DNA of 64,000 nt from Kaistella montana (GTDB taxonomy: Bacteria > Bacteroidota > Bacteroidia > Flavobacteriales > Weeksellaceae), in the NCBI RefSeq assembly GCF_024436175.1, contig NZ_JANFQP010000001.1, positions 248,001 to 312,000 of the forward strand, written 5' to 3'. Positions within the stretch are counted from its first letter, which is position 1; every line of letters begins with the position of its first letter. The notes under the pieces were generated by a model. It was not told where the DNA came from, made no database searches, and was given only the letters and a program-made list of their open reading frames with translations. The position numbers and the translations under genes were made by a program. This document shows positions 1-64,000 of the stretch, in pieces.

Positions 1-923
1 TTCACTTCGCGAGATTTGGCTATTCCATTTTTATCGATTACAAAAACGTAAGTTTTATCCTGAATTTCGTAAGTTGCTTTTTGAGGAATAATGATCGCAC
101 CGATGAGCGGAACTTGCATTTGGATTTTCCCGGTTTCGCCATTTCTCAGGATGCTTTTGGAATTCGGAAACTTCGCACGAAAAGCGATATTCCCTGTTTC
201 ACCGTCAAATTCACCTTCCACGGTTTGTACATAACCGGTTTCCGGGAATTTTTCGCCATTGGCCATTACCAATGAAACCGGAGTTTTCTGGTTTTCAGAA
301 GAATGCGTCATGTAATTGATGTATTCCGGTTCCGCGACATTGAAATAAGCGAAAATTCCGGAGTTGTCGGATAGGGAAGTCAGCAAATCGCCTTCATCCA
401 CCAAACTTCCCAATTTCAGTGGCAAACGGTTGATGATTCCGGAAAACGGCGCACGAATATTGGTAAACGATAAATGAATTTGAGCGGCTTTCATTTCGGC
501 AACTGCGGCATCCAATTTTGCTTTTGCCATGGCTCTTTCTTGTGGAGAAACCACATTGTTTTTGGATAAAGTACTCGCGTTTTGAAGCTCAATTTGCGCT
601 TGTGTAACTTCAGCTTTGGCTTTCATATAATCTGCCTGATAAAGCTGTGGCATGATTTGGAAAAGCACTTGTCCTTGATGAACATATTGGCCTTCATCTA
701 CATACACTTTTTGTAGAAAACCCTTTTCCTGAGCGCGAATCTCGATGTTTTTTACTGATTTAATTTGTGCTACATATTCTTTGGTAAGCGTGGTGTCTTT
801 TTTTACCGGATTGGTAACGGGATAAACCGCATTTTCTTCTTTTTCTTCGGGTTTCTTCGAACACGAAACTGCTAATAATGCGCTGCACAATGCAATGCCT
901 GAAAATAATTTAAACATAACCAT
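1..923 (-). CDS. RND efflux periplasmic adaptor subunit (HlyD/AcrA family), 3' end outside window
   Basis: Membrane-fusion subunit that would link an inner-membrane RND pump to an outer-membrane channel. Translated from the minus strand it starts MVMFKLFSGIALCSAL with a lipobox ending AVSC, so it is a lipoprotein anchored after signal cleavage. It continues with the biotinyl-lipoyl hairpin (IEIRAQEKGFLQKVYVDEG), a coiled-coil helical hairpin rich in Ala and Gln, then IRAPFSGIINRLPLKLGSLV, which is typical of AcrA/MexA. About 307 codons are present and the C-terminal part runs off the left edge; the pump gene should follow there. ATG codons exist at 923 and 917 in the same frame; the second gives the more usual MFKLF start. 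No Shine-Dalgarno is seen. Family assignment is firm; substrate is unknown. Confidence 0.9.
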   Translation of the reverse strand, partial: MVMFKLFSGIALCSALLAVSCSKKPEEKEENAVYPVTNPVKKDTTLTKEYVAQIKSVKNIEIRAQEKGFLQKVYVDEGQYVHQGQVLFQIMPQLYQADYMKAKAEVTQAQIELQNASTLSKNNVVSPQERAMAKAKLDAAVAEMKAAQIHLSFTNIRAPFSGIINRLPLKLGSLVDEGDLLTSLSDNSGIFAYFNVAEPEYINYMTHSSENQKTPVSLVMANGEKFPETGYVQTVEGEFDGETGNIAFRAKFPNSKSILRNGETGKIQMQVPLIGAIIIPQKATYEIQDKTYVFVIDKNGIAKSREV

Positions 924-1052
924 GGTAAGTTTTTAAAAAGTATTATTGATTTTTTTTAATAAAAGAATTGGTGTAGAATTTCGAATGAAATAATACAGGG
1001 ATTAGCATTGAATATCTATGATAATCAATGTTTTAATAACGGAAATTGAATT

Positions 1053-1433
1053 TTAAAGGCGTAAATTCTCCAACAAAATATATCGTCGATTGACGTTTCT
1101 GTTGAGTAGAAAAAGGGTGAAAGGAGACAAAGATTTCTCCCGATAAAGAAAATGAAGGGCTAAGTTGAACAAAACCACAACACTAGCAATAAATGAAATG
1201 AATGAATAATCGGAAAACTGGATATCATCATCAGTGAAATCCTGTTTAAATCCTTCTATATTGTGTTTTTGTGATTTTTCTTTTTCAAAAATCTTTAATG
1301 AAGGATTATGAATTTTGGAAAGCGATTGACCTACAAAAACCTTCATATCACTGCTAAAATCCACGGCGAAAATGTTTTTCAACAGGAACAGTAGAAAAAT
1401 TACAGGAAAAAGGTAAGTAAGTGCTCTCTTCAT
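1053..1433 (-). CDS. Hypothetical small membrane protein
   Basis: 126 codons from ATG. I do not recognise the family. The N-terminus (MKRALTYLFPVIFLLFLLK) is a signal peptide or signal anchor, residues 25-75 are polar with a Lys/Glu-rich stretch, residues about 77-95 (FISFIASVVVLFNLALHFL) form a second membrane segment, and the tail is basic with several Arg. This suggests two membrane passes or one pass after signal cleavage. It lies 130 bp upstream of the efflux adaptor on the same strand, so it may share its transcript. A TACATTTG -7-like box sits 8 nt before the start. Coding is supported by the sensible signal sequence and promoter, not by homology. Confidence 0.5.
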   Translation of the reverse strand: MKRALTYLFPVIFLLFLLKNIFAVDFSSDMKVFVGQSLSKIHNPSLKIFEKEKSQKHNIEGFKQDFTDDDIQFSDYSFISFIASVVVLFNLALHFLYREKSLSPFTLFLLNRNVNRRYILLENLRL

Positions 1434-1441
1434 TTTCGGCG

Positions 1442-1449
1442 CAAATGTA
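1442..1449 (-). promoter_or_regulatory. Putative -7 box (TACATTTG) for the small membrane protein
   Basis: The minus strand reads TACATTTG, an exact TAnnTTTG match, ending 8 nt before the ATG at 1433. No TTTG -33 element is visible at the usual distance, so this is a motif match only. Confidence 0.35.
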
Positions 1450-1614
1450 CAGTGATTGTAGAATATAAAAGAATAGCATTAACAAAATTTAACGTTTTTT
1501 AAGGACTTTTGTTTCCTATTTTTATGAAATTATCAAACAGTAATAGTAATTTTCAAAGGGTTTCTATGAAAGACAGATTTCGTAATGATGATTTATCACC
1601 TCAAAAAAAATAAG

Positions 1615-1622
1615 TATTTTTG
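1615..1622 (+). promoter_or_regulatory. Putative -7 box (TATTTTTG) for the phosphopantetheinyl transferase gene
   Basis: Exact TAnnTTTG match 32 nt before the ATG at 1655. No clear TTTG -33 element is present. Confidence 0.4.
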
Positions 1623-1654
1623 CGAAGCTTCAATTCGTTTTGTATTGTTAAAAT

Positions 1655-2266
1655 ATGCCATTATACCGAGATTTTTCCGATGATCATGCCACCATACTTC
1701 TTTGGAAATATGATGAAAATGAAATGCTGGATCCTCAGGAATTGTTGGAAAAAGAAAATGATGATCGGATTAAAGATTATCATCCGACCAAGTTGAAAGA
1801 GTATCTTTTGGTAAGAAAAATCCTGAAATCGGTGTTGCCGGATTATAAAATTCTCTATAATGGCCGCGAACCTTATCTTTTTCCGAAAGATTTCGAGATT
1901 TCAATTACGCATTCGTTTCCGTACGCGGCTTTGGCGATTTCTAAAAACAAAGTCGGAATTGATATTGAGCCATTTAATCCGAAAATCGTCAGAATAAAGC
2001 ACAAATTTCTGCATGAAGAAGAGGCTGGTTTTATAGAAAAAGACAAGGAAGTGGCCTATCTCACGGTGATTTGGTCGCTGAAAGAGAGCATGTACAAGAT
2101 TCACCATTCCAATTACTGGTCGCTCAAAAAGCACTATGAAGTGAAGCCTTTCAGTCTCGATTTTCCCTTCAATATTATGTGTAGGGTTCACGATGATCAG
2201 GTTTCAGATTTGTACAAAGCCCGGGTCGAGTTTTTCGACCATTATTGCTTCACCATTGTAGACTGA
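1655..2266 (+). CDS. 4'-phosphopantetheinyl transferase superfamily protein (Sfp/AcpT type)
   Basis: Transfers the phosphopantetheine arm of CoA to a Ser of carrier proteins such as ACP. The 203-residue protein carries the Sfp-family motifs in order: ISITHS at about 82-87 (CoA contact), VGIDIEP at 100-106 (Mg2+ Asp and Glu) and WSLKESMYK at 140-148 (catalytic Glu and CoA-binding Lys). Length is normal for the two-repeat Sfp/HetI type rather than the roughly 120-residue AcpS. The ATG lies 32 nt after a good -7 box. The 3' end overlaps the convergent FUSC gene by 25 bp. No polyketide or peptide synthetase is nearby, so the likely client is fatty-acid ACP, or flexirubin-type synthesis elsewhere in the genome; that is inference. 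Confidence 0.9.
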   Translation: MPLYRDFSDDHATILLWKYDENEMLDPQELLEKENDDRIKDYHPTKLKEYLLVRKILKSVLPDYKILYNGREPYLFPKDFEISITHSFPYAALAISKNKVGIDIEPFNPKIVRIKHKFLHEEEAGFIEKDKEVAYLTVIWSLKESMYKIHHSNYWSLKKHYEVKPFSLDFPFNIMCRVHDDQVSDLYKARVEFFDHYCFTIVD

Positions 2267-4503
2267 ATTTCCGGTTCCAGTTTTTCCGCACATTTTCGTT
2301 GTTCCTTCGCTACATCATAGATCAACTCGAGGATTTCTCTAAGGTTTTTCAACTCTGTCAATCGGGTGATTCTGTTTGGATCTCGGCGGTCTGAAATGTC
2401 GTTTTCCATGATTTCCTTCTTCCGGGTTTCAAGGAGTTTTTCTACGGTGTCTTCAGGTTTTAGTTGACTTTCTTCCACAATATCACGGTGGTATTTTTTC
2501 TGGTTCAGGATGAGTCCGGTGCGCAATAATTCGGCAGAAATTTTACGGTTCCAGCTGTCGAAATCGATTTCAGGGTAATCTTTTGCCTTTTTGGAATATT
2601 GGGAAAACGAAGCGATATAAGCTGTAATCAAATGTGCGGTATTCACAAATTGATGCACCAATTCCATCTTTTTTTGTTGGTTTTTAGGATCGGAAATCAT
2701 TCTTTGGAAATTATCCGAAAGGTTTCCGAGATCGATGATGGCGTCTTTTCTTTTAAGTTTATAATCCTGAATTCCTGCGTTTTCATTTTTAAAGAAATCC
2801 ATTGCAGCATTGAAATATTTCAAGTTGCTTTTAGTGGTTTTTTGCATTAAAACTAAATTCTGCGTATGCTCCCAAACCGGTAATATAAAGTAAGAAACCG
2901 CGAATGCAACGAGACCTGCGATTGCGGTATCAAGAATTCGGTCTTTGAAAATAAGGTTCACATTTCCGGGTGTGAGGAAATTAAAAGTCAGGAAAATATA
3001 AATCGTCATGAACAAAACTGCCCAGAAATATCTGGCTTTCAGAAAGGTGAAACAAAGAATCATCGAAAGCAATAAAAGCGTAAAAAGAACGCTATTGTTA
3101 TCGATAAAAAACAAGATAAGATAGGCCAAAACCGCTCCCACAACTGTTCCATATAATCGCAAAAGATTGCGGTGTTTGGTGGTAGAGTAGGCCGGTTTCA
3201 TGATCGCGACGAGGGTAATGAGAATCCAGTAGGAATGTCCGATTCCCAAGAAACTAAGCTTTGAAATGGCGTAACCAATCAGCAATGCGATGGTGATTCG
3301 CACCGAATGGCGAAAATGCGAGGATTTCAACGAAAGATTATTGCGCAGCACTTTGAAATTGATTTTCTCTTCCGCAGTTACAAATTTTCGGTAATCTAAG
3401 CCTGTTGAAAGACTTTTTGCCAACTTAATATCTTGGGTAAATACTTTATAAATGGTTTTTATTTCGTCGGTGATATCGGTAATTCGCACCAAGATGAGGC
3501 GCAGAATCATGAAATCTTCGAGGTTTTCCGCATTCAGGCGACTGGTTCTCAAGTCGAAATATTGCTCGTAAATATTGCTTAATTCTTCATCAATTTTATA
3601 AATCGGTTTTGCTTTGGTTCCACCTTGTAAAGCGATTCCGATATTGCTAAGTTCTTCCGAAATTTTCGAAAGGTATTCGCTGATTGATGTTAAAAATCCG
3701 GTATTTCCGAAGGTTTCCTGAATTTTTCGGTAGTCGCTTTCGGAAGTCATCAGTTTTTCGTGAAGATCGATAGAATTTAGGAACATCAACATCAAAAGCC
3801 GGCTTGTCGTGGTAGATTCATTGACGATTTTCCTTGTCTGGAAAACAGTTTCTCGAGTTTCTTCCTGAAGATTTTTAATTTTAATTTGCTGAGAAATTAC
3901 TTGCGAATGAAGTAATGAAAAATCGGGATTTGGCTGATAAAATTTAGATTTAATGTTGAGGTAATCGGCAAGTTCGAGATAGTTTTCGCCAATCATTTGC
4001 CCCGCCAATTTATAGGGTTGAATTTTTGAAACAATTAAAAAAATAAGCAAATACAAAACTGCGCCCGCCAGAAAGGTGAGCAAACTTTGAAATAAATTTT
4101 CACCACTGAGATGTCCATCAATGAAAATTCCTAAAACGACTAAAGAAAGCGAACCCACTGCGGCAAGTCTTTGTCCATAGATCCCAATCATTGAGAAAAA
4201 CATTCCGAAGAAAATAATTTCAAGATAGATCAATACTGGGAATGTTTTTAGAAAACTCGCCACTAATGCTACCAAAAAGAATGAAATCACGGCAAGAATG
4301 AGTGCGTTTCTTCGGCGGATAAAGGGGCCAGGTTGATCGGTAAGTCCTACAAAACTGGTTGCCAGAGGAAGCAGGAAGTATTCTTTAAGCAAACCAAAAT
4401 ATGCTAGAATAATGCTCGGAACCACAATCGCCAGAGAAATACGAATCGCCGAATAAATATATTGGCTTGTTGTAAATTTTCTGAGTTGTGCGGCATAATT
4501 CAT
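2242..4503 (-). CDS. FUSC family (YccS/YhfK-like) inner-membrane protein
   Basis: 753 residues with two hydrophobic blocks, about residues 15-165 and 395-525, each with several membrane segments, separated by and followed by long cytoplasmic helical regions. This duplicated layout is that of the FUSC/aromatic acid exporter-like family (YccS, YhfK). The second block contains the conserved run GIGHSYWILITLVAIMKPAY, followed by RLYGTVVGAVLAYLI, which is the FUSC hallmark. Members are implicated in efflux of aromatic or toxic acids, but the substrate here is unknown. The C-terminus is Lys/Glu-rich. The gene is monocistronic: porV ends upstream with a terminator between, and its 3' end overlaps the convergent phosphopantetheinyl transferase gene. 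TAAATTTG ends only 4 nt before the ATG, which suggests a leaderless mRNA. Confidence 0.85.
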   Translation of the reverse strand: MNYAAQLRKFTTSQYIYSAIRISLAIVVPSIILAYFGLLKEYFLLPLATSFVGLTDQPGPFIRRRNALILAVISFFLVALVASFLKTFPVLIYLEIIFFGMFFSMIGIYGQRLAAVGSLSLVVLGIFIDGHLSGENLFQSLLTFLAGAVLYLLIFLIVSKIQPYKLAGQMIGENYLELADYLNIKSKFYQPNPDFSLLHSQVISQQIKIKNLQEETRETVFQTRKIVNESTTTSRLLMLMFLNSIDLHEKLMTSESDYRKIQETFGNTGFLTSISEYLSKISEELSNIGIALQGGTKAKPIYKIDEELSNIYEQYFDLRTSRLNAENLEDFMILRLILVRITDITDEIKTIYKVFTQDIKLAKSLSTGLDYRKFVTAEEKINFKVLRNNLSLKSSHFRHSVRITIALLIGYAISKLSFLGIGHSYWILITLVAIMKPAYSTTKHRNLLRLYGTVVGAVLAYLILFFIDNNSVLFTLLLLSMILCFTFLKARYFWAVLFMTIYIFLTFNFLTPGNVNLIFKDRILDTAIAGLVAFAVSYFILPVWEHTQNLVLMQKTTKSNLKYFNAAMDFFKNENAGIQDYKLKRKDAIIDLGNLSDNFQRMISDPKNQQKKMELVHQFVNTAHLITAYIASFSQYSKKAKDYPEIDFDSWNRKISAELLRTGLILNQKKYHRDIVEESQLKPEDTVEKLLETRKKEIMENDISDRRDPNRITRLTELKNLREILELIYDVAKEQRKCAEKLEPEIQSTMVKQ

Positions 4504-4507
4504 AGGA

Positions 4508-4515
4508 CAAATTTA
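4508..4515 (-). promoter_or_regulatory. Putative -7 box (TAAATTTG) 4 nt before the FUSC gene start
   Basis: The minus strand reads TAAATTTG-TCCT-ATG. With the start codon this close, the transcript would begin at or within a few bases of the ATG. Confidence 0.45.
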
Positions 4516-4530
4516 AGAGTAATTCTACAA

Positions 4531-4557
4531 AAAAAGCCCCAATTTCTTGAGGCTTTT
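4531..4557 (-). terminator. Rho-independent terminator of porU-porV
   Basis: Inverted repeat AAAAAGCCCC / GAGGCTTTT (one mismatch) about 25 nt past the porV stop. On the minus strand it is followed by a T-rich run. Confidence 0.7.
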
Positions 4558-4580
4558 CGTATTTTTTTTATTAAATAAAA

Positions 4581-5699
4581 TTAATAGTCAGCGTTGGAAG
4601 AATCTTCACCGATATTCCAAGTAAGTCCGAATCTTAAGGTATTATCTAATGCTGAATTTACTTTGGAAGTGTTGATAAGGTAAGACATATCTAATCCGAA
4701 AGACTGGTATTTCAACCCAACTCCGACGGTAGCGTATTGTCTGGCTCCTTGTTGCTCACTTTCGTGGAAATAACCGCCTCTTAAAGCGAATGCATTGTCG
4801 TATTCATATTCAACAGCGCCACTGAACATAACACTTTGTGGGTTGCTGAATGATTTTCCGATTCCTTCAATTACTCCGACATTTGGAACGTTTCCGGTTT
4901 CATCCGGACCAGCAACCAATAATTTGGAAGCTTCAAAGTTTACACCTACTCGGTTCAAATCATCAATAAATAAATCGTAACCCGCTCCTAATCTTGCAGT
5001 AGTTGGAAGATAAGATCTGGATTCTTCATCACCGGTATAATCCAATCTTGGACCTAAATTTTGAATGGCAAAACCTGCTCTTGCACGACCTTCGAATTCA
5101 TTAATACTCGTGTGTCTTTCCGATTGGAAATATCCTGAAACATCTACTGCGAAAGAGTTTGCAGGCTTCAATGTGTTATCAGAGTTGAATCCTCCGGATA
5201 AATCTGAACGAATGAAACGACCAGTTACCGCCATGGAATAATAATCTGAAAGCTTCAGACCATATGCCACATCGATGGAAAATTCGTTAGGTTTTACTGT
5301 TCCTGATGATATGTCCGGTGTTAGGATATCCCTTAAATCTACTTCTCCCATGTTAAAATAGTAAATACTAGCAGAAATAGTAGCTCTTTCTTCTTCTCCC
5401 AAAAATTGATGATAGGCACCGTAAAGCAAGAAGGTATCATTTGTGAGCTTATTCATGTATGGAGTATAATTAACTCCAATTGCAGAAGTAGTTTTGCTGA
5501 ATGGGTATTTCGCAGCGTTCCAGAACTGTGAGAAACCATCAGTAGTAGTTGCGACCCCTTGATCTCCCATACCTCCAGCTCTTGCATCCGGGGAAATCCT
5601 TAGAAACGGAGCTCCGGTAAGTACAGGCTGAATTTGCGAATAAGCAGCTACACTTACTCCTAAACTTAGTCCTAAAAATAATTTTTTAGTCAATTTCAT
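4581..5699 (-). CDS. porV: Type IX secretion system outer-membrane protein PorV (LptO)
   Basis: Outer-membrane beta-barrel shuttle of the type IX secretion system; it receives cargo from the SprA translocon and forms the attachment complex with the sortase PorU. The 372-residue protein has a signal peptide (MKLTKKLFLGLSLGVSVAAYSQ) followed by the family-typical FLRISPDARAGGMGDQGVAT and WNAAKYPF, then alternating amphipathic strands ending in a barrel-like C-terminus (LRFGLTWNIGE). Length matches known PorV proteins. It lies 27 bp downstream of porU on the same strand, the arrangement usual in Flavobacteriia, and a terminator follows. Secreted substrates are not encoded nearby. Confidence 0.93.
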   Translation of the reverse strand: MKLTKKLFLGLSLGVSVAAYSQIQPVLTGAPFLRISPDARAGGMGDQGVATTTDGFSQFWNAAKYPFSKTTSAIGVNYTPYMNKLTNDTFLLYGAYHQFLGEEERATISASIYYFNMGEVDLRDILTPDISSGTVKPNEFSIDVAYGLKLSDYYSMAVTGRFIRSDLSGGFNSDNTLKPANSFAVDVSGYFQSERHTSINEFEGRARAGFAIQNLGPRLDYTGDEESRSYLPTTARLGAGYDLFIDDLNRVGVNFEASKLLVAGPDETGNVPNVGVIEGIGKSFSNPQSVMFSGAVEYEYDNAFALRGGYFHESEQQGARQYATVGVGLKYQSFGLDMSYLINTSKVNSALDNTLRFGLTWNIGEDSSNADY

Positions 5700-5726
5700 A
5701 AAGTCGTTTTTTATCGTTCATATTTT

Positions 5727-8700
5727 TTATTTTAAAATGACCATTTTTTCTACAGCGGTTGCGCTTCCTTTGCATTTGTCCTGATTTTGACTTTTCGCAA
5801 AGATTTTAAATATATAAGTTCCTTTTCCTACCGCATCCCCAAAATCATCTTTTCCGTCCCATTCAATAGCAGTTCTTGGAGTTCTATAACCTTGGTAGAA
5901 CAGCTCAGCGGTAACCGAAGTACTTATGGTTTTAACTAGTTTTCCTGTGATGGTATAGATCTGCACATTCACGTCTAAAATATCATCGCAATTGTGCTCG
6001 AACTGTACGTAGGTTTTGCTGGTAAAAGGATTTGGCCAATTTAAGAGTTTATTAACAATTAAATTTTGGTTGGTTTCATCTTTAACCATAAAGTTTAACG
6101 TTTGAGTAGTTGCATTATTGTTGATGTCCCACACTTTAAAAGTAAGTTGATGAGCTCCAGGTGATAAATTTCGGAATGGGTAACTTACATTTCCTTTCTG
6201 ATAATCAGATAAAGAAGGATTAGTACATCCGTTTCCGTCGCCGGAAAAATAGAAATCATTCAGCGCTACAGTATTGATAATTTGCCCGTCGAGAACCACG
6301 GTGATGTCGTGCCCAATTCCCGAACCGGTAGAGTTGATTCCCTTGTCATCGGTTACACAAGCCAAAAGCATTGGATTCTGATCGGTAATTCCGCCATCCG
6401 CAAAATTGGTATTGTTCATGTAAAGTTGAACTTTCGGCGCTTCATTATCATTGATTCCATCCGGATTGATTCCGCCAATTTTTTGAACTTGATTGCTGAA
6501 AACATCAAAAACTTTATTATCAGCATAAGCTAAAATTCTGCCGTCACCAATTTCATAATTAATGTCTTTTGGAACATAAAATTCCACCGTGAAAGTGCCA
6601 TTTACCGCTTGACCGGAAGATTTCACAATCGATCCACCTTCTTCTGTGTAATTGAGAACGGGGTTCATTTTTGGAACTCCGTCGTTGTTCAATGTTTTTT
6701 TGTTGAGTCTTTTATCAAAGATATTAATCGCCACTCTTCCGTTAAAGGTATTGTCAATCGTTCCGTCGGCTTTGTTGATGCGGCCTTTCACTTTCACGAA
6801 ATCCAATGCGCGCAACTGCCCGGGAACCGGAGATTCGATATTATCGATGGTTAATAATCTTTTCGGACGGCTCATTTTGGTCGCTGGATCACCTAATAAA
6901 TTCACTTTCAAGTGGTCGGCATGAGCTCCTTTTTCAATTTTAGCCTTTAAGAAAGCATCTCCTAAACTTGTGAAATCGTCATTCACCAAATTAAAAAGAT
7001 GTCGGGTGAAAATCGTGGTAAATACTTCGCCATATCCAACACCGATTGCGCGGCTGGAAGTAAGCATCATCGAAGCACCACCTTGTTTAGATTTCATCAC
7101 TTGTTCTCCCGCAGAAAACGTTGCCGGATCGTCCCAAAGCGTGAATTCACAGGTGATGGTAGAAACCAGCGGAAATCTTGCGTAAACGTTATTGTAATTA
7201 TTGAAATTCTGAATTTCATCTAAAGTTAAAACTCTTTCTTGCGCCCATCCGTTGATTCCTCCATGTCCGAAATAAAACAAATAAAGGCTGTTTCCTACAT
7301 CATTTGCGATGGCTTGGTTTATTTGAGGATATCTTTGTCCACCAGCGGAAGTTTGCGCAGTGAAAGCGTCAAGATAAAGTTTTCTTACGTTGTATTCTTT
7401 TCTTAAATCACCAGTTTCAAAAACATTCACCAATGATGCGTTCATTGTATTATGGAAAGGAAATTGATTATCCGCATCATCATCCACGACGAAATCGAGT
7501 TTCATTCGCCACTCTCCAAACGGGGAAGGTTGACCTGGAAGTGCGTTGTTGTAAGCCAAAGCTTTGTCTATTAAAAGTTTCGCTTCGGAAAGATTGGCTG
7601 CAGGTAATCTTCCAACAGGTAAATCGGGGAGGGAAGAAGAGATCAACACATTATTGGCTAGTTGTGGCGAAGTCATTGTATAATAATCATCAGTCACAAA
7701 TGAGTTGGCATAATCTCCACTTTCTTCACTTTGGTAAGAAGGAACAATATCCGAACCTGGATGGTTTCTTCCTCGGAAATCGTAGGAAGTATCACCGAGG
7801 ATAAACATATATTTTAGTTTTCCTGTTGGTGTATTGAGTTTTGTAGCGAAATCGCGGATGGCAGTAATATCTTTGCTGCCACTGCTGAATTCGTTGTAAA
7901 TTTTATTTACATCAACTACTGCAACGTTATATTTGTCTTGGTAATAGTTGGCCAATCTTTGTGCTTGTCCCATCATTTCTGAGGAGGTAATCATCAAATA
8001 ATCGATGTTTTGCAAGCCTGAAAGATCTTGATTTTCAATTTTTCCCACAAAAGCAGGAACATAAGCATCACTATTTTTGAAAGCTACAAATTCGTTTACA
8101 AATTGGGTGTTGTTGGCAAGGTATCCAAAGCTGAAAGTGCTGTTGCTGCCTGATTTATTTACCTTTTTAGATGCATTGGTAATATCTGAAACCTGCCAAA
8201 CTTGTTCGATCGCCGATGCATCGGAAATATTGAAAGTATATAATTCTGAACTTCCTTCATTGATGTCGTAGCTGCGGAAATTCATTTGAGAATTATTGAA
8301 TTTAAGGTCTTCTTTATATTGAACTTCGGCGTAATCAAAATAGAATTTTCCGTTAGGATTTGCGGCAGTGTTTGGTGTGAAATTAAAGGTAAGTTGGTTC
8401 CCTTGTAAATTGGTTACGGTACCGTTGTACACCAATGGAATTGCCTCTTTTTTCTCGGTCGGAAAAATGGAGGAAATACCAGGATTTTGGTTGTTAATGG
8501 TAGTGGTGATTTGGTTTCCGGCAGATTGATATCCCAACACTCTGGAACGATATCGAATTACATCGCTGGATTGTATCGGCGATTTGGTGGTGAAACTAAG
8601 TGTTTTAGTTCCTGAAATGACATCTCCGGTCCAGATTCGACCGATTTTCATTAAATTGAATTTTTCTTCATTAATGAATTGAAAATCATCATAGCGTGAA

Positions 8701-9632
8701 ATAATATTGGAATTCACAGCCTGATCGGTTTCCTGAACTCTTTTTCCGGGACCTAAATCAAAATTGATGAAATAATAGGCATAATCTTCATAAATATTGA
8801 CAAAATTATACGGTTTATCTGTTCTGGTATCGATTCGTCTGCTCCCAATTCCGTTTGGATAATCATAGTTTTTATAAAGGTTAAATCCGTGTGGTCCTTG
8901 TGCATAAAATAAAGCATAATCACCGTCGTTCCAGGCGCCATCTTCTTCGCCAACCACCTGAATTGCATTTTCTTGTAAAGCCGAATATCTGAAATCCAGA
9001 TTGTGTTCAGGCAGCATCACTCCGCCATTTCCATAAATTCTGAAATTTTTTGGGTTAATATTGGCAGGGTTAATGCCATTATCTCTCAGAAATTGAGCGG
9101 TTATTTTAAAAATTCCGGATTTATTTACTTTTATTTTATAGAAATTTCCACTTTTCAATGGGTTATCGGTGGTGCCGATTTTTCCCGACAACATTGAGCT
9201 AGGTTGGGTAGATTCAGTGCTATTTGCAATGGTAAAAGATGTTAATCTATAAATATTTCCTTTTTCCGATTTCAAGGCAGCAACTTTTACATTCGAAGTA
9301 ATTTCCTGGGTGTAAGGATTGGTGTAATTGCTTATGCCTGCTTGATCTGTATTGGAAATATTGTAAATACTTAAGTCAAAAAGTTCTTTTTGGGAGACTT
9401 TTTCCCAAACTAGATTGGTTACGGTTTGATTTTTTCCTGAAAATTTTCCCTTATTGCTATAATACACGTTACCGTTTTCATAAGAAAAAGCATCATCCTG
9501 AAAATAGGGTACAGTGAGTTGATAGCTTCCGTAGTCTATCTTTTTTGAGCCCTGCCATTGGATTTTAACGGTTTGCGCTGTTGTTAAACAAATCAGAAAA
9601 ATAATAAAAACGAAAGTAAAAATACTTTTCAT
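5727..9632 (-). CDS. porU: Type IX secretion system C-terminal signal peptidase/sortase PorU
   Basis: Cell-surface Cys protease of the gingipain (C25) fold that removes the C-terminal signal of T9SS cargo and attaches cargo to the surface glycolipid. 1301 residues: signal peptide (MKSIFTFVFIIFLICLTTAQ), a long beta-rich N-terminal region, then the C25 domain at roughly 540-910. The catalytic pair is visible as His790 in FYFGHGG and Cys828 in STITCEFTLWDDP. After that come Ig-like segments and, from about residue 1195, a T9SS-type C-terminal domain (LLNWPNPFTSKTYVQFEHN ... KMVILK). PorU is known to keep its own C-terminal domain as its link to PorV. It is first in an operon with porV and divergent from gldJ. 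Confidence 0.95.
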   Translation of the reverse strand: MKSIFTFVFIIFLICLTTAQTVKIQWQGSKKIDYGSYQLTVPYFQDDAFSYENGNVYYSNKGKFSGKNQTVTNLVWEKVSQKELFDLSIYNISNTDQAGISNYTNPYTQEITSNVKVAALKSEKGNIYRLTSFTIANSTESTQPSSMLSGKIGTTDNPLKSGNFYKIKVNKSGIFKITAQFLRDNGINPANINPKNFRIYGNGGVMLPEHNLDFRYSALQENAIQVVGEEDGAWNDGDYALFYAQGPHGFNLYKNYDYPNGIGSRRIDTRTDKPYNFVNIYEDYAYYFINFDLGPGKRVQETDQAVNSNIISRYDDFQFINEEKFNLMKIGRIWTGDVISGTKTLSFTTKSPIQSSDVIRYRSRVLGYQSAGNQITTTINNQNPGISSIFPTEKKEAIPLVYNGTVTNLQGNQLTFNFTPNTAANPNGKFYFDYAEVQYKEDLKFNNSQMNFRSYDINEGSSELYTFNISDASAIEQVWQVSDITNASKKVNKSGSNSTFSFGYLANNTQFVNEFVAFKNSDAYVPAFVGKIENQDLSGLQNIDYLMITSSEMMGQAQRLANYYQDKYNVAVVDVNKIYNEFSSGSKDITAIRDFATKLNTPTGKLKYMFILGDTSYDFRGRNHPGSDIVPSYQSEESGDYANSFVTDDYYTMTSPQLANNVLISSSLPDLPVGRLPAANLSEAKLLIDKALAYNNALPGQPSPFGEWRMKLDFVVDDDADNQFPFHNTMNASLVNVFETGDLRKEYNVRKLYLDAFTAQTSAGGQRYPQINQAIANDVGNSLYLFYFGHGGINGWAQERVLTLDEIQNFNNYNNVYARFPLVSTITCEFTLWDDPATFSAGEQVMKSKQGGASMMLTSSRAIGVGYGEVFTTIFTRHLFNLVNDDFTSLGDAFLKAKIEKGAHADHLKVNLLGDPATKMSRPKRLLTIDNIESPVPGQLRALDFVKVKGRINKADGTIDNTFNGRVAINIFDKRLNKKTLNNDGVPKMNPVLNYTEEGGSIVKSSGQAVNGTFTVEFYVPKDINYEIGDGRILAYADNKVFDVFSNQVQKIGGINPDGINDNEAPKVQLYMNNTNFADGGITDQNPMLLACVTDDKGINSTGSGIGHDITVVLDGQIINTVALNDFYFSGDGNGCTNPSLSDYQKGNVSYPFRNLSPGAHQLTFKVWDINNNATTQTLNFMVKDETNQNLIVNKLLNWPNPFTSKTYVQFEHNCDDILDVNVQIYTITGKLVKTISTSVTAELFYQGYRTPRTAIEWDGKDDFGDAVGKGTYIFKIFAKSQNQDKCKGSATAVEKMVILK

Positions 9633-9794
9633 TGTGTTTGAAGTTTCAGGATTACAAATTAAACGAAAAATAATAGATTTCTTATGAACAATAAAATTAA
9701 TTTGTTAACGTTTTCTAAAAAAAGTAAAATATTAATTTCATTTATTAGAGAAATTCTTTTTTCTTTGTACCTTGATAATATCTATATACCAACT

Positions 9795-11393
9795 ATGAAT
9801 AAACTTAAGTTGTTTACGTTATTAATGTTCAGTTCTACTTTTATACTTACAAGTTGTGGTGGAGGTGGTAACGGTAAAAAGGGCGGTGGAACTACGCGAT
9901 TTGTTAGTAAAACAGGATGGAAACCTAATGAACAAAATGGTTGGTTTTTTAGTGGAAAACAGCAAAAAGGATGGCCAGGAATGGTCTATGTAGAAGGGGG
10001 TACTTTTACGATGGGATTAGTGAAAGATGATGTAATGCGTGACTGGAATAATACCCCAAGAAGAATGCAAGTAACTTCTTTCTATTTGGGAGAGACAGAA
10101 ATTACCAACTATGAATACCGTGAGTATGTAACATGGTTGAAATTTGTTTTTCCACCATCTAATCCTGATTATAAAGAAATTTATAATGGAGCTCTACCAA
10201 ATACTTCTGTTTGGAATAATGAACTTTCAAGAAATGATTTTGCTGAAACTTATTTCTATAGCCCTCAATATGATTACTATCCAGTAGTTGGGGTTTCTTG
10301 GTTGCAAGCTTCAAGGTATTGTGATTGGTTGACCGATAGAGCAAATGAAAAAGTGTTAATGCAACAAGGAGTGATCTCTAAAAATTTTTATAAAAATGAA
10401 TCAAATAATTTAGGTGCAAATTCATTTAGCCTAGATAAATTTAAAGAGAATGATCCTGATACTGAAGACTATATCAATACCCAAAGATTGAAACAACGAT
10501 TTGGAATTAAAACAACAAACCAACGAATTATTGCAGCAAATAAAAATGTGTCAGATGGAGTAGTTTCTAGATTTCGACTCCCAACAGAGGTGGAATGGGA
10601 ATTTGCAGCTTTAGGGATGGAAAAAGAAAGAAAGTACAATATGTACTTGAATAAAAAACCGGCCATAGAACAATTGAAAAGTCAAAGAAAGAAAGATAAT
10701 GGTAAATATCTGGATAATTTTAAAATTGGAAGTGGGGATTATTCTGGAGCTGGAGGATGGGAAAATGGTTCATCAACGACATCGGATGTAAAACAATATC
10801 CATCTAATAATTTAGGGCTTTATGGAATGTTTGGTAACGTTGCAGAATGGACCGCAGATGTTTATCGACCTATTATAGATCAGGAAGCTAGTGATTTTAA
10901 TTATTATAGAGGTAATGTGGTTCAGGAAGTTGTTAAAAATGCAGATGGGACATTTAGAAAAATTGTAAACCCTAAATATGATACTTTAGCTGACGGTAGA
11001 CTACTTTATAGAGGATTACCTGGACAATATGAAAGAGAAGTTGTTGCTGATAACAGAAACTTCAAGGATGGTGATTTCCAATCTTCATTAGATGCAGGTT
11101 ACGGTAGAGGTGAAGACAGTACCACAGCTGGCTACAACATGTATAATTCTAAACAAAAAAGATTTATCGTTGATGGCCGCGGTAGAGTAGTTCTTCAAAA
11201 AGATCCTGTATCCAGAACAACCAGAGTATCTAACGAAGTAAGAGTTATCAAAGGTGGTTCTTGGTTGGATGGTGCTTATTGGCTAGATCCAGGACAAAGA
11301 AGATACCGTGATGAAGCTAAAGCTTACGGTTGGGTTGGTTTCCGTGTTGCACAGGATGCTAAATCTGCCGGAAAAGGTAGAACTAAAAGATAA
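9795..11393 (+). CDS. gldJ: Gliding motility lipoprotein GldJ
   Basis: Outer-membrane lipoprotein needed for gliding and type IX secretion; it stabilises GldK and is part of the periplasmic ring and track. The frame is open from 9684, but ATG at 9795 gives a proper lipoprotein signal (MNKLKLFTLLMFSSTFILTS then Cys21) and is the preferred start, leaving 532 residues. After the Cys is a Gly-rich linker. The rest is an FGE-sulfatase/SUMF1-like domain: MVYVEGGTFTMG, FYLGETEITNYEYREYV, FRLPTEVEWEFAALG, GLYGMFGNVAEWTADVY and RVIKGGSWLDGAYW. GldJ proteins lack the Cys pair of true FGE and are not expected to be enzymes. A terminator follows; murF comes next. The neighbourhood porV-porU / gldJ-murF is typical for this class. 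Confidence 0.94.
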   Translation: MNKLKLFTLLMFSSTFILTSCGGGGNGKKGGGTTRFVSKTGWKPNEQNGWFFSGKQQKGWPGMVYVEGGTFTMGLVKDDVMRDWNNTPRRMQVTSFYLGETEITNYEYREYVTWLKFVFPPSNPDYKEIYNGALPNTSVWNNELSRNDFAETYFYSPQYDYYPVVGVSWLQASRYCDWLTDRANEKVLMQQGVISKNFYKNESNNLGANSFSLDKFKENDPDTEDYINTQRLKQRFGIKTTNQRIIAANKNVSDGVVSRFRLPTEVEWEFAALGMEKERKYNMYLNKKPAIEQLKSQRKKDNGKYLDNFKIGSGDYSGAGGWENGSSTTSDVKQYPSNNLGLYGMFGNVAEWTADVYRPIIDQEASDFNYYRGNVVQEVVKNADGTFRKIVNPKYDTLADGRLLYRGLPGQYEREVVADNRNFKDGDFQSSLDAGYGRGEDSTTAGYNMYNSKQKRFIVDGRGRVVLQKDPVSRTTRVSNEVRVIKGGSWLDGAYWLDPGQRRYRDEAKAYGWVGFRVAQDAKSAGKGRTKR

Positions 11394-11412
11394 TTAGTAT
11401 AAAATATTTCCC

Positions 11413-11443
11413 AAATCCTTCTGTTTTTGCAGAAGGATTTTTT
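11413..11443 (+). terminator. Rho-independent terminator after gldJ
   Basis: Perfect 11-bp stem AAATCCTTCTG / CAGAAGGATTT with loop TTTTTG, followed by TTT. The T-run is continuous with the murF -7 box. Confidence 0.75.
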
Positions 11444-11450
11444 ATTTTTG
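11443..11450 (+). promoter_or_regulatory. Putative -7 box (TATTTTTG) 4 nt before murF
   Basis: TATTTTTG-AAAA-ATG. The box starts on the last T of the gldJ terminator. A TTTG at 11426-11429 is only 13 nt upstream, shorter than the usual spacing, and lies in the hairpin loop. Confidence 0.4.
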
Positions 11451-11454
11451 AAAA

Positions 11455-12729
11455 ATGAATGTAGCCTCTTTTTATCCTCTTTTTCTGCAAGCAGGAAAAG
11501 TAACCATCGACAGCAGAAAGATTGAATCTAATGATATTTTCTTTGCTTTTTCCGGAGACAATTTCAACGCAGCTACTTTGGCTGAAAAAGCTGCTGATGA
11601 AGGAGCTTTAGCGGTAATTGTAGAAGATCAGGCGTTTGAAAATATAGAACGTAACATTTTTCATGTGCCTTCTACATTGGTTTTTCTTCAAGAATTGGCG
11701 ATTCATCACCGCAACCAGTTGAAAATTCCAATCATCGCATTGACGGGAAGTAACGGTAAAACTACTACCAAAGAAATCATCCACGTGGTTTTATCTCAGA
11801 AATATAATTTGCAATATACTTTTGGAAACTTAAATAATCATATAGGAGTTCCGCTAACCTTGCTTTCTATCAAGCCCGAACACGAAATGGCGGTAGTAGA
11901 AATGGGTGCCAATCATCAAAAAGAAATTGAAATGCTGTGTAAAATTGCACAACCCAATTTCGGTTACATTACCAATTTTGGGAAAGCGCATCTTGAAGGT
12001 TTCGGTGGTTTTGAAGGAGTTATTAAAGGAAAATCTGAAATGTATGATTATCTGAAAAGCCATTCTCAAACTATTTTGGTGAATGAAAATGATCCGATTC
12101 AGGTTGAAAAAACAGAAAATTATTCCCCAAAAATTACTTTTGGTAAAGCAAATTCTGATTATCTGTTTGAAGAATTTTCTACTGAAAATTTTGTAGGTTT
12201 AAGTTTTCAAGGTCAAAAAGCGCAATCCAAACTTACCGGAAATTATAATTTTACCAATCTTTGTGCTGCAGCGAGTTTGGGATTCCATTTCGGTTTAAAT
12301 TTTGAGCAAATAAAAACCGCAATCGAAAATTACACGCCTACCAATATGCGTTCTCAAGTATTGCAAAAAAACGGGAAAACATTTGTGTTAGATACTTATA
12401 ATGCCAATCCGAGTTCGATGGTGGAATCGTTGAAGAATTTCAGTACTTTCGAGGGTAGCAAAACGGTGATCATCGGCGATATGTTGGAATTGGGCGAGGA
12501 GTCTGAAAAGGAACATCAGGCGATTATGGCGCTTGCAGAATCATTGAATTTTGATGAAATCATCACGGTAGGAAAGCACTTTAAAAAAGCCAATCAAATC
12601 TCCAGATCTTTTGAAAATACTCAGGAATTTTCACAGTATTTGGTGTCGGAGCATATCAAATCAGAAAACATTCTGTTAAAAGCATCGAGAGGAATTGCGC
12701 TTGAGAAAATTCTGGACCTAATCGGTTAA
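11455..12729 (+). CDS. murF: UDP-N-acetylmuramoyl-tripeptide--D-alanyl-D-alanine ligase MurF
   Basis: Cytoplasmic ATP-dependent ligase adding D-Ala-D-Ala to UDP-MurNAc-tripeptide, the last soluble step of peptidoglycan precursor synthesis. The 424-residue protein has the N-terminal Mur ligase domain (TIDSRKIESNDIFFAFSG), the ATP-binding loop IIALTGSNGKTTTKE at about 93-107, the central motifs NLNNHIGVPLTLL and AVVEMGANHQKEIEML, and the C-terminal domain with DTYNANPSSM and GDMLELGEES. Length is slightly short but normal for Bacteroidota. The other mur genes are not in this window. The 3' end overlaps the convergent Nudix gene by 4 bp. Confidence 0.95.
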   Translation: MNVASFYPLFLQAGKVTIDSRKIESNDIFFAFSGDNFNAATLAEKAADEGALAVIVEDQAFENIERNIFHVPSTLVFLQELAIHHRNQLKIPIIALTGSNGKTTTKEIIHVVLSQKYNLQYTFGNLNNHIGVPLTLLSIKPEHEMAVVEMGANHQKEIEMLCKIAQPNFGYITNFGKAHLEGFGGFEGVIKGKSEMYDYLKSHSQTILVNENDPIQVEKTENYSPKITFGKANSDYLFEEFSTENFVGLSFQGQKAQSKLTGNYNFTNLCAAASLGFHFGLNFEQIKTAIENYTPTNMRSQVLQKNGKTFVLDTYNANPSSMVESLKNFSTFEGSKTVIIGDMLELGEESEKEHQAIMALAESLNFDEIITVGKHFKKANQISRSFENTQEFSQYLVSEHIKSENILLKASRGIALEKILDLIG

Positions 12730-13331
12730 TTTAAATCCCAATAATCATTCAGCACCAATTTGATATTCTGGAAAGTAACAGGAAAGACTTCTTTCATAAT
12801 CGCTTCTTGGTTTTTCCATGATACTTCAGAAATTCCCTCTTCGATCTGGGGTTTCGGCGTTTCGCTGCCCACATATTGCATTCTGAACCAATAAGTGGTT
12901 TTCAGGATTTTTTCGCCGTTTCTTTCGGTGTAAATGTGAAAAGTATTGTTGAGGAATTCTTCTAAAATAAGTTCCGATAATCCGGTTTCTTCTTCTACTT
13001 CACGCAGTGCAGCTTGTTCCAGAGATTCACCTTTTTCGATTTTTCCTTTCGGTAAATCCCATTTTCCGATTCTATGAATGAATAAAATTTCACCATTTTT
13101 ATTGTTGACAACGCCTCCCGCAGCTTCAATCACTCTGAACATGTGGGTAAAATCTTCCCAGATTTCTTCAATATTTTCCCCATATACATTCAGTTCCGGG
13201 CATGAAGTATTTTGCAGAAGATCAATCGCGATTTCCAGAGTCGCAAAACCCTCGAAACGGAGCTTTTTTTCCACGTTTTCTGGGTATTTACTAAGCGTTA
13301 ATTTTTTTTCATTCACAAAAACTTTATACAT
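12726..13331 (-). CDS. Nudix hydrolase
   Basis: Hydrolase of a nucleoside diphosphate linked to another moiety. The Nudix box is perfect: G96-x5-E102-x7-R110-E-V-x-E114-E115-x-G-L, in the run LPKGKIEKGESLEQAALREV and the residues just after it. The 201-residue protein has about 68 extra N-terminal residues before the fold (VIEAAGGVVNNKNGEILF); these resemble no domain I know. ATG at 13331 is used; the frame extends two codons to a TTG, which is less likely. It is divergent from the START-like gene with interleaved promoters, and its 3' end overlaps murF. The substrate cannot be inferred from sequence. Confidence 0.9.
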   Translation of the reverse strand: MYKVFVNEKKLTLSKYPENVEKKLRFEGFATLEIAIDLLQNTSCPELNVYGENIEEIWEDFTHMFRVIEAAGGVVNNKNGEILFIHRIGKWDLPKGKIEKGESLEQAALREVEEETGLSELILEEFLNNTFHIYTERNGEKILKTTYWFRMQYVGSETPKPQIEEGISEVSWKNQEAIMKEVFPVTFQNIKLVLNDYWDLN

Positions 13332-13334
13332 TTG
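13327..13334 (+). promoter_or_regulatory. Putative -7 box (TACATTTG) for the START-like gene
   Basis: Exact TAnnTTTG 29 nt before ATG 13364. It overlaps the start codon of the divergent Nudix gene. Confidence 0.4.
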
Positions 13335-13350
13335 CAACCATTTAATCTCA

Positions 13351-13358
13351 CAAAAATA
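13351..13358 (-). promoter_or_regulatory. Putative -7 box (TATTTTTG) for the Nudix gene
   Basis: The minus strand reads TATTTTTG, 19 nt before ATG 13331. It lies in the predicted leader of the divergent START-like gene, so the two promoters are interleaved. Confidence 0.4.
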
Positions 13359-13363
13359 TAAAA

Positions 13364-13750
13364 ATGAATTTAGAAGGACGCAAAATTATTGTAAATAAAT
13401 CTGTAAGCGAGTTAGTAGGGATGTTGAAAAATCCTGAAGATTATAAAAATCTGATGCCCGAATCTTTGCAGAACTTCGAAGTAAGAGACAACGGATTCAA
13501 ATTTGGTTTAAAAGGAATGCCCGAAATCGCCCTTAAAATCGATGAAGTTACCGAAAACCAAGTTTTGCTTTCTTCCGCAAGCTCAAGTTTGGATTTCTTG
13601 TTGAAAGGTACAATGAATGCTTTGAATGAAAATCAAACCGAAGTTCAGTTGTTGTTTGAAGGAAAATTCAATCCGTTTATCAAAATGATGGTAGAGAAAC
13701 CGCTTCAGAATTTCATCAATACCCTTACCGATAATATCGAAAAGTTGTAA
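13364..13750 (+). CDS. SRPBCC (START-like) family protein
   Basis: 128-residue single-domain protein with the helix-grip layout of the SRPBCC superfamily: an N-terminal strand and helix (IIVNKSVSELVGMLKNPEDY), central antiparallel strands, and a long C-terminal helix (MMVEKPLQNFINTLTDNI). Members bind hydrophobic ligands; none can be predicted here. It has no signal peptide, so it is cytoplasmic. It is monocistronic between the divergent Nudix gene and a strong bidirectional terminator. Confidence 0.75.
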   Translation: MNLEGRKIIVNKSVSELVGMLKNPEDYKNLMPESLQNFEVRDNGFKFGLKGMPEIALKIDEVTENQVLLSSASSSLDFLLKGTMNALNENQTEVQLLFEGKFNPFIKMMVEKPLQNFINTLTDNIEKL

Positions 13751-13768
13751 AAGAAATTTTAAAAACAA

Positions 13769-13803
13769 AAAGCCCTGAAAGTATAATTTTCAGGGCTTTT
13801 TTT
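13769..13803. terminator. Bidirectional rho-independent terminator
   Basis: Stem AGCCCTGAAA / TTTTCAGGGCT around TAAATTTATAC-like loop sequence, with an A-run on the left and T-run on the right. It serves the START-like gene (plus) and the ABC ATPase gene (minus). Confidence 0.8.
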
Positions 13804-14500
13804 ATGAATGGGTGTAATTTGCAAATGCTTCTTCTAAACTGCCGTATTTCCCTTTAAATTCATCAATTTGGGAATCCTGAATGATATTTCCTTGGTGAAT
13901 GAGAATCACCCTTGAGCAAAGCGCTTCCACTTCCTGCATGATGTGGGTGGAAAGAATAACGGTCTTTTGACGCCCAATTTCCTTAATCACATTACGAATT
14001 TCAATGATTTGGTTGGGATCCAGACCATTGGTTGGTTCATCGAGAATCAGCAAATCCGGTGAATGCAAAATTGCCTGTGCAAGACCAACTCTTTGCTTGT
14101 AACCTTTTGAAAGTTGCGATATTTTCTTGGATTTTTCTGGTGTAATTCCCACCAATTCAATCACTTCATCAATTCTTTCTTTAGAAATTTGATGAATGTC
14201 CGCAACGAAATTCAGGTATTCTTTTACATACATTTCTGGGTAAAGCGGATTGTTTTCCGGCAAAAAACCCATTTTTTTCTTCGCGCTAATTTCGTTTTTG
14301 GTAATATCTTCTTCGTTGAACAAAATATGCCCTTCATCAATTTTCATCGCACCGACAATCGATTTCATCAGCGTAGATTTTCCGGCTCCATTGGGGCCTA
14401 AAAGCCCGATGATTTCGCTATTTCCGATCTCGAGGTTGATGTCGTTTAAAGCAACTTGATCTCCGAAATTTTTTTTTAAATGAATGATCTGAAGTGACAT
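13802..14500 (-). CDS. ABC transporter ATP-binding protein, GldA-like but short
   Basis: Cytoplasmic ATPase subunit of an ABC transporter. 232 residues from ATG 14500; eight further upstream codons are open, but MSLQIIHLKKNFGDQVAL is the normal family start and a -7 box sits 21 nt before it. Walker A GPNGAGKST, Q-loop region KMGFLPENNPLYPEM, signature LSKGYKQRVGLAQA, Walker B LLILDEPTNGLDP and the H-loop STHIMQEVE are all present. The segment GFLPENNPLYPEMYVKEYL closely resembles gliding protein GldA. GldA is about 300 residues, so the C-terminal extension of roughly 60-70 residues is missing here. No permease gene (gldF/gldG type) is adjacent, so the partner must be elsewhere. I do not assign the gldA symbol. 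Confidence 0.85.
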   Translation of the reverse strand: MSLQIIHLKKNFGDQVALNDINLEIGNSEIIGLLGPNGAGKSTLMKSIVGAMKIDEGHILFNEEDITKNEISAKKKMGFLPENNPLYPEMYVKEYLNFVADIHQISKERIDEVIELVGITPEKSKKISQLSKGYKQRVGLAQAILHSPDLLILDEPTNGLDPNQIIEIRNVIKEIGRQKTVILSTHIMQEVEALCSRVILIHQGNIIQDSQIDEFKGKYGSLEEAFANYTHS

Positions 14501-14521
14501 GAATTGTTTTTCTGTTGGTTG

Positions 14522-14529
14522 CAAATTTA
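14522..14529 (-). promoter_or_regulatory. Putative -7 box (TAAATTTG) for the ABC ATPase gene
   Basis: The minus strand reads TAAATTTG, 21 nt before ATG 14500. It supports that start over the upstream codon at 14524. Confidence 0.4.
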
Positions 14530-14635
14530 AGCAATGATGTGCAATTGAGGAATTTTATTCCAGTGCAAATGCCTATTTATTGGTTTTAATTTAAATCGAA
14601 TAAATCATCACAACGAAATAAGGATTTATTTTTTA

Positions 14636-14664
14636 TTTGAAACGCAAAATCTTTTGTAATTTTG
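14636..14664 (+). promoter_or_regulatory. Promoter of tatA, predicted leaderless
   Basis: TTTG (14636-14639), 17 nt, TAATTTTG (14657-14664), then CCGA and the ATG at 14669. Both elements match the Bacteroidota consensus, and the start codon is 4 nt after the -7 box. Confidence 0.55.
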
Positions 14665-14668
14665 CCGA

Positions 14669-14995
14669 ATGGAATTAAGTATAGGAGAGATGCTTTTGAT
14701 CGCTGTAGCGATTGTAGTCTTGTTCGGACCCGATAAATTGCCACAAATTGCTCGTGACTTAGGTCAAGGAGTAAGAAAAATGCGTGGTGCGATGGAGGAT
14801 GTGAAAACCGAAATTTTGAAGGAAACCGATAATCCTGTTGCTGAAATAAAAAGGGAAATTGATAAGGTGAAACAAGCCGCGAAAGATTACAACCCACTTG
14901 CCGATGTCGAAAATAAAGAAGCGCTCGCGGAAAGAGCTCAGCCAAAAGTAAATCTCGCGGAAAACGACGAACACGAAGGTCCCGTAAGCCGATAA
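14669..14995 (+). CDS. tatA: Sec-independent (twin-arginine) translocase subunit TatA/TatE family
   Basis: Pore-forming or B-type subunit for export of folded proteins. The 108-residue protein has the usual layout: short N-terminal membrane helix (IGEMLLIAVAIVVLFGPDKL) with the FGP hinge, the amphipathic helix LPQIARDLGQGVRKMRGAM, then a charged, unstructured tail. The Glu in the first helix (ELSIGEMLL) and the length could also fit TatB, so TatA versus TatB is not certain; Bacteroidota often use one TatA-like protein. The PAP2 phosphatase gene starts 1 nt after its stop, so the two are co-transcribed. tatC is not in the window. Confidence 0.88.
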   Translation: MELSIGEMLLIAVAIVVLFGPDKLPQIARDLGQGVRKMRGAMEDVKTEILKETDNPVAEIKREIDKVKQAAKDYNPLADVENKEALAERAQPKVNLAENDEHEGPVSR

Positions 14996-14996
14996 A

Positions 14997-15566
14997 ATGC
15001 AAGAAATCATTCAAGAAGATAAACAGCTGTTTTTATGCCTCAATAATTTGGGGAGTCAGCCATTCGATCAGTTCTGGATCATGGTTTCGGAGACTTGGAT
15101 TTGGGTTCCGCTTTACATTATTTTCCTTTATTTGCTTTACAAAAAATTTGGAACCAGAAATTTGGTTTTTATACTCATTTTCATTGCTTTAGGTGTAACG
15201 GTTTCTGACCAACTTGCCGGGATTTTCAAAACCGGAATTTCCAGATTGAGACCTTGTCATGACCCTTCATTAGACGGTTTGTTGCGCGAAGTGAAATGTG
15301 GTGGACAATTTGGTTTTTATTCAAGTCATGCTTCCAATACCTTTTTTATTGCAACTTTGATGAGTATTTTGTTGCACAAAACACATCGGTATTTGCCTTA
15401 TTTTCTATTCATTTGGGCGGCGATGGTTTCTTATAGCCGAATTTATTTGGGAGTTCATTTCCCGATGGATATTCTCATGGGCGCTTTGATGGGATTTTTC
15501 CTCGGAGGTTTCTTCGCAACGCTTTCATTGAAGGTAATTCACAAAAGACAACAATCGAATTCCTAA
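14997..15566 (+). CDS. PAP2-family membrane phosphatase
   Basis: Integral membrane lipid phosphatase of the PAP2 superfamily (undecaprenyl-pyrophosphate, phosphatidylglycerophosphate or lipid A type substrates). 189 residues with about five membrane helices and the three signature motifs: KTGISRLRP (KxxxxxxRP), YSSHASN (a variant of PSGH, keeping the catalytic His) and SRIYLGVHFPMD (SRxxxxxHxxxD). The order and spacing are right for an active enzyme. It directly follows tatA with a 1-nt gap. Substrate is not deducible; recycling of undecaprenyl pyrophosphate is the commonest role for this size class. Confidence 0.9.
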   Translation: MQEIIQEDKQLFLCLNNLGSQPFDQFWIMVSETWIWVPLYIIFLYLLYKKFGTRNLVFILIFIALGVTVSDQLAGIFKTGISRLRPCHDPSLDGLLREVKCGGQFGFYSSHASNTFFIATLMSILLHKTHRYLPYFLFIWAAMVSYSRIYLGVHFPMDILMGALMGFFLGGFFATLSLKVIHKRQQSNS

Positions 15567-15650
15567 GTATTTTTTCACCTAAATCTTAATAGCAAGCGCA
15601 ACGTTTCACGAATCTTCGCTCATTCCTTTTCGTGCATCGCTGTAAAATAT

Positions 15651-15658
15651 TATCTTTG
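15651..15658 (+). promoter_or_regulatory. Putative -7 box (TATCTTTG) 5 nt before polA
   Basis: TATCTTTG-CTATT-ATG. Exact consensus with the start codon 5 nt away, so polA mRNA may be leaderless. No clear -33 TTTG is seen. Confidence 0.45.
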
Positions 15659-15663
15659 CTATT

Positions 15664-18492
15664 ATGTCACACAACAACGATAAACGACTTTTCCTCATCG
15701 ATGCATTTGCGATGATTTTCCGCGGATATTACGCCTTAATCCGCAGTCCGAGAATTACCAGCGATGGGAAAGATACTTCTGCTATTTTCGGATTTACCAA
15801 TTCATTGATCGAGTTGATTCGTCGAGAAAAACCTACGCATTTAGCAGTGGTTTTCGATGTAGGTCAAGCGAGTGTAAGAACCGCTGATTTTGCAGATTAC
15901 AAAGCCAATCGAAGCGAAACTCCCGAAGCTATAAAAATTGCAGTTCCCTATATTCACCGGATTTTGGAGGCGATGCACGTACCAATTTTGGGTGTTGAAG
16001 GTTACGAAGCCGATGATGTGATCGGAACCATTGCTTGCAAAGCGGAAAAGCAAGGTTATACCACTTTTATGGTGACTCCGGATAAAGATTTTGCACAGTT
16101 GGTGACTGATAAAATTAAAATTTACAAACCAGGTTTAAAAGGTGCTGAATTCGAGATTTTGGGTGTTGAAGAAGTAAAAGAAAAATACGAAATCGAAGAT
16201 ACAAAACAAGTCATCGATTATTTGGCGATGATGGGCGATGCTGTCGATAATATTCCGGGATTGGAAGGGGTTGGTGAAAAAACCGCCAAAAAATTTCTCA
16301 AAGAATATGGAAGCATCGAAAATCTGCTTGCAAATACCCATGAAATTAAAGGAAAGCTACGAGAAAAAGTAGAAGCCAGCGCAGAACGTGGGATTTTATC
16401 CAAGAAATTAGCAACTATTATTTGTGACGCGCCAATCGATTTCGAACAAGAAAAATATGACCTTGAAGTTCCGGATTTCGAGAAAGTGAAAGAAGTTTTC
16501 GATGAAATAGAATTCCGAAGATTATATGAAAATCTTTACCGCGCATTCGCTCCCGCAAAAGATACTGAAAAAGAAACCGATCCTAATAAAATAAGCCGTT
16601 TCGACAAGGTTGAAGATCAAAATAAACCGGTTCAGCTCGATCTTTTTGCCACTTATGAAGAGCTGGATCACGCGACGAATACGCAATCCAATATCGCGCA
16701 AAGCGACCATTTGTACCAATTTATCGATGCTCCGAAAGCTCAGAAAATATTGGTTCAGAATTTACTCGCTCAAAAAGCGGTTTGTTTTGACACCGAAACT
16801 ACTTCTTTAAATGAGTTGGAAGCCGAATTGATCGGGATGAGTTTTTCCTATAAAAAAGGGCTTGCTTACTACGTTCCGCTCTCTGAAAATCGTGAAGAAG
16901 CGCTCGAAACATTGGAAATTTTCCGTCCATTTTTTGAGAAAAAAGAAATTGTTAAGATTGCTCATAACTTAAAATATGATTACAAAGTTTTAAAGCAATA
17001 CGGAATTGAAGTGGAAGGTGCGATTTTCGATACGATGATTGCTCATTATTTGTTGAATCCCGACGGAAGACACGGGATGGATTACCTCTCGGAAATTTAT
17101 CTTCATTATCAACCAATTTCCATTGAAACCCTTATTGGCAAAGGAAAAAATCAAGGAACATTACGTTCGGTTTCGATTGAAGAACAAACCAATTATGCCG
17201 CTGAAGACGCCGATATTACATGGCAATTGTACGAACTTTTCGCGCCACAACTTAAGAAAGAAAATCTTGAAGATCTCTTTTTTAAAGTGGAAATGCCTTT
17301 GATGAAAGTGCTTGCCAAAATGGAATTAGAAGGAGTTTCTTTGGATAAAAAATGGCTCGAACAGGAAAGCAAAGATTTGGAAAATGATCTTCGCGAACTT
17401 GAAAAAAATATTTTTGAACTTTCCGGTGAAGAATTTAACATGAATTCTCCGAAACAATTGGGCGAAATTTTATTTGAAAAAATGCAACTCGATCCGAAAG
17501 CGAAAAAGACAAAAACTGGTCAGTACGCCACTTCCGAAGATGTTTTGCAGAAACTTTCCGGGAAACACGATATCATCAAATATATTTTGGAATACCGAAC
17601 TTACCAGAAACTGAAATCGACTTATGTGGATGCGTTGCCTTTGCAAATCGACAAAGATGATCACCGAGTTCATACCAATTTCTCGCAAACTACTGCTGCG
17701 ACGGGTCGTTTGGCTTCAGTGAATCCAAACCTTCAAAACATTCCGATTCGTACATTGCGTGGTCAGCAAATTCGGGGCGCATTCGTAGCTGGAGAAGGGA
17801 AAAAAATTATTTCTGCCGATTATTCTCAAATTGAATTGCGTTTAATTGCCGAAATTTCCAATGAAGAAAACATGATTCTCGCCTTCCAAAATGGAGAAGA
17901 TATTCATGCTTCTACGGCTTCTAAGCTTTTTAAAATTCCTTTGGAAGAAGTCACCAAAACCCAGCGAAGTCAGGCTAAAACGGTAAATTTTGGAATTATT
18001 TACGGACAAGGAGCATTTGCTTTGGCGGAACAAACCGGACTTTCAAGAACCGAGGCGAAACAAATGATTGAAGCGTATTTCGAAACTTATCCGCAACTGA
18101 AAAAATACATGGCCGAACAAGTGAAAAAAGCGCAAGATTTGGGTTATGTGGAAACTATTTTGCACCGAAAACGTCATTTAAAAGACATTAATTCCGCCAA
18201 TTTTGTGGTAAGAGCTCATGCAGAAAGAAACGCGGTGAATGCTCCAATTCAGGGAAGTGCAGCCGATGTGATTAAGTTGGCGATGATTAAAATTGATGAA
18301 AAACTTCAGGAAAAAGATTTAAAAACCAAAATGTTGCTTCAGGTTCATGATGAACTTTTGTTTGAAGCACCGATTGATGAAGTGGAAACCGCTAAAACCC
18401 TGATAAAAACGGAAATGGAATCCGCATTTGAAACCAAAGTTCCGCTTCTCGTAGAAGTTGGCGTAGGCGATAATTGGTTGGAAGCGCATTAA
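15664..18492 (+). CDS. polA: DNA polymerase I
   Basis: Repair and Okazaki-fragment polymerase. The 942-residue protein has three domains. The 5'-3' exonuclease spans about 1-300 (LFLIDAFAMIFRGYYAL, GYEADDVIGT, GDAVDNIPGLEGVGEKTA). The 3'-5' exonuclease spans about 355-540, with the metal ligands intact: D376 and E378 in CFDTETTSLN, AHNLKYD, and YAAEDAD, so proofreading should be active. The family-A polymerase domain has TGRLASVNPNLQNIPIR, motif A SADYSQIELR, the O helix RSQAKTVNFGIIYGQG and motif C LLQVHDELLFE. Length is typical. A small YciI-like gene follows after 18 bp. Confidence 0.97.
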   Translation: MSHNNDKRLFLIDAFAMIFRGYYALIRSPRITSDGKDTSAIFGFTNSLIELIRREKPTHLAVVFDVGQASVRTADFADYKANRSETPEAIKIAVPYIHRILEAMHVPILGVEGYEADDVIGTIACKAEKQGYTTFMVTPDKDFAQLVTDKIKIYKPGLKGAEFEILGVEEVKEKYEIEDTKQVIDYLAMMGDAVDNIPGLEGVGEKTAKKFLKEYGSIENLLANTHEIKGKLREKVEASAERGILSKKLATIICDAPIDFEQEKYDLEVPDFEKVKEVFDEIEFRRLYENLYRAFAPAKDTEKETDPNKISRFDKVEDQNKPVQLDLFATYEELDHATNTQSNIAQSDHLYQFIDAPKAQKILVQNLLAQKAVCFDTETTSLNELEAELIGMSFSYKKGLAYYVPLSENREEALETLEIFRPFFEKKEIVKIAHNLKYDYKVLKQYGIEVEGAIFDTMIAHYLLNPDGRHGMDYLSEIYLHYQPISIETLIGKGKNQGTLRSVSIEEQTNYAAEDADITWQLYELFAPQLKKENLEDLFFKVEMPLMKVLAKMELEGVSLDKKWLEQESKDLENDLRELEKNIFELSGEEFNMNSPKQLGEILFEKMQLDPKAKKTKTGQYATSEDVLQKLSGKHDIIKYILEYRTYQKLKSTYVDALPLQIDKDDHRVHTNFSQTTAATGRLASVNPNLQNIPIRTLRGQQIRGAFVAGEGKKIISADYSQIELRLIAEISNEENMILAFQNGEDIHASTASKLFKIPLEEVTKTQRSQAKTVNFGIIYGQGAFALAEQTGLSRTEAKQMIEAYFETYPQLKKYMAEQVKKAQDLGYVETILHRKRHLKDINSANFVVRAHAERNAVNAPIQGSAADVIKLAMIKIDEKLQEKDLKTKMLLQVHDELLFEAPIDEVETAKTLIKTEMESAFETKVPLLVEVGVGDNWLEAH

Positions 18493-18510
18493 AATTTAAA
18501 ACCAATAATT

Positions 18511-18780
18511 ATGAAAACAGTAATTTTTTACGAAAACAATCCAGAAGCGACGATGGAGCAATTTATGGAAGTTTATCCGAAGCATCAGGAAAACGAGGAC
18601 AAATTTGTGAAAGCCGGAAAAGTCCTTGGAATTGGGCCGTTTTCCGTTCCTGGTGAAGGCGCGATGGGAATTTTCACCGATCTCGAATCTGCCGAAGAAT
18701 TTGTGAAAGGCGATCCTTTTGTACAGGAAGGTTTGGTCGCGAAAGTGACTTACAGACAATGGCATGACGAACTTTTGTAG
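18511..18780 (+). CDS. YciI-like (YCII-related domain) protein
   Basis: 89-residue ferredoxin-like-fold protein of the YCII-related family. The conserved C-terminal part reads FTDLESAEEFVKGDPFVQEGL, with the Asp-Pro-Phe-x-x-x-Gly-Leu signature. A His near the N-terminus (YPKHQENEDKF) is in the position used as a putative catalytic residue in this family. No reaction is established for most members. It is in line with polA (18 bp upstream) and the GT2 gene (3 bp downstream), so it is probably co-transcribed with them. Confidence 0.8.
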   Translation: MKTVIFYENNPEATMEQFMEVYPKHQENEDKFVKAGKVLGIGPFSVPGEGAMGIFTDLESAEEFVKGDPFVQEGLVAKVTYRQWHDELL

Positions 18781-18783
18781 TCG

Positions 18784-19662
18784 ATGAAGTTTCTCCTAAT
18801 CATTCCCACTCACAACGAGGAAAAAAATATACTTTTCTGTTTAGAATCGCTGAAAAATCAGACGTTTCAAGATTTTAAATGCATTATTGTGAACGATGGT
18901 TCCACGGATAAAACTCAAGAAATTGTAGGAAGATTTGTTGAAAATAATCTGCAATTTGAAATCTTTAATTTAAAAGAATCCGAATATTCACCCGGCGCGA
19001 AAGTGGTTCGAACATTTAATAAAGGTTTGGAATCGGTTAATTTAAAAGATTTTGATATTGTTTGCAAATTCGATGCGGATATTATTTTTCCTGAAAATTA
19101 TCTCAAAAAAATTAATGAAGTTTATGAGAAAAATCCAAAAGCAGGAATGGTTTCTGGAATTGTTAAAATTAAAAAATCCATTTTTGAGAAAAACCTCGCT
19201 TTCGATTTTAAAGACGAAAAATCGCAATGGACTTTCGAGAATATTTCCTCTAAAAATCACGTTCGCGGACCGATAAAATCCTACAGAAAAGAATGTTTTC
19301 AGGACATGAATGGTTTGCGACCAGTTTTGGGTTGGGACAATATCGATGTGATGTTGGCCAAAAAACACGGTTGGGAAGTATTGACAATCAAAGGTTTATG
19401 GGTGAAACATCTTCGTCCGACCGCTTATAAATACAAAAATCAGAAAGCCGAAAAATTGGGAGAATATTTCTATAATATCGGTTTGAGTTTTCCTTTAACG
19501 CTGATTTCTTCCGGAAAATCTTCGTTGAAAAATAAATCTTTTTCAGAGTTTTTCATCACTTTGAAATCATTTTTAAAACAAAATCATCCACGTTCATTAT
19601 CGAAAGATGAAATTCAATTCATCAGAAATTTACGTTGGAAAGAAATGTTGAACAAAAAATAA
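18784..19662 (+). CDS. Glycosyltransferase family 2
   Basis: Cytoplasmic or membrane-associated GT-A transferase moving a sugar from a nucleotide donor. 292 residues with LLIIPTHNEEKNI, IIVNDGSTD at 34-42 and the metal-binding DAD at 97-99 (KFDADIIFPENYL), then the acceptor-side motif GLRPVLGWDNIDVML, where the Asp pair acts like the ED motif. There are no strong membrane helices. It starts 3 bp after the YciI-like gene and is followed 5 bp later by the amidohydrolase gene. It is the first of several envelope-glycan genes here. Donor and acceptor are unknown. Confidence 0.88.
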   Translation: MKFLLIIPTHNEEKNILFCLESLKNQTFQDFKCIIVNDGSTDKTQEIVGRFVENNLQFEIFNLKESEYSPGAKVVRTFNKGLESVNLKDFDIVCKFDADIIFPENYLKKINEVYEKNPKAGMVSGIVKIKKSIFEKNLAFDFKDEKSQWTFENISSKNHVRGPIKSYRKECFQDMNGLRPVLGWDNIDVMLAKKHGWEVLTIKGLWVKHLRPTAYKYKNQKAEKLGEYFYNIGLSFPLTLISSGKSSLKNKSFSEFFITLKSFLKQNHPRSLSKDEIQFIRNLRWKEMLNKK

Positions 19663-19667
19663 TCATC

Positions 19668-21290
19668 ATGAAATCTATTTTAAGACTATTTTTCCTGCTT
19701 TTTTTAATGAATATTTCTGCGCAAAAACCCGCAGATTTGATCATTACCAATGCAAAAATTTACACTGTAAATTCCAAATTCGAAATTGCTGAATCGATGG
19801 CGGTTTCCAACGGAAAAATTTTAGCAGTTGGAAAAAACAAAGAAATTTTAAAGAAATTTCAATCTCAGAATATTCAAAATCTTGATGGGAAACCTGTTTT
19901 TCCTGGATTTATTGATGCACATTGTCATTTCACCGGTTACGCGACCGACAAATGGAAATGCGAATTGTGGGGAACAAAATCTTGGGAAGAAATCATTCAG
20001 AAATTGACCGATTATTCCAAAAATGCGCCTATGGAATGGCTTTACGGAAGAAGTTGGGATCAAAATGATTGGCCGGTAAAAGAGTTTCCGAACAAAGCAA
20101 AACTCGATGAATTGTTCCCAAATCGTCCGGTTTATTTGAAGCGAGTTGACGGTCACGCCGCGATTGCCAACCAAAAAGCGCTCGATATTGCAGGAATTAC
20201 CGTGAATATCAAGATAAATGGCGGAGAAATAGAAGTAAAAAACGGCAAACTTACCGGAATTTTAGTTGATAATGCGATGCTTTTGGTGGAAAAACACATT
20301 CCAGAAATCAGCGATGAAATGGCGATTCAGTATTTTGCAGATTTGCAGAAAACCTGTTTTTCTTATGGTTTGACTTCGCTTCACGATTGCGGAATTTCTA
20401 CGCATATATTTTCACTTTTAGAAAAAGCGCAGGATCAGAATGTATTGAAAATGAAAATTTTCGCTTTGCTGGAAGACAATCCTTCGACTTATGATGATTG
20501 GATTAAAAAAGGTCGATTTACCAAAGGAAATATCACTTTTGGTGGCTACAAAGTCTATTCAGACGGTGCGCTCGGTTCGCGAGGAGCCTGTTTGATTCAC
20601 GATTATTCTGATAAAAAAGGATGGAAAGGTTTTCTGTTAAGCGACCAAAATCATTTTGAAACTTTAGCTAAAAAACTGAAAAATAGTGATTTGCAAATGT
20701 GTACGCACGCGATTGGAGATTCTGCAAACCGAACGATTTTAAACATTTATGGCGAAGTTTTAGGCATTAAAAACGACCGAAGATGGCGAATTGAACATGC
20801 GCAAATTGTCGATAAAAGTGATTTCGATTTGTTCGGAAAATATTCCATCATTCCTTCGGTTCAGCCTACTCATGCGACTTCGGATATGTATTGGGCGGAA
20901 GAAAGATTGGGGAAGGATCGTTTGAAATACTCTTATGCCTACGAAGATTTGCTGAATCAAAATGGCTGGCTTCCTCTGGGAACCGATTTTCCGGTCGAGG
21001 AAATCAATCCGATAAAAACATTTTTTGCGGCAGTTGCCAGAAAAGATAATAAAAATTTTCCGGCAAATGGTTTTCAGAAAGAAAATGCATTAACCAGAGA
21101 ACAAGCGTTGCGTGGAATGACGATTTGGGCTGCGAAATCGGCTTTTCAGGAAAAGGAATTGGGAAGTTTGGAAGCCGGAAAATCTGCAGATTTTGTGGTT
21201 TTAAATCAGGATTTAATGAAAGTTGAGGAAAATAAAATTTTGGAAACAACGGTTTTGGAAACATATAGTTCCGGAAAAAAAGTACATTAA
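19668..21290 (+). CDS. Exported amidohydrolase (YtcJ-like, amidohydrolase family 3)
   Basis: Metal-dependent hydrolase with a TIM-barrel core. The start is ATG 19668, giving signal peptide MKSILRLFFLLFLMNISAQ; an upstream TTG frame is rejected. Metal-binding HxH is in FIDAHCHFTGY, further motifs are SLHDCGIST, YSDGALGSRGACL, MCTHAIGDSANR, RIEHAQIVDKSDF and LGTDFPVEEINP, and the C-terminal strand GSLEAGKSADFVVL closes the second beta-domain. All are typical of YtcJ-like enzymes. About 540 residues, normal length. The reaction is unknown for most members. It is tightly spaced with genes on both sides. Confidence 0.88.
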   Translation: MKSILRLFFLLFLMNISAQKPADLIITNAKIYTVNSKFEIAESMAVSNGKILAVGKNKEILKKFQSQNIQNLDGKPVFPGFIDAHCHFTGYATDKWKCELWGTKSWEEIIQKLTDYSKNAPMEWLYGRSWDQNDWPVKEFPNKAKLDELFPNRPVYLKRVDGHAAIANQKALDIAGITVNIKINGGEIEVKNGKLTGILVDNAMLLVEKHIPEISDEMAIQYFADLQKTCFSYGLTSLHDCGISTHIFSLLEKAQDQNVLKMKIFALLEDNPSTYDDWIKKGRFTKGNITFGGYKVYSDGALGSRGACLIHDYSDKKGWKGFLLSDQNHFETLAKKLKNSDLQMCTHAIGDSANRTILNIYGEVLGIKNDRRWRIEHAQIVDKSDFDLFGKYSIIPSVQPTHATSDMYWAEERLGKDRLKYSYAYEDLLNQNGWLPLGTDFPVEEINPIKTFFAAVARKDNKNFPANGFQKENALTREQALRGMTIWAAKSAFQEKELGSLEAGKSADFVVLNQDLMKVEENKILETTVLETYSSGKKVH

Positions 21291-21292
21291 TT

Positions 21293-22351
21293 TTGAAAAA
21301 AATCGCTTACATCGAACTCGATACGCATGCGGAAATTGCTGCGAATTTCATGGAATTAATGAATGATTCCCGCGAGTTTTCTGTGGATTATTATTTTAGT
21401 GAAAAAATCCTCAAAACCTTGGGTTTAAATGAAACTGAAAACATCATAAAAACAACTCCAGAAACGCTTTTTCGTCAATTATCAAGCAACGATTATCAAT
21501 TGGTAATTATTGGAACTGTTCACCGATATTTTAATGTATTCAATGAAATTTCCCGAAAATTCAATACTTCTGTGATTGTTCACAATTTGAATTTCACAAA
21601 AATTTCAAAGTTTCAACTTTTTAAGAATATTTTTAAAAAGGATTTTAAATACCGTTTAAAACTTTTGTTGAAAGAAGATTTGCTTTCTGCAACTGAAGTT
21701 TTTAAAAACGCGAAAAATCTTTTGGTTTTGGATGAAACTTTAATTCAGGAAAATCAAAATTTCCCATTGAAATTTCTTCCGGTTTTCTTTACAAATGAAT
21801 ATTCCGAAAGCCGAAAATCGATCATTACGATTGCAATTCCCGGCGCAGTTTCTCAGGAAAGAAGAGATTATTTTCACCTTTTAGAAAAAATTAAAATTTT
21901 TAAAAGTAATGCAAGTTTTCAGTTTGTTTTTTTAGGAAAAGCTGAAGGGGAAGAGCTTTCTTGGCTTAAAGAATTTGAGAAAGTCAAGCCACAAAATATT
22001 TCTATTCAATATTTCACAGAGAAAGTTTCTCAACAAAATTTCGATGAATGGATGCAGAAATCCGATATTTTATGGTGTCCAATTCAAAGTGAAACGGAGT
22101 TTTTTAGTCAAAAAGAATTTTACGGAAAAACCAAAATGAGTGGGAATATTGGCGATGCCATCAAGTATGGAAAATTGGCGATTTTCCCTGAAAATTATCC
22201 AAATTCGCATCCATTTATTATTCCGGAAAACAAGAATGTGGAAGAACAGATTTTTAATGGTGAAGAATTAATGTCTTACGATTTTGGAGAAAATTTTGCT
22301 CGTGAGAAAGTGCGGAAAAATTTAGAACAAAAACTTCTGAATCTTCTTTAA
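21293..22351 (+). CDS. Putative GT-B-like glycosyltransferase, TTG start
   Basis: 352 residues, called from TTG at 21293, 2 nt past the amidohydrolase stop; the first in-frame ATG would remove 19 conserved-looking residues (KKIAYIELDTHAEIAANFM). I do not recognise the exact family. The layout suggests a GT-B fold: an N-terminal half with alternating strands (YQLVIIGTVHRYFNVFNEI) and a C-terminal half with SFQFVFLGKAEGEELSW, a segment DILWCPIQSETEFFS and then KMSGNIGDAIKYGKLAIFPE, much like the donor-binding region of GT4-type enzymes. There is no signal or membrane segment. It ends convergently with the flippase gene (4-bp overlap). Glycan context supports but does not prove the assignment. 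Confidence 0.55.
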   Translation: MKKIAYIELDTHAEIAANFMELMNDSREFSVDYYFSEKILKTLGLNETENIIKTTPETLFRQLSSNDYQLVIIGTVHRYFNVFNEISRKFNTSVIVHNLNFTKISKFQLFKNIFKKDFKYRLKLLLKEDLLSATEVFKNAKNLLVLDETLIQENQNFPLKFLPVFFTNEYSESRKSIITIAIPGAVSQERRDYFHLLEKIKIFKSNASFQFVFLGKAEGEELSWLKEFEKVKPQNISIQYFTEKVSQQNFDEWMQKSDILWCPIQSETEFFSQKEFYGKTKMSGNIGDAIKYGKLAIFPENYPNSHPFIIPENKNVEEQIFNGEELMSYDFGENFAREKVRKNLEQKLLNLL

Positions 22352-23826
22352 AATTTAAAAATACTTCCAAGAAATTTTTTGTTGATATAGTCTTCCAATG
22401 GAAAAATTTTCAAGAAATAATTTCCGATGAAAAACAAGAGCAAAACGAAGGATGGTTTGTAAATTAAATTCACGAAACTGCTTTTAAAATCCGGTAAAAT
22501 AATCGCAACGGTAATGCCTAAAGTTCCGATAATTAGGGCGTAAATCATTTCAATCGTCAATGGAAAAACTCCGAATTTGATGTAATTGAAAGTGATTTTG
22601 GCGATGTTGAAAAGCGTTAAAGAAATTGCTGTTGCAATTGCTACTCCGAAAAGTTCAAGATTGGTATTTTTTAGGAAGTAAATATTCAGCAAAACCGTTG
22701 TCACAGCCAGAAAAAGCATCACCACGATATTGAAACGGTAATATTTAGAAAGCGAAATTATGTGTCCGTTGAATCCGGTTGCCAAATCGAAAAGCATCGC
22801 AAAACCGAGTACCCAAATCACAGGTTCTGATTGTCGCAAAAGCTCACCGTTCTTGATAAAATGCGTTAAATACGGAAAACCAACCAATACACACGAAAGC
22901 AAAACCAAGCCAAGGAAAAATAAGATTAAGGAAGATTTTTTGTGCAAACGATCGAGTTCTTCATAATCGTTTTCAGCGAGATGTTTATTGATAATTGGCG
23001 CAGAAATACTGTACAATCCCATCGCCGGAACCGTGATTAGCGAAATGATGGAGTAGAGCGTATTGTACACTCCGTTTGGTTCAAAACCGAGGAATTCGCC
23101 GATCATCACACTGTCGATTCTCACCGCGATAAAATTCCCGATATTGCCTAAAAATCCATAGAAACTATAGTTTAAAACCTCTTTCCAAAGGTTATCTTTT
23201 TTAATATAATCTGTGGAAAAATCGGGTTTTATTTTTTCGAGTCGGTTGGTGTAATAAATATATCCGAAAAGCCCTAAAATAAACATTCCGATAAAGAAAA
23301 GGTACGCCGCTTTTTCAGGAAAGCCAATAAAAAAGAAGAGGCAAAATGCGCCCAAATTGGCAATTTTCGGCAATAAATTTTCAAAAATATTTGGTACGAC
23401 GATTCGCTTGAAATTGGAAAGATATTTATTGAAAACTGCACTGAAAGCAAGTACGAGAATCAGCGGTAAAATCAGGCGTTTCATTTGCCACATTTCGGTT
23501 TGCTGAAGTTTTGGGAACAGCAAATTAATGGCGAAATATCCGATCAGAAAAATGATGAAATTCAATAAAATTCCCAACAAAGAAAGCGAAAGAAAATTCT
23601 GATGTTTTCCGTCTTGTTGCGTTTGGTTGAAAAATTTAACATTAGAAAAAGATAATCCAAAAACTACTACAGGAAGTAGCATTTCAGCTGTAGGAAGCAC
23701 ATAACGAAGTTTTCCGTAAAACTCCATATCGTGAGGAAACACGAAAATCGCCGAAAAAGTTCCGAGCAAAAATCCGAGATATCCAATTATGGAATATTTA
23801 AAACCCTGTCGCGCAACTACACTCAT
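22348..23826 (-). CDS. Oligosaccharide flippase family (Wzx/MATE-like) membrane protein
   Basis: 492 residues with about 12-14 hydrophobic helices spread over the whole length, beginning with MSVVARQGFKYSIIGYLGFL, the usual start of polysaccharide flippases. GLYSISAPIINKHLAENDYEEL in the middle resembles the helix 7-8 linker of the family. It probably moves a lipid-linked glycan across the inner membrane. The ATG overlaps the stop of the FkbM gene by 4 bp, so the two are translationally coupled. Its 3' end meets the GT-B-like gene on the opposite strand. Confidence 0.85.
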   Translation of the reverse strand: MSVVARQGFKYSIIGYLGFLLGTFSAIFVFPHDMEFYGKLRYVLPTAEMLLPVVVFGLSFSNVKFFNQTQQDGKHQNFLSLSLLGILLNFIIFLIGYFAINLLFPKLQQTEMWQMKRLILPLILVLAFSAVFNKYLSNFKRIVVPNIFENLLPKIANLGAFCLFFFIGFPEKAAYLFFIGMFILGLFGYIYYTNRLEKIKPDFSTDYIKKDNLWKEVLNYSFYGFLGNIGNFIAVRIDSVMIGEFLGFEPNGVYNTLYSIISLITVPAMGLYSISAPIINKHLAENDYEELDRLHKKSSLILFFLGLVLLSCVLVGFPYLTHFIKNGELLRQSEPVIWVLGFAMLFDLATGFNGHIISLSKYYRFNIVVMLFLAVTTVLLNIYFLKNTNLELFGVAIATAISLTLFNIAKITFNYIKFGVFPLTIEMIYALIIGTLGITVAIILPDFKSSFVNLIYKPSFVLLLFFIGNYFLKIFPLEDYINKKFLGSIFKF

Positions 23827-24626
23827 ATTTCTTTGTTTTTAAGGGGTTTTGGGATGAAAATCATGTTGTTGATGTAGGCTTGTTTGGTTCCAACTTTGCC
23901 GTCATTATATTCGGAAATCAACTTTTCATCGAATTTTTCCAATTCAAAAGTTTCTCTGTTTAGGAAAAAGGTTGCATAGCCCCAATTTTCAATTTCAGAA
24001 ATCAGATGTTGAAGCGGTTCGGTGTGATGCCTTTGCTCCATTTCGACCATCATTGTTGGATGAAATTTTTCGATCACGCTTTTTGCACCGCGTAAAGTTT
24101 GCATTTCATTGCCTTCAACATCTATTTTTATGAAATCAATTTTTTCTAATTTTTCCTGAGCAACCCAATCGTCCAATTTCATCACTTTTACCTGTTGTAA
24201 AACATGTTTCGCTTCACCGATTTCGCGGTAATCGACTTGCAAAGTTCCGCGCGATGCATATTTTTTTCCATTAATGACGGGTACTTTGAAAGTTGCAATT
24301 TCATTTTTATCGGAAAGCGCTAAAGGAAAAATATTGGTTGTAGGGAAAATTCGTTTTAACCTTGAAAACAGATTTTTATTTGGTTCAAAAGCGTAAATGT
24401 TTTTTGGAGACAGTTTATTTTCAAGTTGAAAAATAAAACTTCCGGCATTCGCCCCAATGTCCAAAAAAACAGCATCAGTTTTTAAATAATCCTTTATCCA
24501 AAGTAGTTCCGGTTCGATATTTCTCTCCGAATAATTTTTGCGGGTGATATTTTTAAAATATCTTTCCTTATAAAATTGGGGAGAAATAAACTGTAGATTT
24601 TCGGCAATTCTTTGGTATAAAGACAT
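23823..24626 (-). CDS. FkbM family SAM-dependent methyltransferase
   Basis: O-methyltransferase of the FkbM family, often acting on sugars of surface glycans. The start is ATG 24626 (MSLYQRIAENLQF); a TTG eight codons upstream is rejected because the -7 box overlaps it. The 267-residue protein has the SAM-binding loop VFLDIGANAGSF at 53-64, IYAFEPN, and the family-defining FIKIDVEGNEMQTLRGA, followed by PTMMVEMEQRHH. It is the first gene of a two-gene operon with the flippase. The target glycan is unknown. Confidence 0.9.
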   Translation of the reverse strand: MSLYQRIAENLQFISPQFYKERYFKNITRKNYSERNIEPELLWIKDYLKTDAVFLDIGANAGSFIFQLENKLSPKNIYAFEPNKNLFSRLKRIFPTTNIFPLALSDKNEIATFKVPVINGKKYASRGTLQVDYREIGEAKHVLQQVKVMKLDDWVAQEKLEKIDFIKIDVEGNEMQTLRGAKSVIEKFHPTMMVEMEQRHHTEPLQHLISEIENWGYATFFLNRETFELEKFDEKLISEYNDGKVGTKQAYINNMIFIPKPLKNKEI

Positions 24627-24647
24627 ACTTTTTTTCGTTGAGGAAAA

Positions 24648-24655
24648 CAAAGATA
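24648..24655 (-). promoter_or_regulatory. Putative -7 box (TATCTTTG) for the fkbM-flippase operon
   Basis: The minus strand reads TATCTTTG, 21 nt before ATG 24626. Confidence 0.4.
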
Positions 24656-24752
24656 GAAAAATATGTTAAATAAATGTTAAAATAGAAGAGAAAGATGAAA
24701 TCGGTTTCTGTAGAGCGCGGTAATCCTTATCTTTAACAATCAAATAATTTTT

Positions 24753-26378
24753 ATGAAAAAGTTCTTTATTCTCGCTGGTTTTTCTGCACTTGTTTCATGC
24801 GGATCGCTTAATAATTCTAAAAAACAAAATTTCACTTGGGAAGGCGCAAATATGTATTTTTTGTTGACAGATCGTTTCAAAAATGGAGATGTTTCTAATG
24901 ATGTCAATTTTGAAAGAAAAGAAAAAGCTGCGGTTTTACGAGGATTTGAAGGCGGAGATTTAAGAGGAATTATCCAGAAAATTGATGATAATTATTTCAC
25001 CGATTTGGGAATCAATGCAATTTGGATGACTCCAATTGTGGAGCAAATTCATGGCGCAACCGATGAAGGAACGGGCAAAACGTATGCATTTCATGGATAT
25101 TGGGCAAAAGATTGGACGAATCTCGACCCCAATTTTGGTACAAAAGCAGAACTGAAAGAATTGGTTGAAAAAGCCCATGCAAAAGGAATCCGCGTGGTTT
25201 TGGATGCAGTGGTAAATCATACCGGTCCGGTTACGGAAATCGATCCTGTTTACCCGAATTCATGGGTTCGTACTTCTCCACAATGTCAATATAATAATTA
25301 CCAAAATACGACTGCATGCACTTTGGTTGCGAATCTTCCTGATGTCTTAACGGAATCCAACAGTCCCGCGGAATTGCCACAAATGTTGGTTGAAAAATGG
25401 AAAAAAGAAGGAAGGTATGAAGCGGAAATGAAATCTTTGAACGATTTCTTCACAAGAACCGGTTATCCGAAAGCGCCAAAATATTACATCATGAAATGGC
25501 TTGCAGATTATATTGAAGAATTTGGGATTGATGGTTATCGTGTTGATACTGTGAAGCATACTAATGAAGATGTTTGGAAGGATTTCCAGAAAATATGTCA
25601 GGAAGCTTTTGATATTTATAAAATAAATCATCCGACGAAAGTGCTCGATAATAATGTGTTTTTCACGGTAGGAGAAGTTTACGGTTATGGAATTTCGCAA
25701 AAGCAGAATTACGATTTCGGTGATAAAAAGGTCAATTATTATCAAAACGGATTCAAATCTTTGATTAATTTTGATTTTAAAGGAGACGCCAATAAATCAT
25801 ATGAAGAGCTGTTTTCCAACTATTCGAAGTTGCTTCATTCGGATTTAAACGGAAAAACGGTGATGAATTATTTAACTTCTCATGATGACGGTTGGCCTTT
25901 CGATAAGGAGCGAAAAAGAACTTTCGAAGCCGGAACCAAACTTTTACTTGCGCCCGGAATTTCTCAGGTTTATTACGGCGACGAATCTGCGAGAAGCTTG
26001 ATTATTGAAGGAACACAAGGAGATGCAACGCTTCGAAGTAATATGAATTGGAATGAAATTCAAAATAATTCAGAAAGCCAAAAATTATTGCAACATTACC
26101 AGAAATTAGGGAAATTCCGTGCAAATCATCCTGCTGTTGGAGCAGGAGTTCATCAGATGATTTCGTCTTCGCCTTATTGGTTTACAAGAACTTTCAATAC
26201 CGACAAAGTTTTGATCGGCTTGGATTTAAACTCTGGCCTTAAAGAAATTTCAGTGCGCGAAATTTTTGAAGAAGGAACAAAACTTCGGGATGCTTATTCG
26301 GGCTTAGTTATAACAGTTAAAAACGGGAAAGCCATTATTGATACTAACCAATCGATTGTTTTATTCGAGAAAATTTAG
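24753..26378 (+). CDS. Alpha-amylase family (GH13) lipoprotein
   Basis: Retaining alpha-glucan hydrolase, exported and lipid-anchored: MKKFFILAGFSALVSC with Cys16 as the lipobox Cys. 541 residues. GH13 conserved regions are present in order: VVLDAVVNHTGP (region I), DGYRVDTVKH with nucleophile D265 (region II), VGEVYGYG with acid/base E308 (region III) and LTSHDDGWPF with D378 (region IV). So it should be active on starch-like glucans. Residue spacing between regions I and II is long, suggesting a large B domain with a Cys-containing loop. The TlpA-like gene follows after 6 bp. No SusC/D pair is present, so it is not a complete starch-utilisation locus. Confidence 0.9.
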   Translation: MKKFFILAGFSALVSCGSLNNSKKQNFTWEGANMYFLLTDRFKNGDVSNDVNFERKEKAAVLRGFEGGDLRGIIQKIDDNYFTDLGINAIWMTPIVEQIHGATDEGTGKTYAFHGYWAKDWTNLDPNFGTKAELKELVEKAHAKGIRVVLDAVVNHTGPVTEIDPVYPNSWVRTSPQCQYNNYQNTTACTLVANLPDVLTESNSPAELPQMLVEKWKKEGRYEAEMKSLNDFFTRTGYPKAPKYYIMKWLADYIEEFGIDGYRVDTVKHTNEDVWKDFQKICQEAFDIYKINHPTKVLDNNVFFTVGEVYGYGISQKQNYDFGDKKVNYYQNGFKSLINFDFKGDANKSYEELFSNYSKLLHSDLNGKTVMNYLTSHDDGWPFDKERKRTFEAGTKLLLAPGISQVYYGDESARSLIIEGTQGDATLRSNMNWNEIQNNSESQKLLQHYQKLGKFRANHPAVGAGVHQMISSSPYWFTRTFNTDKVLIGLDLNSGLKEISVREIFEEGTKLRDAYSGLVITVKNGKAIIDTNQSIVLFEKI

Positions 26379-26384
26379 AAAACA

Positions 26385-26900
26385 ATGAAAAAGATATTTA
26401 GCTTTCTCATACTTTTTATCGTCTGTACAATCTTTGCGCAAAAAGTTCCCCAAGTCAATAAAACGGAATTTTCAAAAGAAGCCCTGGCTCAGAAAATTAC
26501 CTCGCAAAACGGCAAAAAACTTTCGGTATCGGAAGTTTTAAAAATGCATGAAGGTAAAATTTTAATCATCGACTTCTGGGCAAGCTGGTGCCGCGACTGT
26601 ATTCTCGCACTGCCTTCTACAAAGGAACTTAAAGAGAAGAATCCTGAGATTGAGTTTGTCTATTTCTCCCTCGACCGTTCGCACGAGCAATGGAAAAAAG
26701 GTTTGGAAAAATACCAGATTACTGAAAATGAAAATTACTGGTTTGATGAAGGCTGGAAAAATAATTTCAATAATTATATCGATCTGAACTGGGTTCCGAG
26801 ATTCATAGTTATTGACCAAAAAGGTGCGATAGCCAATTATTATTCCATCAATCCAAAAGATCCTGAGCTTCAGAAAACTTTAAATTCTTTAAAAAATTAA
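26385..26900 (+). CDS. Exported thioredoxin-like protein (TlpA/ResA type)
   Basis: Periplasmic thiol-disulfide oxidoreductase. 171 residues: signal peptide MKKIFSFLILFIVCTIFAQ, then a thioredoxin fold with IIDFWASWCRDCILALPS; the redox pair is C69 and C72 (CRDC). The cis-Pro region is VPRFIVIDQKGAI. The insert of about 25 residues between the central strands is like that of TlpA/ResA. It is co-transcribed with the GH13 gene (6-bp gap). Partner proteins are unknown. Confidence 0.87.
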   Translation: MKKIFSFLILFIVCTIFAQKVPQVNKTEFSKEALAQKITSQNGKKLSVSEVLKMHEGKILIIDFWASWCRDCILALPSTKELKEKNPEIEFVYFSLDRSHEQWKKGLEKYQITENENYWFDEGWKNNFNNYIDLNWVPRFIVIDQKGAIANYYSINPKDPELQKTLNSLKN

Positions 26901-26918
26901 AGTTATTTTTTGGTAAAA

Positions 26919-27584
26919 CTACATAAAAGGTGCACTCAGAAAATCATTGAGCGGTTTCATCGATTTGTAAATCTTAGCAATGTTTTTTGTAACATTTTCA
27001 TTGATCAAATCTTCATTGGAAATTGGATGAACGACGATAAAGTTCTTTAATTTTAAGAATTCCGCCATTGGATCGTCCTTTTCGAAACCGTTGGGAACTC
27101 TTTGCAGCTTGCCTTCTACACTTAATCCGCGGAAATTATTGCGAAAATCATCCTGTTCCAAAATTTCCATAAATTCTTTAGCGTTCATCGAAATTTCTTT
27201 GCGAATTTCTTTTAAAACAGACGCGTCAGGTTGATAAACTCCGCCTGCGAGAAAAGATTTTCCAGGTTCGATATGCAAATAATATCCGGAAATTCTATTG
27301 CCTTTTCCCATTCCCAAACCTGCACCGAAGTTGGTTTTGTATGGGGATTTGTCTTTCGAAAAACGAACATCGCGATAAATGCGGAAAAGCGATTTCTTGG
27401 CATCAATTTTCAGAATTTCTTCATCAACTTCTCCGATTTTTTCAATTAAATCTTCCACAACGTTCACTACGTTTTGCTGAGCAGTAATATATAGGTTTTT
27501 ATTTTCTGTAAACCACTCACGATTGTTGTTTTTGGATAGATTTTTAAGAAAATTCAGGGTTGAAGCATCGATTTTCGGGGACAT
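26919..27584 (-). CDS. DUF2461 domain-containing protein
   Basis: 221-residue soluble protein matching DUF2461 (TIGR02453-type). Characteristic stretches are FLKNLSKNNNREWFTENK, FRIYRDVRFSKDKSPYKTNF and GYYLHIEPGKSFLAGGVYQP. The biochemical function is unknown in the family. It has no signal peptide. It is monocistronic, converging on the TlpA-like gene and divergent from the DEAD-box gene, with its own -7 box. Confidence 0.88.
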   Translation of the reverse strand: MSPKIDASTLNFLKNLSKNNNREWFTENKNLYITAQQNVVNVVEDLIEKIGEVDEEILKIDAKKSLFRIYRDVRFSKDKSPYKTNFGAGLGMGKGNRISGYYLHIEPGKSFLAGGVYQPDASVLKEIRKEISMNAKEFMEILEQDDFRNNFRGLSVEGKLQRVPNGFEKDDPMAEFLKLKNFIVVHPISNEDLINENVTKNIAKIYKSMKPLNDFLSAPFM

Positions 27585-27602
27585 ATTTCTAAGATTTTAG
27601 CC

Positions 27603-27610
27603 CAAATTTA
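27603..27610 (-). promoter_or_regulatory. Putative -7 box (TAAATTTG) for the DUF2461 gene
   Basis: The minus strand reads TAAATTTG, 18 nt before ATG 27584. Confidence 0.4.
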
Positions 27611-27697
27611 CTGAAAAATTAGGGTCTAAGGATGATTAATGTATTCTTTAAGATAAATTTAATAAAACAATGTAATTTTTATCAATTCAAAAAAACG

Positions 27698-27705
27698 TAT
27701 CTTTG
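27698..27705 (+). promoter_or_regulatory. Putative -7 box (TATCTTTG) for the DEAD-box gene
   Basis: Exact consensus 20 nt before ATG 27726; no clear -33 TTTG. Confidence 0.42.
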
Positions 27706-27725
27706 CAAAATATTTAATATACTTA

Positions 27726-29450
27726 ATGAATTTATTTACAGAAACCAGCCTAAGTCCAGAAATTCTAAAGGCAGTTGGTGAATTAGGGTTTACAAGCCCA
27801 ACAGAAATCCAAAAACAGACCATTCCTTTTATCTCTACAGATATACGCGATATGATCGCACTAGCGCAGACAGGGACGGGCAAAACAGCAGCATTTTCGC
27901 TTCCGATTTTGGATATGATTAACGAGGGTAGTCGCAAAATCCAATTTTTGGTGCTTTGTCCGACAAGAGAGCTGTGTCTTCAGATTACGAAAGACATTAA
28001 AAATTATTCCAAGTATTTGCCGAACATTAAGACTACGGCAGTATACGGTGGAAGCAGTATTATGGATCAAATCCGTTCACTTCGCGATAAACCGCAAATT
28101 ATTGTGGGAACTCCGGGACGTGTGATCGATTTGATTAACAGAAAAGCATTGGATTTTTCAGAAATTCAATGGTTGGTTTTAGATGAAGCAGATGAAATGC
28201 TTTCAATGGGTTTCAAAGATGATTTGGAAACTATTTTGAAAGAAACTCCGGAAACGAAACAAACTTATTTATTCTCTGCAACCATGAATAAAGAGGTTGA
28301 AAGAATTTCCAAGAATTATTTAACTTCCCCTCACCGTATTTCCGTAGGATCTATCAACGAGGTGAAGAAAAACATCAAGCACGAATTTTATGTGGTAGGT
28401 TACCGTCATAAAAAAGAAGCTTTGAAGAGATTGATTGATGCAAATCCGAATCAATATTCAATTCTTTTCTGTCGTACTCGTATGGAAACTCAAGAAGTTG
28501 CTGACTTTTTGATGCAAAACGGATACGCTGCAGATGCGCTTCACGGCGATTTGTCTCAGGCGCAGAGAGATACGGTAATGAAGAAATTCCGTCTCAAAAA
28601 TATTGATATTTTGGTAGCTACTGATGTGGCTGCAAGAGGGTTGGATGTGAATTCATTAACTCACGTTATCCATTATTCTTTGCCGGATGATCCTGAAGTT
28701 TTCGTTCATCGAAGCGGAAGAACCGGTAGAGCTGGGAAAGACGGAATCTCGATGTCTTTGATTAAACCTGAAGAATCCAGAAAATTAAAACAAATCAAAG
28801 CTTCAACAAAAATTGATATTGTTGAGAAAAAAATCCCAACCGGAGAAGCGATTATCAAAGCTCAGGTAGGTGGTGTTTTCGAAAAATTATTCACAGAACA
28901 TGAAGAGTTTTTCACTTTTGATGATTCTTTAATTCCTGATTTATCTGAATTCACCAAAGAAGAATTGGTTCACAAATTATTGCAATTGCAATTGAGAGAT
29001 TTGGCAATGTTCTACAAAGACAAGAACGATTTGGCTGATCAGAAATTCAATAGCGATGACCGAGGAGAAAGAGGTGGAAGAGATCGTGATCGCGGAAGAG
29101 ACAGAGATCGTGGAAGAGACCGCGACAGAGGTGATAGAAGAGATAACTTCCGAGACGGAGGACGTGATGGTGGAAGAGATCGCGACAGAAAGCCAAGAAA
29201 AAACAATGGCGATATGGTGAGATTTTTCTTTAATCTTGGTAAAAAAGACCAATTGAAGAAAATGGATATGTTGGAAATCATCAACAAATCTACCGCGAAA
29301 TCTAAAAAACGACCAGATATCGGAGAAATTGAAATTTTAGAAAAATTCTCTTTCTTTGAAGTAGAAAAATCTTTTAAAGATGAAGTTTTGAAAGGTTTAC
29401 AAACTCAGAAATTTAAAGGAAAAGATATGAGAGCCGAAGTGGCTAACTAA
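27726..29450 (+). CDS. DEAD-box RNA helicase with Arg/Asp-rich linker and DbpA-like RNA-binding domain (CsdA/DeaD type)
   Basis: ATP-dependent RNA helicase for ribosome assembly or mRNA turnover. 574 residues. RecA domain 1: Q-motif FTSPTEIQKQTIP, motif I AQTGTGKTAAF, motif II VLDEADEML, motif III SATMN. RecA domain 2: VATDVAARGLDV and HRSGRTGRAGKDG. Residues about 440-495 are a repeat-built linker of Arg-Asp/Arg-Gly units (GRDRDRGRDRDRG), probably RNA-binding. The C-terminal roughly 80 residues (MVRFFFNLGKKDQLKKMDML ... KDMRAEVAN) resemble the DbpA/CsdA RNA-binding domain. A strong terminator follows. The second DEAD gene at 34.5-35.7 kb is of a different (RhlE) subtype. Confidence 0.93.
   Translation: MNLFTETSLSPEILKAVGELGFTSPTEIQKQTIPFISTDIRDMIALAQTGTGKTAAFSLPILDMINEGSRKIQFLVLCPTRELCLQITKDIKNYSKYLPNIKTTAVYGGSSIMDQIRSLRDKPQIIVGTPGRVIDLINRKALDFSEIQWLVLDEADEMLSMGFKDDLETILKETPETKQTYLFSATMNKEVERISKNYLTSPHRISVGSINEVKKNIKHEFYVVGYRHKKEALKRLIDANPNQYSILFCRTRMETQEVADFLMQNGYAADALHGDLSQAQRDTVMKKFRLKNIDILVATDVAARGLDVNSLTHVIHYSLPDDPEVFVHRSGRTGRAGKDGISMSLIKPEESRKLKQIKASTKIDIVEKKIPTGEAIIKAQVGGVFEKLFTEHEEFFTFDDSLIPDLSEFTKEELVHKLLQLQLRDLAMFYKDKNDLADQKFNSDDRGERGGRDRDRGRDRDRGRDRDRGDRRDNFRDGGRDGGRDRDRKPRKNNGDMVRFFFNLGKKDQLKKMDMLEIINKSTAKSKKRPDIGEIEILEKFSFFEVEKSFKDEVLKGLQTQKFKGKDMRAEVAN
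29073..29195 (+). repeat. Coding tandem repeat for an Arg-Asp-Gly-rich linker
   Basis: Repeated GAGATCGTGATCGCGGAAGA-like units encode RDRDRG blocks in the DEAD-box protein. Such purine-rich repeats can change length between strains while staying in frame, because the unit is a multiple of three. Confidence 0.7.
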
Positions 29451-29477
29451 TCTCTGCCTGAAAATTGATAAAATTTG

Positions 29478-29513
29478 ATCAGTTCCATTTTTATAATGGG
29501 ACTGATTTTTTTT
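29478..29513 (+). terminator. Rho-independent terminator of the DEAD-box gene
   Basis: 11-bp stem ATCAGTTCCAT / ATGGGACTGAT with one G-U pair and a 7-nt loop, followed by eight T. Confidence 0.8.
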
Positions 29514-29624
29514 ATATGTTTTTGGTGGAAAACTAATCGCTAATGTTAATAAAACTTAATATTAAAACATAAAAGTTCGTCCACTTTTTCGGAAATTTGC
29601 ACCACTAATTATAAATAAAATAAA

Positions 29625-30263
29625 ATGGGAATTGGCAATATTTTCAAAGCATTCCAACCAAAAGACAAAGTGTTTTTTGTACTCTTCGAAAAAGTAGCAG
29701 CTACGCTAACAGAAATGTCCAAAGAATTTCATGAAGGATTGTTGGATTTTGATATCAATGATGATACAATGCTTAAGAATATGAGCGATTATGAGCATAA
29801 ATTGGATGATCTTACTCACGAGATTTTTGTTCAATTAGGCGAAAATTTCATCACTCCGTTTGATAGAGAAGATATTAATCATCTTGCAAGTGGATTAGAC
29901 GATATTGCCGACTTCATGTATGCATCTGCAAAGTATATTTATTTATATAAAACACCGCTAGATCCTGCTTATACAGAATTCTCACTACTGATTTACAAGT
30001 CTTGTGTGGAAATTCAAACTGCGATTAGCGACCTAAAAGATTTTAGAAATCCACAAGGAGTAAAAGAATCTTGTATCAAAATCAATTCTTACGAAAATAT
30101 CGCTGATGATGTTCTAAGTCAGGCTACAGTGAAGCTTTTCGAAACAAACGATGCAATTAATATCATCAAAATAAAATCAGTTCTAGAATATCTAGAAACA
30201 GTAACTGATAAGGCAGAAGATGTTGCCAATACGATGGACAGTATTGTGATAAAATATGCGTAA
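29625..30263 (+). CDS. DUF47 family protein (PhoU-like Pit accessory protein)
   Basis: 212-residue all-helical cytoplasmic protein of the DUF47/PhoU-like family, usually encoded beside PiT phosphate transporters and thought to regulate them. Typical segments are FFVLFEKVAATLTEMSKEF, DYEHKLDDLTHEIFVQL, FITPFDREDINHLASGLDDI and a C-terminal TVTDKAEDVANTMDSIVIKY. The PiT gene starts 28 bp downstream, so this is a two-gene operon. The Asp/Glu-x-x-x-Asp clusters are candidate metal-binding sites, as in PhoU. Confidence 0.92.
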   Translation: MGIGNIFKAFQPKDKVFFVLFEKVAATLTEMSKEFHEGLLDFDINDDTMLKNMSDYEHKLDDLTHEIFVQLGENFITPFDREDINHLASGLDDIADFMYASAKYIYLYKTPLDPAYTEFSLLIYKSCVEIQTAISDLKDFRNPQGVKESCIKINSYENIADDVLSQATVKLFETNDAINIIKIKSVLEYLETVTDKAEDVANTMDSIVIKYA

Positions 30264-30291
30264 CCCGATCCTTTAACCTTAAAAATAAAGA

Positions 30292-31434
30292 ATGGATTTA
30301 CCAATATTATTAATCGTAATCATCGTTTTAGCATTAATATTTGATTATATCAACGGGTTTCATGATGCAGCAAACTCTATTGCTACTATTGTTTCTACCA
30401 AAGTATTAACCCCGTTTCAGGCTGTTTTATGGGCCGCATTATGGAACTTTGCAGCTTTCTTTCTTGCAGCTTACGTAATCGGAGAATTCAAAATCGGGAA
30501 TACGATTGCCAAATCCGTCAATGAAGATTTTATCAATCTTGAAGTGATTTTGGCCGGATTAATCGCCGCTATCGCTTGGAATTTGCTCACTTGGTGGTTT
30601 GGGATTCCGTCTTCTTCATCACACACCCTTATTGGTGGGTTTTTAGGAGCCGCTTTGATGTATGCTTTGGTTTCAGACTATCATGCGATAGTTTTAGCAC
30701 AACCGAACCTTTCATTTTTCGATACGATTTCGCTTACCTTCAAGCAGCTATTTACCCAAAATGTAGTGAAATATGATAAGGTCATTCCAATTATCCTTTT
30801 CATCTTCCTCGCTCCGGTTATTGGGTCTATTATTTCAATTATTATTACTTTAATTATTGTAAATATTGCCAAGAAAACCAATCCACGTAAAGCCGACAAT
30901 ATCTTCAAAAAATTGCAGCTGGTTTCTTCCGCATTATTTAGTTTGGGACATGGAACCAACGATGCGCAAAAAGTAATGGGAATTATCGGTGCAGCCGTGA
31001 TTTATTATCATGTTCAAATGTTACATGATCCTGTTTATCTCGCAATGGATGGTTCGCATCAATTTACCTATTTCGTAGAGCATTATTGGTGGGTGCCTTT
31101 TACTTCATTTTTGATGATTGCTTTGGGAACCATGAGTGGTGGTTGGAAAATTGTGAAAACAATGGGAACCAGAATCACCAAAGTTACCCCACTTGAAGGT
31201 GTTGCAGCTGAAACTGCAGGTGCTGTCACTCTTTTCTTAACCGAACATTTCGGGATTCCGGTTTCTACTACCCACACCATTACTGGTGCGATTATCGGGG
31301 TAGGATTAACCAAACGAGTTTCCGCAGTACGATGGGGAATTACCGTAAGTTTGCTTTGGGCATGGATATTAACCATTCCAATTTCGGCAATCGTTGCAGG
31401 GATTACTTATCTGATTGTGATTGCAGTTCGATAA
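30292..31434 (+). CDS. Inorganic phosphate transporter, PiT family
   Basis: Inner-membrane, cation-coupled phosphate symporter. 380 residues, about 10 helices, with the internally duplicated PiT signature: FDYINGFHDAANSIAT near the N-terminus and GHGTNDAQKVMGII in the second half, plus WWFGIPSSSSHTLIGG and GIPVSTTHTITGAI. Both repeat halves are intact. It is downstream of the DUF47 regulator and followed by a strong terminator. The metal preference and whether it is phosphate-regulated cannot be seen; no Pho box was recognised. Confidence 0.93.
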   Translation: MDLPILLIVIIVLALIFDYINGFHDAANSIATIVSTKVLTPFQAVLWAALWNFAAFFLAAYVIGEFKIGNTIAKSVNEDFINLEVILAGLIAAIAWNLLTWWFGIPSSSSHTLIGGFLGAALMYALVSDYHAIVLAQPNLSFFDTISLTFKQLFTQNVVKYDKVIPIILFIFLAPVIGSIISIIITLIIVNIAKKTNPRKADNIFKKLQLVSSALFSLGHGTNDAQKVMGIIGAAVIYYHVQMLHDPVYLAMDGSHQFTYFVEHYWWVPFTSFLMIALGTMSGGWKIVKTMGTRITKVTPLEGVAAETAGAVTLFLTEHFGIPVSTTHTITGAIIGVGLTKRVSAVRWGITVSLLWAWILTIPISAIVAGITYLIVIAVR

Positions 31435-31456
31435 AATATTTTATACTAAAAAGATA

Positions 31457-31485
31457 AAACCACTTTCAAGGAAGTGGTTTTTTTT
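31457..31485 (+). terminator. Rho-independent terminator of the DUF47-PiT operon
   Basis: Perfect 9-bp stem AAACCACTT / AAGTGGTTT with a 6-nt loop, followed by a T-run. Confidence 0.85.
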
Positions 31486-31519
31486 ATCAACTATTAGGAA
31501 CTAAAACTTTTTAAAATTG

Positions 31520-31527
31520 TAATTTTG
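31520..31527 (+). promoter_or_regulatory. Putative -7 box (TAATTTTG) for the polyprenyl synthetase gene
   Basis: Exact consensus 17 nt before ATG 31545. Confidence 0.42.
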
Positions 31528-31544
31528 TAAAAACAAGAAAATTT

Positions 31545-32516
31545 ATGCAATTTTTAGACGAATATCAGGAAATCGTAGCCAAGGCTGTTGAAAAATACAT
31601 CTTCAAAGATAAACCCACGGAGCTCTACGATCCCATGAATTATATTATTTCACACGGTGGTAAAAGACTGCGCCCAATCATGGTGCTTATGGCGAATGAT
31701 ATGTTTGGTGGAGACCTTCAGAAGGCGATAAAACCTGCATTGGCAATTGAGTTTTTTCATAATTTCACGCTGATTCATGATGATATTATGGATGAAGCAC
31801 CACTTCGAAGAAACCAGCCTACCATTCATACTTTACACGGAATCAATACCGGAATTCTCTCGGGTGATGCACTTTTGCTAAAAGCTTATAAATTCTTTGA
31901 AGATTTGGAGCCGGATTTGTTCAAAGCTTGTATTCGAGTGTTCACACACACCGGACTTTTGCTTTGTGAAGGACAACAATATGATATCAATTTTGAATCT
32001 TTGCCGAATGTAACTTTTAATGATTATATCCGCATGATTACCTATAAAACTGGAGTTTTAAGCGCTTCTTCTTTCGAAATAGGTGCGTTAATTGCCGGTG
32101 CTGATTTTAAAGATGCTAAAGCGATTTTTAATTTTGGTAAAAATGTCGGAATTGCTTTCCAAATTATGGATGATTATCTAGATGTATTCGGGAACCAAGA
32201 ACAGTTCGGAAAAAAACATGCAGGAGACATTTATGAAAACAAAAAAACTGTACTCTATCTCCTTGCCAAAGAACATGCTACCGAAGAAGAAAGAAAAGAA
32301 CTAGATTACTGGTATTCTAAAAAAAGCGATAATGTAGATAAAATCTACAGTGTCGAAAAGATTTTCCGTCGCACGAAAGTTGATGAAAAAACCCTTCTTT
32401 TAATTCAAGAATACAACGAAATTGCACAAGGTTACCTCAATAAATTAAGTGTTTCCGATGAGAAAAAGAAACCATTTATTGAGTTGGCCAATTATCTTTT
32501 AAGAAGAGAATCTTAA
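31545..32516 (+). CDS. Polyprenyl (isoprenyl) diphosphate synthase
   Basis: Head-to-tail prenyltransferase extending allylic diphosphates with IPP. The 323-residue protein has GGKRLRPIMVLMA, the first Asp-rich motif LIHDDIMDEAP (DDxxD at 79-83), KTGVLSASSFEIGALIAGA and the second Asp-rich motif FQIMDDYLDVFG. The residue five before the first Asp motif is Phe74, which in this family favours a shorter product (C20 GGPP type) over octaprenyl diphosphate; that is inference from known chain-length rules. It could feed carotenoid or quinone synthesis. It is monocistronic with its own -7 box. Confidence 0.9.
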   Translation: MQFLDEYQEIVAKAVEKYIFKDKPTELYDPMNYIISHGGKRLRPIMVLMANDMFGGDLQKAIKPALAIEFFHNFTLIHDDIMDEAPLRRNQPTIHTLHGINTGILSGDALLLKAYKFFEDLEPDLFKACIRVFTHTGLLLCEGQQYDINFESLPNVTFNDYIRMITYKTGVLSASSFEIGALIAGADFKDAKAIFNFGKNVGIAFQIMDDYLDVFGNQEQFGKKHAGDIYENKKTVLYLLAKEHATEEERKELDYWYSKKSDNVDKIYSVEKIFRRTKVDEKTLLLIQEYNEIAQGYLNKLSVSDEKKKPFIELANYLLRRES

Positions 32517-32604
32517 AAGAACAATGTGTTGATTTGGAAATGAAGTAACCATTGAGTTCAATATTTTTCAAAGTAGCGCATTTTCAAATTCTCAAATAGA
32601 AAAA

Positions 32605-33555
32605 ATGAAATTCCGAACCGAAGTAGAAATCCCTGCTTTCCCAAAAAAAATAGAAATTCAAGACCATGTTTTTTCCATTGGTTCTTGTTTTGCCACTGAA
32701 ATGTCCGATTTGATGAAAACCGGACAAATTCAGGTTCTAAATAACCCTTTTGGAACCATTTTTAATCCATTTTCAGTGAATCAGGCGTTGAAAAAACTTC
32801 ATGATGCCGAGTTTTATACCGAAGAAGATTTGATAAAATACAATGATGAAATGATCTCACTTGATCATCATAGCAGCTTTAATGCGAGGTTTGTACATCA
32901 GATTTTAGAGAAAATCAACCGAAATATCGAGCTCGGAAATGGGTTTCTTCAGAACACCAATTGGGTCATCATCACTTACGGAACTTCATTTATTTATGAA
33001 TTTTTACCCAAGAAAAAACTCGTTGCAAATTGCCATAAAATTCCTGGGAAATTCTTCGAAAAAAGGATGTTAACCCACCTGGAAATCACCGATTCTATTT
33101 ACGAAACTGTGACAACTTTGAAGGATATTTGCAATGAAAATGTACAAATTTTGTTCACCGTTTCACCTGTTCGCCACACCAAAGATGGAATCGTGGAAAA
33201 TAATTGGAGCAAATCCAAACTGATCACCGCAATTCACGAGATTTTATCACAGTTTGAAAACTGTCATTATTTGCCAATTTATGAGATTTTAATGGATGAT
33301 TTGCGCGATTATAGATTCTACAAAGAAGATTTAATTCATCCGAATCAACAGGCGATTCAATACATTTGGGAGAAATTTGGCAACGCCTTTTTTTCGGAAT
33401 CGACCAAGGATTTCGTGGAAGAAAATTTCAAAATTGCGAAAGCTTTAGCACATAAAACTTCCGACGAAAAAAGCACGAAACATCTTGAATTTCTTGAAAA
33501 TATCAAAGAAAAAATCGCCACACAACAAGCGAAAGTAAAGCATAAAATATTTTAA
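32605..33555 (+). CDS. GSCFA domain-containing protein
   Basis: 316-residue protein of the GSCFA family, named for the motif seen here as FSIGSCFATEMSDLM. Further conserved runs are NPFGTIFNPFSVNQAL, WVIITYGTSFIYEF, ILFTVSPVRHTKDGI and LIHPNQQAIQYIWEKF. The GSC Ser near the N-terminus and the Asp/His-Pro near the C-terminus (DLIHPN) recall SGNH/GDSL esterases, so hydrolase activity on an O-acyl group is plausible but unproved. It has no signal peptide. It precedes a repeat-like intergenic element and tatD. Confidence 0.88.
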   Translation: MKFRTEVEIPAFPKKIEIQDHVFSIGSCFATEMSDLMKTGQIQVLNNPFGTIFNPFSVNQALKKLHDAEFYTEEDLIKYNDEMISLDHHSSFNARFVHQILEKINRNIELGNGFLQNTNWVIITYGTSFIYEFLPKKKLVANCHKIPGKFFEKRMLTHLEITDSIYETVTTLKDICNENVQILFTVSPVRHTKDGIVENNWSKSKLITAIHEILSQFENCHYLPIYEILMDDLRDYRFYKEDLIHPNQQAIQYIWEKFGNAFFSESTKDFVEENFKIAKALAHKTSDEKSTKHLEFLENIKEKIATQQAKVKHKIF

Positions 33556-33560
33556 ATTGA

Positions 33561-33645
33561 TTTGGGCAGCTATTTCCGCCTTCCACTCCCGCTTTTTTGT
33601 TCCGCTTCGCTGCACAAAAAGAGCTCCGTTCAAGTCGGGCTGCAA
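33561..33645. repeat. Intergenic palindromic element, probably a dispersed repeat
   Basis: The 108 bp between the GSCFA gene and tatD is far more GC-rich than other spacers. It has nested inverted repeats: GCAGC at the left against GCTGC at the right, and GCTTTTTTGT against ACAAAAAGAGC around TCCGCTTCGCTGC. The look is that of REP-like or MITE-like elements dispersed in Flavobacteriia, but only one copy is in this window. Confidence 0.45.
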
Positions 33646-33663
33646 CCTTGAAAAACAAATAAA

Positions 33664-34428
33664 ATGATCGATACACATACCCATTTATACGCCGAAGAAT
33701 TTGACGAAGATAGAAAAGAAATGATTGAAAGAGCTTTGAATAAAGGAGTTTCTCATTTTTTTCTTCCGGCAATTGATTCTGAATCACACGAAAAAATGTT
33801 GGCTTTGGAAAGTGAATTTCCTAACCAAATTTATTCGATGATGGGACTTCATCCGTGTTATGTGAAACCCGAAACTTGGGAAAATGAACTCAAAATTGTT
33901 GAAAATTACTTGAATCAAAGACATTTTCCGGCGATTGGAGAAATAGGAATCGATTTGTATTGGGACAAAACAACTTTAGATATTCAGATTAAAGCTTTCG
34001 AACAGCAAATTGATTGGGCAATTGAAAGAGATTTGCCGATTGTGATTCATACCAGAGAAAGTTTCGATGAGACTTTTGAAGTTTTAGAAAGAAAAAAACA
34101 CCCAAAATTGCGTGGGATTTTCCATTGTTTTTCCGGAGATTTGGAGCAAGCAAAACACGCTATCGATTTGAATTTCATCTTAGGAATTGGTGGAGTTGTC
34201 ACTTTTAAAAATGGAAAAATCGATCAGTTTTTAAGCGAAATTCCTTTAGAAAAAATCGTTCTGGAAACCGATTCTCCTTATCTCGCGCCGGTTCCACATC
34301 GTGGGAAAAGAAACGAAAGTGGTTACCTCGATTTGGTCGCCGGAAAACTCGTGGATATTTATGGAAAAGAGTTCTCTGAAATCGATCGAATTACCACAGA
34401 AAATGCTTTGCAATTATTTAAAATTTAA
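33664..34428 (+). CDS. TatD family metal-dependent hydrolase
   Basis: Metal-dependent DNase or D-aminoacyl-type hydrolase with a TIM barrel. The 254-residue protein has all TatD metal sites: MIDTHTHLYAEEFDED (HxH), AIGEIGIDLYWD (Glu), IVIHTRES (His), GIFHCFSGDLEQA (His) and VLETDSPYLAPVPHRGKRNE (Asp). Length is normal. The name is historical; it does not indicate a role in Tat export. A shared terminator separates it from the convergent rhlE-type gene. Confidence 0.93.
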   Translation: MIDTHTHLYAEEFDEDRKEMIERALNKGVSHFFLPAIDSESHEKMLALESEFPNQIYSMMGLHPCYVKPETWENELKIVENYLNQRHFPAIGEIGIDLYWDKTTLDIQIKAFEQQIDWAIERDLPIVIHTRESFDETFEVLERKKHPKLRGIFHCFSGDLEQAKHAIDLNFILGIGGVVTFKNGKIDQFLSEIPLEKIVLETDSPYLAPVPHRGKRNESGYLDLVAGKLVDIYGKEFSEIDRITTENALQLFKI

Positions 34429-34439
34429 ACATAAAAAAA

Positions 34440-34476
34440 CCGCGAATCAAAGTAGGTTTTTCCCTTTAATTCGCGG
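34440..34476. terminator. Bidirectional terminator between tatD and the RhlE-type helicase
   Basis: 8-bp stem CCGCGAAT / ATTCGCGG with a 21-nt loop. An A-run on the left gives a T-run for the minus-strand transcript; the plus side has a weaker T-rich tail. Confidence 0.65.
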
Positions 34477-34495
34477 CTTCTATTAGTTTTTCGTT

Positions 34496-35749
34496 TTATT
34501 TGTTTCGCGAAAAATTACTTTTGTTTTTCGGTTTTTTGTAGCCGATATTCTCTTTACTTTGTGGTTTTGGCCGCGGATTGAAAGGTTTGTTGTTCGAATC
34601 TCTTTTCTGTGGTACCAAATTATCGGTATGAAAAGGATGATCGGTTTCTACAGGAATTTTCTTACCGATTAGCTTTTCTGTATTTTTCAGATTCAATAAA
34701 TCTAGACCATCTACAAACGAGATCGATTTCCCTTCTGCACCGGCTCTTCCTGTTCTTCCAATTCGGTGAACGTAAGTTTCGGAAACATCGGAAAGCTCGA
34801 AATTTACTACATATTTTAACTCATCAATATCAATTCCTCTTGCAGCAATATCGGTCGCAACCAAAATTCTGGTTTTTCCAGATTTAAAATTGGTAAGCGC
34901 GTTTTGTCGTTGATTTTGGGATTTATTTCCGTGAATTGCTTCGGCCGAAATTTTGTGAGATTGAAGTTTTCTAGCGATTTTATCGGCGCCATGTTTGGTT
35001 CTCGAAAATACCAAAACTGAATCGGAAATATCTTGCTGAAGAATGTGCGTTAACAAATCTAATTTGTTGTCTTTCTCAACGAAATAAACTTTCTGCTGAA
35101 TCGTATCTGCAGTTGCAGAAACCGGCGCCACTGCTACTTTTACAGGATTATTCAACATGGAATTTGCCAAAGTTTTAATCTCATCCGGGAATGTTGCCGA
35201 GAAGAACAAAGTTTGTCTTTTTTGAGGCAAAAGTTTCACAATTTTTTTCACATCATGCACAAAACCCATATCGAGCATTCGGTCAGCTTCGTCTAATACA
35301 AAGATTTCAAGGTTTTTCAAAGAGATAATTCCTTGCGAAATAAAATCTAAAAGTCTTCCCGGAGTTGCGACCAAAATATCTACACCTTTTTTAAGTGCAG
35401 CTTCTTGAGCGCCTTGTTTTACGCCACCGAAAACCACGAGATTTCTCATCTTCAAATGTCTTCCGTAAGCGTTGAAACTTTCTTCGATTTGAATCGCCAA
35501 TTCTCTGGTTGGTGTCAAAATCAAAGCTTTGATTTGGTTATTTCGAACGTTTTTCTGTGTTAAGTTTTGCAGAATTGGAATCGCAAAAGCTGCTGTTTTT
35601 CCGGTTCCTGTTTGTGCAGTTCCGAGGAGGTCTTTGCCTTCTAATATGCTTGGAATTGCTTGTTGCTGAATTGGGGTTGGTTGTGTGTAACCTTCTTCCT
35701 GTAACGCTTTAGCGATAGGATCGATGAGTTTTAAGTCGGTAAATTTCAA
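34496..35749 (-). CDS. DEAD-box RNA helicase, RhlE type, TTG start
   Basis: ATP-dependent RNA helicase. The 417-residue protein begins at TTG 35749 (KFTDLKLIDPIAKALQEEGY), the standard RhlE-type N-terminus; no in-frame ATG exists nearby upstream. Q-motif YTQPTPIQQQAIP, motif I AQTGTGKTAAF, FVLDEADRMLDMGF, SATFPDEI, VATDIAARGIDID and HRIGRTGRAGAEG are intact. The C-terminus is short and basic with Lys/Asn/Pro (NKPFNPRPKPQSKENIGYK), lacking the DbpA-like domain of the other helicase. The 222-bp region upstream contains hairpins and an inverted-repeat element, so expression may be post-transcriptionally controlled; that is inference. Confidence 0.92.
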   Translation of the reverse strand: MKFTDLKLIDPIAKALQEEGYTQPTPIQQQAIPSILEGKDLLGTAQTGTGKTAAFAIPILQNLTQKNVRNNQIKALILTPTRELAIQIEESFNAYGRHLKMRNLVVFGGVKQGAQEAALKKGVDILVATPGRLLDFISQGIISLKNLEIFVLDEADRMLDMGFVHDVKKIVKLLPQKRQTLFFSATFPDEIKTLANSMLNNPVKVAVAPVSATADTIQQKVYFVEKDNKLDLLTHILQQDISDSVLVFSRTKHGADKIARKLQSHKISAEAIHGNKSQNQRQNALTNFKSGKTRILVATDIAARGIDIDELKYVVNFELSDVSETYVHRIGRTGRAGAEGKSISFVDGLDLLNLKNTEKLIGKKIPVETDHPFHTDNLVPQKRDSNNKPFNPRPKPQSKENIGYKKPKNKSNFSRNK

Positions 35750-35783
35750 ATGAAAAATTTTTAATTAAAATAAAATGAACTGC

Positions 35784-35873
35784 GTCATTCTTTAGGTAAT
35801 GTAACGAAGGAATGAAGTTGAAAATTTCGAAAAATTTCGGATTTCGCAGGTTGCGAATTTCATCAAGAATGAC
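35784..35873. repeat. 90-bp inverted-repeat-bounded intergenic element
   Basis: Bounded by GTCATTCTT (35784-35792) and its exact complement AAGAATGAC (35865-35873). The interior contains ATTTCGCA / TGCGAAT and repeated AAATTTCG. It resembles small dispersed elements with GTCATTCT ends common in bacterial genomes. It lies in the leader region of the RhlE-type gene. Confidence 0.5.
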
Positions 35874-35888
35874 ATCGTTCATAAAAAA

Positions 35889-35906
35889 TCCTTCCGCGAA
35901 GAAGGA
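35889..35906 (-). terminator. Terminator-like hairpin upstream of the RhlE-type gene
   Basis: Perfect stem TCCTTC / GAAGGA with a 6-nt loop. On the minus strand it is followed by TTTTTTAT. It may end the DUF6438 transcript or act as an attenuator in the rhlE leader. Confidence 0.6.
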
Positions 35907-35917
35907 ATTTTGTGATG

Positions 35918-35925
35918 CAAAGATA
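35918..35925 (-). promoter_or_regulatory. Putative -7 box (TATCTTTG) upstream of the hairpin and the RhlE-type gene
   Basis: The minus strand reads TATCTTTG, 168 nt before the helicase start and about 11 nt before the terminator-like hairpin. Confidence 0.35.
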
Positions 35926-35971
35926 GTGTAAATTAATTTAGCATTAATTTTCTTTATTTTTAAGCAAATAA

Positions 35972-36457
35972 TTATTTGATTTTAGTCCAATCTTGCGATT
36001 TTCTTAAATCTTCAATGATTTGATAAACTTCGTCTAATTTCTCGGTGCCCCCTTTTCCGTAATCTTCAATGTGTTTCTGAGTTCCATCAGCGAAAGTGAT
36101 TTTTAAATGAGAAGTTGGCAAATCGCTTACGTTTTTGTTTCCGTAATAATCTTTCAGATTTTTTAAATCCAAAGAATCTAATTTTGATAAAAGTAATTGA
36201 TAATCAGCTTCTTTGATGGTTGCTTTGAAAGTGCCTTCTTTCTCTCCGGACATATCATCTTTGGTTCTGCCTTCGGTAAAGGTAAATCGTTCCGCATCGA
36301 TCACCGCAGTTCTATCGGGATTGATGGTGATTTTAAAAATCGGGCAAAATCCGAAACAAGCTCCGGCTTCGTATTCGATTTTAGAATATTGAGATTTGGT
36401 GGTGGTTGCACAAGACATTAGAAATGTAAATGATAAAAGTGTTAGTAGATATTTCAT
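35972..36457 (-). CDS. DUF6438 domain-containing lipoprotein
   Basis: 161 residues from ATG 36457, giving lipoprotein signal MKYLLTLLSFTFLMSC with Cys16; upstream in-frame codons make an implausible N-terminus and are rejected. The DUF6438 hallmark is YEAGACFGFCPIFKITIN, where the two Cys are close enough to form a disulfide, followed by YDLDR-like GTFKATIKEADYQLLLSKLD and a C-terminal helix. Function is unknown for the family. It lies outside the cytoplasm. It is single, upstream of the rhlE leader and downstream of obg. Confidence 0.82.
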   Translation of the reverse strand: MKYLLTLLSFTFLMSCATTTKSQYSKIEYEAGACFGFCPIFKITINPDRTAVIDAERFTFTEGRTKDDMSGEKEGTFKATIKEADYQLLLSKLDSLDLKNLKDYYGNKNVSDLPTSHLKITFADGTQKHIEDYGKGGTEKLDEVYQIIEDLRKSQDWTKIK

Positions 36458-36546
36458 GATTTTGATTTGTTTGGATGGCTCAATTATTATACCAAAAAAA
36501 ATAGATTCGAAAGTTTTCAAATCTATTTTCTGTTTTTTTTTGAATT

Positions 36547-37530
36547 TTAACCGTGAAGTCTTTTCCAGATTTCGTCTTTCAGCTCCATCAAGCCTTCTTG
36601 CGTTACTGCAGAGAAGAAAATCGGTTGTTTGTTTTCCGGGAATTTCTTGGAGATTTCGCCTTTCAGTTCCTCATCCAACATATCGGCTTTTGAAATGGAA
36701 ATAATGAAATCTTTATCTAAAAGTTCAGGATTAAACTCTTTCAATTCGTTCTCCAAAATTTTAAATTCTTGGAAATAATCTTCTGCATCAGCGGGAATTA
36801 GGAACAGAAGAATCGAGTTTCTTTCAATATGTCTCAAAAATCGGTGTCCAAGACCTTTTCCTTCCGCTGCACCTTCGATAATTCCAGGAATATCGGCCAT
36901 TACGAAAGATTTGTAGTTTCGGTAATCCACAATTCCTAAATTCGGAGTAAGGGTTGTAAATGCGTAATCAGCGATTTTAGGTTTAGCCGCAGAAACCGCC
37001 GCCAAAAGGGTAGATTTACCTGCATTCGGGAAACCAACAAGTCCTACATCAGCAAGAAGTTTCAGCTCGAAAGTTACAAAACCTTCTTCGCCGGGCATTC
37101 CGGGTTGCGCATAACGTGGAGTTTGGTTGGTGGAAGATTTAAAATGTTCGTTGCCTAAACCACCCATTCCGCCTTTCATGATGATGATTTCTTGACCGTC
37201 TTCTAAGATTTCTCCTAAAATTTCACCTTCTTCATTTTTGGCAATAGTTCCGATGGGAACTTCGATGTACACATCTTCACCATAAGCACCGGTAAGCTGG
37301 TTTTTGCCTCCATTGTGGCCTCGTTCTGCCTTGATGTGGCGGGTGAAACGAAGCGGAAGAAGCGTCCATTCATGAGCGTTTCCTTTCATAATTACGTGAC
37401 CGCCGCGTCCACCGTCACCACCGTCGGGACCGCCTTTCGGAATATATTTTTCACGGCGAAGATGCGCTGAACCGGCACCACCATGACCACTTTTACAGTG
37501 GATTTTTACGTAATCTACGAAATTTGACAT
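36547..37530 (-). CDS. obgE: GTPase Obg/CgtA
   Basis: Ribosome-associated GTPase for 50S maturation and stress control. The 327-residue protein has the Gly-rich Obg fold at 1-158 ([56 protein letters not shown]), then the G domain: G1 [12 protein letters not shown]2/switch [11 protein letters not shown]3 [17 protein letters not shown]4 SKADMLD, G5 FFSAVTQEG. It lacks the C-terminal OCT domain of many homologues, which is common in this phylum. It is third in the run hpt-adk-obg. Confidence 0.95.
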
Positions 37531-37602
37531 TTTTAATTCTTATAAGTTCTGAATGATAAAATAAGAAAAGATTTTTCGATAAAACCTGTTCTTATTTTTC
37601 AT

Positions 37603-38181
37603 TTATTTTATTTTTTCTACTTCCGCAAAAAGTTTTTCTGAAATCTCATCGATTGCTCCGACTCCGTTTACTTCCACGTATTTGCCTTGTTGTTTGTACA
37701 ATTCAGCAACTTCTGCGGTTTTCGCGTAATATTCTTTAATTCTTGTTCGGATGATTTCTTCGTTGGAATCATCGGTTCTTCCACTGGTTTCGCCTCTTTT
37801 TAGTAATCTTTCTACTAAGATTTCATCATCCACCACCAATGAAAGGCAAATAGAGATATCATCATTCAAAATTTCTTTTACGATGGTTTCCAAAGCTTCA
37901 GTTTGGTTGGCTGTTCTTGGATATCCGTCGAAAATAAATCCGTTGGTTTCGGTTGGTTTTTTCACTTCATCTCTCAACATATCCGTGGTTACCTGATCGG
38001 GTACGAGTTCGCCTTTGTCGATATATGATTTTGCCAAATTTCCTAGTTCGGTACCGTTTTTCATGTTGTAACGGAACAAATCGCCTGTAGAAATTTGCTT
38101 AAGGTTAAATTTTTCAATCAGGTTCTGTGCCTGAGTGCCTTTTCCGCTTCCTGGAGGACCGAAGAGAACGATGTTTATCAT
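37603..38181 (-). CDS. adk: Adenylate kinase
   Basis: ATP + AMP to 2 ADP. The 192-residue protein has P-loop LFGPPGSGKGTQAQNL, STGDLFRYNMKNGTELG, FDGYPRTANQTEAL and the LID region LLKRGETSGRTDDSNEEIIRTR. The LID is the short form without the four-Cys zinc site, which explains the 192-residue length. It is 42 bp downstream of hpt and 72 bp upstream of obg on the same strand, so the three form a purine/GTPase operon facing purA. Confidence 0.95.
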   Translation of the reverse strand: MINIVLFGPPGSGKGTQAQNLIEKFNLKQISTGDLFRYNMKNGTELGNLAKSYIDKGELVPDQVTTDMLRDEVKKPTETNGFIFDGYPRTANQTEALETIVKEILNDDISICLSLVVDDEILVERLLKRGETSGRTDDSNEEIIRTRIKEYYAKTAEVAELYKQQGKYVEVNGVGAIDEISEKLFAEVEKIK

Positions 38182-38223
38182 TTTATTAGATTTGAATTTG
38201 AATTTTAAAATTATTTAAGGAGA

Positions 38224-38778
38224 TTATTCGTTAATACGACCTTCTTCCAGTTGGTACAAATCTTTCAGGTTTCTGCCGAGCTCGTCGTAATCTAATCCGT
38301 AGCCTAAAACAAATTTGTTGGGAATTTCTTTTCCGATGTAATCGAGTTTGAAATCCTTCTTATAAACATCAGGTTTCAAAAGAAAAGAAGCCAATCTTAC
38401 CGATTTTGGGCGTTGGGTTTCTGTAAAATACTGAAACAAGCTTTCTACAGTGTTTCCGGTATCCACGATGTCTTCCACCAAAATAATGTGTCGGTCTTTG
38501 ATGTCTTTAGTCAATTCCATTTTTTGATAAACAATTCCCGTAGATTGTGTACCTGCGTAGGAACTCATTTGGATAAAAGCGATTTCGCATTTCCCCGGAT
38601 AGTGTTTCAGTAAATCAGAAAAAAACATGATAACTCCATTCAAAACTCCCACAAATATTGGGGTTTCGTCTTTGTAGTCTTCATAAATTTTCAGTGCAGT
38701 AGCTTTTACGATTTCTTGGATTTCTGCATCCTTTAAATAAGGAACAAAGGTTTTGTCGTGAACTTGAATAGATTCCAT
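38224..38778 (-). CDS. hpt: Hypoxanthine phosphoribosyltransferase
   Basis: Purine salvage enzyme making IMP and GMP from hypoxanthine or guanine and PRPP. The 184-residue protein has the PRPP-binding loop ILVEDIVDTGNTVESL with the conserved Glu-Asp and Asp-Thr-Gly, the active-site flap region SSYAGTQSTGIVY, and the base-binding strand FVLGYGLDYDELGRNL. It is first in the operon hpt-adk-obg. It is divergent from purA, so AMP and IMP interconversion genes sit together. A -7 box lies 17 nt upstream. Confidence 0.94.
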   Translation of the reverse strand: MESIQVHDKTFVPYLKDAEIQEIVKATALKIYEDYKDETPIFVGVLNGVIMFFSDLLKHYPGKCEIAFIQMSSYAGTQSTGIVYQKMELTKDIKDRHIILVEDIVDTGNTVESLFQYFTETQRPKSVRLASFLLKPDVYKKDFKLDYIGKEIPNKFVLGYGLDYDELGRNLKDLYQLEEGRINE

Positions 38779-38795
38779 AGATTATTTACAATGTG

Positions 38796-38803
38796 CAAAT
38801 TTA
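38796..38803 (-). promoter_or_regulatory. Putative -7 box (TAAATTTG) for hpt-adk-obg
   Basis: The minus strand reads TAAATTTG, 17 nt before ATG 38778. Confidence 0.42.
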
Positions 38804-38883
38804 AGGTTTTTTTTAAATAATCTTCTTTTATTAAGTGAGCATTCGTTTTTTAGGTTAAAAAATGTTATTTTCTGGGATAAACT

Positions 38884-38915
38884 TTTGCCCAAAACTATTA
38901 ATAAAACTATTTTTG
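38884..38915 (+). promoter_or_regulatory. Promoter of purA
   Basis: TTTG (38884-38887), 20 nt, TATTTTTG (38908-38915), 25 nt before ATG 38941. Both elements and spacing fit the Bacteroidota consensus. No purine-riboswitch fold was recognised in the short leader. Confidence 0.6.
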
Positions 38916-38940
38916 TAGAAATCTAAAAAAAAGTAAAAAT

Positions 38941-40227
38941 ATGTCAACTTATGTGGTGGTAGGTCTTCAGTATGGTGATGAAGGCAAAGGTAAAATTACA
39001 GACGTTTTATCAGCAAAATCGGATTATGTAGTTCGTTTTCAAGGAGGCGATAATGCCGGACATACCGTGTATGTAGGGGATGAAAAATTTGTCCTGCACC
39101 TGCTTCCTTCAGGTGTTTTGCAGTGTAAAGGTAAATGCATCATTGCCAACGGAGTAGTGGTAAATCCAAAATCTTTCCTTAAAGAAATTGGACAAATTGA
39201 AGATAAAGGCATGAAAACCGATCATGTTTTTATCAGCCGAAGAGCCCATGTTATCATGCCTTATCACATTCTTCTCGACACTTATCGCGAAGAAGAAACC
39301 GGCGGAACTCACATCGGAACTACCAAAAAGGGAATCGGACCTTGTTACGAAGACAAAATTGCCAGAGTCGGAATTCGTATGGTAGATCTTTTGAATCCTG
39401 AAGTTTTAGCCGAAAAAATCAAGAAGAATTTAAAGATAAAAAATTCACTTTTTGAAAAATACTTCGATAAACCAACCTTAGAATTCGATGAAATTTATAA
39501 TGAATTTATTGAATTAGGTCAAAAACTGAAAGATAGAATCGTAGATACAGAAGTTGAACTAAACCAAGCTATTCGCGAAGGAAAAAACATCCTTTTTGAA
39601 GGAGCACAAGCTGCCATGTTGGATATCGATTTTGGAACTTATCCTTATGTAACTTCCTCTTCACCAACAACCGGCGGAGTTTGTTCGGGAGCTGGAGTTC
39701 CACCAACAAGCCTTCAAAACCTTATCGGAGTGGCGAAAGCTTATACAACAAGGGTAGGCGAAGGACCTTTCCCAACGGAACTTGATAATGAATTGGGCGA
39801 GAAAATAAGACAAATCGGTTTCGAATTTGGCGCTACAACCGGAAGACCAAGAAGAACCGGTTGGCTCGATTTAGTGTCACTGAAACATGCCACAATGATC
39901 AACGGAATTAATAATCTCGTAATCACAAAACTCGATGTTCTTTCCGGAATTCCAACTTTGAAAATCGCAACGCAGTATAAAACCGAAGACGGAAAAATCA
40001 TCGATTATTTCACTTCATCTACTACTAAACTTTATAATTATGAACCAATTTATGAAGAATTAGAAGGTTGGACAGAAGATATTACCAAAGTAAGAAGCTA
40101 CGATGAATTGCCTGGAAATGCGAAAAAATACATCGAATTCATCGAAAATTACTTGGGAATCAATGTGTATCTAGTTTCTGTAGGCCCTGAAAGAAGCCAA
40201 AATATCATCCGAAAAGAATTGTTTTAA
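38941..40227 (+). CDS. purA: Adenylosuccinate synthase
   Basis: IMP + Asp + GTP to adenylosuccinate, the first committed step to AMP. The 428-residue protein begins VVVGLQYGDEGKGKITD, the P-loop-like GTP site with the catalytic Asp. It continues with FQGGDNAGHTVY (IMP-contacting Asn and the catalytic His), GTTKKGIGPCYEDKIARVGI, FEGAQAAMLDIDFGTYPYVT and GATTGRPRRTGWLDLV; all are invariant family segments. Length is normal. It is monocistronic with a clear promoter and terminator, divergent from hpt. Confidence 0.97.
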   Translation: MSTYVVVGLQYGDEGKGKITDVLSAKSDYVVRFQGGDNAGHTVYVGDEKFVLHLLPSGVLQCKGKCIIANGVVVNPKSFLKEIGQIEDKGMKTDHVFISRRAHVIMPYHILLDTYREEETGGTHIGTTKKGIGPCYEDKIARVGIRMVDLLNPEVLAEKIKKNLKIKNSLFEKYFDKPTLEFDEIYNEFIELGQKLKDRIVDTEVELNQAIREGKNILFEGAQAAMLDIDFGTYPYVTSSSPTTGGVCSGAGVPPTSLQNLIGVAKAYTTRVGEGPFPTELDNELGEKIRQIGFEFGATTGRPRRTGWLDLVSLKHATMINGINNLVITKLDVLSGIPTLKIATQYKTEDGKIIDYFTSSTTKLYNYEPIYEELEGWTEDITKVRSYDELPGNAKKYIEFIENYLGINVYLVSVGPERSQNIIRKELF

Positions 40228-40248
40228 AAATTAATTAAACGATTATAT

Positions 40249-40283
40249 AAAAGCTGTTGGAATTTTTCTGACAGCTTTTTTTG
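40249..40283 (+). terminator. Rho-independent terminator of purA
   Basis: Stem AAAAGCTGT / ACAGCTTTT with a 13-nt loop, followed by a T-run. Confidence 0.85.
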
Positions 40284-40441
40284 TGGTTTATTTTAGTGGA
40301 ATTTCTCATATTGTTATGATTTGAATAGTATTCGTTTTAATTACGTAAAGAATTGGTTTATTTTTTGATAAGTTTTTATCAATTGTAAGTTGTTGGTGTA
40401 AAACTTATAAAACGATGTTTAATTTAATAAATCTTTTTGTG

Positions 40442-41254
40442 ATGAAAAATCTATTCAAATCCGATCAAGATAATCGTTTCAACGAAATTCTCTTCGAAAA
40501 CCGTAATAAGAATTATGGAGCTTATGTATTGAGAAATCAAGAAAGCGAAATTCTTCAAAAGTCATTATTAATAGGTGTTGCTTTTTTTGCGGCAATTGCT
40601 TTGACTCCTTTGTTGCTCAATTCGTTTTCTACAAAAACGGTGGTTGTTGCACCACCAACTTCTGGGCATGTTTTAAAACCTGTAGATCAGGCTCCGGAAA
40701 AAGCTCCGGAAATTGTAAAACCAATCGTTCCTCCAAAAGTGAACACTTATGATTCCCGAGTAGCAACTCCTACCAGAAATGCGAATGAACCAAAACCTGT
40801 GACCAAACAAGATATTGCGGATGCAGTTCCTGGAACTACTACAAGCTTGGATAATCCGCCGGTTACGGTTGTTAGTCCACCTCAAGTGGTTGTTCCAGCT
40901 GTGAAAACCCCCGATGTAGTCGCACCAAAAACAGTGGATAATAATCCGGTTACTACGGTTGATGTAGAAGCGAGTTTTAATGGTGGAATCAATGCTTTCA
41001 GGAGCAAAGTTGTTGGAAATTTTGATACTGAAAATTTCGAAGGAAGCGGAGATTTGATGAAAACTGTCGTAACTTTCATCGTAGAAAAAGACGGAACAAT
41101 TTCCAACATCAAAGCCAATGGAAACGATTCACAATTCAATAAAGAAGCGGAAAAAACTATTCGCAGCATCAAAGGAAAATGGACTCCAGCGAAACTCAAT
41201 GGCGAGAATGTGAGAAGTTATTTCAAATTCCCGATTTCGATACAGTTTGAGTAA
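40442..41254 (+). CDS. TonB-family energy transducer
   Basis: Transmits proton-motive force from ExbB/D to outer-membrane TonB-dependent receptors. From ATG 40442 it is 270 residues: a Bacteroidota-typical cytoplasmic N-terminus (FNEILFENRNKNYGAYVLR), one membrane helix at about 40-60 (LIGVAFFAAIALTPLLL), a Pro/Val/Lys-rich periplasmic linker, and a TonB C-terminal domain in the last 80 residues (TVVTFIVEKDGTISNIKANG ... FKFPISIQF). An ATG nine codons upstream (40415) is also possible. exbB/exbD are not adjacent. Specificity is unknown. Confidence 0.85.
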   Translation: MKNLFKSDQDNRFNEILFENRNKNYGAYVLRNQESEILQKSLLIGVAFFAAIALTPLLLNSFSTKTVVVAPPTSGHVLKPVDQAPEKAPEIVKPIVPPKVNTYDSRVATPTRNANEPKPVTKQDIADAVPGTTTSLDNPPVTVVSPPQVVVPAVKTPDVVAPKTVDNNPVTTVDVEASFNGGINAFRSKVVGNFDTENFEGSGDLMKTVVTFIVEKDGTISNIKANGNDSQFNKEAEKTIRSIKGKWTPAKLNGENVRSYFKFPISIQFE

Positions 41255-41283
41255 AATATTCAGTAAATAAATCTTTAAACCAC

Positions 41284-41321
41284 TTATCCACAAAAACTAT
41301 GCTTTTGTGGATAATTTTTTT
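41284..41321 (+). terminator. tonB terminator hairpin built from two inverted DnaA-box sequences
   Basis: 12-bp stem TTATCCACAAAA / TTTTGTGGATAA with a short loop, followed by seven T. Each arm contains TTATCCACA (41284-41292 and, inverted, 41306-41314), the strong DnaA box. It works on paper as a terminator; DnaA binding is a second possibility because parAB follows. Confidence 0.65.
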
Positions 41322-41398
41322 CATGCATAAACGACTAATTAACAATATTTTAACTTAAACGGAGTTATTAACAATCATCCGAAAATCAGAAAAAAGTG

Positions 41399-41406
41399 TA
41401 TTTTTG
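41399..41406 (+). promoter_or_regulatory. Putative -7 box (TATTTTTG) for the parAB operon
   Basis: Exact consensus 18 nt before ATG 41425. Confidence 0.42.
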
Positions 41407-41424
41407 AAGATTAAAATTTAAAGA

Positions 41425-42198
41425 ATGGCTAAAGTTATAGGTGTTGCGAATCAGAAAGGTGGAGTAGGGAAAACCACTACCGCCGTTAATTTAGCAGCTG
41501 CATTGGGTGTTTTAGAGAAGAAAATTTTGTTAATTGATGCTGATCCACAGGCGAATGCAACTTCAGGATTGGGGATTGATGAAGCCGGTTTTTCTACCTA
41601 CAACCTCTTGGAACACAGTGCAGATGCTCGTAATTGTATTCAAAAAACAGCTTCGCCTAATTTAGATATTATCCCTTCTCATATCGATTTGGTGGCTGCT
41701 GAAATCGAATTAGTTGATCGCGAAAACCGCGAATATATGCTGAAAGAGGCTTTGAAATCTATCAGAGATGATTACGATTACATCATCATCGATTGTGCAC
41801 CGAGTTTAGGTTTGATTACCATTAATGCTTTAACGGCGGCTGATTCGGTGATTATTCCGATTCAGTGCGAATATTTTGCATTGGAAGGTTTGGGAAAACT
41901 TCTTAACACCATTAAAAACGTACAGAAAATTCACAATAAAGAACTTGATATAGAAGGTTTGCTTTTAACCATGTACGATTCCAGATTAAGACTTTCTAAT
42001 CAGGTAGTGGAAGAGGTGAATTCACATTTCCCGGAAATGGTTTTCGAAACCATTATCAGCAGAAATGTAAGGTTGAGTGAAGCACCAAGTTTTGGAGAAA
42101 GTATATTGAATTATGATGCAGAAAGCAAAGGTGCGATCCAGTATCTTCAATTAGCAGAAGAAGTGCTTTTGAAAAACGATAGTTTAGTAAAGAACTAA
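41425..42198 (+). CDS. parA: Chromosome partitioning ATPase ParA (Soj)
   Basis: Deviant-Walker ATPase that segregates origins together with ParB. The 257-residue protein has the deviant Walker A KGGVGKTTTAVNL, switch region LIDADPQANATSGLG, Walker B YIIIDCAPSLGLITINAL and IPIQCEYFALEGLGKLL. It has no N-terminal DNA-binding extension, so it is the chromosomal Soj type. parB starts 38 bp downstream. The order parA-parB-DUF5683-dapB-lepB is a run of same-strand genes. Confidence 0.94.
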   Translation: MAKVIGVANQKGGVGKTTTAVNLAAALGVLEKKILLIDADPQANATSGLGIDEAGFSTYNLLEHSADARNCIQKTASPNLDIIPSHIDLVAAEIELVDRENREYMLKEALKSIRDDYDYIIIDCAPSLGLITINALTAADSVIIPIQCEYFALEGLGKLLNTIKNVQKIHNKELDIEGLLLTMYDSRLRLSNQVVEEVNSHFPEMVFETIISRNVRLSEAPSFGESILNYDAESKGAIQYLQLAEEVLLKNDSLVKN

Positions 42199-42236
42199 AC
42201 CGATTTAAGTTAAACATCAATCATCATTTATACCGA

Positions 42237-43127
42237 ATGAAAGACAAGAAAAGAGCAATGGGACGCGGTTTGGGAGCAATTTTAAGTGCTGAATCTAAAG
42301 CTACCGTAAACTCCGCAACCGATGAAGGTGCTGATAAATTTGTAGGAAACATCGTAGAAGTTTCGTTGGAAGATATTTATGCCAACGCCACGCAACCGCG
42401 AACTTATTTTGATGAAAAAGCCCTGAATGATCTCGCGCAGTCGATCAAAAATTTAGGAGTCATTCAGCCGATTACACTCCGAAAAGAGGGCGATAAATTC
42501 GAAATTATTTCTGGTGAAAGACGTTTTCGTGCCAGTAAAATTGCAGGTTTAGAAACCATTCCAGCTTATATTCGATTGGTGAATGATCAGGAATTGCTCG
42601 AAATGGCTTTGGTGGAAAATATCCAGCGTGAAGATTTAGATGCTATCGAAATTGCACTTACTTATCAGCGATTGCTCGAAGAAATCGGGATGACTCAGGA
42701 AAATTTAAGCCAAAGAGTAGGAAAGGAAAGAAGTACGATTACCAATTCCATTCGTTTGTTGAGGTTGGATCCGGATGTTCAGAATTCCATTCGAAGTGGC
42801 GAGATTTCGGCCGGTCATGGTAGAGCAATTATCAGCTTGGACGATCCTCAGAAACAGCAAGAGCTTTTTAATAGAATCATTAAAAATAATTTGAGTGTAA
42901 GACAAGCTGAACAAGAATCTAATTTGCTTAAAAACCCTGTGGTTACAGAGAAAAAAGCAAAAGCTCCGGTTCCGAATCAGTTTAAGAAAGCAGAGAAAAA
43001 TCTCGCTGATATCTTGGAAGTAAAAGTTGAAATAAAAACCTCCGCCAACGGAAAAAAAGGGAAAATTGTCCTCGATTTCAAAAATGAAGAAGAGCTCGAA
43101 AACATCCTTTCACACTTTAATAAATGA
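42237..43127 (+). CDS. parB: Chromosome partitioning protein ParB (Spo0J)
   Basis: CTPase clamp that loads at parS and spreads. The 296-residue protein begins RAMGRGLGAILSAESKA, where the GRGLGA run typically contacts ParA. The CTP-binding N domain has NATQPRTYFDEKALNDLAQS, GVIQPITLR, SGERRFRASKIAGL and VENIQREDLDAIEIA; a helix-turn-helix follows (MTQENLSQRVGKERSTITNS), then a dimerisation C-domain. No parS palindrome was found in this window. The TGA overlaps the next gene's start (ATGA). Confidence 0.94.
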   Translation: MKDKKRAMGRGLGAILSAESKATVNSATDEGADKFVGNIVEVSLEDIYANATQPRTYFDEKALNDLAQSIKNLGVIQPITLRKEGDKFEIISGERRFRASKIAGLETIPAYIRLVNDQELLEMALVENIQREDLDAIEIALTYQRLLEEIGMTQENLSQRVGKERSTITNSIRLLRLDPDVQNSIRSGEISAGHGRAIISLDDPQKQQELFNRIIKNNLSVRQAEQESNLLKNPVVTEKKAKAPVPNQFKKAEKNLADILEVKVEIKTSANGKKGKIVLDFKNEEELENILSHFNK

Positions 43128-43753
43128 AAAAAATCATCCTAATTTTCATTCTGTTGTTTTCGCTGAAAATTTTCGCACAAGTCAGTCCGAAAGATACAAT
43201 TCGTGTTGAAAATTATCCTACAGATTCCATTTCTACCAAAAATTCTTCCTCTGATGTTGAGGTAATTGCTGATATTGAGGAAGCGAATGCAACTCCGAAA
43301 ATTGAGAAATATAATCCGACAAAAGCAGGACTTTACTCAGCAGTTTTGCCTGGTTTGGGTCAATATTACAACAAAAAATATTGGAAAATTCCCATCGTTT
43401 GGGGCGGAATTGGAACCGGTGTTGGGATTGTTCTTTGGAATCAAAAACAATATACGAGATATCGAAACGCATTTATCGCTCAGTTAAACGGACAAACTCA
43501 CGAGTTTTCTGATATTCCGGGAATTACTGCAGATGCTTTGGGAAGAGTTCAGGATCGTGCAAAGCGTCAACGAGATTATGCAATCGCGGTGACGGGTTTG
43601 GTTTATATACTAAATATTGTCGATGCAGTAGTTGATGCGCACTTGTACGAAGGTCGAAAAGATCCTGATTTAGCTTTGAAACCCACAGTGATTTTTGATG
43701 AATTTGGTAACCAGAATTCTAAAGCTGGTTTAAGTTTAAGTTATAATTTTTAA
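43124..43753 (+). CDS. DUF5683 domain-containing protein
   Basis: 209-residue exported protein of unknown function. Signal peptide MKKIILIFILLFSLKIFAQ. The DUF5683 core reads KAGLYSAVLPGLGQYYNKKY, WKIPIVWGGIGTGVGIV and, later, YILNIVDAVVDAHLYEGR; hydrophobic runs suggest two or three membrane passes. It overlaps parB by 4 bp and precedes dapB, so it is in the parAB operon. This linkage to parAB is recurrent in Flavobacteriia as far as I recall, but no role in segregation is known. Confidence 0.85.
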   Translation: MKKIILIFILLFSLKIFAQVSPKDTIRVENYPTDSISTKNSSSDVEVIADIEEANATPKIEKYNPTKAGLYSAVLPGLGQYYNKKYWKIPIVWGGIGTGVGIVLWNQKQYTRYRNAFIAQLNGQTHEFSDIPGITADALGRVQDRAKRQRDYAIAVTGLVYILNIVDAVVDAHLYEGRKDPDLALKPTVIFDEFGNQNSKAGLSLSYNF

Positions 43754-43783
43754 AGAAAAAGAAGCGCTTCGGCGTTGAATAAT

Positions 43784-44485
43784 ATGAAAATAGCGATTGT
43801 AGGATACGGAAAAATGGGCAAGATCATTGCGGAGATTGCCGAAAAAAGAGGTCATGAAATCGTGGCAAGATTAACGGAAACGCCCACCAAAGAAAATCTC
43901 AATAATCCGGACGTGGCGATCGAATTTACCAATCCTGAAGTGGCTTTCAATAATATTAAAAGTTGCCTCGAAAACAAAGTTCCTGTGATTTGCGGAACTA
44001 CCGGTTGGCTCGATCAGAAGCCAGAAATTGAGAAAATAGCTTCCGAAAATAATACCGCTTTTTTATATGGTTCCAATTTCAGTTTGGGCGTGAATTTATT
44101 TTTTGCCTTAAATGAAAAATTGGCCGATTTGATGAAAAATTTCAATGAATACAATGTTCAATTGGAAGAAATTCATCACACCCATAAAAAAGATGCTCCA
44201 AGTGGAACTGCGATTTCTTTGGCGGAAGGAATCATTAAAAATAATCAAAAATTCAACGCTTGGAAAATCGATGAAACCATGGAAAACCAGCTTGGAATTG
44301 TTGCGATTCGCGAAGATGAAGTTCCCGGAACTCACAGCGTTTTTTATAGAAGCGAAGTGGATGAAATCGAAATTAAACACACTGCTTTCAGCAGAGACGG
44401 ATTTGCATTGGGTGCCGTAATCGCCGCTGAATGGATTCAAGGAAAAACCGGAAACTTCTCGATGAAAGACGTTTTGGGATTGTAA
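43784..44485 (+). CDS. dapB: 4-hydroxy-tetrahydrodipicolinate reductase
   Basis: NAD(P)H-dependent step of the lysine/diaminopimelate pathway, supplying peptidoglycan precursor. 233 residues from ATG 43784; an in-frame TTG three codons upstream is rejected. N-terminal dinucleotide fold KIAIVGYGKMGKIIAEIA, IEFTNPEVAFNNI, CGTTGWLD, then the catalytic and substrate-binding motif EIHHTHKKDAPSGTAISLAE and the C-terminal HTAFSRDGFALGAVIAAEWI. It is shorter than the E. coli enzyme (273), as usual here. Confidence 0.93.
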   Translation: MKIAIVGYGKMGKIIAEIAEKRGHEIVARLTETPTKENLNNPDVAIEFTNPEVAFNNIKSCLENKVPVICGTTGWLDQKPEIEKIASENNTAFLYGSNFSLGVNLFFALNEKLADLMKNFNEYNVQLEEIHHTHKKDAPSGTAISLAEGIIKNNQKFNAWKIDETMENQLGIVAIREDEVPGTHSVFYRSEVDEIEIKHTAFSRDGFALGAVIAAEWIQGKTGNFSMKDVLGL

Positions 44486-44556
44486 CAAATTCCGCTATTA
44501 TTAAACTAATGAAAAACTGCTTCGGACAAAATTCCTAAAGCAAAAAGCAAAAATAT

Positions 44557-46209
44557 ATGAACTACTTTCTTACTTATGCCGTTTATGTTCTCATTCTTTC
44601 TGTATTGATGGGGATTTCTACATGGAAGCTTTTCAAAAAAATGGGCTACAATCCGCTTTTTGCTTTTGTGCCTTTTTACAATTATTATATCATTCAAAAA
44701 GAGACTAAACACTCGAAATGGTGGGTTTCGATGGCGTATCTTCCGATTGTAGGACCGATTATGATGACGGTTTTTCATTTATTTTTAATGAAACATTTCG
44801 GGAAAAGTTCATTCACACAGAAATTGCTTACCGTTGTTCTTCCTTTTATTTATATGGCTTTTGTGAATTATTCTAAAGATGCAGAAGTTGAAAAAGAGGA
44901 CGAATTATACCTCACTGAAGAAGAAAAAAATGAAAAAAAGAAAGAATCTTTCCTTGGTTCGGTAACATTTGCGGTAGTTTTCGCTACGATTGTTCATGTT
45001 TTTTTTACCCAACCTTTCGGAATTCCGACTGGTTCAATGGAAAGAACACTTTTGGTGGGAGATTTCCTATTTGTGAATAAGTGGAGCTACGGTTACCGAA
45101 TGCCGATGCGTCCTGTGGCGATTCCGTTTTTGCAGGGAACCATCATGGATACTGGAGAAAAAGGAAATCCAAAAGACGATCCGAAATCGTATGTTGATGC
45201 GGTGAAGTTGCCTTATGCCAGAATTTTCCAATTCAGCAAACCTGAGAAAAACGATATCGTTGTATTCAATTATCCTCAAGATTCAGTGCATAAAGCGATT
45301 GATAGAAAAGATCCTTACGTAAAACGTTGCGTTGCTGTTGCAGGGGATGTTATCGAAATGAAAGCGGGCAGACTTTTCGTGAACGGCAAACCGGAAACGA
45401 TTTTGGGCGATCAACAAGAACAACATAAATACATCGCAACAACCGGAAGCCAACTTGATATTCCTGCGTTATATAAACAATATGGTTTCCTTCCAGTTCA
45501 GGAAATCCAAACTGAAACCGGTTATCTTTATGATTTTCAAGGTTTAACTGATGAAACAGCTAAGGAAATTAAAAAACTTCCGCAAATTATTGAATTGAAA
45601 GAACATATTTGGGAAAAAGATTCCGCAGCGGTTTCTTATAAAGTAAATGCGGCGAGAGATGCTTATACCAAAAATGTTGATACGACACAATCGATTTTCC
45701 CTATCAACAAAAAATGGAATCAGGATTGGTATGGACCTTTGAGAATTCCTAAAAAAGGAGATGTGGTTACTTTAAACCAAGAAACTTTACCTGAATATCA
45801 GTGGATTATTTCCGAATATGAGCATAATAAACTCGAAAATAAAAACGGGAAAATCTTTGTAAACGGAAAAGAAACCAATCAATACACGATTCAGCAAGAT
45901 TATTACATGATGATTGGTGATAACCGCGATGCTTCTTTGGATGCAAGATTTTTCGGTTTCGTTCCGGAAGAAAATATCGTTGGAAAACCGATGTTTACTT
46001 GGATGAGCGTTGAAGGTTTGTTCCCAGATAAAAGTTCATCTTATCAACCTGAAGGTAAAAAAATCCGTTGGGATAGAATGTTCAAAGCGACAAACACTGG
46101 TGAAGCCAACAAAACTTCCTATTGGTGGGTTGCGGTGATTATTCTTGCGTTGTTTTTCGGTTGGGATTATTTCGCGAAATTCTTTAAGAAAAAAGAAAAA
46201 GAAGATTAA
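44557..46209 (+). CDS. lepB: Signal peptidase I, long Bacteroidota form with N-terminal membrane domain
   Basis: Cleaves signal peptides of Sec and Tat substrates at the periplasmic face. 550 residues, about twice typical size. Residues 1-115 form a separate multi-helix membrane domain (YVLILSVLMGISTWKLFKK, NPLFAFVPFYNYYIIQ) resembling DUF5684. Then comes a Lys/Glu linker, another membrane helix and the S26 catalytic domain: Ser160 in FGIPTGSMERTL and Lys256 in PYVKRCVAVAGDVIEM, with the late motif MMIGDNRDASLDARFFGFV. The 96-residue spacing between Ser and Lys implies an insert. A C-terminal helix (WWVAVIILALFFGWDYF) adds a further membrane anchor. Confidence 0.92.
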   Translation: MNYFLTYAVYVLILSVLMGISTWKLFKKMGYNPLFAFVPFYNYYIIQKETKHSKWWVSMAYLPIVGPIMMTVFHLFLMKHFGKSSFTQKLLTVVLPFIYMAFVNYSKDAEVEKEDELYLTEEEKNEKKKESFLGSVTFAVVFATIVHVFFTQPFGIPTGSMERTLLVGDFLFVNKWSYGYRMPMRPVAIPFLQGTIMDTGEKGNPKDDPKSYVDAVKLPYARIFQFSKPEKNDIVVFNYPQDSVHKAIDRKDPYVKRCVAVAGDVIEMKAGRLFVNGKPETILGDQQEQHKYIATTGSQLDIPALYKQYGFLPVQEIQTETGYLYDFQGLTDETAKEIKKLPQIIELKEHIWEKDSAAVSYKVNAARDAYTKNVDTTQSIFPINKKWNQDWYGPLRIPKKGDVVTLNQETLPEYQWIISEYEHNKLENKNGKIFVNGKETNQYTIQQDYYMMIGDNRDASLDARFFGFVPEENIVGKPMFTWMSVEGLFPDKSSSYQPEGKKIRWDRMFKATNTGEANKTSYWWVAVIILALFFGWDYFAKFFKKKEKED

Positions 46210-46258
46210 TTTCAGTGGATTTCAACTGAAAACTATCAACCATCAACTTTTAACTTAA

Positions 46259-46870
46259 ATGGACGTTTTATTGCCTTTGTTTTATTTGCCGCCGATTTCG
46301 TGGTTTTCTGTTTTTTTGAAAGAGGAAAACAAAATTTCCATTGAGCAATTCGAGAATTTTCCGAAGCAAACTTACCGCAACAGAACCGTTATTTATGGTG
46401 CAAACGGAAGATTGACTTTAATAATTCCGACTTTGCATAACGGGAAAAAAACAATCAATGAAATTGAGGTTTCGCAAAGGGAAAATTGGCAAAAACTTCA
46501 TTGGAAATCGATCAAAAACGCGTATCAAAGTTCACCTTATTTTGAGTATTATGAAGATCAATTAGAACAGATTTTCAGCTTTGAAACTCAGTCTTTATTT
46601 CAATTTAATTTGAATGCGCTACGAATCATTTTGAAAATTCTTAAAACAGAAAAGGCATATTCTTTGAATGAAGAATTCAGCAAAACTCCGGTTGCGGCAG
46701 ATTTTAGAAATCGATTTTCTGCCAAAAAAGAATCGGAATTTGAAATGGAAGATTATTATCAAACCTTTTCCGACAAATTGGGTTTCGAGAAGGACCTTTC
46801 CATTTTGGATTTGATTTGTAACAAAGGACCGGAAAGTTTGACTTATTTAAGAAATGTTCAGTCAAAATAA
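46259..46870 (+). CDS. WbqC-like family protein
   Basis: 203-residue soluble protein of the WbqC-like family, which was named from an O-antigen locus. Recognisable parts are LPLFYLPPISWFSVFL at the start, QTYRNRTVIYGANGRLTLII, and RENWQKLHWKSIKNAYQSSP followed by YFEYYEDQLEQIF. The reaction is unknown; a role in amino-sugar or peptide modification has been suggested for some relatives. It follows lepB by 49 bp and precedes the S8 peptidase gene by 9 bp, so it is likely part of their operon. Confidence 0.85.
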   Translation: MDVLLPLFYLPPISWFSVFLKEENKISIEQFENFPKQTYRNRTVIYGANGRLTLIIPTLHNGKKTINEIEVSQRENWQKLHWKSIKNAYQSSPYFEYYEDQLEQIFSFETQSLFQFNLNALRIILKILKTEKAYSLNEEFSKTPVAADFRNRFSAKKESEFEMEDYYQTFSDKLGFEKDLSILDLICNKGPESLTYLRNVQSK

Positions 46871-46879
46871 TAATTAATT

Positions 46880-48583
46880 ATGAAAAGAATTCTCATTGCA
46901 GCCTGCTTTATGACGGGTTTTGCATCTTTTGCTCAAAATACTACTGCTTTGGATCCGATGCAGGACAAAGATTTGATGACTTGGTATCACAAAGATTTTT
47001 CTTCATCCAATGTATATGGTGTTAATACCCAAAATGCTTATAAATATCTCGAATCCAAAGGTTTAAAACCGAAGTCGGTGATTGTTGGAGTTTTAGATAG
47101 TGGTGTTGAAGTAGATCATCCAGGATTGGTAAAAAACATGTGGAAAAATCCAAATGAAGTTCCAAATAATGGTAAAGATGACGATGGAAACGGTTATGTA
47201 GACGATATTTACGGCTGGAATTTCATCGGCGGTAAAAACGGCGACATCGATGTTGATAATATGGAAGTTACCCGCGTGGTGAAAAAATATCAATCGATTT
47301 TCGAAGGCGCAAATTCTACGACCAACAAAGCAAATCAGGCAAAAATGCCGGAAGAATTTGCGATGTACATGAAGGCGAAAGAAATTTTCACCAAAAAAAG
47401 CATCGATGCAAAACAAGGCTACGAAACTTACTCAAGAATTCAGAAAATGATTCCGAGTATGGTGGCTTTACTTAATGGTAAAAACCTAACTACAGAAGCA
47501 GTTTCTGCGATAACACCTGCAACTCAGGAACAAGCGATGGCGGTTTCAGTTTTGGGGCAAATTGCGAAAGATCCTTCCGTTAATGGAAAATCTCCAGCGG
47601 AAGTTCAAAAATATTTGGAAAGCCAAATGAAAGAAGCTTTGGATTATTATGGTCCACAAGCAACAAAACAGTATAATTTAGATTTCGATCCAAGAGCAGA
47701 AATCGTGGGCGATCATTATGAAGATTATTCTGAAAGAAAATACGGAAATAATCACTACGAAGGTCCCGATGCAAAACACGGAACCCACGTTGCAGGTATC
47801 ATTGCCGGACTTCCTCAAGGTAAAGAAATCCAGTACGGTGTAGGATATAAAGTTGCAAAAATAATGACTGTAAGAGCGGTTCCTGATGGTGACGAAAGAG
47901 ATAAAGATGTTGCCAACGCGATTAGATATGCTGTAGATAACGGAGCGAAAATCTTAAACATGAGTTTCGGAAAACCTGTTTCTCCAGGGAAATCTGAAGT
48001 TTGGAATGCTTTCAAATACGCACAAGATAAAGGAGTTCTTTTGGTGAAAGCAGCAGGAAACGAGAATGAAAATGTTGCAGAACATGTTGCATATCCTACC
48101 AATTTTAAAGACGTAAACGATGCAAAACCTTTCGTTAATAACATGATTGTTGTAGGTGCATCAACCAATAATAATGAATTTTTGAGAGCTGATTTCTCCA
48201 ATTATAACCAAAAAATGGTGAATGTTTTCGCACCAGGCGAGCAAATTTATTCTACCGTTACAGATGGAAAATATGAATATCTTCAAGGAACATCGATGGC
48301 ATCACCAGTTGTTGCAGGAGCGGCTTCTATTTTGTTGGCGTACATGCCGAATCTGAAACCGGAGCAAATCATCGAATCTTTTGTTAAAACTTCCAACAAA
48401 TCTTCGGTAAATGCAATGATCAATTCGAATACCAACAACAGATTCGATTTAATTTCAGAAGCTGGTGGAGTAATTGATGTGAGAAAAGCTGCAGAATATG
48501 CTTATACCAACTTCTATAAAGCGGCTCCAACTAAATCGACCGCAGCAAAAAAAGCATTGAAAAAACGAGTGAAAAGAAAATAA
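46880..48583 (+). CDS. Exported subtilisin-like serine protease (S8 family)
   Basis: 567 residues with signal peptide MKRILIAACFMTGFASFAQ. Catalytic triad: D73 in VGVLDSGVEVDHPGL, H300 in KHGTHVAGIIAG and S472 in LQGTSMASPVVAGAA; the oxyanion Asn region reads VKAAGNENENVAE. The triad Asp and His are 227 residues apart instead of the usual 30-45, because of a large helical insert at about 110-285. There is no T9SS C-terminal domain; the protein ends in a basic run (KKALKKRVKRK), so it is probably periplasmic. It is followed by a terminator. Confidence 0.92.
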   Translation: MKRILIAACFMTGFASFAQNTTALDPMQDKDLMTWYHKDFSSSNVYGVNTQNAYKYLESKGLKPKSVIVGVLDSGVEVDHPGLVKNMWKNPNEVPNNGKDDDGNGYVDDIYGWNFIGGKNGDIDVDNMEVTRVVKKYQSIFEGANSTTNKANQAKMPEEFAMYMKAKEIFTKKSIDAKQGYETYSRIQKMIPSMVALLNGKNLTTEAVSAITPATQEQAMAVSVLGQIAKDPSVNGKSPAEVQKYLESQMKEALDYYGPQATKQYNLDFDPRAEIVGDHYEDYSERKYGNNHYEGPDAKHGTHVAGIIAGLPQGKEIQYGVGYKVAKIMTVRAVPDGDERDKDVANAIRYAVDNGAKILNMSFGKPVSPGKSEVWNAFKYAQDKGVLLVKAAGNENENVAEHVAYPTNFKDVNDAKPFVNNMIVVGASTNNNEFLRADFSNYNQKMVNVFAPGEQIYSTVTDGKYEYLQGTSMASPVVAGAASILLAYMPNLKPEQIIESFVKTSNKSSVNAMINSNTNNRFDLISEAGGVIDVRKAAEYAYTNFYKAAPTKSTAAKKALKKRVKRK

Positions 48584-48599
48584 TCTTCATTCAGAATAG

Positions 48600-48630
48600 T
48601 ATAAAGTCCGATATTTTTCGGGCTTTTTTT
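48600..48630 (+). terminator. Rho-independent terminator after the S8 protease gene
   Basis: AAAGTCCGA / TTCGGGCTTT stem with a short AT loop, followed by a T-run, about 17 nt past the stop. Confidence 0.7.
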
Positions 48631-48689
48631 ATTTAAATCATCAACTTGGCACGGTTTTTTGTAACTTGAACTTAAATAATTTTATTACT

Positions 48690-49169
48690 ATGAAAAATTT
48701 ACTATTGGCCGGAATCATTGGAGCTGCATTTACAGTTTCTTGTTCCACAGCAAAAACAGCTCAATCAAATAGAAGTGAATTCTTAAAATTAAAAGGTGAC
48801 TGGGAAATTACCAGCGTTGATTACGATAAGAATTTTAAAGTAAAACCTTTCGATGAAGGTGCGGATGCACAATGTTTCGTAGGAAGTCATTGGAGACTGA
48901 TTCCAAACAACTGGACAGGTTCATATACCTTAAACGGTGGTGGTTCTTGCCCAAGTGTTATTCAGCCGATCAAATTTGAAGTGGTGAATGGTAACGAATT
49001 CAAATTCAAAAAATTATTGGAAGGATCTAAAGCAAAAGCAGTAACTGAAGGTTATTCTTTAAATTTAATTAGCCAAACTACAGATGGTTTCAGCTTGGAG
49101 CAAAATGTTCCTTCAAATGGCGAAAACGTAAGAATCGTATATAACTTTGCCAGAACTGGCATGAAATAA
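48690..49169 (+). CDS. Lipocalin-like lipoprotein
   Basis: 159 residues from ATG 48690; the frame is open from a TTG at 48666, which is rejected. Lipoprotein signal MKNLLLAGIIGAAFTVSC. The mature part reads LKLKGDWEITSVDYDKNF and then AQCFVGSHWRLIPNNWTGSY, typical of the Bacteroidota lipocalin-like family, with two Cys (CFVGSH and SCPSV) that may pair. It binds a hydrophobic ligand in principle; none is known. It lies 18 bp upstream of the OmpA-like gene and is probably co-transcribed with it. Confidence 0.85.
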   Translation: MKNLLLAGIIGAAFTVSCSTAKTAQSNRSEFLKLKGDWEITSVDYDKNFKVKPFDEGADAQCFVGSHWRLIPNNWTGSYTLNGGGSCPSVIQPIKFEVVNGNEFKFKKLLEGSKAKAVTEGYSLNLISQTTDGFSLEQNVPSNGENVRIVYNFARTGMK

Positions 49170-49187
49170 TAATATAAATTTATAATT

Positions 49188-49880
49188 ATGAATATTTTTA
49201 ATAAAACAAATATCGCAGCTTTGTTCATTTCCTCTTCTTTGGTTTTGACAAGTTGTGAAGCAGTACAAAACGCAAATAACCAACAAAAAGGTACCGTAAT
49301 TGGTACAGCAGCCGGTGCAGTAATTGGTGGTGTTTTAGGAAACAACATCGGTAAAGGTAAAAACGCTCCTGCAGGTGCAGTTCTTGGTGGAATCGTTGGT
49401 GGTGTTGCTGGTAACGTGATCGGTAGAAATATGGATAAACAAGCCAAAGAAATCAAAGAAACTTTACCTGGTGCTGAAGTAGAAAGAGTAGGAGAAGGAA
49501 TTAAAGTTACCATGAAAGAAAATATGGTCAACTTCGGATTTGATTCTTCAAATTTAACTTCTGTTGCTATGGCAAATCTTGATAAATTGGCTGAAGTTTT
49601 GAAAAACAATCCTGATACCAACATCAATATCTACGGACATACCGATAGCAAAGGAACTGATCAATACAACCTTTCGCTTTCTGATAGAAGAGCAGCGGCT
49701 GTGAAGACTTATTTAGTTTCCAAAGGAATTGCTGCAAGCAGAATGCTTACAATGGGTGTTGGTGAGAAAGAACCTATCGCAACTAATGATACCGATGAAG
49801 GTAGAGCTCAAAACAGAAGAGTTGAGTTCGCGATCACTGCAAACGAAGACATGATCAATGATGCTAAAACAGCTCAATAA
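49188..49880 (+). CDS. OmpA-family lipoprotein with glycine-zipper segment
   Basis: 230 residues. Lipoprotein signal MNIFNKTNIAALFISSSLVL ending in TSC, then a Gly-zipper region (GTVIGTAAGAVIGGVLGNNI and AGAVLGGIVGGVAGNVIGRN) that likely inserts into or oligomerises at the membrane, and a C-terminal OmpA/peptidoglycan-binding domain (VNFGFDSSNLT, INIYGHTDSKGTDQYNLSLS, GVGEKEPIATND, RAQNRRVEFAI). The peptidoglycan-contacting Asp and Arg are present. It resembles the YiaD/Pal group and would tether the outer membrane to the wall. A tetraloop terminator follows. Confidence 0.92.
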   Translation: MNIFNKTNIAALFISSSLVLTSCEAVQNANNQQKGTVIGTAAGAVIGGVLGNNIGKGKNAPAGAVLGGIVGGVAGNVIGRNMDKQAKEIKETLPGAEVERVGEGIKVTMKENMVNFGFDSSNLTSVAMANLDKLAEVLKNNPDTNINIYGHTDSKGTDQYNLSLSDRRAAAVKTYLVSKGIAASRMLTMGVGEKEPIATNDTDEGRAQNRRVEFAITANEDMINDAKTAQ

Positions 49881-49905
49881 GACCAAACCTTTTTTATTAT
49901 AATTA

Positions 49906-49928
49906 AGTCCGCTTCGGCGGATTTTTTT
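49906..49928 (+). terminator. Rho-independent terminator with UUCG tetraloop
   Basis: TCCGC-TTCG-GCGGA hairpin followed by seven T, 25 nt after the OmpA-family gene. The C(UUCG)G loop is exceptionally stable. Confidence 0.9.
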
Positions 49929-49941
49929 ATTTTAAATTCAC

Positions 49942-49949
49942 TATTTTTG
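49942..49949 (+). promoter_or_regulatory. Putative -7 box (TATTTTTG) for the polyprenyl-phospho-arabinose operon
   Basis: Exact consensus 18 nt before ATG 49968. It is just downstream of the preceding terminator, so the four genes 49968-53523 should form their own transcript. Confidence 0.45.
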
Positions 49950-49967
49950 GAATTGATTTTTACATTG

Positions 49968-50852
49968 ATGACAAAATATTTAAAACTGCTGCGTGTAGAA
50001 CAATGGGTGAAGAACCTTTTTGTTTTTGTGCCCCTTTTCTTTTCCGGAAATATCACCAATTTTGATCTGTTGATTAAAAGTTTTTTTGCGTTTTTAGTAT
50101 TTTCTTTCGCAGCGAGTTCAGTTTATATTCTCAACGATTATTCCGACATTGAGTCTGATAAAATTCACCCTGAAAAAAGCAAAAGACCACTCGCGAGCGG
50201 AGCTATTTCCAAAACTTCAGCAATTATTGTTTTTATAGGTTTAATCATACTAAGTACTGTTTTAATAATCTTTGGTGAAGCTTATTTTCACCATAATTTC
50301 TGGAAGTTTGCATCTATCATTATTTTTTATTTTTTAATGAATGTTTTGTACACTTTTAAGCTGAAACATGTTGCTATTATTGATGTGTGTATCATCGCTA
50401 TTGGTTTTGTGTTAAGGGTTTTGGCAGGAGGTTACGCCACCGGAATTTTTATTTCTCAGTGGGCGATTCTCCTTACGTTTGTCCTTGCTTTAGTATTGGC
50501 GATCGGGAAAAGACGTGGAGAATTGATCAATGCGCAAATTTCTGGGAAAACAAGAAAGGCTTTAGACGGTTACAATGTGCAGTTTGCCGATATAGCACTT
50601 TCCATCAGTTGTACGCTCGCTATTGTGTGTTACCTTATGTTTACGCTTTCTCCGGAGGTTCAGCAGCGTTTTCACCCAAGAGTTTTTTATACGGTGATTT
50701 TTGTGGTGTTTGCTTTTTTGCGCTATTTGCAGCAAACTTTGGTGTACAACAAAACCGAATCGCCGACCAAGATTATTTATAAAGACCGATACATTCAGAT
50801 TACCTTGATACTGTGGCTTGCGGCCTTTTTACTTCAAATTTATTTCAAATAA
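49968..50852 (+). CDS. UbiA-type polyprenyl-phosphate phosphoribosyltransferase (DPPR synthase-like)
   Basis: Membrane enzyme predicted to transfer 5-phosphoribose from PRPP to polyprenyl phosphate, as Rv3806c does in mycobacteria. 294 residues from ATG 49968 (upstream TTG rejected), about eight helices. The UbiA Asp-rich motif is in YILNDYSDIESDKIHPEKSK, preceded by LRVEQWVKNLFVFVPLF and followed by KRPLASGAIS, with second-site motifs LKHVAIIDVCIIAIGFVLR and LAIGKRRGEL. These segments track the mycobacterial DPPR synthase closely, unlike quinone-type UbiA. The stop overlaps the next ATG by 1 nt (TAATG). Confidence 0.9.
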   Translation: MTKYLKLLRVEQWVKNLFVFVPLFFSGNITNFDLLIKSFFAFLVFSFAASSVYILNDYSDIESDKIHPEKSKRPLASGAISKTSAIIVFIGLIILSTVLIIFGEAYFHHNFWKFASIIIFYFLMNVLYTFKLKHVAIIDVCIIAIGFVLRVLAGGYATGIFISQWAILLTFVLALVLAIGKRRGELINAQISGKTRKALDGYNVQFADIALSISCTLAIVCYLMFTLSPEVQQRFHPRVFYTVIFVVFAFLRYLQQTLVYNKTESPTKIIYKDRYIQITLILWLAAFLLQIYFK

Positions 50853-52168
50853 TGAAACCAAATTTTACACAAAAAGTTACGAATTGGGGCAATTTTTTGG
50901 TCGTGGAAAAAGAAATGAAATCTGAAGATTCTATCCAAAAAATTAAAGAATTCGTACAAAATAATAACGAAGTTATCGCTCGCGGAAACGGCCGATGTTA
51001 TGGTGATGCCTCGCTTTCTGAACATATATTATCTACCAAAAGACTCAATAAATTTATCAGTTTTGATCGGTTGAACGGTGTGATTGAATGTGAATCCGGA
51101 GTGTTGCTTTCGGAGGTGCTCGAAGTTTGTGTTCCTCAAGGTTATTTTCTTTATGTGACGCCCGGAACTAAATTTGTATCCGTTGGAGGTGCTATCGCTT
51201 CGGATGTTCATGGCAAAAATCATCATTTGGAAGGTTGCTTTTCCGAATATGTGCAGGAGTTTTCTTTATTAAATGAAAAAAGTGAAGTCATTACTTGCTC
51301 GCGAACTGAAAATTCTGAAAAATTCTGGGCAACCATTGGCGGAATGGGACTTACAGGAATTATTATTTCCGCCAAATTTAAATTGAAAAATATTGAAACT
51401 GCATATATTCGTCAAGAATCCATCAAAGCCGATAACTTAGATGAAATCTTTAAACTATTCGAAGAAAGCGGTGCGTGGACTTATAGCGTAGCTTGGATTG
51501 ACTGTCTGCAAAAAGGGAAAAAATTAGGAAAAAGTATTTTGATGAGAGGCGAACATGCCTTCAGACATGAATTATCCAAAAATCTTCAGGAAAATCCTTT
51601 AAGATTAAAGTCAAAATTAATGCCCACAATACCTTTTTATCTTCCAAATTTTGTTCTGAATAAATGGACGGTAAAGTTATTCAATTGGTTGTATTTCATT
51701 AAACAACAGAAAAAAGAGACAAAGAATTATGTGGATTATGAAACTTTTTTCTACCCTTTGGATGTGATGAATGACTGGAATAAAATCTATGGAAAAGAAG
51801 GTTTTATTCAATATCAAATGGTGATTCCCAAAGAAAATGGGAAAGAAGGAATGAAAAAAATCCTGGAAACCATCGCCAAAAGCGGAAACGGTTCTTTCCT
51901 CGCTGTGTTGAAACTTTTCGGGAAAAACAATCCAGAAGCTTACAACTCTTTCCCAATGGAAGGTTATACCTTGGCTTTGGATTTTAAAGTGAACAAAAAT
52001 CTCAAAAATTTGGTGGAAAAACTGGATGTGATTGTTGAAGAATTCGGTGGAAGAATTTATTTAACCAAAGACAGCATGAGCAAATCCAGCTTGACCAATT
52101 ATTTGCAAAATGTGCAGAATCCTAAATTTGTTTCGTTGCAGCACAAAAGAATCATTAATAATAACTGA
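50852..52168 (+). CDS. dprE1: DprE1-like FAD-dependent polyprenylphosphoryl-ribose 2'-oxidase
   Basis: Flavoprotein predicted to oxidise the 2'-OH of polyprenyl-phospho-ribose. 438 residues from ATG 50852; a GTG start 13 codons upstream is rejected. The FAD PCMH domain has VIARGNGRCYGDASLSEHI and KFVSVGGAIASDVHGKNHH (the mycobacterial protein has the same HGKNHH, whose His carries the flavin), then FWATIGGMGLTGIIISAKF. The C-terminal substrate domain has EGFIQYQMVIPKENGKE, VLKLFGKNNPEAYNSFPMEG and GGRIYLTKDS. Ala375 occupies the position of mycobacterial Cys387 (GYTLALDF against GWNICVDF). Gene order supports the call. Confidence 0.88.
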   Translation: MKPNFTQKVTNWGNFLVVEKEMKSEDSIQKIKEFVQNNNEVIARGNGRCYGDASLSEHILSTKRLNKFISFDRLNGVIECESGVLLSEVLEVCVPQGYFLYVTPGTKFVSVGGAIASDVHGKNHHLEGCFSEYVQEFSLLNEKSEVITCSRTENSEKFWATIGGMGLTGIIISAKFKLKNIETAYIRQESIKADNLDEIFKLFEESGAWTYSVAWIDCLQKGKKLGKSILMRGEHAFRHELSKNLQENPLRLKSKLMPTIPFYLPNFVLNKWTVKLFNWLYFIKQQKKETKNYVDYETFFYPLDVMNDWNKIYGKEGFIQYQMVIPKENGKEGMKKILETIAKSGNGSFLAVLKLFGKNNPEAYNSFPMEGYTLALDFKVNKNLKNLVEKLDVIVEEFGGRIYLTKDSMSKSSLTNYLQNVQNPKFVSLQHKRIINNN

Positions 52169-52191
52169 AATATTTCTACTAATTCTAATTT

Positions 52192-52917
52192 ATGATCATA
52201 CTCGGAAGCAATTCAGAAGTTGCGCAAGCCTTTGTAGAAAAGGTTTTAGAAGCTGGTGGAAAATATTCAACGATATTTTTGGTTACCTCTAATCGGGAAA
52301 CTACTGAAAAATTTGCCCGTCATCTCGATGTGAAATACCTTCAAGGTTCCGAAATCATTGAGTTCGATTTGTTGAAGGAAAATGAATACACCAAGTTGGA
52401 AGCGATTTCTTCTGATTTGCTGTTTTGCGCAACGGGTTTTCTGGGTGAAGGAACCGAAGAAGGATTGTATGACCCTAAAAACACTGCAAATATTGTCGAT
52501 ATTAATTACGCAAAACTGATTCCGTTGCTCAATTTTTTTGCTCAGAAAATGGAAAGACAACGTTCCGGAACAATGATCGTTTTGTCTTCGGTAGCGGGAG
52601 ATCGTGGAAGACAGAGCAATTTCATTTACGGAAGTGCAAAAGCGGGTTTAACGGCTTATTTGAGCGGATTGAGGAATTATATGTTCAACCGAAAAGTTCA
52701 CGTAATGACAATAAAACCAGGATTTATGGATACGAAAATGACCGAAGGTTTGCCACTGAATCCAAAATTGACTGCGACACCAAAACAAGCCGCAGAAGCC
52801 ATTTACAGAGCATTTAAAAAGAAAAAAAATGTTGCGTATGTTCTGCCGATTTGGGGATTGATTATGTTGATTATCAGAAGTATTCCGGAATTTATTTTTA
52901 AAAAACTAAAACTCTAA
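52192..52917 (+). CDS. dprE2: DprE2-like short-chain dehydrogenase (2'-keto reductase)
   Basis: NAD(P)H-dependent reductase predicted to finish the ribose-to-arabinose epimerisation begun by DprE1. 241 residues: Rossmann start MIILGSNSEVAQAF, then S133 in VLSSVAGDRGRQSNFIYGS and the YxxxK pair Tyr146/Lys150. The NFIYGSAKAGLTAYLSGL segment and the C-terminal IIRSIPEFIFKKLKL match mycobacterial DprE2 (RHIPRSIFRKL at its end), which argues for this subgroup over generic SDR. It is 23 bp downstream of dprE1 and 18 bp upstream of the phosphatase gene. Confidence 0.87.
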   Translation: MIILGSNSEVAQAFVEKVLEAGGKYSTIFLVTSNRETTEKFARHLDVKYLQGSEIIEFDLLKENEYTKLEAISSDLLFCATGFLGEGTEEGLYDPKNTANIVDINYAKLIPLLNFFAQKMERQRSGTMIVLSSVAGDRGRQSNFIYGSAKAGLTAYLSGLRNYMFNRKVHVMTIKPGFMDTKMTEGLPLNPKLTATPKQAAEAIYRAFKKKKNVAYVLPIWGLIMLIIRSIPEFIFKKLKL

Positions 52918-52935
52918 GAAACAGGATTTCGATTG

Positions 52936-53523
52936 ATGAAAAAATTATATTGCTTCGATTTTGACGGAACTTTAACCTACAAAGACACGATGTTTTTGTA
53001 CTTGAAATTTTATGACGCTACGAAATTTAGGATTCAGTTTGTCAAGCATATTCCACTGTTTGTTTTGCTTAAATTAAAGCTTGCGGATGCCGAAAAAGTG
53101 AAGAAAAGTTTCATTGCATCCATTTTAAAAGGAGAAAGTAAAAGCAAAATCGAAAAGAAAGCAGAACTTTTTTTTAAAGAGTTTTATCCGCAAATTTTCA
53201 GAGAGAATGCTTTGGAATTCATCAAAAACATTGACTACGAAAATACCGAATCCTATATCGTTTCCGCTTCTTTGGATATTTGGGTAGCGCCTTTTGCTAA
53301 TGAGTTTAAGATGAAGCTTTTGTCCACACAGGCCGAATTTAAAAATGATAAATTCACTGGAAATTTCATCGGTAAAAATTGTAATGGAGCTGAAAAAGTA
53401 AACCGAATTAAAGAAGCTGTTTCCGACAGAAAATTCGATAAAACCATCGCGTTTGGTGATACTTCGGGCGATCGGGAAATGTTGGCTTGGGCAAATGAAA
53501 GCCATTTTGAATTTTTTCACTAA
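52936..53523 (+). CDS. HAD-IB family phosphatase
   Basis: 195-residue HAD phosphatase (SerB-like subgroup IB). Motif I CFDFDGTLTYKD with nucleophile Asp8 and Asp10, motif II SASLD, motif III Lys around NCNGAEKVNRIKE and motif IV AFGDTSGDREML. A helical cap lies between motifs I and II. ATG 52936 is used; the TTG one codon upstream is rejected. Its place as last gene of the operon suggests it removes the 5-phosphate from polyprenyl-phospho-ribose-5-phosphate, a step done in mycobacteria by an unrelated PAP2-type protein; this is inference. Confidence 0.85.
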   Translation: MKKLYCFDFDGTLTYKDTMFLYLKFYDATKFRIQFVKHIPLFVLLKLKLADAEKVKKSFIASILKGESKSKIEKKAELFFKEFYPQIFRENALEFIKNIDYENTESYIVSASLDIWVAPFANEFKMKLLSTQAEFKNDKFTGNFIGKNCNGAEKVNRIKEAVSDRKFDKTIAFGDTSGDREMLAWANESHFEFFH

Positions 53524-53562
53524 TTTTAACTGCTGAAAATCATAATAAGAAAGTACAAAAAA

Positions 53563-54735
53563 ATGGACAAAATATATCTGGACAATGCTGCTACAACACC
53601 GCTTTCAGAAGAGGTAATTGATGCAATGGTGTCGGTAATGAAAGTTACTTATGGCAATCCTTCATCCACCCACAGTTTCGGGCAAGAAGCTAAAATCCTT
53701 ATCGAAAAAGCTAGGAGAGAAGTTGCCGATTATTTGCATGTTACTCCGGCTGAAATCATCTTCACTTCATGCGGAACGGAGTCCAATAATATGATCATCA
53801 AATCTTGCGTGGATCATATTGGTGTGGAGCGAATCATTACTTCGCCATTGGAACACAAATGTGTTGCAGAAACAGTTCTGGAGATGAAAAACAGGAGAGG
53901 CGTTGAGGTGGTTTACCTTCGACCAGACCAAAAAGGGGATTTGGATCTCAATAAACTTGAAGAATTATTAAAAAACTCCGAAAAGAAAACTTTGGTAAGT
54001 TTGATGCATGCCAATAACGAAATCGGAAATCTTCTCGACATCAAAAAAGTAGCGGAAATTTGCAAAGAAAACAATGCTCTTTTCCATTCAGATACGGTAC
54101 AATCAATGGCGCACATGGATTTGGATTTTTCCGATATTCAGGTAGATTTTGCGAGCTGCAGTGCTCATAAATTTCATGGTCCCAAAGGAAGCGGATTTGC
54201 TTTTATCAGAAAATCTTCAGGATTAAAAGGGATAATCACCGGTGGTCCGCAAGAAAGATCATTGAGAGCAGGAACTGAAAACGTTTGTGGAATCGTGGGT
54301 TTAGGAAAAGCGTTGGAACTTTCGTTGAAAAATATGAATGATTATGCTTCTCACATCAAAGGAATCAAAAATTATACAATCGAAAAACTTTCGAATGAAA
54401 TAGAAGGAGTGAAATTCAACGGTAGAAGTGCTGAAGAAGGAAGTTTATACACTGTTTTAAGCGTTCTTTTGCCATTCAAAGATCCAATGATTGGTTTGAA
54501 ACTAGACATGAAAGGAATCGCAATTTCTCAGGGAAGTGCCTGTTCATCGGGCGCGTCTAAACCATCAATGGTCATGATGATGATTTTGGATGAAGAAGAA
54601 ATGGAACAATCAACGCCTCTAAGAATTTCATTCAGCCACCTCACTACTAAAAAAGATATTGATGTTTTAGTGGATGCTTTAAAAGAAATCGCTTCAGCTT
54701 CTAAGATAGAAAAAACAAATATTGAACATAGATAG
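53563..54735 (+). CDS. Cysteine desulfurase (IscS/NifS family)
   Basis: PLP enzyme releasing sulfur from cysteine for Fe-S clusters and tRNA thiolation. The 390-residue protein has YLDNAATTPLSEEVIDAM, GTESNNMIIKS, the Lys-PLP motif CSAHKFHGPKGSGFAF (Lys203) and the catalytic Cys327 in SQGSACSSGASKPS. The long flexible Cys loop is of the group I (IscS-like) type. No isc or suf genes flank it. It follows the HAD phosphatase by 39 bp, so it may be read from the same transcript, but functional linkage is doubtful. Confidence 0.92.
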   Translation: MDKIYLDNAATTPLSEEVIDAMVSVMKVTYGNPSSTHSFGQEAKILIEKARREVADYLHVTPAEIIFTSCGTESNNMIIKSCVDHIGVERIITSPLEHKCVAETVLEMKNRRGVEVVYLRPDQKGDLDLNKLEELLKNSEKKTLVSLMHANNEIGNLLDIKKVAEICKENNALFHSDTVQSMAHMDLDFSDIQVDFASCSAHKFHGPKGSGFAFIRKSSGLKGIITGGPQERSLRAGTENVCGIVGLGKALELSLKNMNDYASHIKGIKNYTIEKLSNEIEGVKFNGRSAEEGSLYTVLSVLLPFKDPMIGLKLDMKGIAISQGSACSSGASKPSMVMMMILDEEEMEQSTPLRISFSHLTTKKDIDVLVDALKEIASASKIEKTNIEHR

Positions 54736-54763
54736 AGGATTCGGCAAAGTCGCTAAAAAGTTG

Positions 54764-54771
54764 TAATTTTG
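54764..54771 (+). promoter_or_regulatory. Putative -7 box (TAATTTTG) for trxA
   Basis: Exact consensus 38 nt before ATG 54810. Confidence 0.42.
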
Positions 54772-54809
54772 AACCGAAAAAATAATTTTAATTATAAAAA
54801 TTTATAAAA

Positions 54810-55127
54810 ATGGCATTAGAAATAACAGATCAGTCATTCCAAGAAATGGTTTTGAATTCAGATAAACCTGTATTAGTTGACTTTTGGGCAGTATGGTGTG
54901 GACCATGTAGAATGTTGGGACCAATTGTAGAAGAAATTGCAACTGATTTCGAAGGAAAAGCGGTTGTAGGAAAAGTAGATGTTGACAACAATCAGCAGGT
55001 TTCTGTGGATTACGGCATCAGAAATATTCCTACCGTTTTAATCTTCAAAAACGGGGAAGTAGTAGATAAAATTGTAGGAGTTGCTTCCAAAGAAGTGATT
55101 GCTGAGAAATTATCTGCACATTTATAG
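54810..55127 (+). CDS. trxA: Thioredoxin
   Basis: Cytoplasmic disulfide reductase, 105 residues. Active site FWAVWCGPCRM with C30 and C33, buried Asp in VLVDFWA, cis-Pro in IRNIPTVLIFKNGEVV. No signal peptide. This is the standard small thioredoxin, unlike the exported TlpA-like protein at 26.4 kb. It is monocistronic with a possible -7 box. Thioredoxin reductase is not in the window. Confidence 0.95.
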   Translation: MALEITDQSFQEMVLNSDKPVLVDFWAVWCGPCRMLGPIVEEIATDFEGKAVVGKVDVDNNQQVSVDYGIRNIPTVLIFKNGEVVDKIVGVASKEVIAEKLSAHL

Positions 55128-55190
55128 AAAAAATAATCCCATAAGAATCAATGCTTTCCGAAAAAGAAAGCATTTTTTTTGCAAAAACAT

Positions 55191-55220
55191 TTTGTAGATA
55201 GCCAAAAAGTTGTATTTTTG
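55191..55220 (+). promoter_or_regulatory. Promoter of the tandem tRNA-Asp operon
   Basis: TTTG (55191-55194), 18 nt, TATTTTTG (55213-55220); full consensus with ideal spacing, about 44 nt before the first tRNA. Confidence 0.65.
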
Positions 55221-55264
55221 CACTCACCAAAAAGAAAGAAACTTTCTGAGTAGGTAATTCTAAA

Positions 55265-55338
55265 GATCCGGTAGTTCAGCTGGTTAGAATGCCGCCCTGT
55301 CACGGCGGAGGTCGCGGGTTCGAGTCCCGTCCGGATCG
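55265..55338 (+). tRNA. tRNA-Asp (GTC), copy 1
   Basis: 74-nt cloverleaf without encoded CCA. Acceptor GATCCGG / CCGGATC, discriminator G, anticodon stem CCGCC / GGCGG with loop CTGTCAC and anticodon GTC at 55299-55301, T-arm GCGGGTTCGAGTCCCGT. The D-arm is GTTCAGCTGGTTAGAAT. Confidence 0.97.
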
Positions 55339-55372
55339 CAGAAAAGATTTACAATTTTATCTTCAAAAAATT

Positions 55373-55446
55373 GATCCGGTAGTTCAGCTGGTTAGAATGC
55401 CGCCCTGTCACGGCGGAGGTCGCGGGTTCGAGTCCCGTCCGGATCG
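55373..55446 (+). tRNA. tRNA-Asp (GTC), copy 2, identical to copy 1
   Basis: Exact copy of the first tRNA, starting 34 nt after it ends; anticodon at 55407-55409. The pair is co-transcribed from one promoter and closed by a strong terminator. Confidence 0.97.
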
Positions 55447-55470
55447 CAAGCAGAAATGCAATTTATTACA

Positions 55471-55510
55471 AAACCCCTTAAATCTTGTGGATTTAAGGGG
55501 TTTTTATTTT
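55471..55510 (+). terminator. Rho-independent terminator of the tRNA-Asp operon
   Basis: Perfect 14-bp stem AAACCCCTTAAATC / GATTTAAGGGGTTT with a 5-nt loop, followed by TTTATTTT. Confidence 0.92.
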
Positions 55511-55899
55511 GCTTGAAATGCAGAATCCGACAAAAAAAACAAAAATTAGGAGTCCAATTCGATTACCTTTCTAAATTGAAAATAAAAAGGACACCGAATT
55601 AAAAATCAGAAAAGAGAAAGATTTTCTTAGAAAATCCGAATCGAGAAATTCATTCTCAAAAAACGAGGATACCTCAACAAAAAAGGACACCGAATTGAGA
55701 AAAACAAGGACACCGAACCACTCCAAAACCCTGTGTTAATAGGCGTTCGCAAATTGAACATCTTGTAGGTAAAAATTGATAAAATTATTTTTAACCTACA
55801 CTTTCTTTTGAAGATATACATCGTGTAATCAAGTAGGAAAACGCTCAAACTAACTACCCAAAATTTTAAACAAACTCATTTTAAATATGACAATTTGTT
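55504..55899. other. Non-coding stretch with three GGACACCGAA repeats
   Basis: No credible gene on either strand; stops occur often in all frames. It is A-rich on the plus strand. It holds three copies of GGACACCGAA and nothing else that I can name. It forms the left flank of the islet containing the DUF4838 gene. Confidence 0.6.
55589..55717. repeat. Direct repeats GGACACCGAA(TT), three copies
   Basis: GGACACCGAATT at 55589-55600 and 55685-55696, GGACACCGAA at 55708-55717, each preceded by an A-run. On the minus strand this reads TTCGGTGTCC followed by T-runs. Clustered end repeats of this kind occur at termini of some IS families such as IS21; no transposase is present, so this would be a remnant. 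Confidence 0.6.
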
Positions 55900-58119
55900 T
55901 CAATTGACCCATATTTCATCGATAGCTACTAATGGCTTTTTATTAGGATGGCTTTTCCATTCTGGCAATTGATCTAAAGGAGTAAATGAGACTTTAATAT
56001 ACTGTATGACATCATCCACGATGAAAGTAGTTTTTTGAGTGTTTATCGAATAGTTTTCTTCAGTATTTAGCATCTGTGGAGAGAATACCTGATAATTAAT
56101 CCCATCTTTTGAAACGGATACTTGTACATTATTGGGTAGGAATATCCAGTGTCGCTGATCTTCTAAAAATGACATCGATATATCATGAACTCTTTTAGGG
56201 GAATCCATTTTTAAGGTTATGGTATTGGAAAGATTAAATAGAAGCCAGTTGTAGCTGAAATCTGGGAATCCATACATTCCATCTGTTAGTGTTTTTTCTT
56301 TTTTTCCTGGAAAATCAGAAATCCATGGATGCTCAAAATGAACCTCTGATCCAATCGCTGAATTGTCTAAGACTCCGGTCTTTATTATTTTTTTCCATTC
56401 TGTTTCGTATGTTTTAAGGGAATAGCCGCTTTCGGCTAGTTCTGTGATTCCCACCTTTTTTGCAGTGCTAATGAAAGTTTTTACCCTTTTGGGGATCGTT
56501 TTATTTAAGATCCATTTCCCATTTTGATTTTGGACATAGATCCCATTTTTATCACGACCGTAGAATCGCGCTTGTTGCAGATAGGCATAATCAAAGGCTA
56601 ACCTAAGTTTTTGTATCCGGTGGATGATCTGCCTGTCTCCTGATGTTTTTTCTGCGTCGTCAAAGAGGCTGCTCATCTCATCCATAATTTCGGGAGTTAA
56701 ATAAGATTGGTATTCACTTACAGGATTTCCATAAATATCCAGATTCCTTCCGCTTTCTTTTAAATAAAACTTCATTTTCTGAAGATATTCCTTAATGCGT
56801 GGTGCAGCTTTTTGATAATATCCCGCTAGGAAATCATCAAGCAATTGATCGGTATTTTCACTGCTATTCCATAGTTTTTTGGCTAATAAATAGGTTTTAA
56901 TCTCATTTTGGTGTACGTAATGATTACCGCCTAGTTGGGCAAAGACTCCATCTACATTCATCGTTTTATAGTATTCTATATTTTCTCCAATATTTAATAC
57001 ATCAGGAAACGGTGCTACATAATTGGTAAATTGGGTATAATAATCCCAAATAAATACATTGGGCGTTTTCTGTAACCAGCCCTTGAGGTTGTCGACAAAA
57101 AATGCAGCAGATTTTTCTTTTGCAACCGGATCATTTCGAAAAAGGTCTATATTACTTAAAAAGATGATTACATTTTCTCGAGGTCTTGTTTGTAAGGGCG
57201 GTCTGCTTGTAGAACCGTAAGCGAGAGTTGTGAATTTTTTTTCTGGATATCTTTCTGATATTTTATTGATAAATCGCATAAGTGGACCTTGAGGACCTCC
57301 TTCTGCTTCATTAATGGGTCTGCATAGATCACATTCACAATATCCAATATCATCGTTGGGACTTATGGACCAGTACTTTGCCGTTGGATGTTCTTTAAAA
57401 AGTTTTTCTAACGAAACAATGGTCTCTTCAAATACTTTTTCATTGGATAAACAAAGTTGCTCTGGTCTTCTTTTTCCTTGAAAAAATGCAAAATACTCGG
57501 GATGTGCCTTAAAATTTTCTGGGGACACTAATCGGTTATAGCTATGTCCCCAAAGTCCCCATAAGTCTTCGAGATAGTGTAATTTATGCCAATCCATATA
57601 CTCTTGATCATTGATGGCGGTAGAGTGAATTTCTCTATAATTGAATGAAGGGCTTTCGTTGATTTGTAAGGGGAGTTCTATATTAATCTCTTTTAAAGAT
57701 GGGCATACAGCAGGCTCGTTGGGTGCCCATTTTTTACATTGTAAATAGTTTTCTATAAAATGATATACTGCGTAAAGGACGCCCTTATTTGGATTTCCAA
57801 TCAATAGAATATCCTTGCCCTCATTCTTGATTTCAAAGGCATCTTGTTTTGAGGTGAGGTCTTGCATCTCCTTTTCACGGATGATGAGGTAATCATGATG
57901 AGGAGTCTTGTGATTCTCAATGGGAAGGTTTATTCCGGTTACTTCCTGAAAATAGTGAGAGATTATTTGGGCAGCTTTTATTTCTGTTGTTCCAGCCTTT
58001 TCAGAAATGAGTATGGCGTACGAGGAATTTCCTGATTTTGTCAGGCATATCTCCCTCTTTTGTGCATGATGAATGCTTGCAATCATAAGAAAAAATAGGG
58101 TAATACAGGTTTCTTTCAT
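55900..58119 (-). CDS. DUF4838 domain-containing exported protein, probable glycan-active
   Basis: 739 residues, signal peptide MKETCITLFFLMIASIHHAQ. Residues about 40-130 resemble the alpha-glucuronidase N-terminal (GH67N-like) domain (AAQIISHYFQEVTGINLPIE, KGVLYAVYHFIENYLQCKKW). The central DUF4838 barrel has SPSFNYREIHSTAINDQEY, WSISPNDDIGYCECDLCRPI with a possible Cys cluster, and FIWDYYTQFTNYVAPFP. The last about 130 residues look like a beta-sandwich carbohydrate-binding (F5/8-like) module. It is probably a periplasmic glycoside-acting protein; no activity is established. It stands alone, with no SusC/D or sulfatase partner, between two non-coding stretches, suggesting acquisition or a decayed locus. 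Confidence 0.85.
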   Translation of the reverse strand: MKETCITLFFLMIASIHHAQKREICLTKSGNSSYAILISEKAGTTEIKAAQIISHYFQEVTGINLPIENHKTPHHDYLIIREKEMQDLTSKQDAFEIKNEGKDILLIGNPNKGVLYAVYHFIENYLQCKKWAPNEPAVCPSLKEINIELPLQINESPSFNYREIHSTAINDQEYMDWHKLHYLEDLWGLWGHSYNRLVSPENFKAHPEYFAFFQGKRRPEQLCLSNEKVFEETIVSLEKLFKEHPTAKYWSISPNDDIGYCECDLCRPINEAEGGPQGPLMRFINKISERYPEKKFTTLAYGSTSRPPLQTRPRENVIIFLSNIDLFRNDPVAKEKSAAFFVDNLKGWLQKTPNVFIWDYYTQFTNYVAPFPDVLNIGENIEYYKTMNVDGVFAQLGGNHYVHQNEIKTYLLAKKLWNSSENTDQLLDDFLAGYYQKAAPRIKEYLQKMKFYLKESGRNLDIYGNPVSEYQSYLTPEIMDEMSSLFDDAEKTSGDRQIIHRIQKLRLAFDYAYLQQARFYGRDKNGIYVQNQNGKWILNKTIPKRVKTFISTAKKVGITELAESGYSLKTYETEWKKIIKTGVLDNSAIGSEVHFEHPWISDFPGKKEKTLTDGMYGFPDFSYNWLLFNLSNTITLKMDSPKRVHDISMSFLEDQRHWIFLPNNVQVSVSKDGINYQVFSPQMLNTEENYSINTQKTTFIVDDVIQYIKVSFTPLDQLPEWKSHPNKKPLVAIDEIWVN

Positions 58120-58769
58120 TCAATTACAAGTACTTTCATAAAGTATATTTTTGTAAATACCGTTTTCTTATAAAAAGTTAAATAAGAAAGTACAAATGTT
58201 AATCATTTTTTTTATAAAAACAATATTTTCCGTAAAAATTAATTTTCGATTCTGTTTTTCTGTAAATCAAAGATAATCAGTGCTGTGAAAGCTATAGGTT
58301 ATTTTTAATAATTAGGTCATCAATGAAAAAATAACAACTTGAAAGATTCGGCAGAAGCATGTAGCGTAGGTTTGTCTAATGCTGTCCATACCAAATGCAT
58401 GTTAAAGACGGGTTAGCTACCCATAAGTACCGTATCAACTTCGAGTTATCTTCAATAAAAAAGTATTAAAAATCCATTGTTTTTCCAATGTTTTATTAGA
58501 CTTACTATGGACTTACTATAGATTTACTATGGACTTATCTCGAAGTATCCTAGAAGTGACCCGTCCTGAAATACAAGTAATATAGTTTTAATAATGTTAC
58601 ATCTGATAGCATCTTCAGTTTACGATTTCGTAAAGCTAGGGAGGTTTAAATGATGTTAAAATTTCTTTAAACTAATAATCATCATCAAATAATATTTTGT
58701 AGGATGCGTAAAAAATGCTAATATTGTTATGAATCCAAACGCATTAAAAATATTAAAAAAATACACAAT
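58120..58769. other. 650-bp non-coding stretch with tandem repeat and possible IS-end remnant
   Basis: All six frames are broken. It carries the 11-bp tandem repeat at 58500-58543, a TGACCCGTCCTGAAATA motif at 58558-58574, and a 25-codon open stretch near 58340-58415 that could be a gene fragment but has no start or recognisable family. Upstream of glgC I see no exact -7 box; TAATATTG at about 58720 is a near match. Nothing else can be supported. Confidence 0.6.
58500..58543. repeat. 11-bp tandem repeat, four copies
   Basis: GACTTACTATG, GACTTACTATA, GATTTACTATG, GACTTATCTCG. The first three differ by one base or two and the fourth is divergent. The period is close to one helical turn. Confidence 0.85.
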
Positions 58770-60038
58770 ATGAAACCCAGTGTGATTTCTATAGTTCTTG
58801 GTGGTGGCAGGGGAACTCGACTGTTTCCATTAACTTATTCGCGTTCGAAACCCGCAGTGCCTATTGCCGGAAAATACAGGTTAGTGGATATTCCGATTTC
58901 CAATTGCCTCAATTCGGGATTTAATAGGATTTTGGTGCTTACTCAGTTCAACTCTGCTTCGCTCAATTCGCATATCAAGAACTCTTATCACTTTGATATC
59001 TTTAGCAAAGGCTTCGTGGATATTCTCGCAGCCGAGCAAAATGTTGAAAATGACCAATGGTATCAAGGTACGGCAGATGCGGTGCGACAGTCGATGAAAC
59101 ACTTGTCAAAATACGAATACGACTATATTTTAATTCTTTCCGGAGATCAACTTTATCAGATGGATTTCCGTGAAATGATTGATTTCCATTGCAAAAATGA
59201 AGGCGATATCACTATTGCGACTATTCCGGTAAATTGCAAAGACGCCCCCGGATTCGGAATTTTAAAGTCGGATGATCAAGGAAACATTACATCTTTTGTT
59301 GAGAAACCATCACACGATATTCTTGAAGATTGGAAATCTGAAGTTTCTGAAAAAAGTAAATCTGAAGGGAAAGAATACCTCGCTTCAATGGGGATTTATG
59401 TGTTCAGTAAAAATGTCCTCAAAAAGATGTTTGAAAATATGCCCGGCGACGATTTCGGGGGAGAGTTGATTCCAAATGCTTTAGGAACCTATAAAACATT
59501 GAGTTTTCAATACGATGGATACTGGACTGATATCGGTACGATTGATTCTTTCTTCGATGCCAATATCGATTTGACCAGAGATTTTCCTCATTTTAATCTA
59601 TTTAGCAATGCGCCGATCTACACCAGAGCGAGAATGTTGCCTCCTTCTAAAATTCTCGGTTCTTATGTGAGCAAAGCGATTTTCGGAGATGGATGTATTG
59701 TAATGGCCGATAAAATAGAAAATTCAATTGTAGGAAACCGAAGCCGCATCGACAAAGGAAGTACATTGATGGATACCTACATGATGGGAGCAGATTTCTA
59801 TCAGGATACCAAAGATATTGTAGCGAATGATCAACATGGGGTGCCTAATTTGGGTGTAGGTAAATATTGCTATATCGAGCGAGCCATTCTAGATAAAAAC
59901 TGCTACATCGGCGATAATGTAAGAATTATCGGAGGAAAACATCTTCAAGATGGAGATTTTGAAAGCTATTCCATCAAAGACGGAATTGTGGTCGTAAAGA
60001 AAAACGCAGTCATCCAACCCGGCACAATTATTCCTTAA
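58770..60038 (+). CDS. glgC: Glucose-1-phosphate adenylyltransferase
   Basis: Makes ADP-glucose for glycogen synthesis. The 422-residue protein begins VISIVLGGGRGTRLFPLTYS with the nucleotide-binding loop, then SKPAVPIAGKYRLVDIPISN, ILSGDQLYQMDFREMIDFH, VEKPSHDIL, and a C-terminal left-handed beta-helix domain (ARMLPPSKILGSYVSKAIFGDG). Length is normal. glgA, glgB and glgP are not beside it. The 3' end carries a 14-nt sequence repeated in the following spacer. It lies right of the islet with a long upstream region and no exact -7 box. Confidence 0.95.
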   Translation: MKPSVISIVLGGGRGTRLFPLTYSRSKPAVPIAGKYRLVDIPISNCLNSGFNRILVLTQFNSASLNSHIKNSYHFDIFSKGFVDILAAEQNVENDQWYQGTADAVRQSMKHLSKYEYDYILILSGDQLYQMDFREMIDFHCKNEGDITIATIPVNCKDAPGFGILKSDDQGNITSFVEKPSHDILEDWKSEVSEKSKSEGKEYLASMGIYVFSKNVLKKMFENMPGDDFGGELIPNALGTYKTLSFQYDGYWTDIGTIDSFFDANIDLTRDFPHFNLFSNAPIYTRARMLPPSKILGSYVSKAIFGDGCIVMADKIENSIVGNRSRIDKGSTLMDTYMMGADFYQDTKDIVANDQHGVPNLGVGKYCYIERAILDKNCYIGDNVRIIGGKHLQDGDFESYSIKDGIVVVKKNAVIQPGTIIP

Positions 60039-60068
60039 AATTTTTTTTAGGAAACATCCAACCCGGCA
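60011..60068 (+). repeat. 14-nt direct repeat CATCCAACCCGGCA at the glgC 3' end
   Basis: Copies at 60011-60024 (inside glgC, coding IQPGT) and 60055-60068 (spacer). The second copy supplies the 5' arm of the downstream terminator. Confidence 0.8.
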
Positions 60069-60095
60069 ATATTTTTATTGTCGTGTTTTTTTTGA
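60061..60095 (+). terminator. Probable rho-independent terminator of glgC
   Basis: AACCCGGCAAT / ATTGTCGTGTT stem with one mismatch and one G-U pair, a 5-6 nt T-rich loop, followed by eight T. Confidence 0.7.
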
Positions 60096-60107
60096 AGTGG
60101 TTTTTTG

Positions 60108-60115
60108 TATTTTTG
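60108..60115 (+). promoter_or_regulatory. Putative -7 box (TATTTTTG) 4 nt before the SRPBCC/GyrI-like gene
   Basis: TATTTTTG-CCCC-ATG. A TTTG at 60091-60094 is only 13 nt upstream. The start codon spacing predicts a leaderless mRNA. Confidence 0.42.
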
Positions 60116-60119
60116 CCCC

Positions 60120-61157
60120 ATGCGTTGGTTAAAATTAGGGAGTTTATTGGTGCTTTTTGCGATGGCAGTTTATGCTGTTGCGATGACGTTTGTGGAGGAT
60201 GCAAAAAGCTTTACCATTCAAAAAGAAATTGCTTATCCTGTAGATCGGGTTTTTCCACAGTTTAATAACTTGCAGAATTTCACCCGTTGGAATGCCTTTT
60301 TCTCAGAAGATCAGGATTTCACTTTCGATTATTTCACTCCTTATGAAGGGCAGGGAAGTTCGATGAGTTATCACAACAAAAAAGATGCGGATCAATTCGG
60401 TGATTTCTTCATTCGCTACGAAAACCCTAATCGAACGCTTCGTTACCAACTTTTTGAAGGAAAAAGAAACAATCCTTACCTGATAGATGTGAAGTTCCGT
60501 TCTCAAAACAACAAAACATCGGTTACATGGTACATTCATACTCCAAAACAACCTTTATTGAAGCGGTCGCTGAATTTAATTACTGAAGATTTCATTGCTG
60601 AAAAGATTGATTTAAGCATGAAAAATCTCATGGATGTTCTGGGAAATAAAGTTCAAAAAGAACAACAACTTGAGAATTTGAAATTTGATAGTTTAATGGT
60701 GGAAGAACAACAAGGGCAACTGCTTCTCGGGATCAATGTGAATTCTAAAAATACCAAGGACGCTCTCTTCAAAAATATCGTCATGAATCACAACAAAACC
60801 CTGAATTACATAAAAATGGATTTAGGAAAAAGAAATGACGAATACGGAGAACCTGTGTTAATCACTGATGCAGATAATTTCAAGGATAAAGAGGTTTCTT
60901 ATTACTACGGAATTCCACTTTCGAAAAGAATTGGGGTTTCTGATAATAATTTCAGTTTCAGAACAGTAAATGCTTCCAGAAACTATGTGATTTACTATCG
61001 AGGCAATTATTCCGGGCGCGTCAAGGCGATTCAGCAGCTTCTTTTAAAAGCAAAACACGACACCATGAGAACGGGAGATTTGCAACAAACTTTCCTTGAA
61101 GAGCCAAGCTCCGAAACAAATACACTCTTGAAATTATCGTTGCCGGTTTTTAGATAA
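60120..61157 (+). CDS. Membrane-anchored SRPBCC protein with GyrI/effector-binding-like C-terminal domain
   Basis: 345 residues from ATG 60120 (five upstream open codons rejected). N-terminal helix RWLKLGSLLVLFAMAVYAVA anchors it or acts as a signal. Residues about 30-180 look like an SRPBCC ligand-binding fold (KEIAYPVDRVFPQFNNLQNF, WNAFFSE, TSVTWYIHTP, and a closing helix). The C-terminal about 130 residues resemble a GyrI-like/AraC effector-binding domain (YGIPLSKRIG, NYVIYYRGNYSGRVKAIQQL). The combination suggests ligand sensing or sequestration in the periplasm, but no function is known. It lies between glgC and sucA. Confidence 0.75.
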   Translation: MRWLKLGSLLVLFAMAVYAVAMTFVEDAKSFTIQKEIAYPVDRVFPQFNNLQNFTRWNAFFSEDQDFTFDYFTPYEGQGSSMSYHNKKDADQFGDFFIRYENPNRTLRYQLFEGKRNNPYLIDVKFRSQNNKTSVTWYIHTPKQPLLKRSLNLITEDFIAEKIDLSMKNLMDVLGNKVQKEQQLENLKFDSLMVEEQQGQLLLGINVNSKNTKDALFKNIVMNHNKTLNYIKMDLGKRNDEYGEPVLITDADNFKDKEVSYYYGIPLSKRIGVSDNNFSFRTVNASRNYVIYYRGNYSGRVKAIQQLLLKAKHDTMRTGDLQQTFLEEPSSETNTLLKLSLPVFR

Positions 61158-61211
61158 ATATTTAACTTATTTTTAAAGGGTTTTCGGCTTTAGTACTTCA
61201 CTTTTTTTTGC

Positions 61212-61219
61212 TAAATTTG
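61212..61219 (+). promoter_or_regulatory. Putative -7 box (TAAATTTG) for sucA
   Basis: Exact consensus 36 nt before ATG 61256. Confidence 0.45.
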
Positions 61220-61255
61220 TCTTTTAAATAAAAACCAACAGTTAATCTGTAAATA

Positions 61256-64000
61256 ATGGACAAATTTTCATTTCTGAATGCTGCACATTCGCAGTTAATA
61301 GAAGACTTATACCAACAATATTTAAAATATCCCGATAGTTTAGAGCCTTCCTGGAAAGCATTTTTCCAGGGATTTGATTTTGCATTGGAGAATTATGGCG
61401 ATGAAACTCCGGGAGATAACAACTTTGTAGCTTCGGCTCCGAATGCGGTGCAATTGGCAAACAATGCTGCAGCAAACGGACTAATTCCTGATGATATTCA
61501 AAAGGAATTCAAGGTTTTGAACCTTATTGAGGCATACAGACAAAGAGGTCATCTTTTCACCAATACCAATCCGGTAAGAGAAAGAAGACATTACGAACCT
61601 ACCTTGGCGATTGAAAATTTTGGGCTTTCTCAACAAGATTTGAACAAAAAATTCAACTCTGCTACAGAAACAGGAATGCCTGCTGCCGCAACTTTGCAAG
61701 AGATTATCAATCATTTAGAAAAAATCTATTGCGAATCTATCGGCGTTGAGTATATGCATATCAATAACGTTAAGGAGAAAAACTTCATCAGAGAATGGCT
61801 TCAGGTGAATGAAAATCATGCAAAATTGAATGCTGCAGAGAAAACTGAAATCTTAGGAAAACTCAATCAAGCAGTTGCTTTTGAAAATTATCTTCATACC
61901 AAATTTGTTGGGCAAAAAAGATTTTCCCTCGAAGGTGGCGAGTCTTTGATTCCTGCTTTGGATCAGTTGATTACCCGTTCATCGCAATTGGGTGTTGATG
62001 AGGTCGTTCTCGGAATGGCACACAGAGGTAGATTGAACGTATTGACCAATATTTTCGGAAAATCTTACAAGCAGATTTTCTCAGAATTTGAAGGAAAAGA
62101 ATTTGAAGAAGATGTATTCTCCGGTGATGTGAAATATCACTTGGGTTCATCTAAAAAAATAAAAACTGCTTCCGGCGAGGAGGTTTCTATCAACTTAACG
62201 CCAAACCCTTCCCACCTGGAAACGGTTGCTGCTTTGGTTGAAGGAATTTGCCGTGCGAAAGTAGACGATAAGTATAAAGATTATAAAAAAGTATTACCGA
62301 TCGTTATTCACGGTGACGGAGCGATTGCCGGACAAGGAATTGTGTACGAAATCGCACAAATGATGACTTTGGAAGGTTACAAAACTGGTGGAACGGTTCA
62401 TATTGTTGTGAATAACCAGGTTTCATTTACCACCAATTATTTGGATGCGCGTTCATCAACTTATTGTACCGATATCGCAAAAGTAACCGAATCTCCTGTG
62501 ATGCATGTGAATGCAGATGATGTGGAAGCGGTAGTTCACGCGATTAGATTTGCTGCCGATTTCCGTGCTGAGTTTGGTAAAGATGTGTACATCGATCTTT
62601 TAGGGTACAGAAAATACGGTCACAATGAAGGTGATGAACCAAGATTCACCCAACCGAATTTATACAAATTGATCTCAAAACATAAAAACCCGAGAGAAAT
62701 TTACAAAGAACAACTCATCAAAGAAGGAATTGTTTCTGATGAGGTGCTCAAGAAAATGGAAACCGAATTCAAAACGCTTTTAGATGCTGATTTCGATGCT
62801 TCCAAAGAAATTGCAAAAAACACCATGGATATCTTCATGGCGGAGGACTGGAAACAATATCCGCTTTGCCCGAGAGGAGCTATGCAAAATGCTGTAGATA
62901 CAGGATTTGATCTTGATAAATTGAAAAAACTGGCAGTAGAAATGACTACTTTGCCGGCTGATAAAAAATTCATCAACAAAATTACCCGACTTTTCGAAAA
63001 TCGTTTGAAAATGATCGAAGGCAATTCTTTGGATTGGGCTTTGGGTGAATGGTTGGCGTATGCAACTTTATTAGTTGAAGGCAATAACGTGAGAATTTCT
63101 GGGGAAGATGTGGAAAGAGGAACATTCTCTCACCGTCATGCTGTTGTGAAAACGGAAGATACCGAGGAAGAATATATCCCATTAAGACATATTTCTGAGA
63201 GCCGTTTTGATGTTTACAATTCTCACCTTTCCGAATACGGAGTTTTAGGTTTCGATTATGGATATGCAATGGCTTCACCGAATACATTGACCATTTGGGA
63301 AGCTCAGTTTGGTGATTTTGTGAACGGAGCGCAAATTATTGTTGATCAATATTTAGCCGCTGCAGAAGAAAAATGGAAAGTCCAAAACGGATTGGTAATG
63401 CTTCTTCCGCATGGTTTCGAAGGACAGGGTGCGGAACACTCTTCCGCGAGACTTGAAAGATTCTTAGGTCTTGGTGCAAATGAAAATATGACGGTAGCTA
63501 ATGCGACTACTCCTGCAAACTATTTCCACCTTCTGAGAAGACAAATGAAGTGGAATTTCAGAAAACCTCTTGTTGTAATGACTCCAAAATCATTGCTAAG
63601 ACATCCGCAAGTAGTTTCTCCTCTTGAAGATTTTGCAACAGGAAGCTTCCAACCAATTTTGGATGATGCAACTGCAAATCCTGAAAAAATAGAGAAATTG
63701 GTGCTTTGTTCAGGTAAGATTTACTACGAACTTTTAGCTAAAAAAGAAGAACTAGCTTGCGAAAATATTGCTTTGGTAAGATTAGAGCAACTATATCCAC
63801 TTCAGCAAGATAAGGTAGAGGAAATTTTAAGCAAATATAGCAACAGAAAACAATTGCTTTGGGTACAGGAAGAACCTGAAAATATGGGTGCATGGAATTA
63901 TATTTTACGAAACTTCAGAAAATCCAATATCGATGTAATCGCGCCTGTAGCAAGTGGTTCACCAGCTCCGGGAAGTCATAAAATGTTTGAAAAAAATCAA
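61256..64000 (+). CDS. sucA: 2-oxoglutarate dehydrogenase E1 component, 3' end outside window
   Basis: Thiamine-diphosphate E1 of the TCA-cycle 2-oxoglutarate dehydrogenase complex. 915 codons are present and the gene is almost complete, as family members are about 930 residues. N-terminus MDKFSFLNAAHSQLIEDLYQ, then SLEPSWKAFFQGFDFA, the substrate loop LGMAHRGRLNVLTNIFGKSY, the thiamine motif HGDGAIAGQGIVYEIAQ (GDG at 353-355) ending VVNNQVSFTT, and later GHNEGDEPRFTQP and MLLPHGFEGQGAEHSSARLE. All active-site segments are intact. sucB should follow to the right. Confidence 0.96.
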   Translation, partial: MDKFSFLNAAHSQLIEDLYQQYLKYPDSLEPSWKAFFQGFDFALENYGDETPGDNNFVASAPNAVQLANNAAANGLIPDDIQKEFKVLNLIEAYRQRGHLFTNTNPVRERRHYEPTLAIENFGLSQQDLNKKFNSATETGMPAAATLQEIINHLEKIYCESIGVEYMHINNVKEKNFIREWLQVNENHAKLNAAEKTEILGKLNQAVAFENYLHTKFVGQKRFSLEGGESLIPALDQLITRSSQLGVDEVVLGMAHRGRLNVLTNIFGKSYKQIFSEFEGKEFEEDVFSGDVKYHLGSSKKIKTASGEEVSINLTPNPSHLETVAALVEGICRAKVDDKYKDYKKVLPIVIHGDGAIAGQGIVYEIAQMMTLEGYKTGGTVHIVVNNQVSFTTNYLDARSSTYCTDIAKVTESPVMHVNADDVEAVVHAIRFAADFRAEFGKDVYIDLLGYRKYGHNEGDEPRFTQPNLYKLISKHKNPREIYKEQLIKEGIVSDEVLKKMETEFKTLLDADFDASKEIAKNTMDIFMAEDWKQYPLCPRGAMQNAVDTGFDLDKLKKLAVEMTTLPADKKFINKITRLFENRLKMIEGNSLDWALGEWLAYATLLVEGNNVRISGEDVERGTFSHRHAVVKTEDTEEEYIPLRHISESRFDVYNSHLSEYGVLGFDYGYAMASPNTLTIWEAQFGDFVNGAQIIVDQYLAAAEEKWKVQNGLVMLLPHGFEGQGAEHSSARLERFLGLGANENMTVANATTPANYFHLLRRQMKWNFRKPLVVMTPKSLLRHPQVVSPLEDFATGSFQPILDDATANPEKIEKLVLCSGKIYYELLAKKEELACENIALVRLEQLYPLQQDKVEEILSKYSNRKQLLWVQEEPENMGAWNYILRNFRKSNIDVIAPVASGSPAPGSHKMFEKNQ

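Follow-up and report, generated by a model that had tools for sequence, protein, structure and literature searches.

D-arabinose is rare on bacterial surfaces. In mycobacteria and corynebacteria, the decaprenyl-phospho-arabinose pathway comprises Rv3806c, Rv3807c, DprE1 and DprE2; according to excerpts of one paper antitubercular DprE1 inhibitors act on this lipid-linked D-arabinose donor pathway (PMC6128881), and excerpts of another describe Rv3807c as unrelated to HAD-family PRPs (PMC11127046). The latter excerpts also cover the three-component pentofuranose systems of Citrobacter youngae O1 and O2, with a PPPRS carrying a HAD domain, a MATE flippase and GT136, so the fusion of a HAD phosphoribose-phosphatase to the phosphoribosyltransferase is already published, and they report DprE1/DprE2 homologues for Araf-containing glycans within a general scheme (PMC11127046). 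The masses given there for the assay with PRPP and farnesyl phosphate are m/z 435 when the HAD enzyme is present and m/z 513 when it is absent. Rhizobial noeCHOP, an older Gram-negative precedent, is tied in the text excerpted to D-arabinosylation of Nod factors (PMC2443382, PMC6689892), and the available part of the Sinorhizobium (Ensifer) alkalisoli genome paper lists nodEF-noeCHOP and proposes that Nod factors are arabinosylated. Given these precedents, the HAD-fused PPPRS, DprE1/E2 for Araf glycans and noeCHOP, a first-pass annotation of the locus described here overstated the novelty of its route; what is new is the operon as a further member of the published pentofuranose-donor concept. 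Among the literature matches listed (titles, abstract starts and term counts, with few subscription papers covered), there was no report of D-arabinose in a Weeksellaceae glycan or of the pathway there. The Ebo operon, which in excerpts of PMC5133447 combines UbiA with other enzymes, was ruled out as its gene content differs.

The window analysed is a whole stretch of 64,000 nucleotides of Kaistella montana DNA (NZ_JANFQP010000001.1, positions 248,001 to 312,000), and operon coordinates refer to it. Its plus strand carries four intact ORFs, each with an ATG and a stop codon: a UbiA-type phosphoribosyltransferase-like gene (49968-50852, 294 aa), a DprE1-like FAD oxidase gene (50852-52168, 438 aa), a DprE2-like SDR reductase gene (52192-52917, 241 aa) and a HAD-IB phosphatase gene (52936-53523, 195 aa). 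The first two overlap by 1 nt (TAATG), 23 nt separate the second from the third, and the last gap is 18 nt, or 15 nt if the HAD gene starts at the upstream TTG at 52933. The four tightly spaced genes of these families called at first pass were thus borne out by intact plus strand ORFs and Pfam matches, and the four-gene operon is confirmed. No phage record matched its DNA.

A promoter-like box and a terminator had also been proposed. Both signals are present, as a terminator-like stem-loop matching the consensus only (49905-49924, plus strand), located between an upstream ompA-like gene and the operon, and as the box TATTTTTG (49942-49949, plus strand), read off the sequence, which resembles what we take to be the Bacteroidota -7 box, TAnnTTTG. 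However, the signals are weak, since the terminator scan scored 7 terminator-like sites where shuffled sequence gave 4.1 +/- 2.0, and the operon is preceded by none of the 11 sigma-70-type sites scanned. In the scan, the 39 nt that separate the HAD gene from a cysteine desulfurase homologue outside the pathway (53563-54735, plus strand; an ORF named by eye) contain no terminator-like site; the next plus strand site past the HAD gene (55150-55174) follows a thioredoxin-like gene, likewise an ORF named by eye (54810-55127, plus strand). The operon transcript may continue into the genes downstream of the HAD gene, with the cysteine desulfurase homologue possibly co-transcribed. A homologue also stands 3' of the operon in 6/6 other same-family loci of the compared set.

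The UbiA-type protein matches Pfam PF01040 (5.4e-22), keeps the motif NDxxDxxxDxxHPxKxxRPxAxG and, against PDB sequences, matched only 8j8j (6.1e-39) and 8j8k; it thereby joins UbiA family membership and an NDxxDxxxD-type motif to a DPPRS as nearest solved relative, as a DPPRS/PPPRS should. The DprE1-like protein matches FAD_binding_4 (PF01565, 1.7e-18), has DprE1s as its closest solved structures by sequence (4aut, 1.4e-79; best other FAD oxidase, 6.5e-10), and is 40% identical to the S. alkalisoli FAD protein. The DprE2-like protein, an adh_short member (PF00106, 4.9e-18) with a YGSAK active site, finds DprE2 as its best PDB match (21gq_C, 1.8e-26), with the next SDR at 1.2e-9. The SDR phylogeny that had been held out as a check on the first-pass reading came out in its favour, as the window SDR grouped with DprE1-linked SDRs with support of 100/100; the tree held 31 DprE1-linked rows (the window included, the Rhodococcus row being a long branch), and the SDRs they were compared with numbered only three, two of which closely resemble each other.

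The same three proteins all scored under the NCBI equivalog cut-offs, which counts against a donor pathway. The UbiA-type protein reached 230.8 bits for NCBIfam NF008977 (cut-off 234) and 205 bits for NF008978 (207), the DprE2-like protein 246.9 bits for NF005489 (267) and 152.4 bits for NF053786 (250), and the DprE1-like protein 398.6 bits for NF053785, whose cut-off of 500 bits was passed by 0/296 phylum and 0/197 family genomes.

DprE1 itself was found in 169 of the 197 genomes sampled from Weeksellaceae and in 64 of the 296 sampled from the phylum Bacteroidota. We compared two sets of loci, a named set (80 fetched, 74 mappable) and a phylum set (57 fetched, 56 mappable). UbiA, DprE1, DprE2 and a stand-alone HAD gene occurred together within four genes of DprE1 at 38/74 named and 9/56 phylum loci, a co-location that argues against a chance gene set, and a DprE2-type SDR lay within that distance at 67/74 and 41/56 loci. 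Beyond this family, S. alkalisoli has UbiA-GtrA-FAD-SDR beside acyl carrier protein and ketoacyl synthase genes, and in Rhodococcus DprE1, DprE2 and a gene annotated as galactan arabinofuranosyltransferase are consecutive.

The low equivalog scores raise the question of whether the oxidase/reductase pair is a ribose-to-arabinose epimerase here at all, or whether the pair yields some other 2-modified pentose or a ribose lipid. Two features of the oxidase point the same way: about 30 residues near the C-terminus, present in 12 of 13 aligned relatives, are missing, and the WNICVDF stretch of mycobacterial DprE1 (presumably holding the residues numbered C387 and N385) reads YTLALDF, so that alanine replaces the cysteine that we take to be a covalent drug target. 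Nevertheless, HGKNHH, the W of YSVAWID, QYQ and the lysine of GGRIYLTKD (GGRxYxxKD) are all kept in a protein whose best solved relatives are DprE1s, and the loci with a neighbouring DprE2-type SDR include an operon matching the noeCHOP of arabinosylating rhizobia. We consider a product other than arabinose improbable.

The HAD protein matches Pfam PF12710 (1.7e-29) and TIGR01490 (113.8 bits, above the cut-off of 98.3), and contains the motifs DFDGTLT and GDTSGD; it is a HAD-IB protein with the catalytic DxD, encoded with the phosphoribosyltransferase. At other loci the two are fused. UbiA-type ORFs of at least 400 aa occur at 13/74 named and 23/56 phylum loci, and 27 of these 36 have a strict DxDGT-type HAD motif within the first 70 residues, the remaining nine showing a variant motif by eye (confirmed by Pfam in one, L052); none of the 36 loci has a separate HAD gene within four genes. 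Conversely, stand-alone HADs accompany an unfused UbiA in 38/38 cases in the named set and in 9/11 in the phylum set, where L041 and L085 are without a labelled UbiA. PAP2-like proteins occur at 5/74 named and 2/56 phylum loci. Because the HAD motif is elsewhere fused to UbiA with no separate HAD, or a PAP2-like protein is present, we predict from sequence that the HAD protein is very likely the polyprenyl-phosphoribose 5-phosphatase. The operon contains no mycobacterial-type Rv3807c phosphatase, and the HAD protein would account for that step; homology, the HAD-UbiA fusions and gene neighbourhood all support the earlier proposal that a HAD enzyme stands in for the PAP2-type phosphatase of mycobacteria.

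Taken together, the homology of the four proteins, the SDR tree and the gene neighbourhood support the polyprenyl-phospho-D-arabinofuranose donor pathway suggested at first pass, and we think it probable that the operon makes this donor. As we infer the scheme, from its four reactions, lipid and D-arabinose product to the flippase, the link between glycosyltransferase and donor, and the acceptor, the UbiA-type enzyme would transfer ribose-5-phosphate from PRPP to polyprenyl phosphate, the lipid probably being undecaprenyl, and the HAD enzyme would take off the 5-phosphate. The DprE1-like oxidase would then yield the 2-keto sugar, which the DprE2-like reductase would reduce from the opposite side to arabinose. 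After flipping, a GT-C glycosyltransferase would use the donor beyond the inner membrane, with a surface polysaccharide as the likely acceptor. The operon had been called complete, which it is not: it encodes neither a glycosyltransferase nor a flippase (MATE included), and so holds only the donor genes of a three-component pentofuranose system in which donor synthase, flippase and GT-C are encoded together. The genome's single GtrA gene is near neither the operon nor the candidate glycosyltransferase described below, and no GtrA match was found among 14 genomes of one genus (g159), 12 of them DprE1-positive.

As noted at first pass for the window, no arabinofuranosyltransferase was seen in the operon surroundings. 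The best GT-C candidate in the genome is an ORF of 543 aa on contig 3 (131231-132862, minus strand), unlinked to the operon and beside ribosomal genes; it is the genome's only PMT_2 match at E <= 0.01. Its predicted model (pLDDT 91.9) has the GT-C fold, the Foldseek matches at E <= 0.001 and the leading VIA matches being GT-C structures; among the structural matches, oligosaccharyltransferases outscore AftB. Residues D38, D39, E140, R182 and R318 are invariant in 51 homologues (family A2), and, judged by residue numbers, the D/E/R/R spacing resembles that of AftB D62, E172, R221 and R372 as numbered in the part of the literature consulted. Rhodococcus AftA has no relation to the A2 profile.

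At 8/8 str-type loci viewed, chosen from A2 hits in genera g1, g2 and g147 with K. montana included, A2 homologues adjoin the S12/S7/EF-G ribosomal genes or are at most one gene away. In a Campylobacteraceae MAG (L155), an A2 member (197.6 bits) overlaps the UbiA gene by 4 nt, by mechanical starts, and has S and A in place of the DD pair. In Chishuiella and at 6/6 fetched g159 loci, the HAD gene is followed by a distant relative (22.6-36.2 bits). A2 hits were obtained in 88/169 DprE1-positive and 1/28 DprE1-negative family genomes; this link is weak and no better than the GtrA control (152/169 and 11/28), so shared ancestry can produce such an association. We give an even chance that the contig-3 glycosyltransferase uses the operon's donor.

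An A2 enzyme is not the sole user of the donor, since A2 hits are absent from 81 of the 169 family genomes with DprE1, and this count also favours the possibility that the real acceptor enzyme, or several, is a GT-C other than the contig-3 protein. Different GT-C-like proteins stand at the operon in other lineages: families A1 and A3 adjoin it in some Chitinophagaceae and Cyclobacteriaceae, A3 having no sequence relation to A2 by profile comparison, and Apibacter and Algoriphagus proteins lie between DprE1 and DprE2. Screens for a transferase in the K. montana genome comprised A1, PMT_2 and the Apibacter protein only. Against this, the contig-3 gene was the sole PMT_2 match, a search with the A1 profile found no A1/A3 GT-C that could serve as the genome's own transferase, and the Apibacter protein had no match there, both of these searches being without a positive control. 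Another GT-C is a real possibility, if somewhat short of probable.

It is also conceivable that the donor serves protein O-glycosylation instead of a polysaccharide. Pseudomonas indica has, beside UbiA (L163), a GT-C-like protein with the motif SDDAYITFRV, which we take to be TfpW-like; the A2 profile matches the Pseudomonas protein weakly (4.9%). The K. montana candidate lies beside ribosomal genes, outside any polysaccharide cluster, and TfpW, in excerpts of its description, puts alpha-1,5-linked D-arabinofuranose homopolymers on pilins (PMC11841053). The Chishuiella and g159 GT-C relatives, however, have polysaccharide-type neighbours (GT4, hexapeptide-transferase and EpsG-like genes), and we regard a protein acceptor as unlikely.

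For a polysaccharide acceptor, the contig-3 enzyme may attach D-arabinose to a surface glycan in the same genome that makes the donor. We tentatively suggest that in most Weeksellaceae (Chryseobacterium, Kaistella, Epilithonimonas and relatives) an undescribed envelope glycan carries D-arabinofuranose, and that a conserved donor operon serves a changing set of GT-Cs, one of them PMT_2/GT39-like and encoded near ribosomal genes rather than within a glycan cluster; keeping donor synthesis apart from acceptor choice would allow surface diversification. Should the operon function as proposed, most of a common Gram-negative family makes this donor and bears an arabinosylated glycan, with a DprE1 that has alanine at the mycobacterial cysteine position.

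Compared with the mycobacterial and corynebacterial pathway, the K. montana operon encodes homologues of the phosphoribosyltransferase, oxidase and reductase that keep the motifs, but a HAD phosphatase where that pathway has Rv3807c, and an oxidase without the C-terminal stretch and the motif cysteine; no Emb or Aft gene was recognised in the operon's neighbourhood. With Citrobacter youngae it shares a phosphoribosyltransferase and a HAD phosphoribose phosphatase, although here the HAD has a gene of its own, a DprE1/E2-like pair stands as the epimerase where the available text gives ORF13, there is no MATE gene in the operon, and the candidate glycosyltransferase is unlinked. Pseudomonas group IV pilin D-arabinosylation through TfpW is predicted, in the excerpted source, to use the same donor (PMC11127046), and the P. 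indica protein carries a DD motif; the two Pseudomonas loci seen (L144 and L163) differ in having PAP2-like and GtrA genes, and the TfpW acceptor is a pilin as far as the excerpt goes (PMC11841053). Rhizobial noeCHOP has the same order of UbiA, FAD oxidase and SDR, whereas its operon includes GtrA and a fifth gene without a Pfam match, and its acceptor is the Nod factor.

The four genes lie in close succession on the + strand: a UbiA-family ORF (49968-50852), a FAD_binding_4-family ORF (50852-52168) that overlaps it by 1 nt, an SDR-family ORF (52192-52917) after a 23-nt gap, and a HAD-family ORF (52936-53523) after an 18-nt gap, all as assigned by family search. The GC content of the operon (0.356) is like that of the window (0.365). 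Consensus scans, whose terminator calls are weak evidence, placed a terminator-like stem 5' of the operon at 49905-49924 and the next terminator-like site on the operon strand after the HAD gene at 55150-55174; no such site was seen in the 39 nt that separate the HAD gene from a downstream cysteine desulfurase homologue. By eye, a 739-aa minus-strand ORF (55900-58119) resembles a secreted carbohydrate-active protein.

Because the UbiA-type, FAD, and SDR proteins score below the NCBI cut-offs, we regard them as relatives of the pathway enzymes rather than as NCBI equivalogs. The nearest model for the UbiA-type protein is decaprenyl-phosphate phosphoribosyltransferase (230.8 bits, cut-off 234) and that for the FAD protein is DprE1 (398.6 bits, cut-off 500), while the SDR matches an unnamed SDR family (246.9 bits, cut-off 267) and then DprE2 (152.4 bits, cut-off 250). 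Among solved structures searched by sequence, the sole relatives of the UbiA-type protein are DPPR synthase (8j8j, 6.1e-39), DprE1 is well in front for the FAD protein (1.4e-79 vs 6.5e-10), and DprE2 comes first for the SDR (1.8e-26 vs 1.2e-9 for the next, within the best 60 of 124 matches). The UbiA-type protein retains NDxxDxxxDxxHPxKxxRPxAxG, the FAD protein HGKNHH and the lysine of GGRIYLTKD, the SDR YGSAK, and the HAD protein DFDGTLT and GDTSGD; we take these to be the motifs expected for catalysis and presume the roles of their individual residues. The first-pass annotation had let its DprE2 assignment hang on phylogeny, and in a 34-member SDR tree the window protein clusters with 30 DprE1-linked SDRs (100/100), apart from the only three outside SDRs in the tree, two of which are nearly alike. 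Rhodococcus DprE2 falls within the DprE1-linked group on a long branch, its placement being unsure. That the operon encodes a pathway to a polyprenyl-phospho-arabinose donor, as originally proposed, is very likely right, with all of its reactions predicted; to call the operon "complete" was too strong.

At E <= 1e-40, DprE1 was detected in 169 of 197 genomes sampled from the window's family, in 64 of 296 sampled from the phylum, and in 0/20 listed genomes of a second family of the same order. Named relatives with DprE1 include Chryseobacterium, Epilithonimonas, Halpernia, Kaistella, Chishuiella, Apibacter, Chitinophagaceae, Pseudomonas, and Campylobacterota. Two collections of loci were mapped: a named set, which comprises 80 of at least 585 confirmed stretches and is not a census, and a phylum set of 57 stretches fetched for the 64 DprE1-positive genomes. 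The DprE1 ORF was located in 74/80 and 56/57 of these, respectively, and the remaining seven were excluded from counts. One MAG labelled Prevotellaceae (L131:1077-2363) has a DprE1 58% identical to the window's, in a different gene order, and its DprE2 falls among Weeksellaceae proteins, reflecting either transfer or mis-binning. At 10 Bacteroidota loci, proteins of ~570 aa that form one cluster are encoded close to the HAD-UbiA/DprE1 operon; the member at L059:12139-13827 is of the GH57/branching-enzyme type (Pfam).

The HAD protein exceeds the cut-off of its nearest NCBI model, HAD-IB hydrolase (113.8 bits, cut-off 98.3); a PDB match by sequence was not found. At mappable loci, the UbiA-type ORF reaches at least 400 aa in 13/74 of the named and 23/56 of the phylum set. 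Of these 36 long ORFs, 27 carry a strict DxDGT-type motif within their first 70 residues and the other nine a variant seen by eye, and a separate HAD gene lies within four genes of DprE1 at none of the 36 loci. L052, the sole long ORF submitted to a family search, carries a HAD domain at its N-terminus and scores 649 bits against PRK08238 (cut-off 351). Stand-alone HAD genes pair with an unfused UbiA in 38/38 cases in the named set and 9/11 in the phylum set, where L041 and L085 have a stand-alone HAD and no labelled UbiA. PAP2-like proteins stand near DprE1 at 5/74 named and 2/56 phylum loci, the one at L037 being PF02681. This exchange of fused HAD, stand-alone HAD, and PAP2-like proteins supports removal of the 5-phosphate as the shared step. 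Such a role for a HAD phosphatase is not new, since PMC11127046 reports 5-phosphate removal by a HAD domain with a UbiA-type partner for Citrobacter ORF15.

A candidate user of the donor is the unlinked GT-C glycosyltransferase of family A2. Within the window's family, A2 occurs in 88/169 DprE1-positive and 1/28 DprE1-negative genomes (P 4.9e-7 by genome, 0.013 by genus), the one negative genome being 73% complete (G445). However, 81 of the 169 lack an A2 match, which counts against a link to the donor, and the control GtrA shows a similar association (152/169 vs 11/28, P 1.2e-8), so that of A2 may reflect ancestry. Across the phylum sample, DprE1 is present in 12/17 A2-positive genomes vs 64/296 overall, and in 7/12 vs 57/289 (P 0.003) once the window's family is removed; five A2-positive genomes have no DprE1, and two genomes of the window's family with DprE1 (G095, G210) have no A2 match. 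On a Campylobacteraceae contig ordered GT4, GT-C, UbiA, GtrA, acyltransferase-like, DprE1, DprE2, HAD, the A2 member (28% identity, 197.6 bits) and the UbiA ORF share 4 nt when starts are assigned mechanically, but this member lacks the DD pair invariant in 51 aligned homologues, which also counts against the link. In Chishuiella changwenlii, the gene immediately 3' of HAD encodes a distant A2 relative, which scores 33.0 bits (E 2.7e-9) with a profile probability of 94.9%; beyond it come GT4 and hexapeptide-transferase genes identified by Pfam and another gene judged by eye to be GT2-like. A similar arrangement, with relatives at 22.6-36.2 bits, recurs at 6/6 fetched loci of the genus coded g159, which were chosen because an A2 match stood near DprE1; one (L203) extends to an EpsG-family gene, and five further DprE1-positive g159 genomes have no A2 match. 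Thus, members of the window's family can carry the donor operon within a surface-polysaccharide cluster. In genus g2, one genome has two A2 genes in tandem (L216:4833-8621). In a same-genus genome, a second polytopic ORF of 488 aa adjoins the A2 gene (L213:8372-9838).

In some Chitinophagaceae and Cyclobacteriaceae, the operon contains or adjoins a member of a different GT-C family, A1/A3, which is encoded no more than four genes from DprE1 at 5/56 phylum and 7/74 named loci and, in Thermoflavifilum, between UbiA and DprE1. The model predicted for this family has a GT-C fold (pLDDT 83.7); three members tested gave no Pfam match, and a search of the window's genome did not detect the family. 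Apibacter and Algoriphagus encode further polytopic proteins with acidic motifs between DprE1 and DprE2. Given these differing proteins across lineages, the gene maps suggest a stable set of donor genes and a transferase that can be exchanged. GtrA, considered as a candidate flippase, is encoded no more than four genes from DprE1 at 22/74 named and 7/56 phylum loci, and at none of the mapped Chryseobacterium-type loci. The single GtrA match in the window's genome is on contig 4 and adjoins an acyltransferase-like gene; 0/14 g159 genomes have a match, though 12/14 have DprE1.

In titles, abstract openings, term counts, and PMC4052302, a scope that mostly excludes subscription papers, we found no report of D-arabinose in a Weeksellaceae glycan or of a function for this operon. 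Compared with mycobacterial DprE1, the window protein (50852-52168) lacks ~30 residues near the C-terminus, a gap common to it and the Chryseobacterium-type L044, whereas the other 12 of 14 alignment rows keep most of them. It also reads YTLALDF in place of WNICVDF, so alanine occupies the position of the cysteine that is the benzothiazinone target.

Precedents with a named sugar exist. In Sinorhizobium (Ensifer) alkalisoli YIC4027, genes for UbiA, GtrA, a FAD oxidase, an SDR, and a fifth protein adjoin acyl carrier protein and ketoacyl synthase genes. The paper on this genome (PMC6689892) uses the names nodEF-noeCHOP and suggests that the Nod factors are arabinosylated; we infer which individual genes carry the noeCHOP names. 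PMC2443382 gives noeCHOP a part in Nod factor arabinosylation and, from similarity to M. tuberculosis, considers that synthesis of a D-arabinose precursor might be encoded by noeC, noeH, and noeO. In Rhodococcus ruber, the genes for DprE1, DprE2, and a protein annotated as a galactan arabinofuranosyltransferase are consecutive. The Kaistella operon belongs to an already published kind of pathway, to which the A2 transferase candidate and the family-wide conservation of the operon add new leads.
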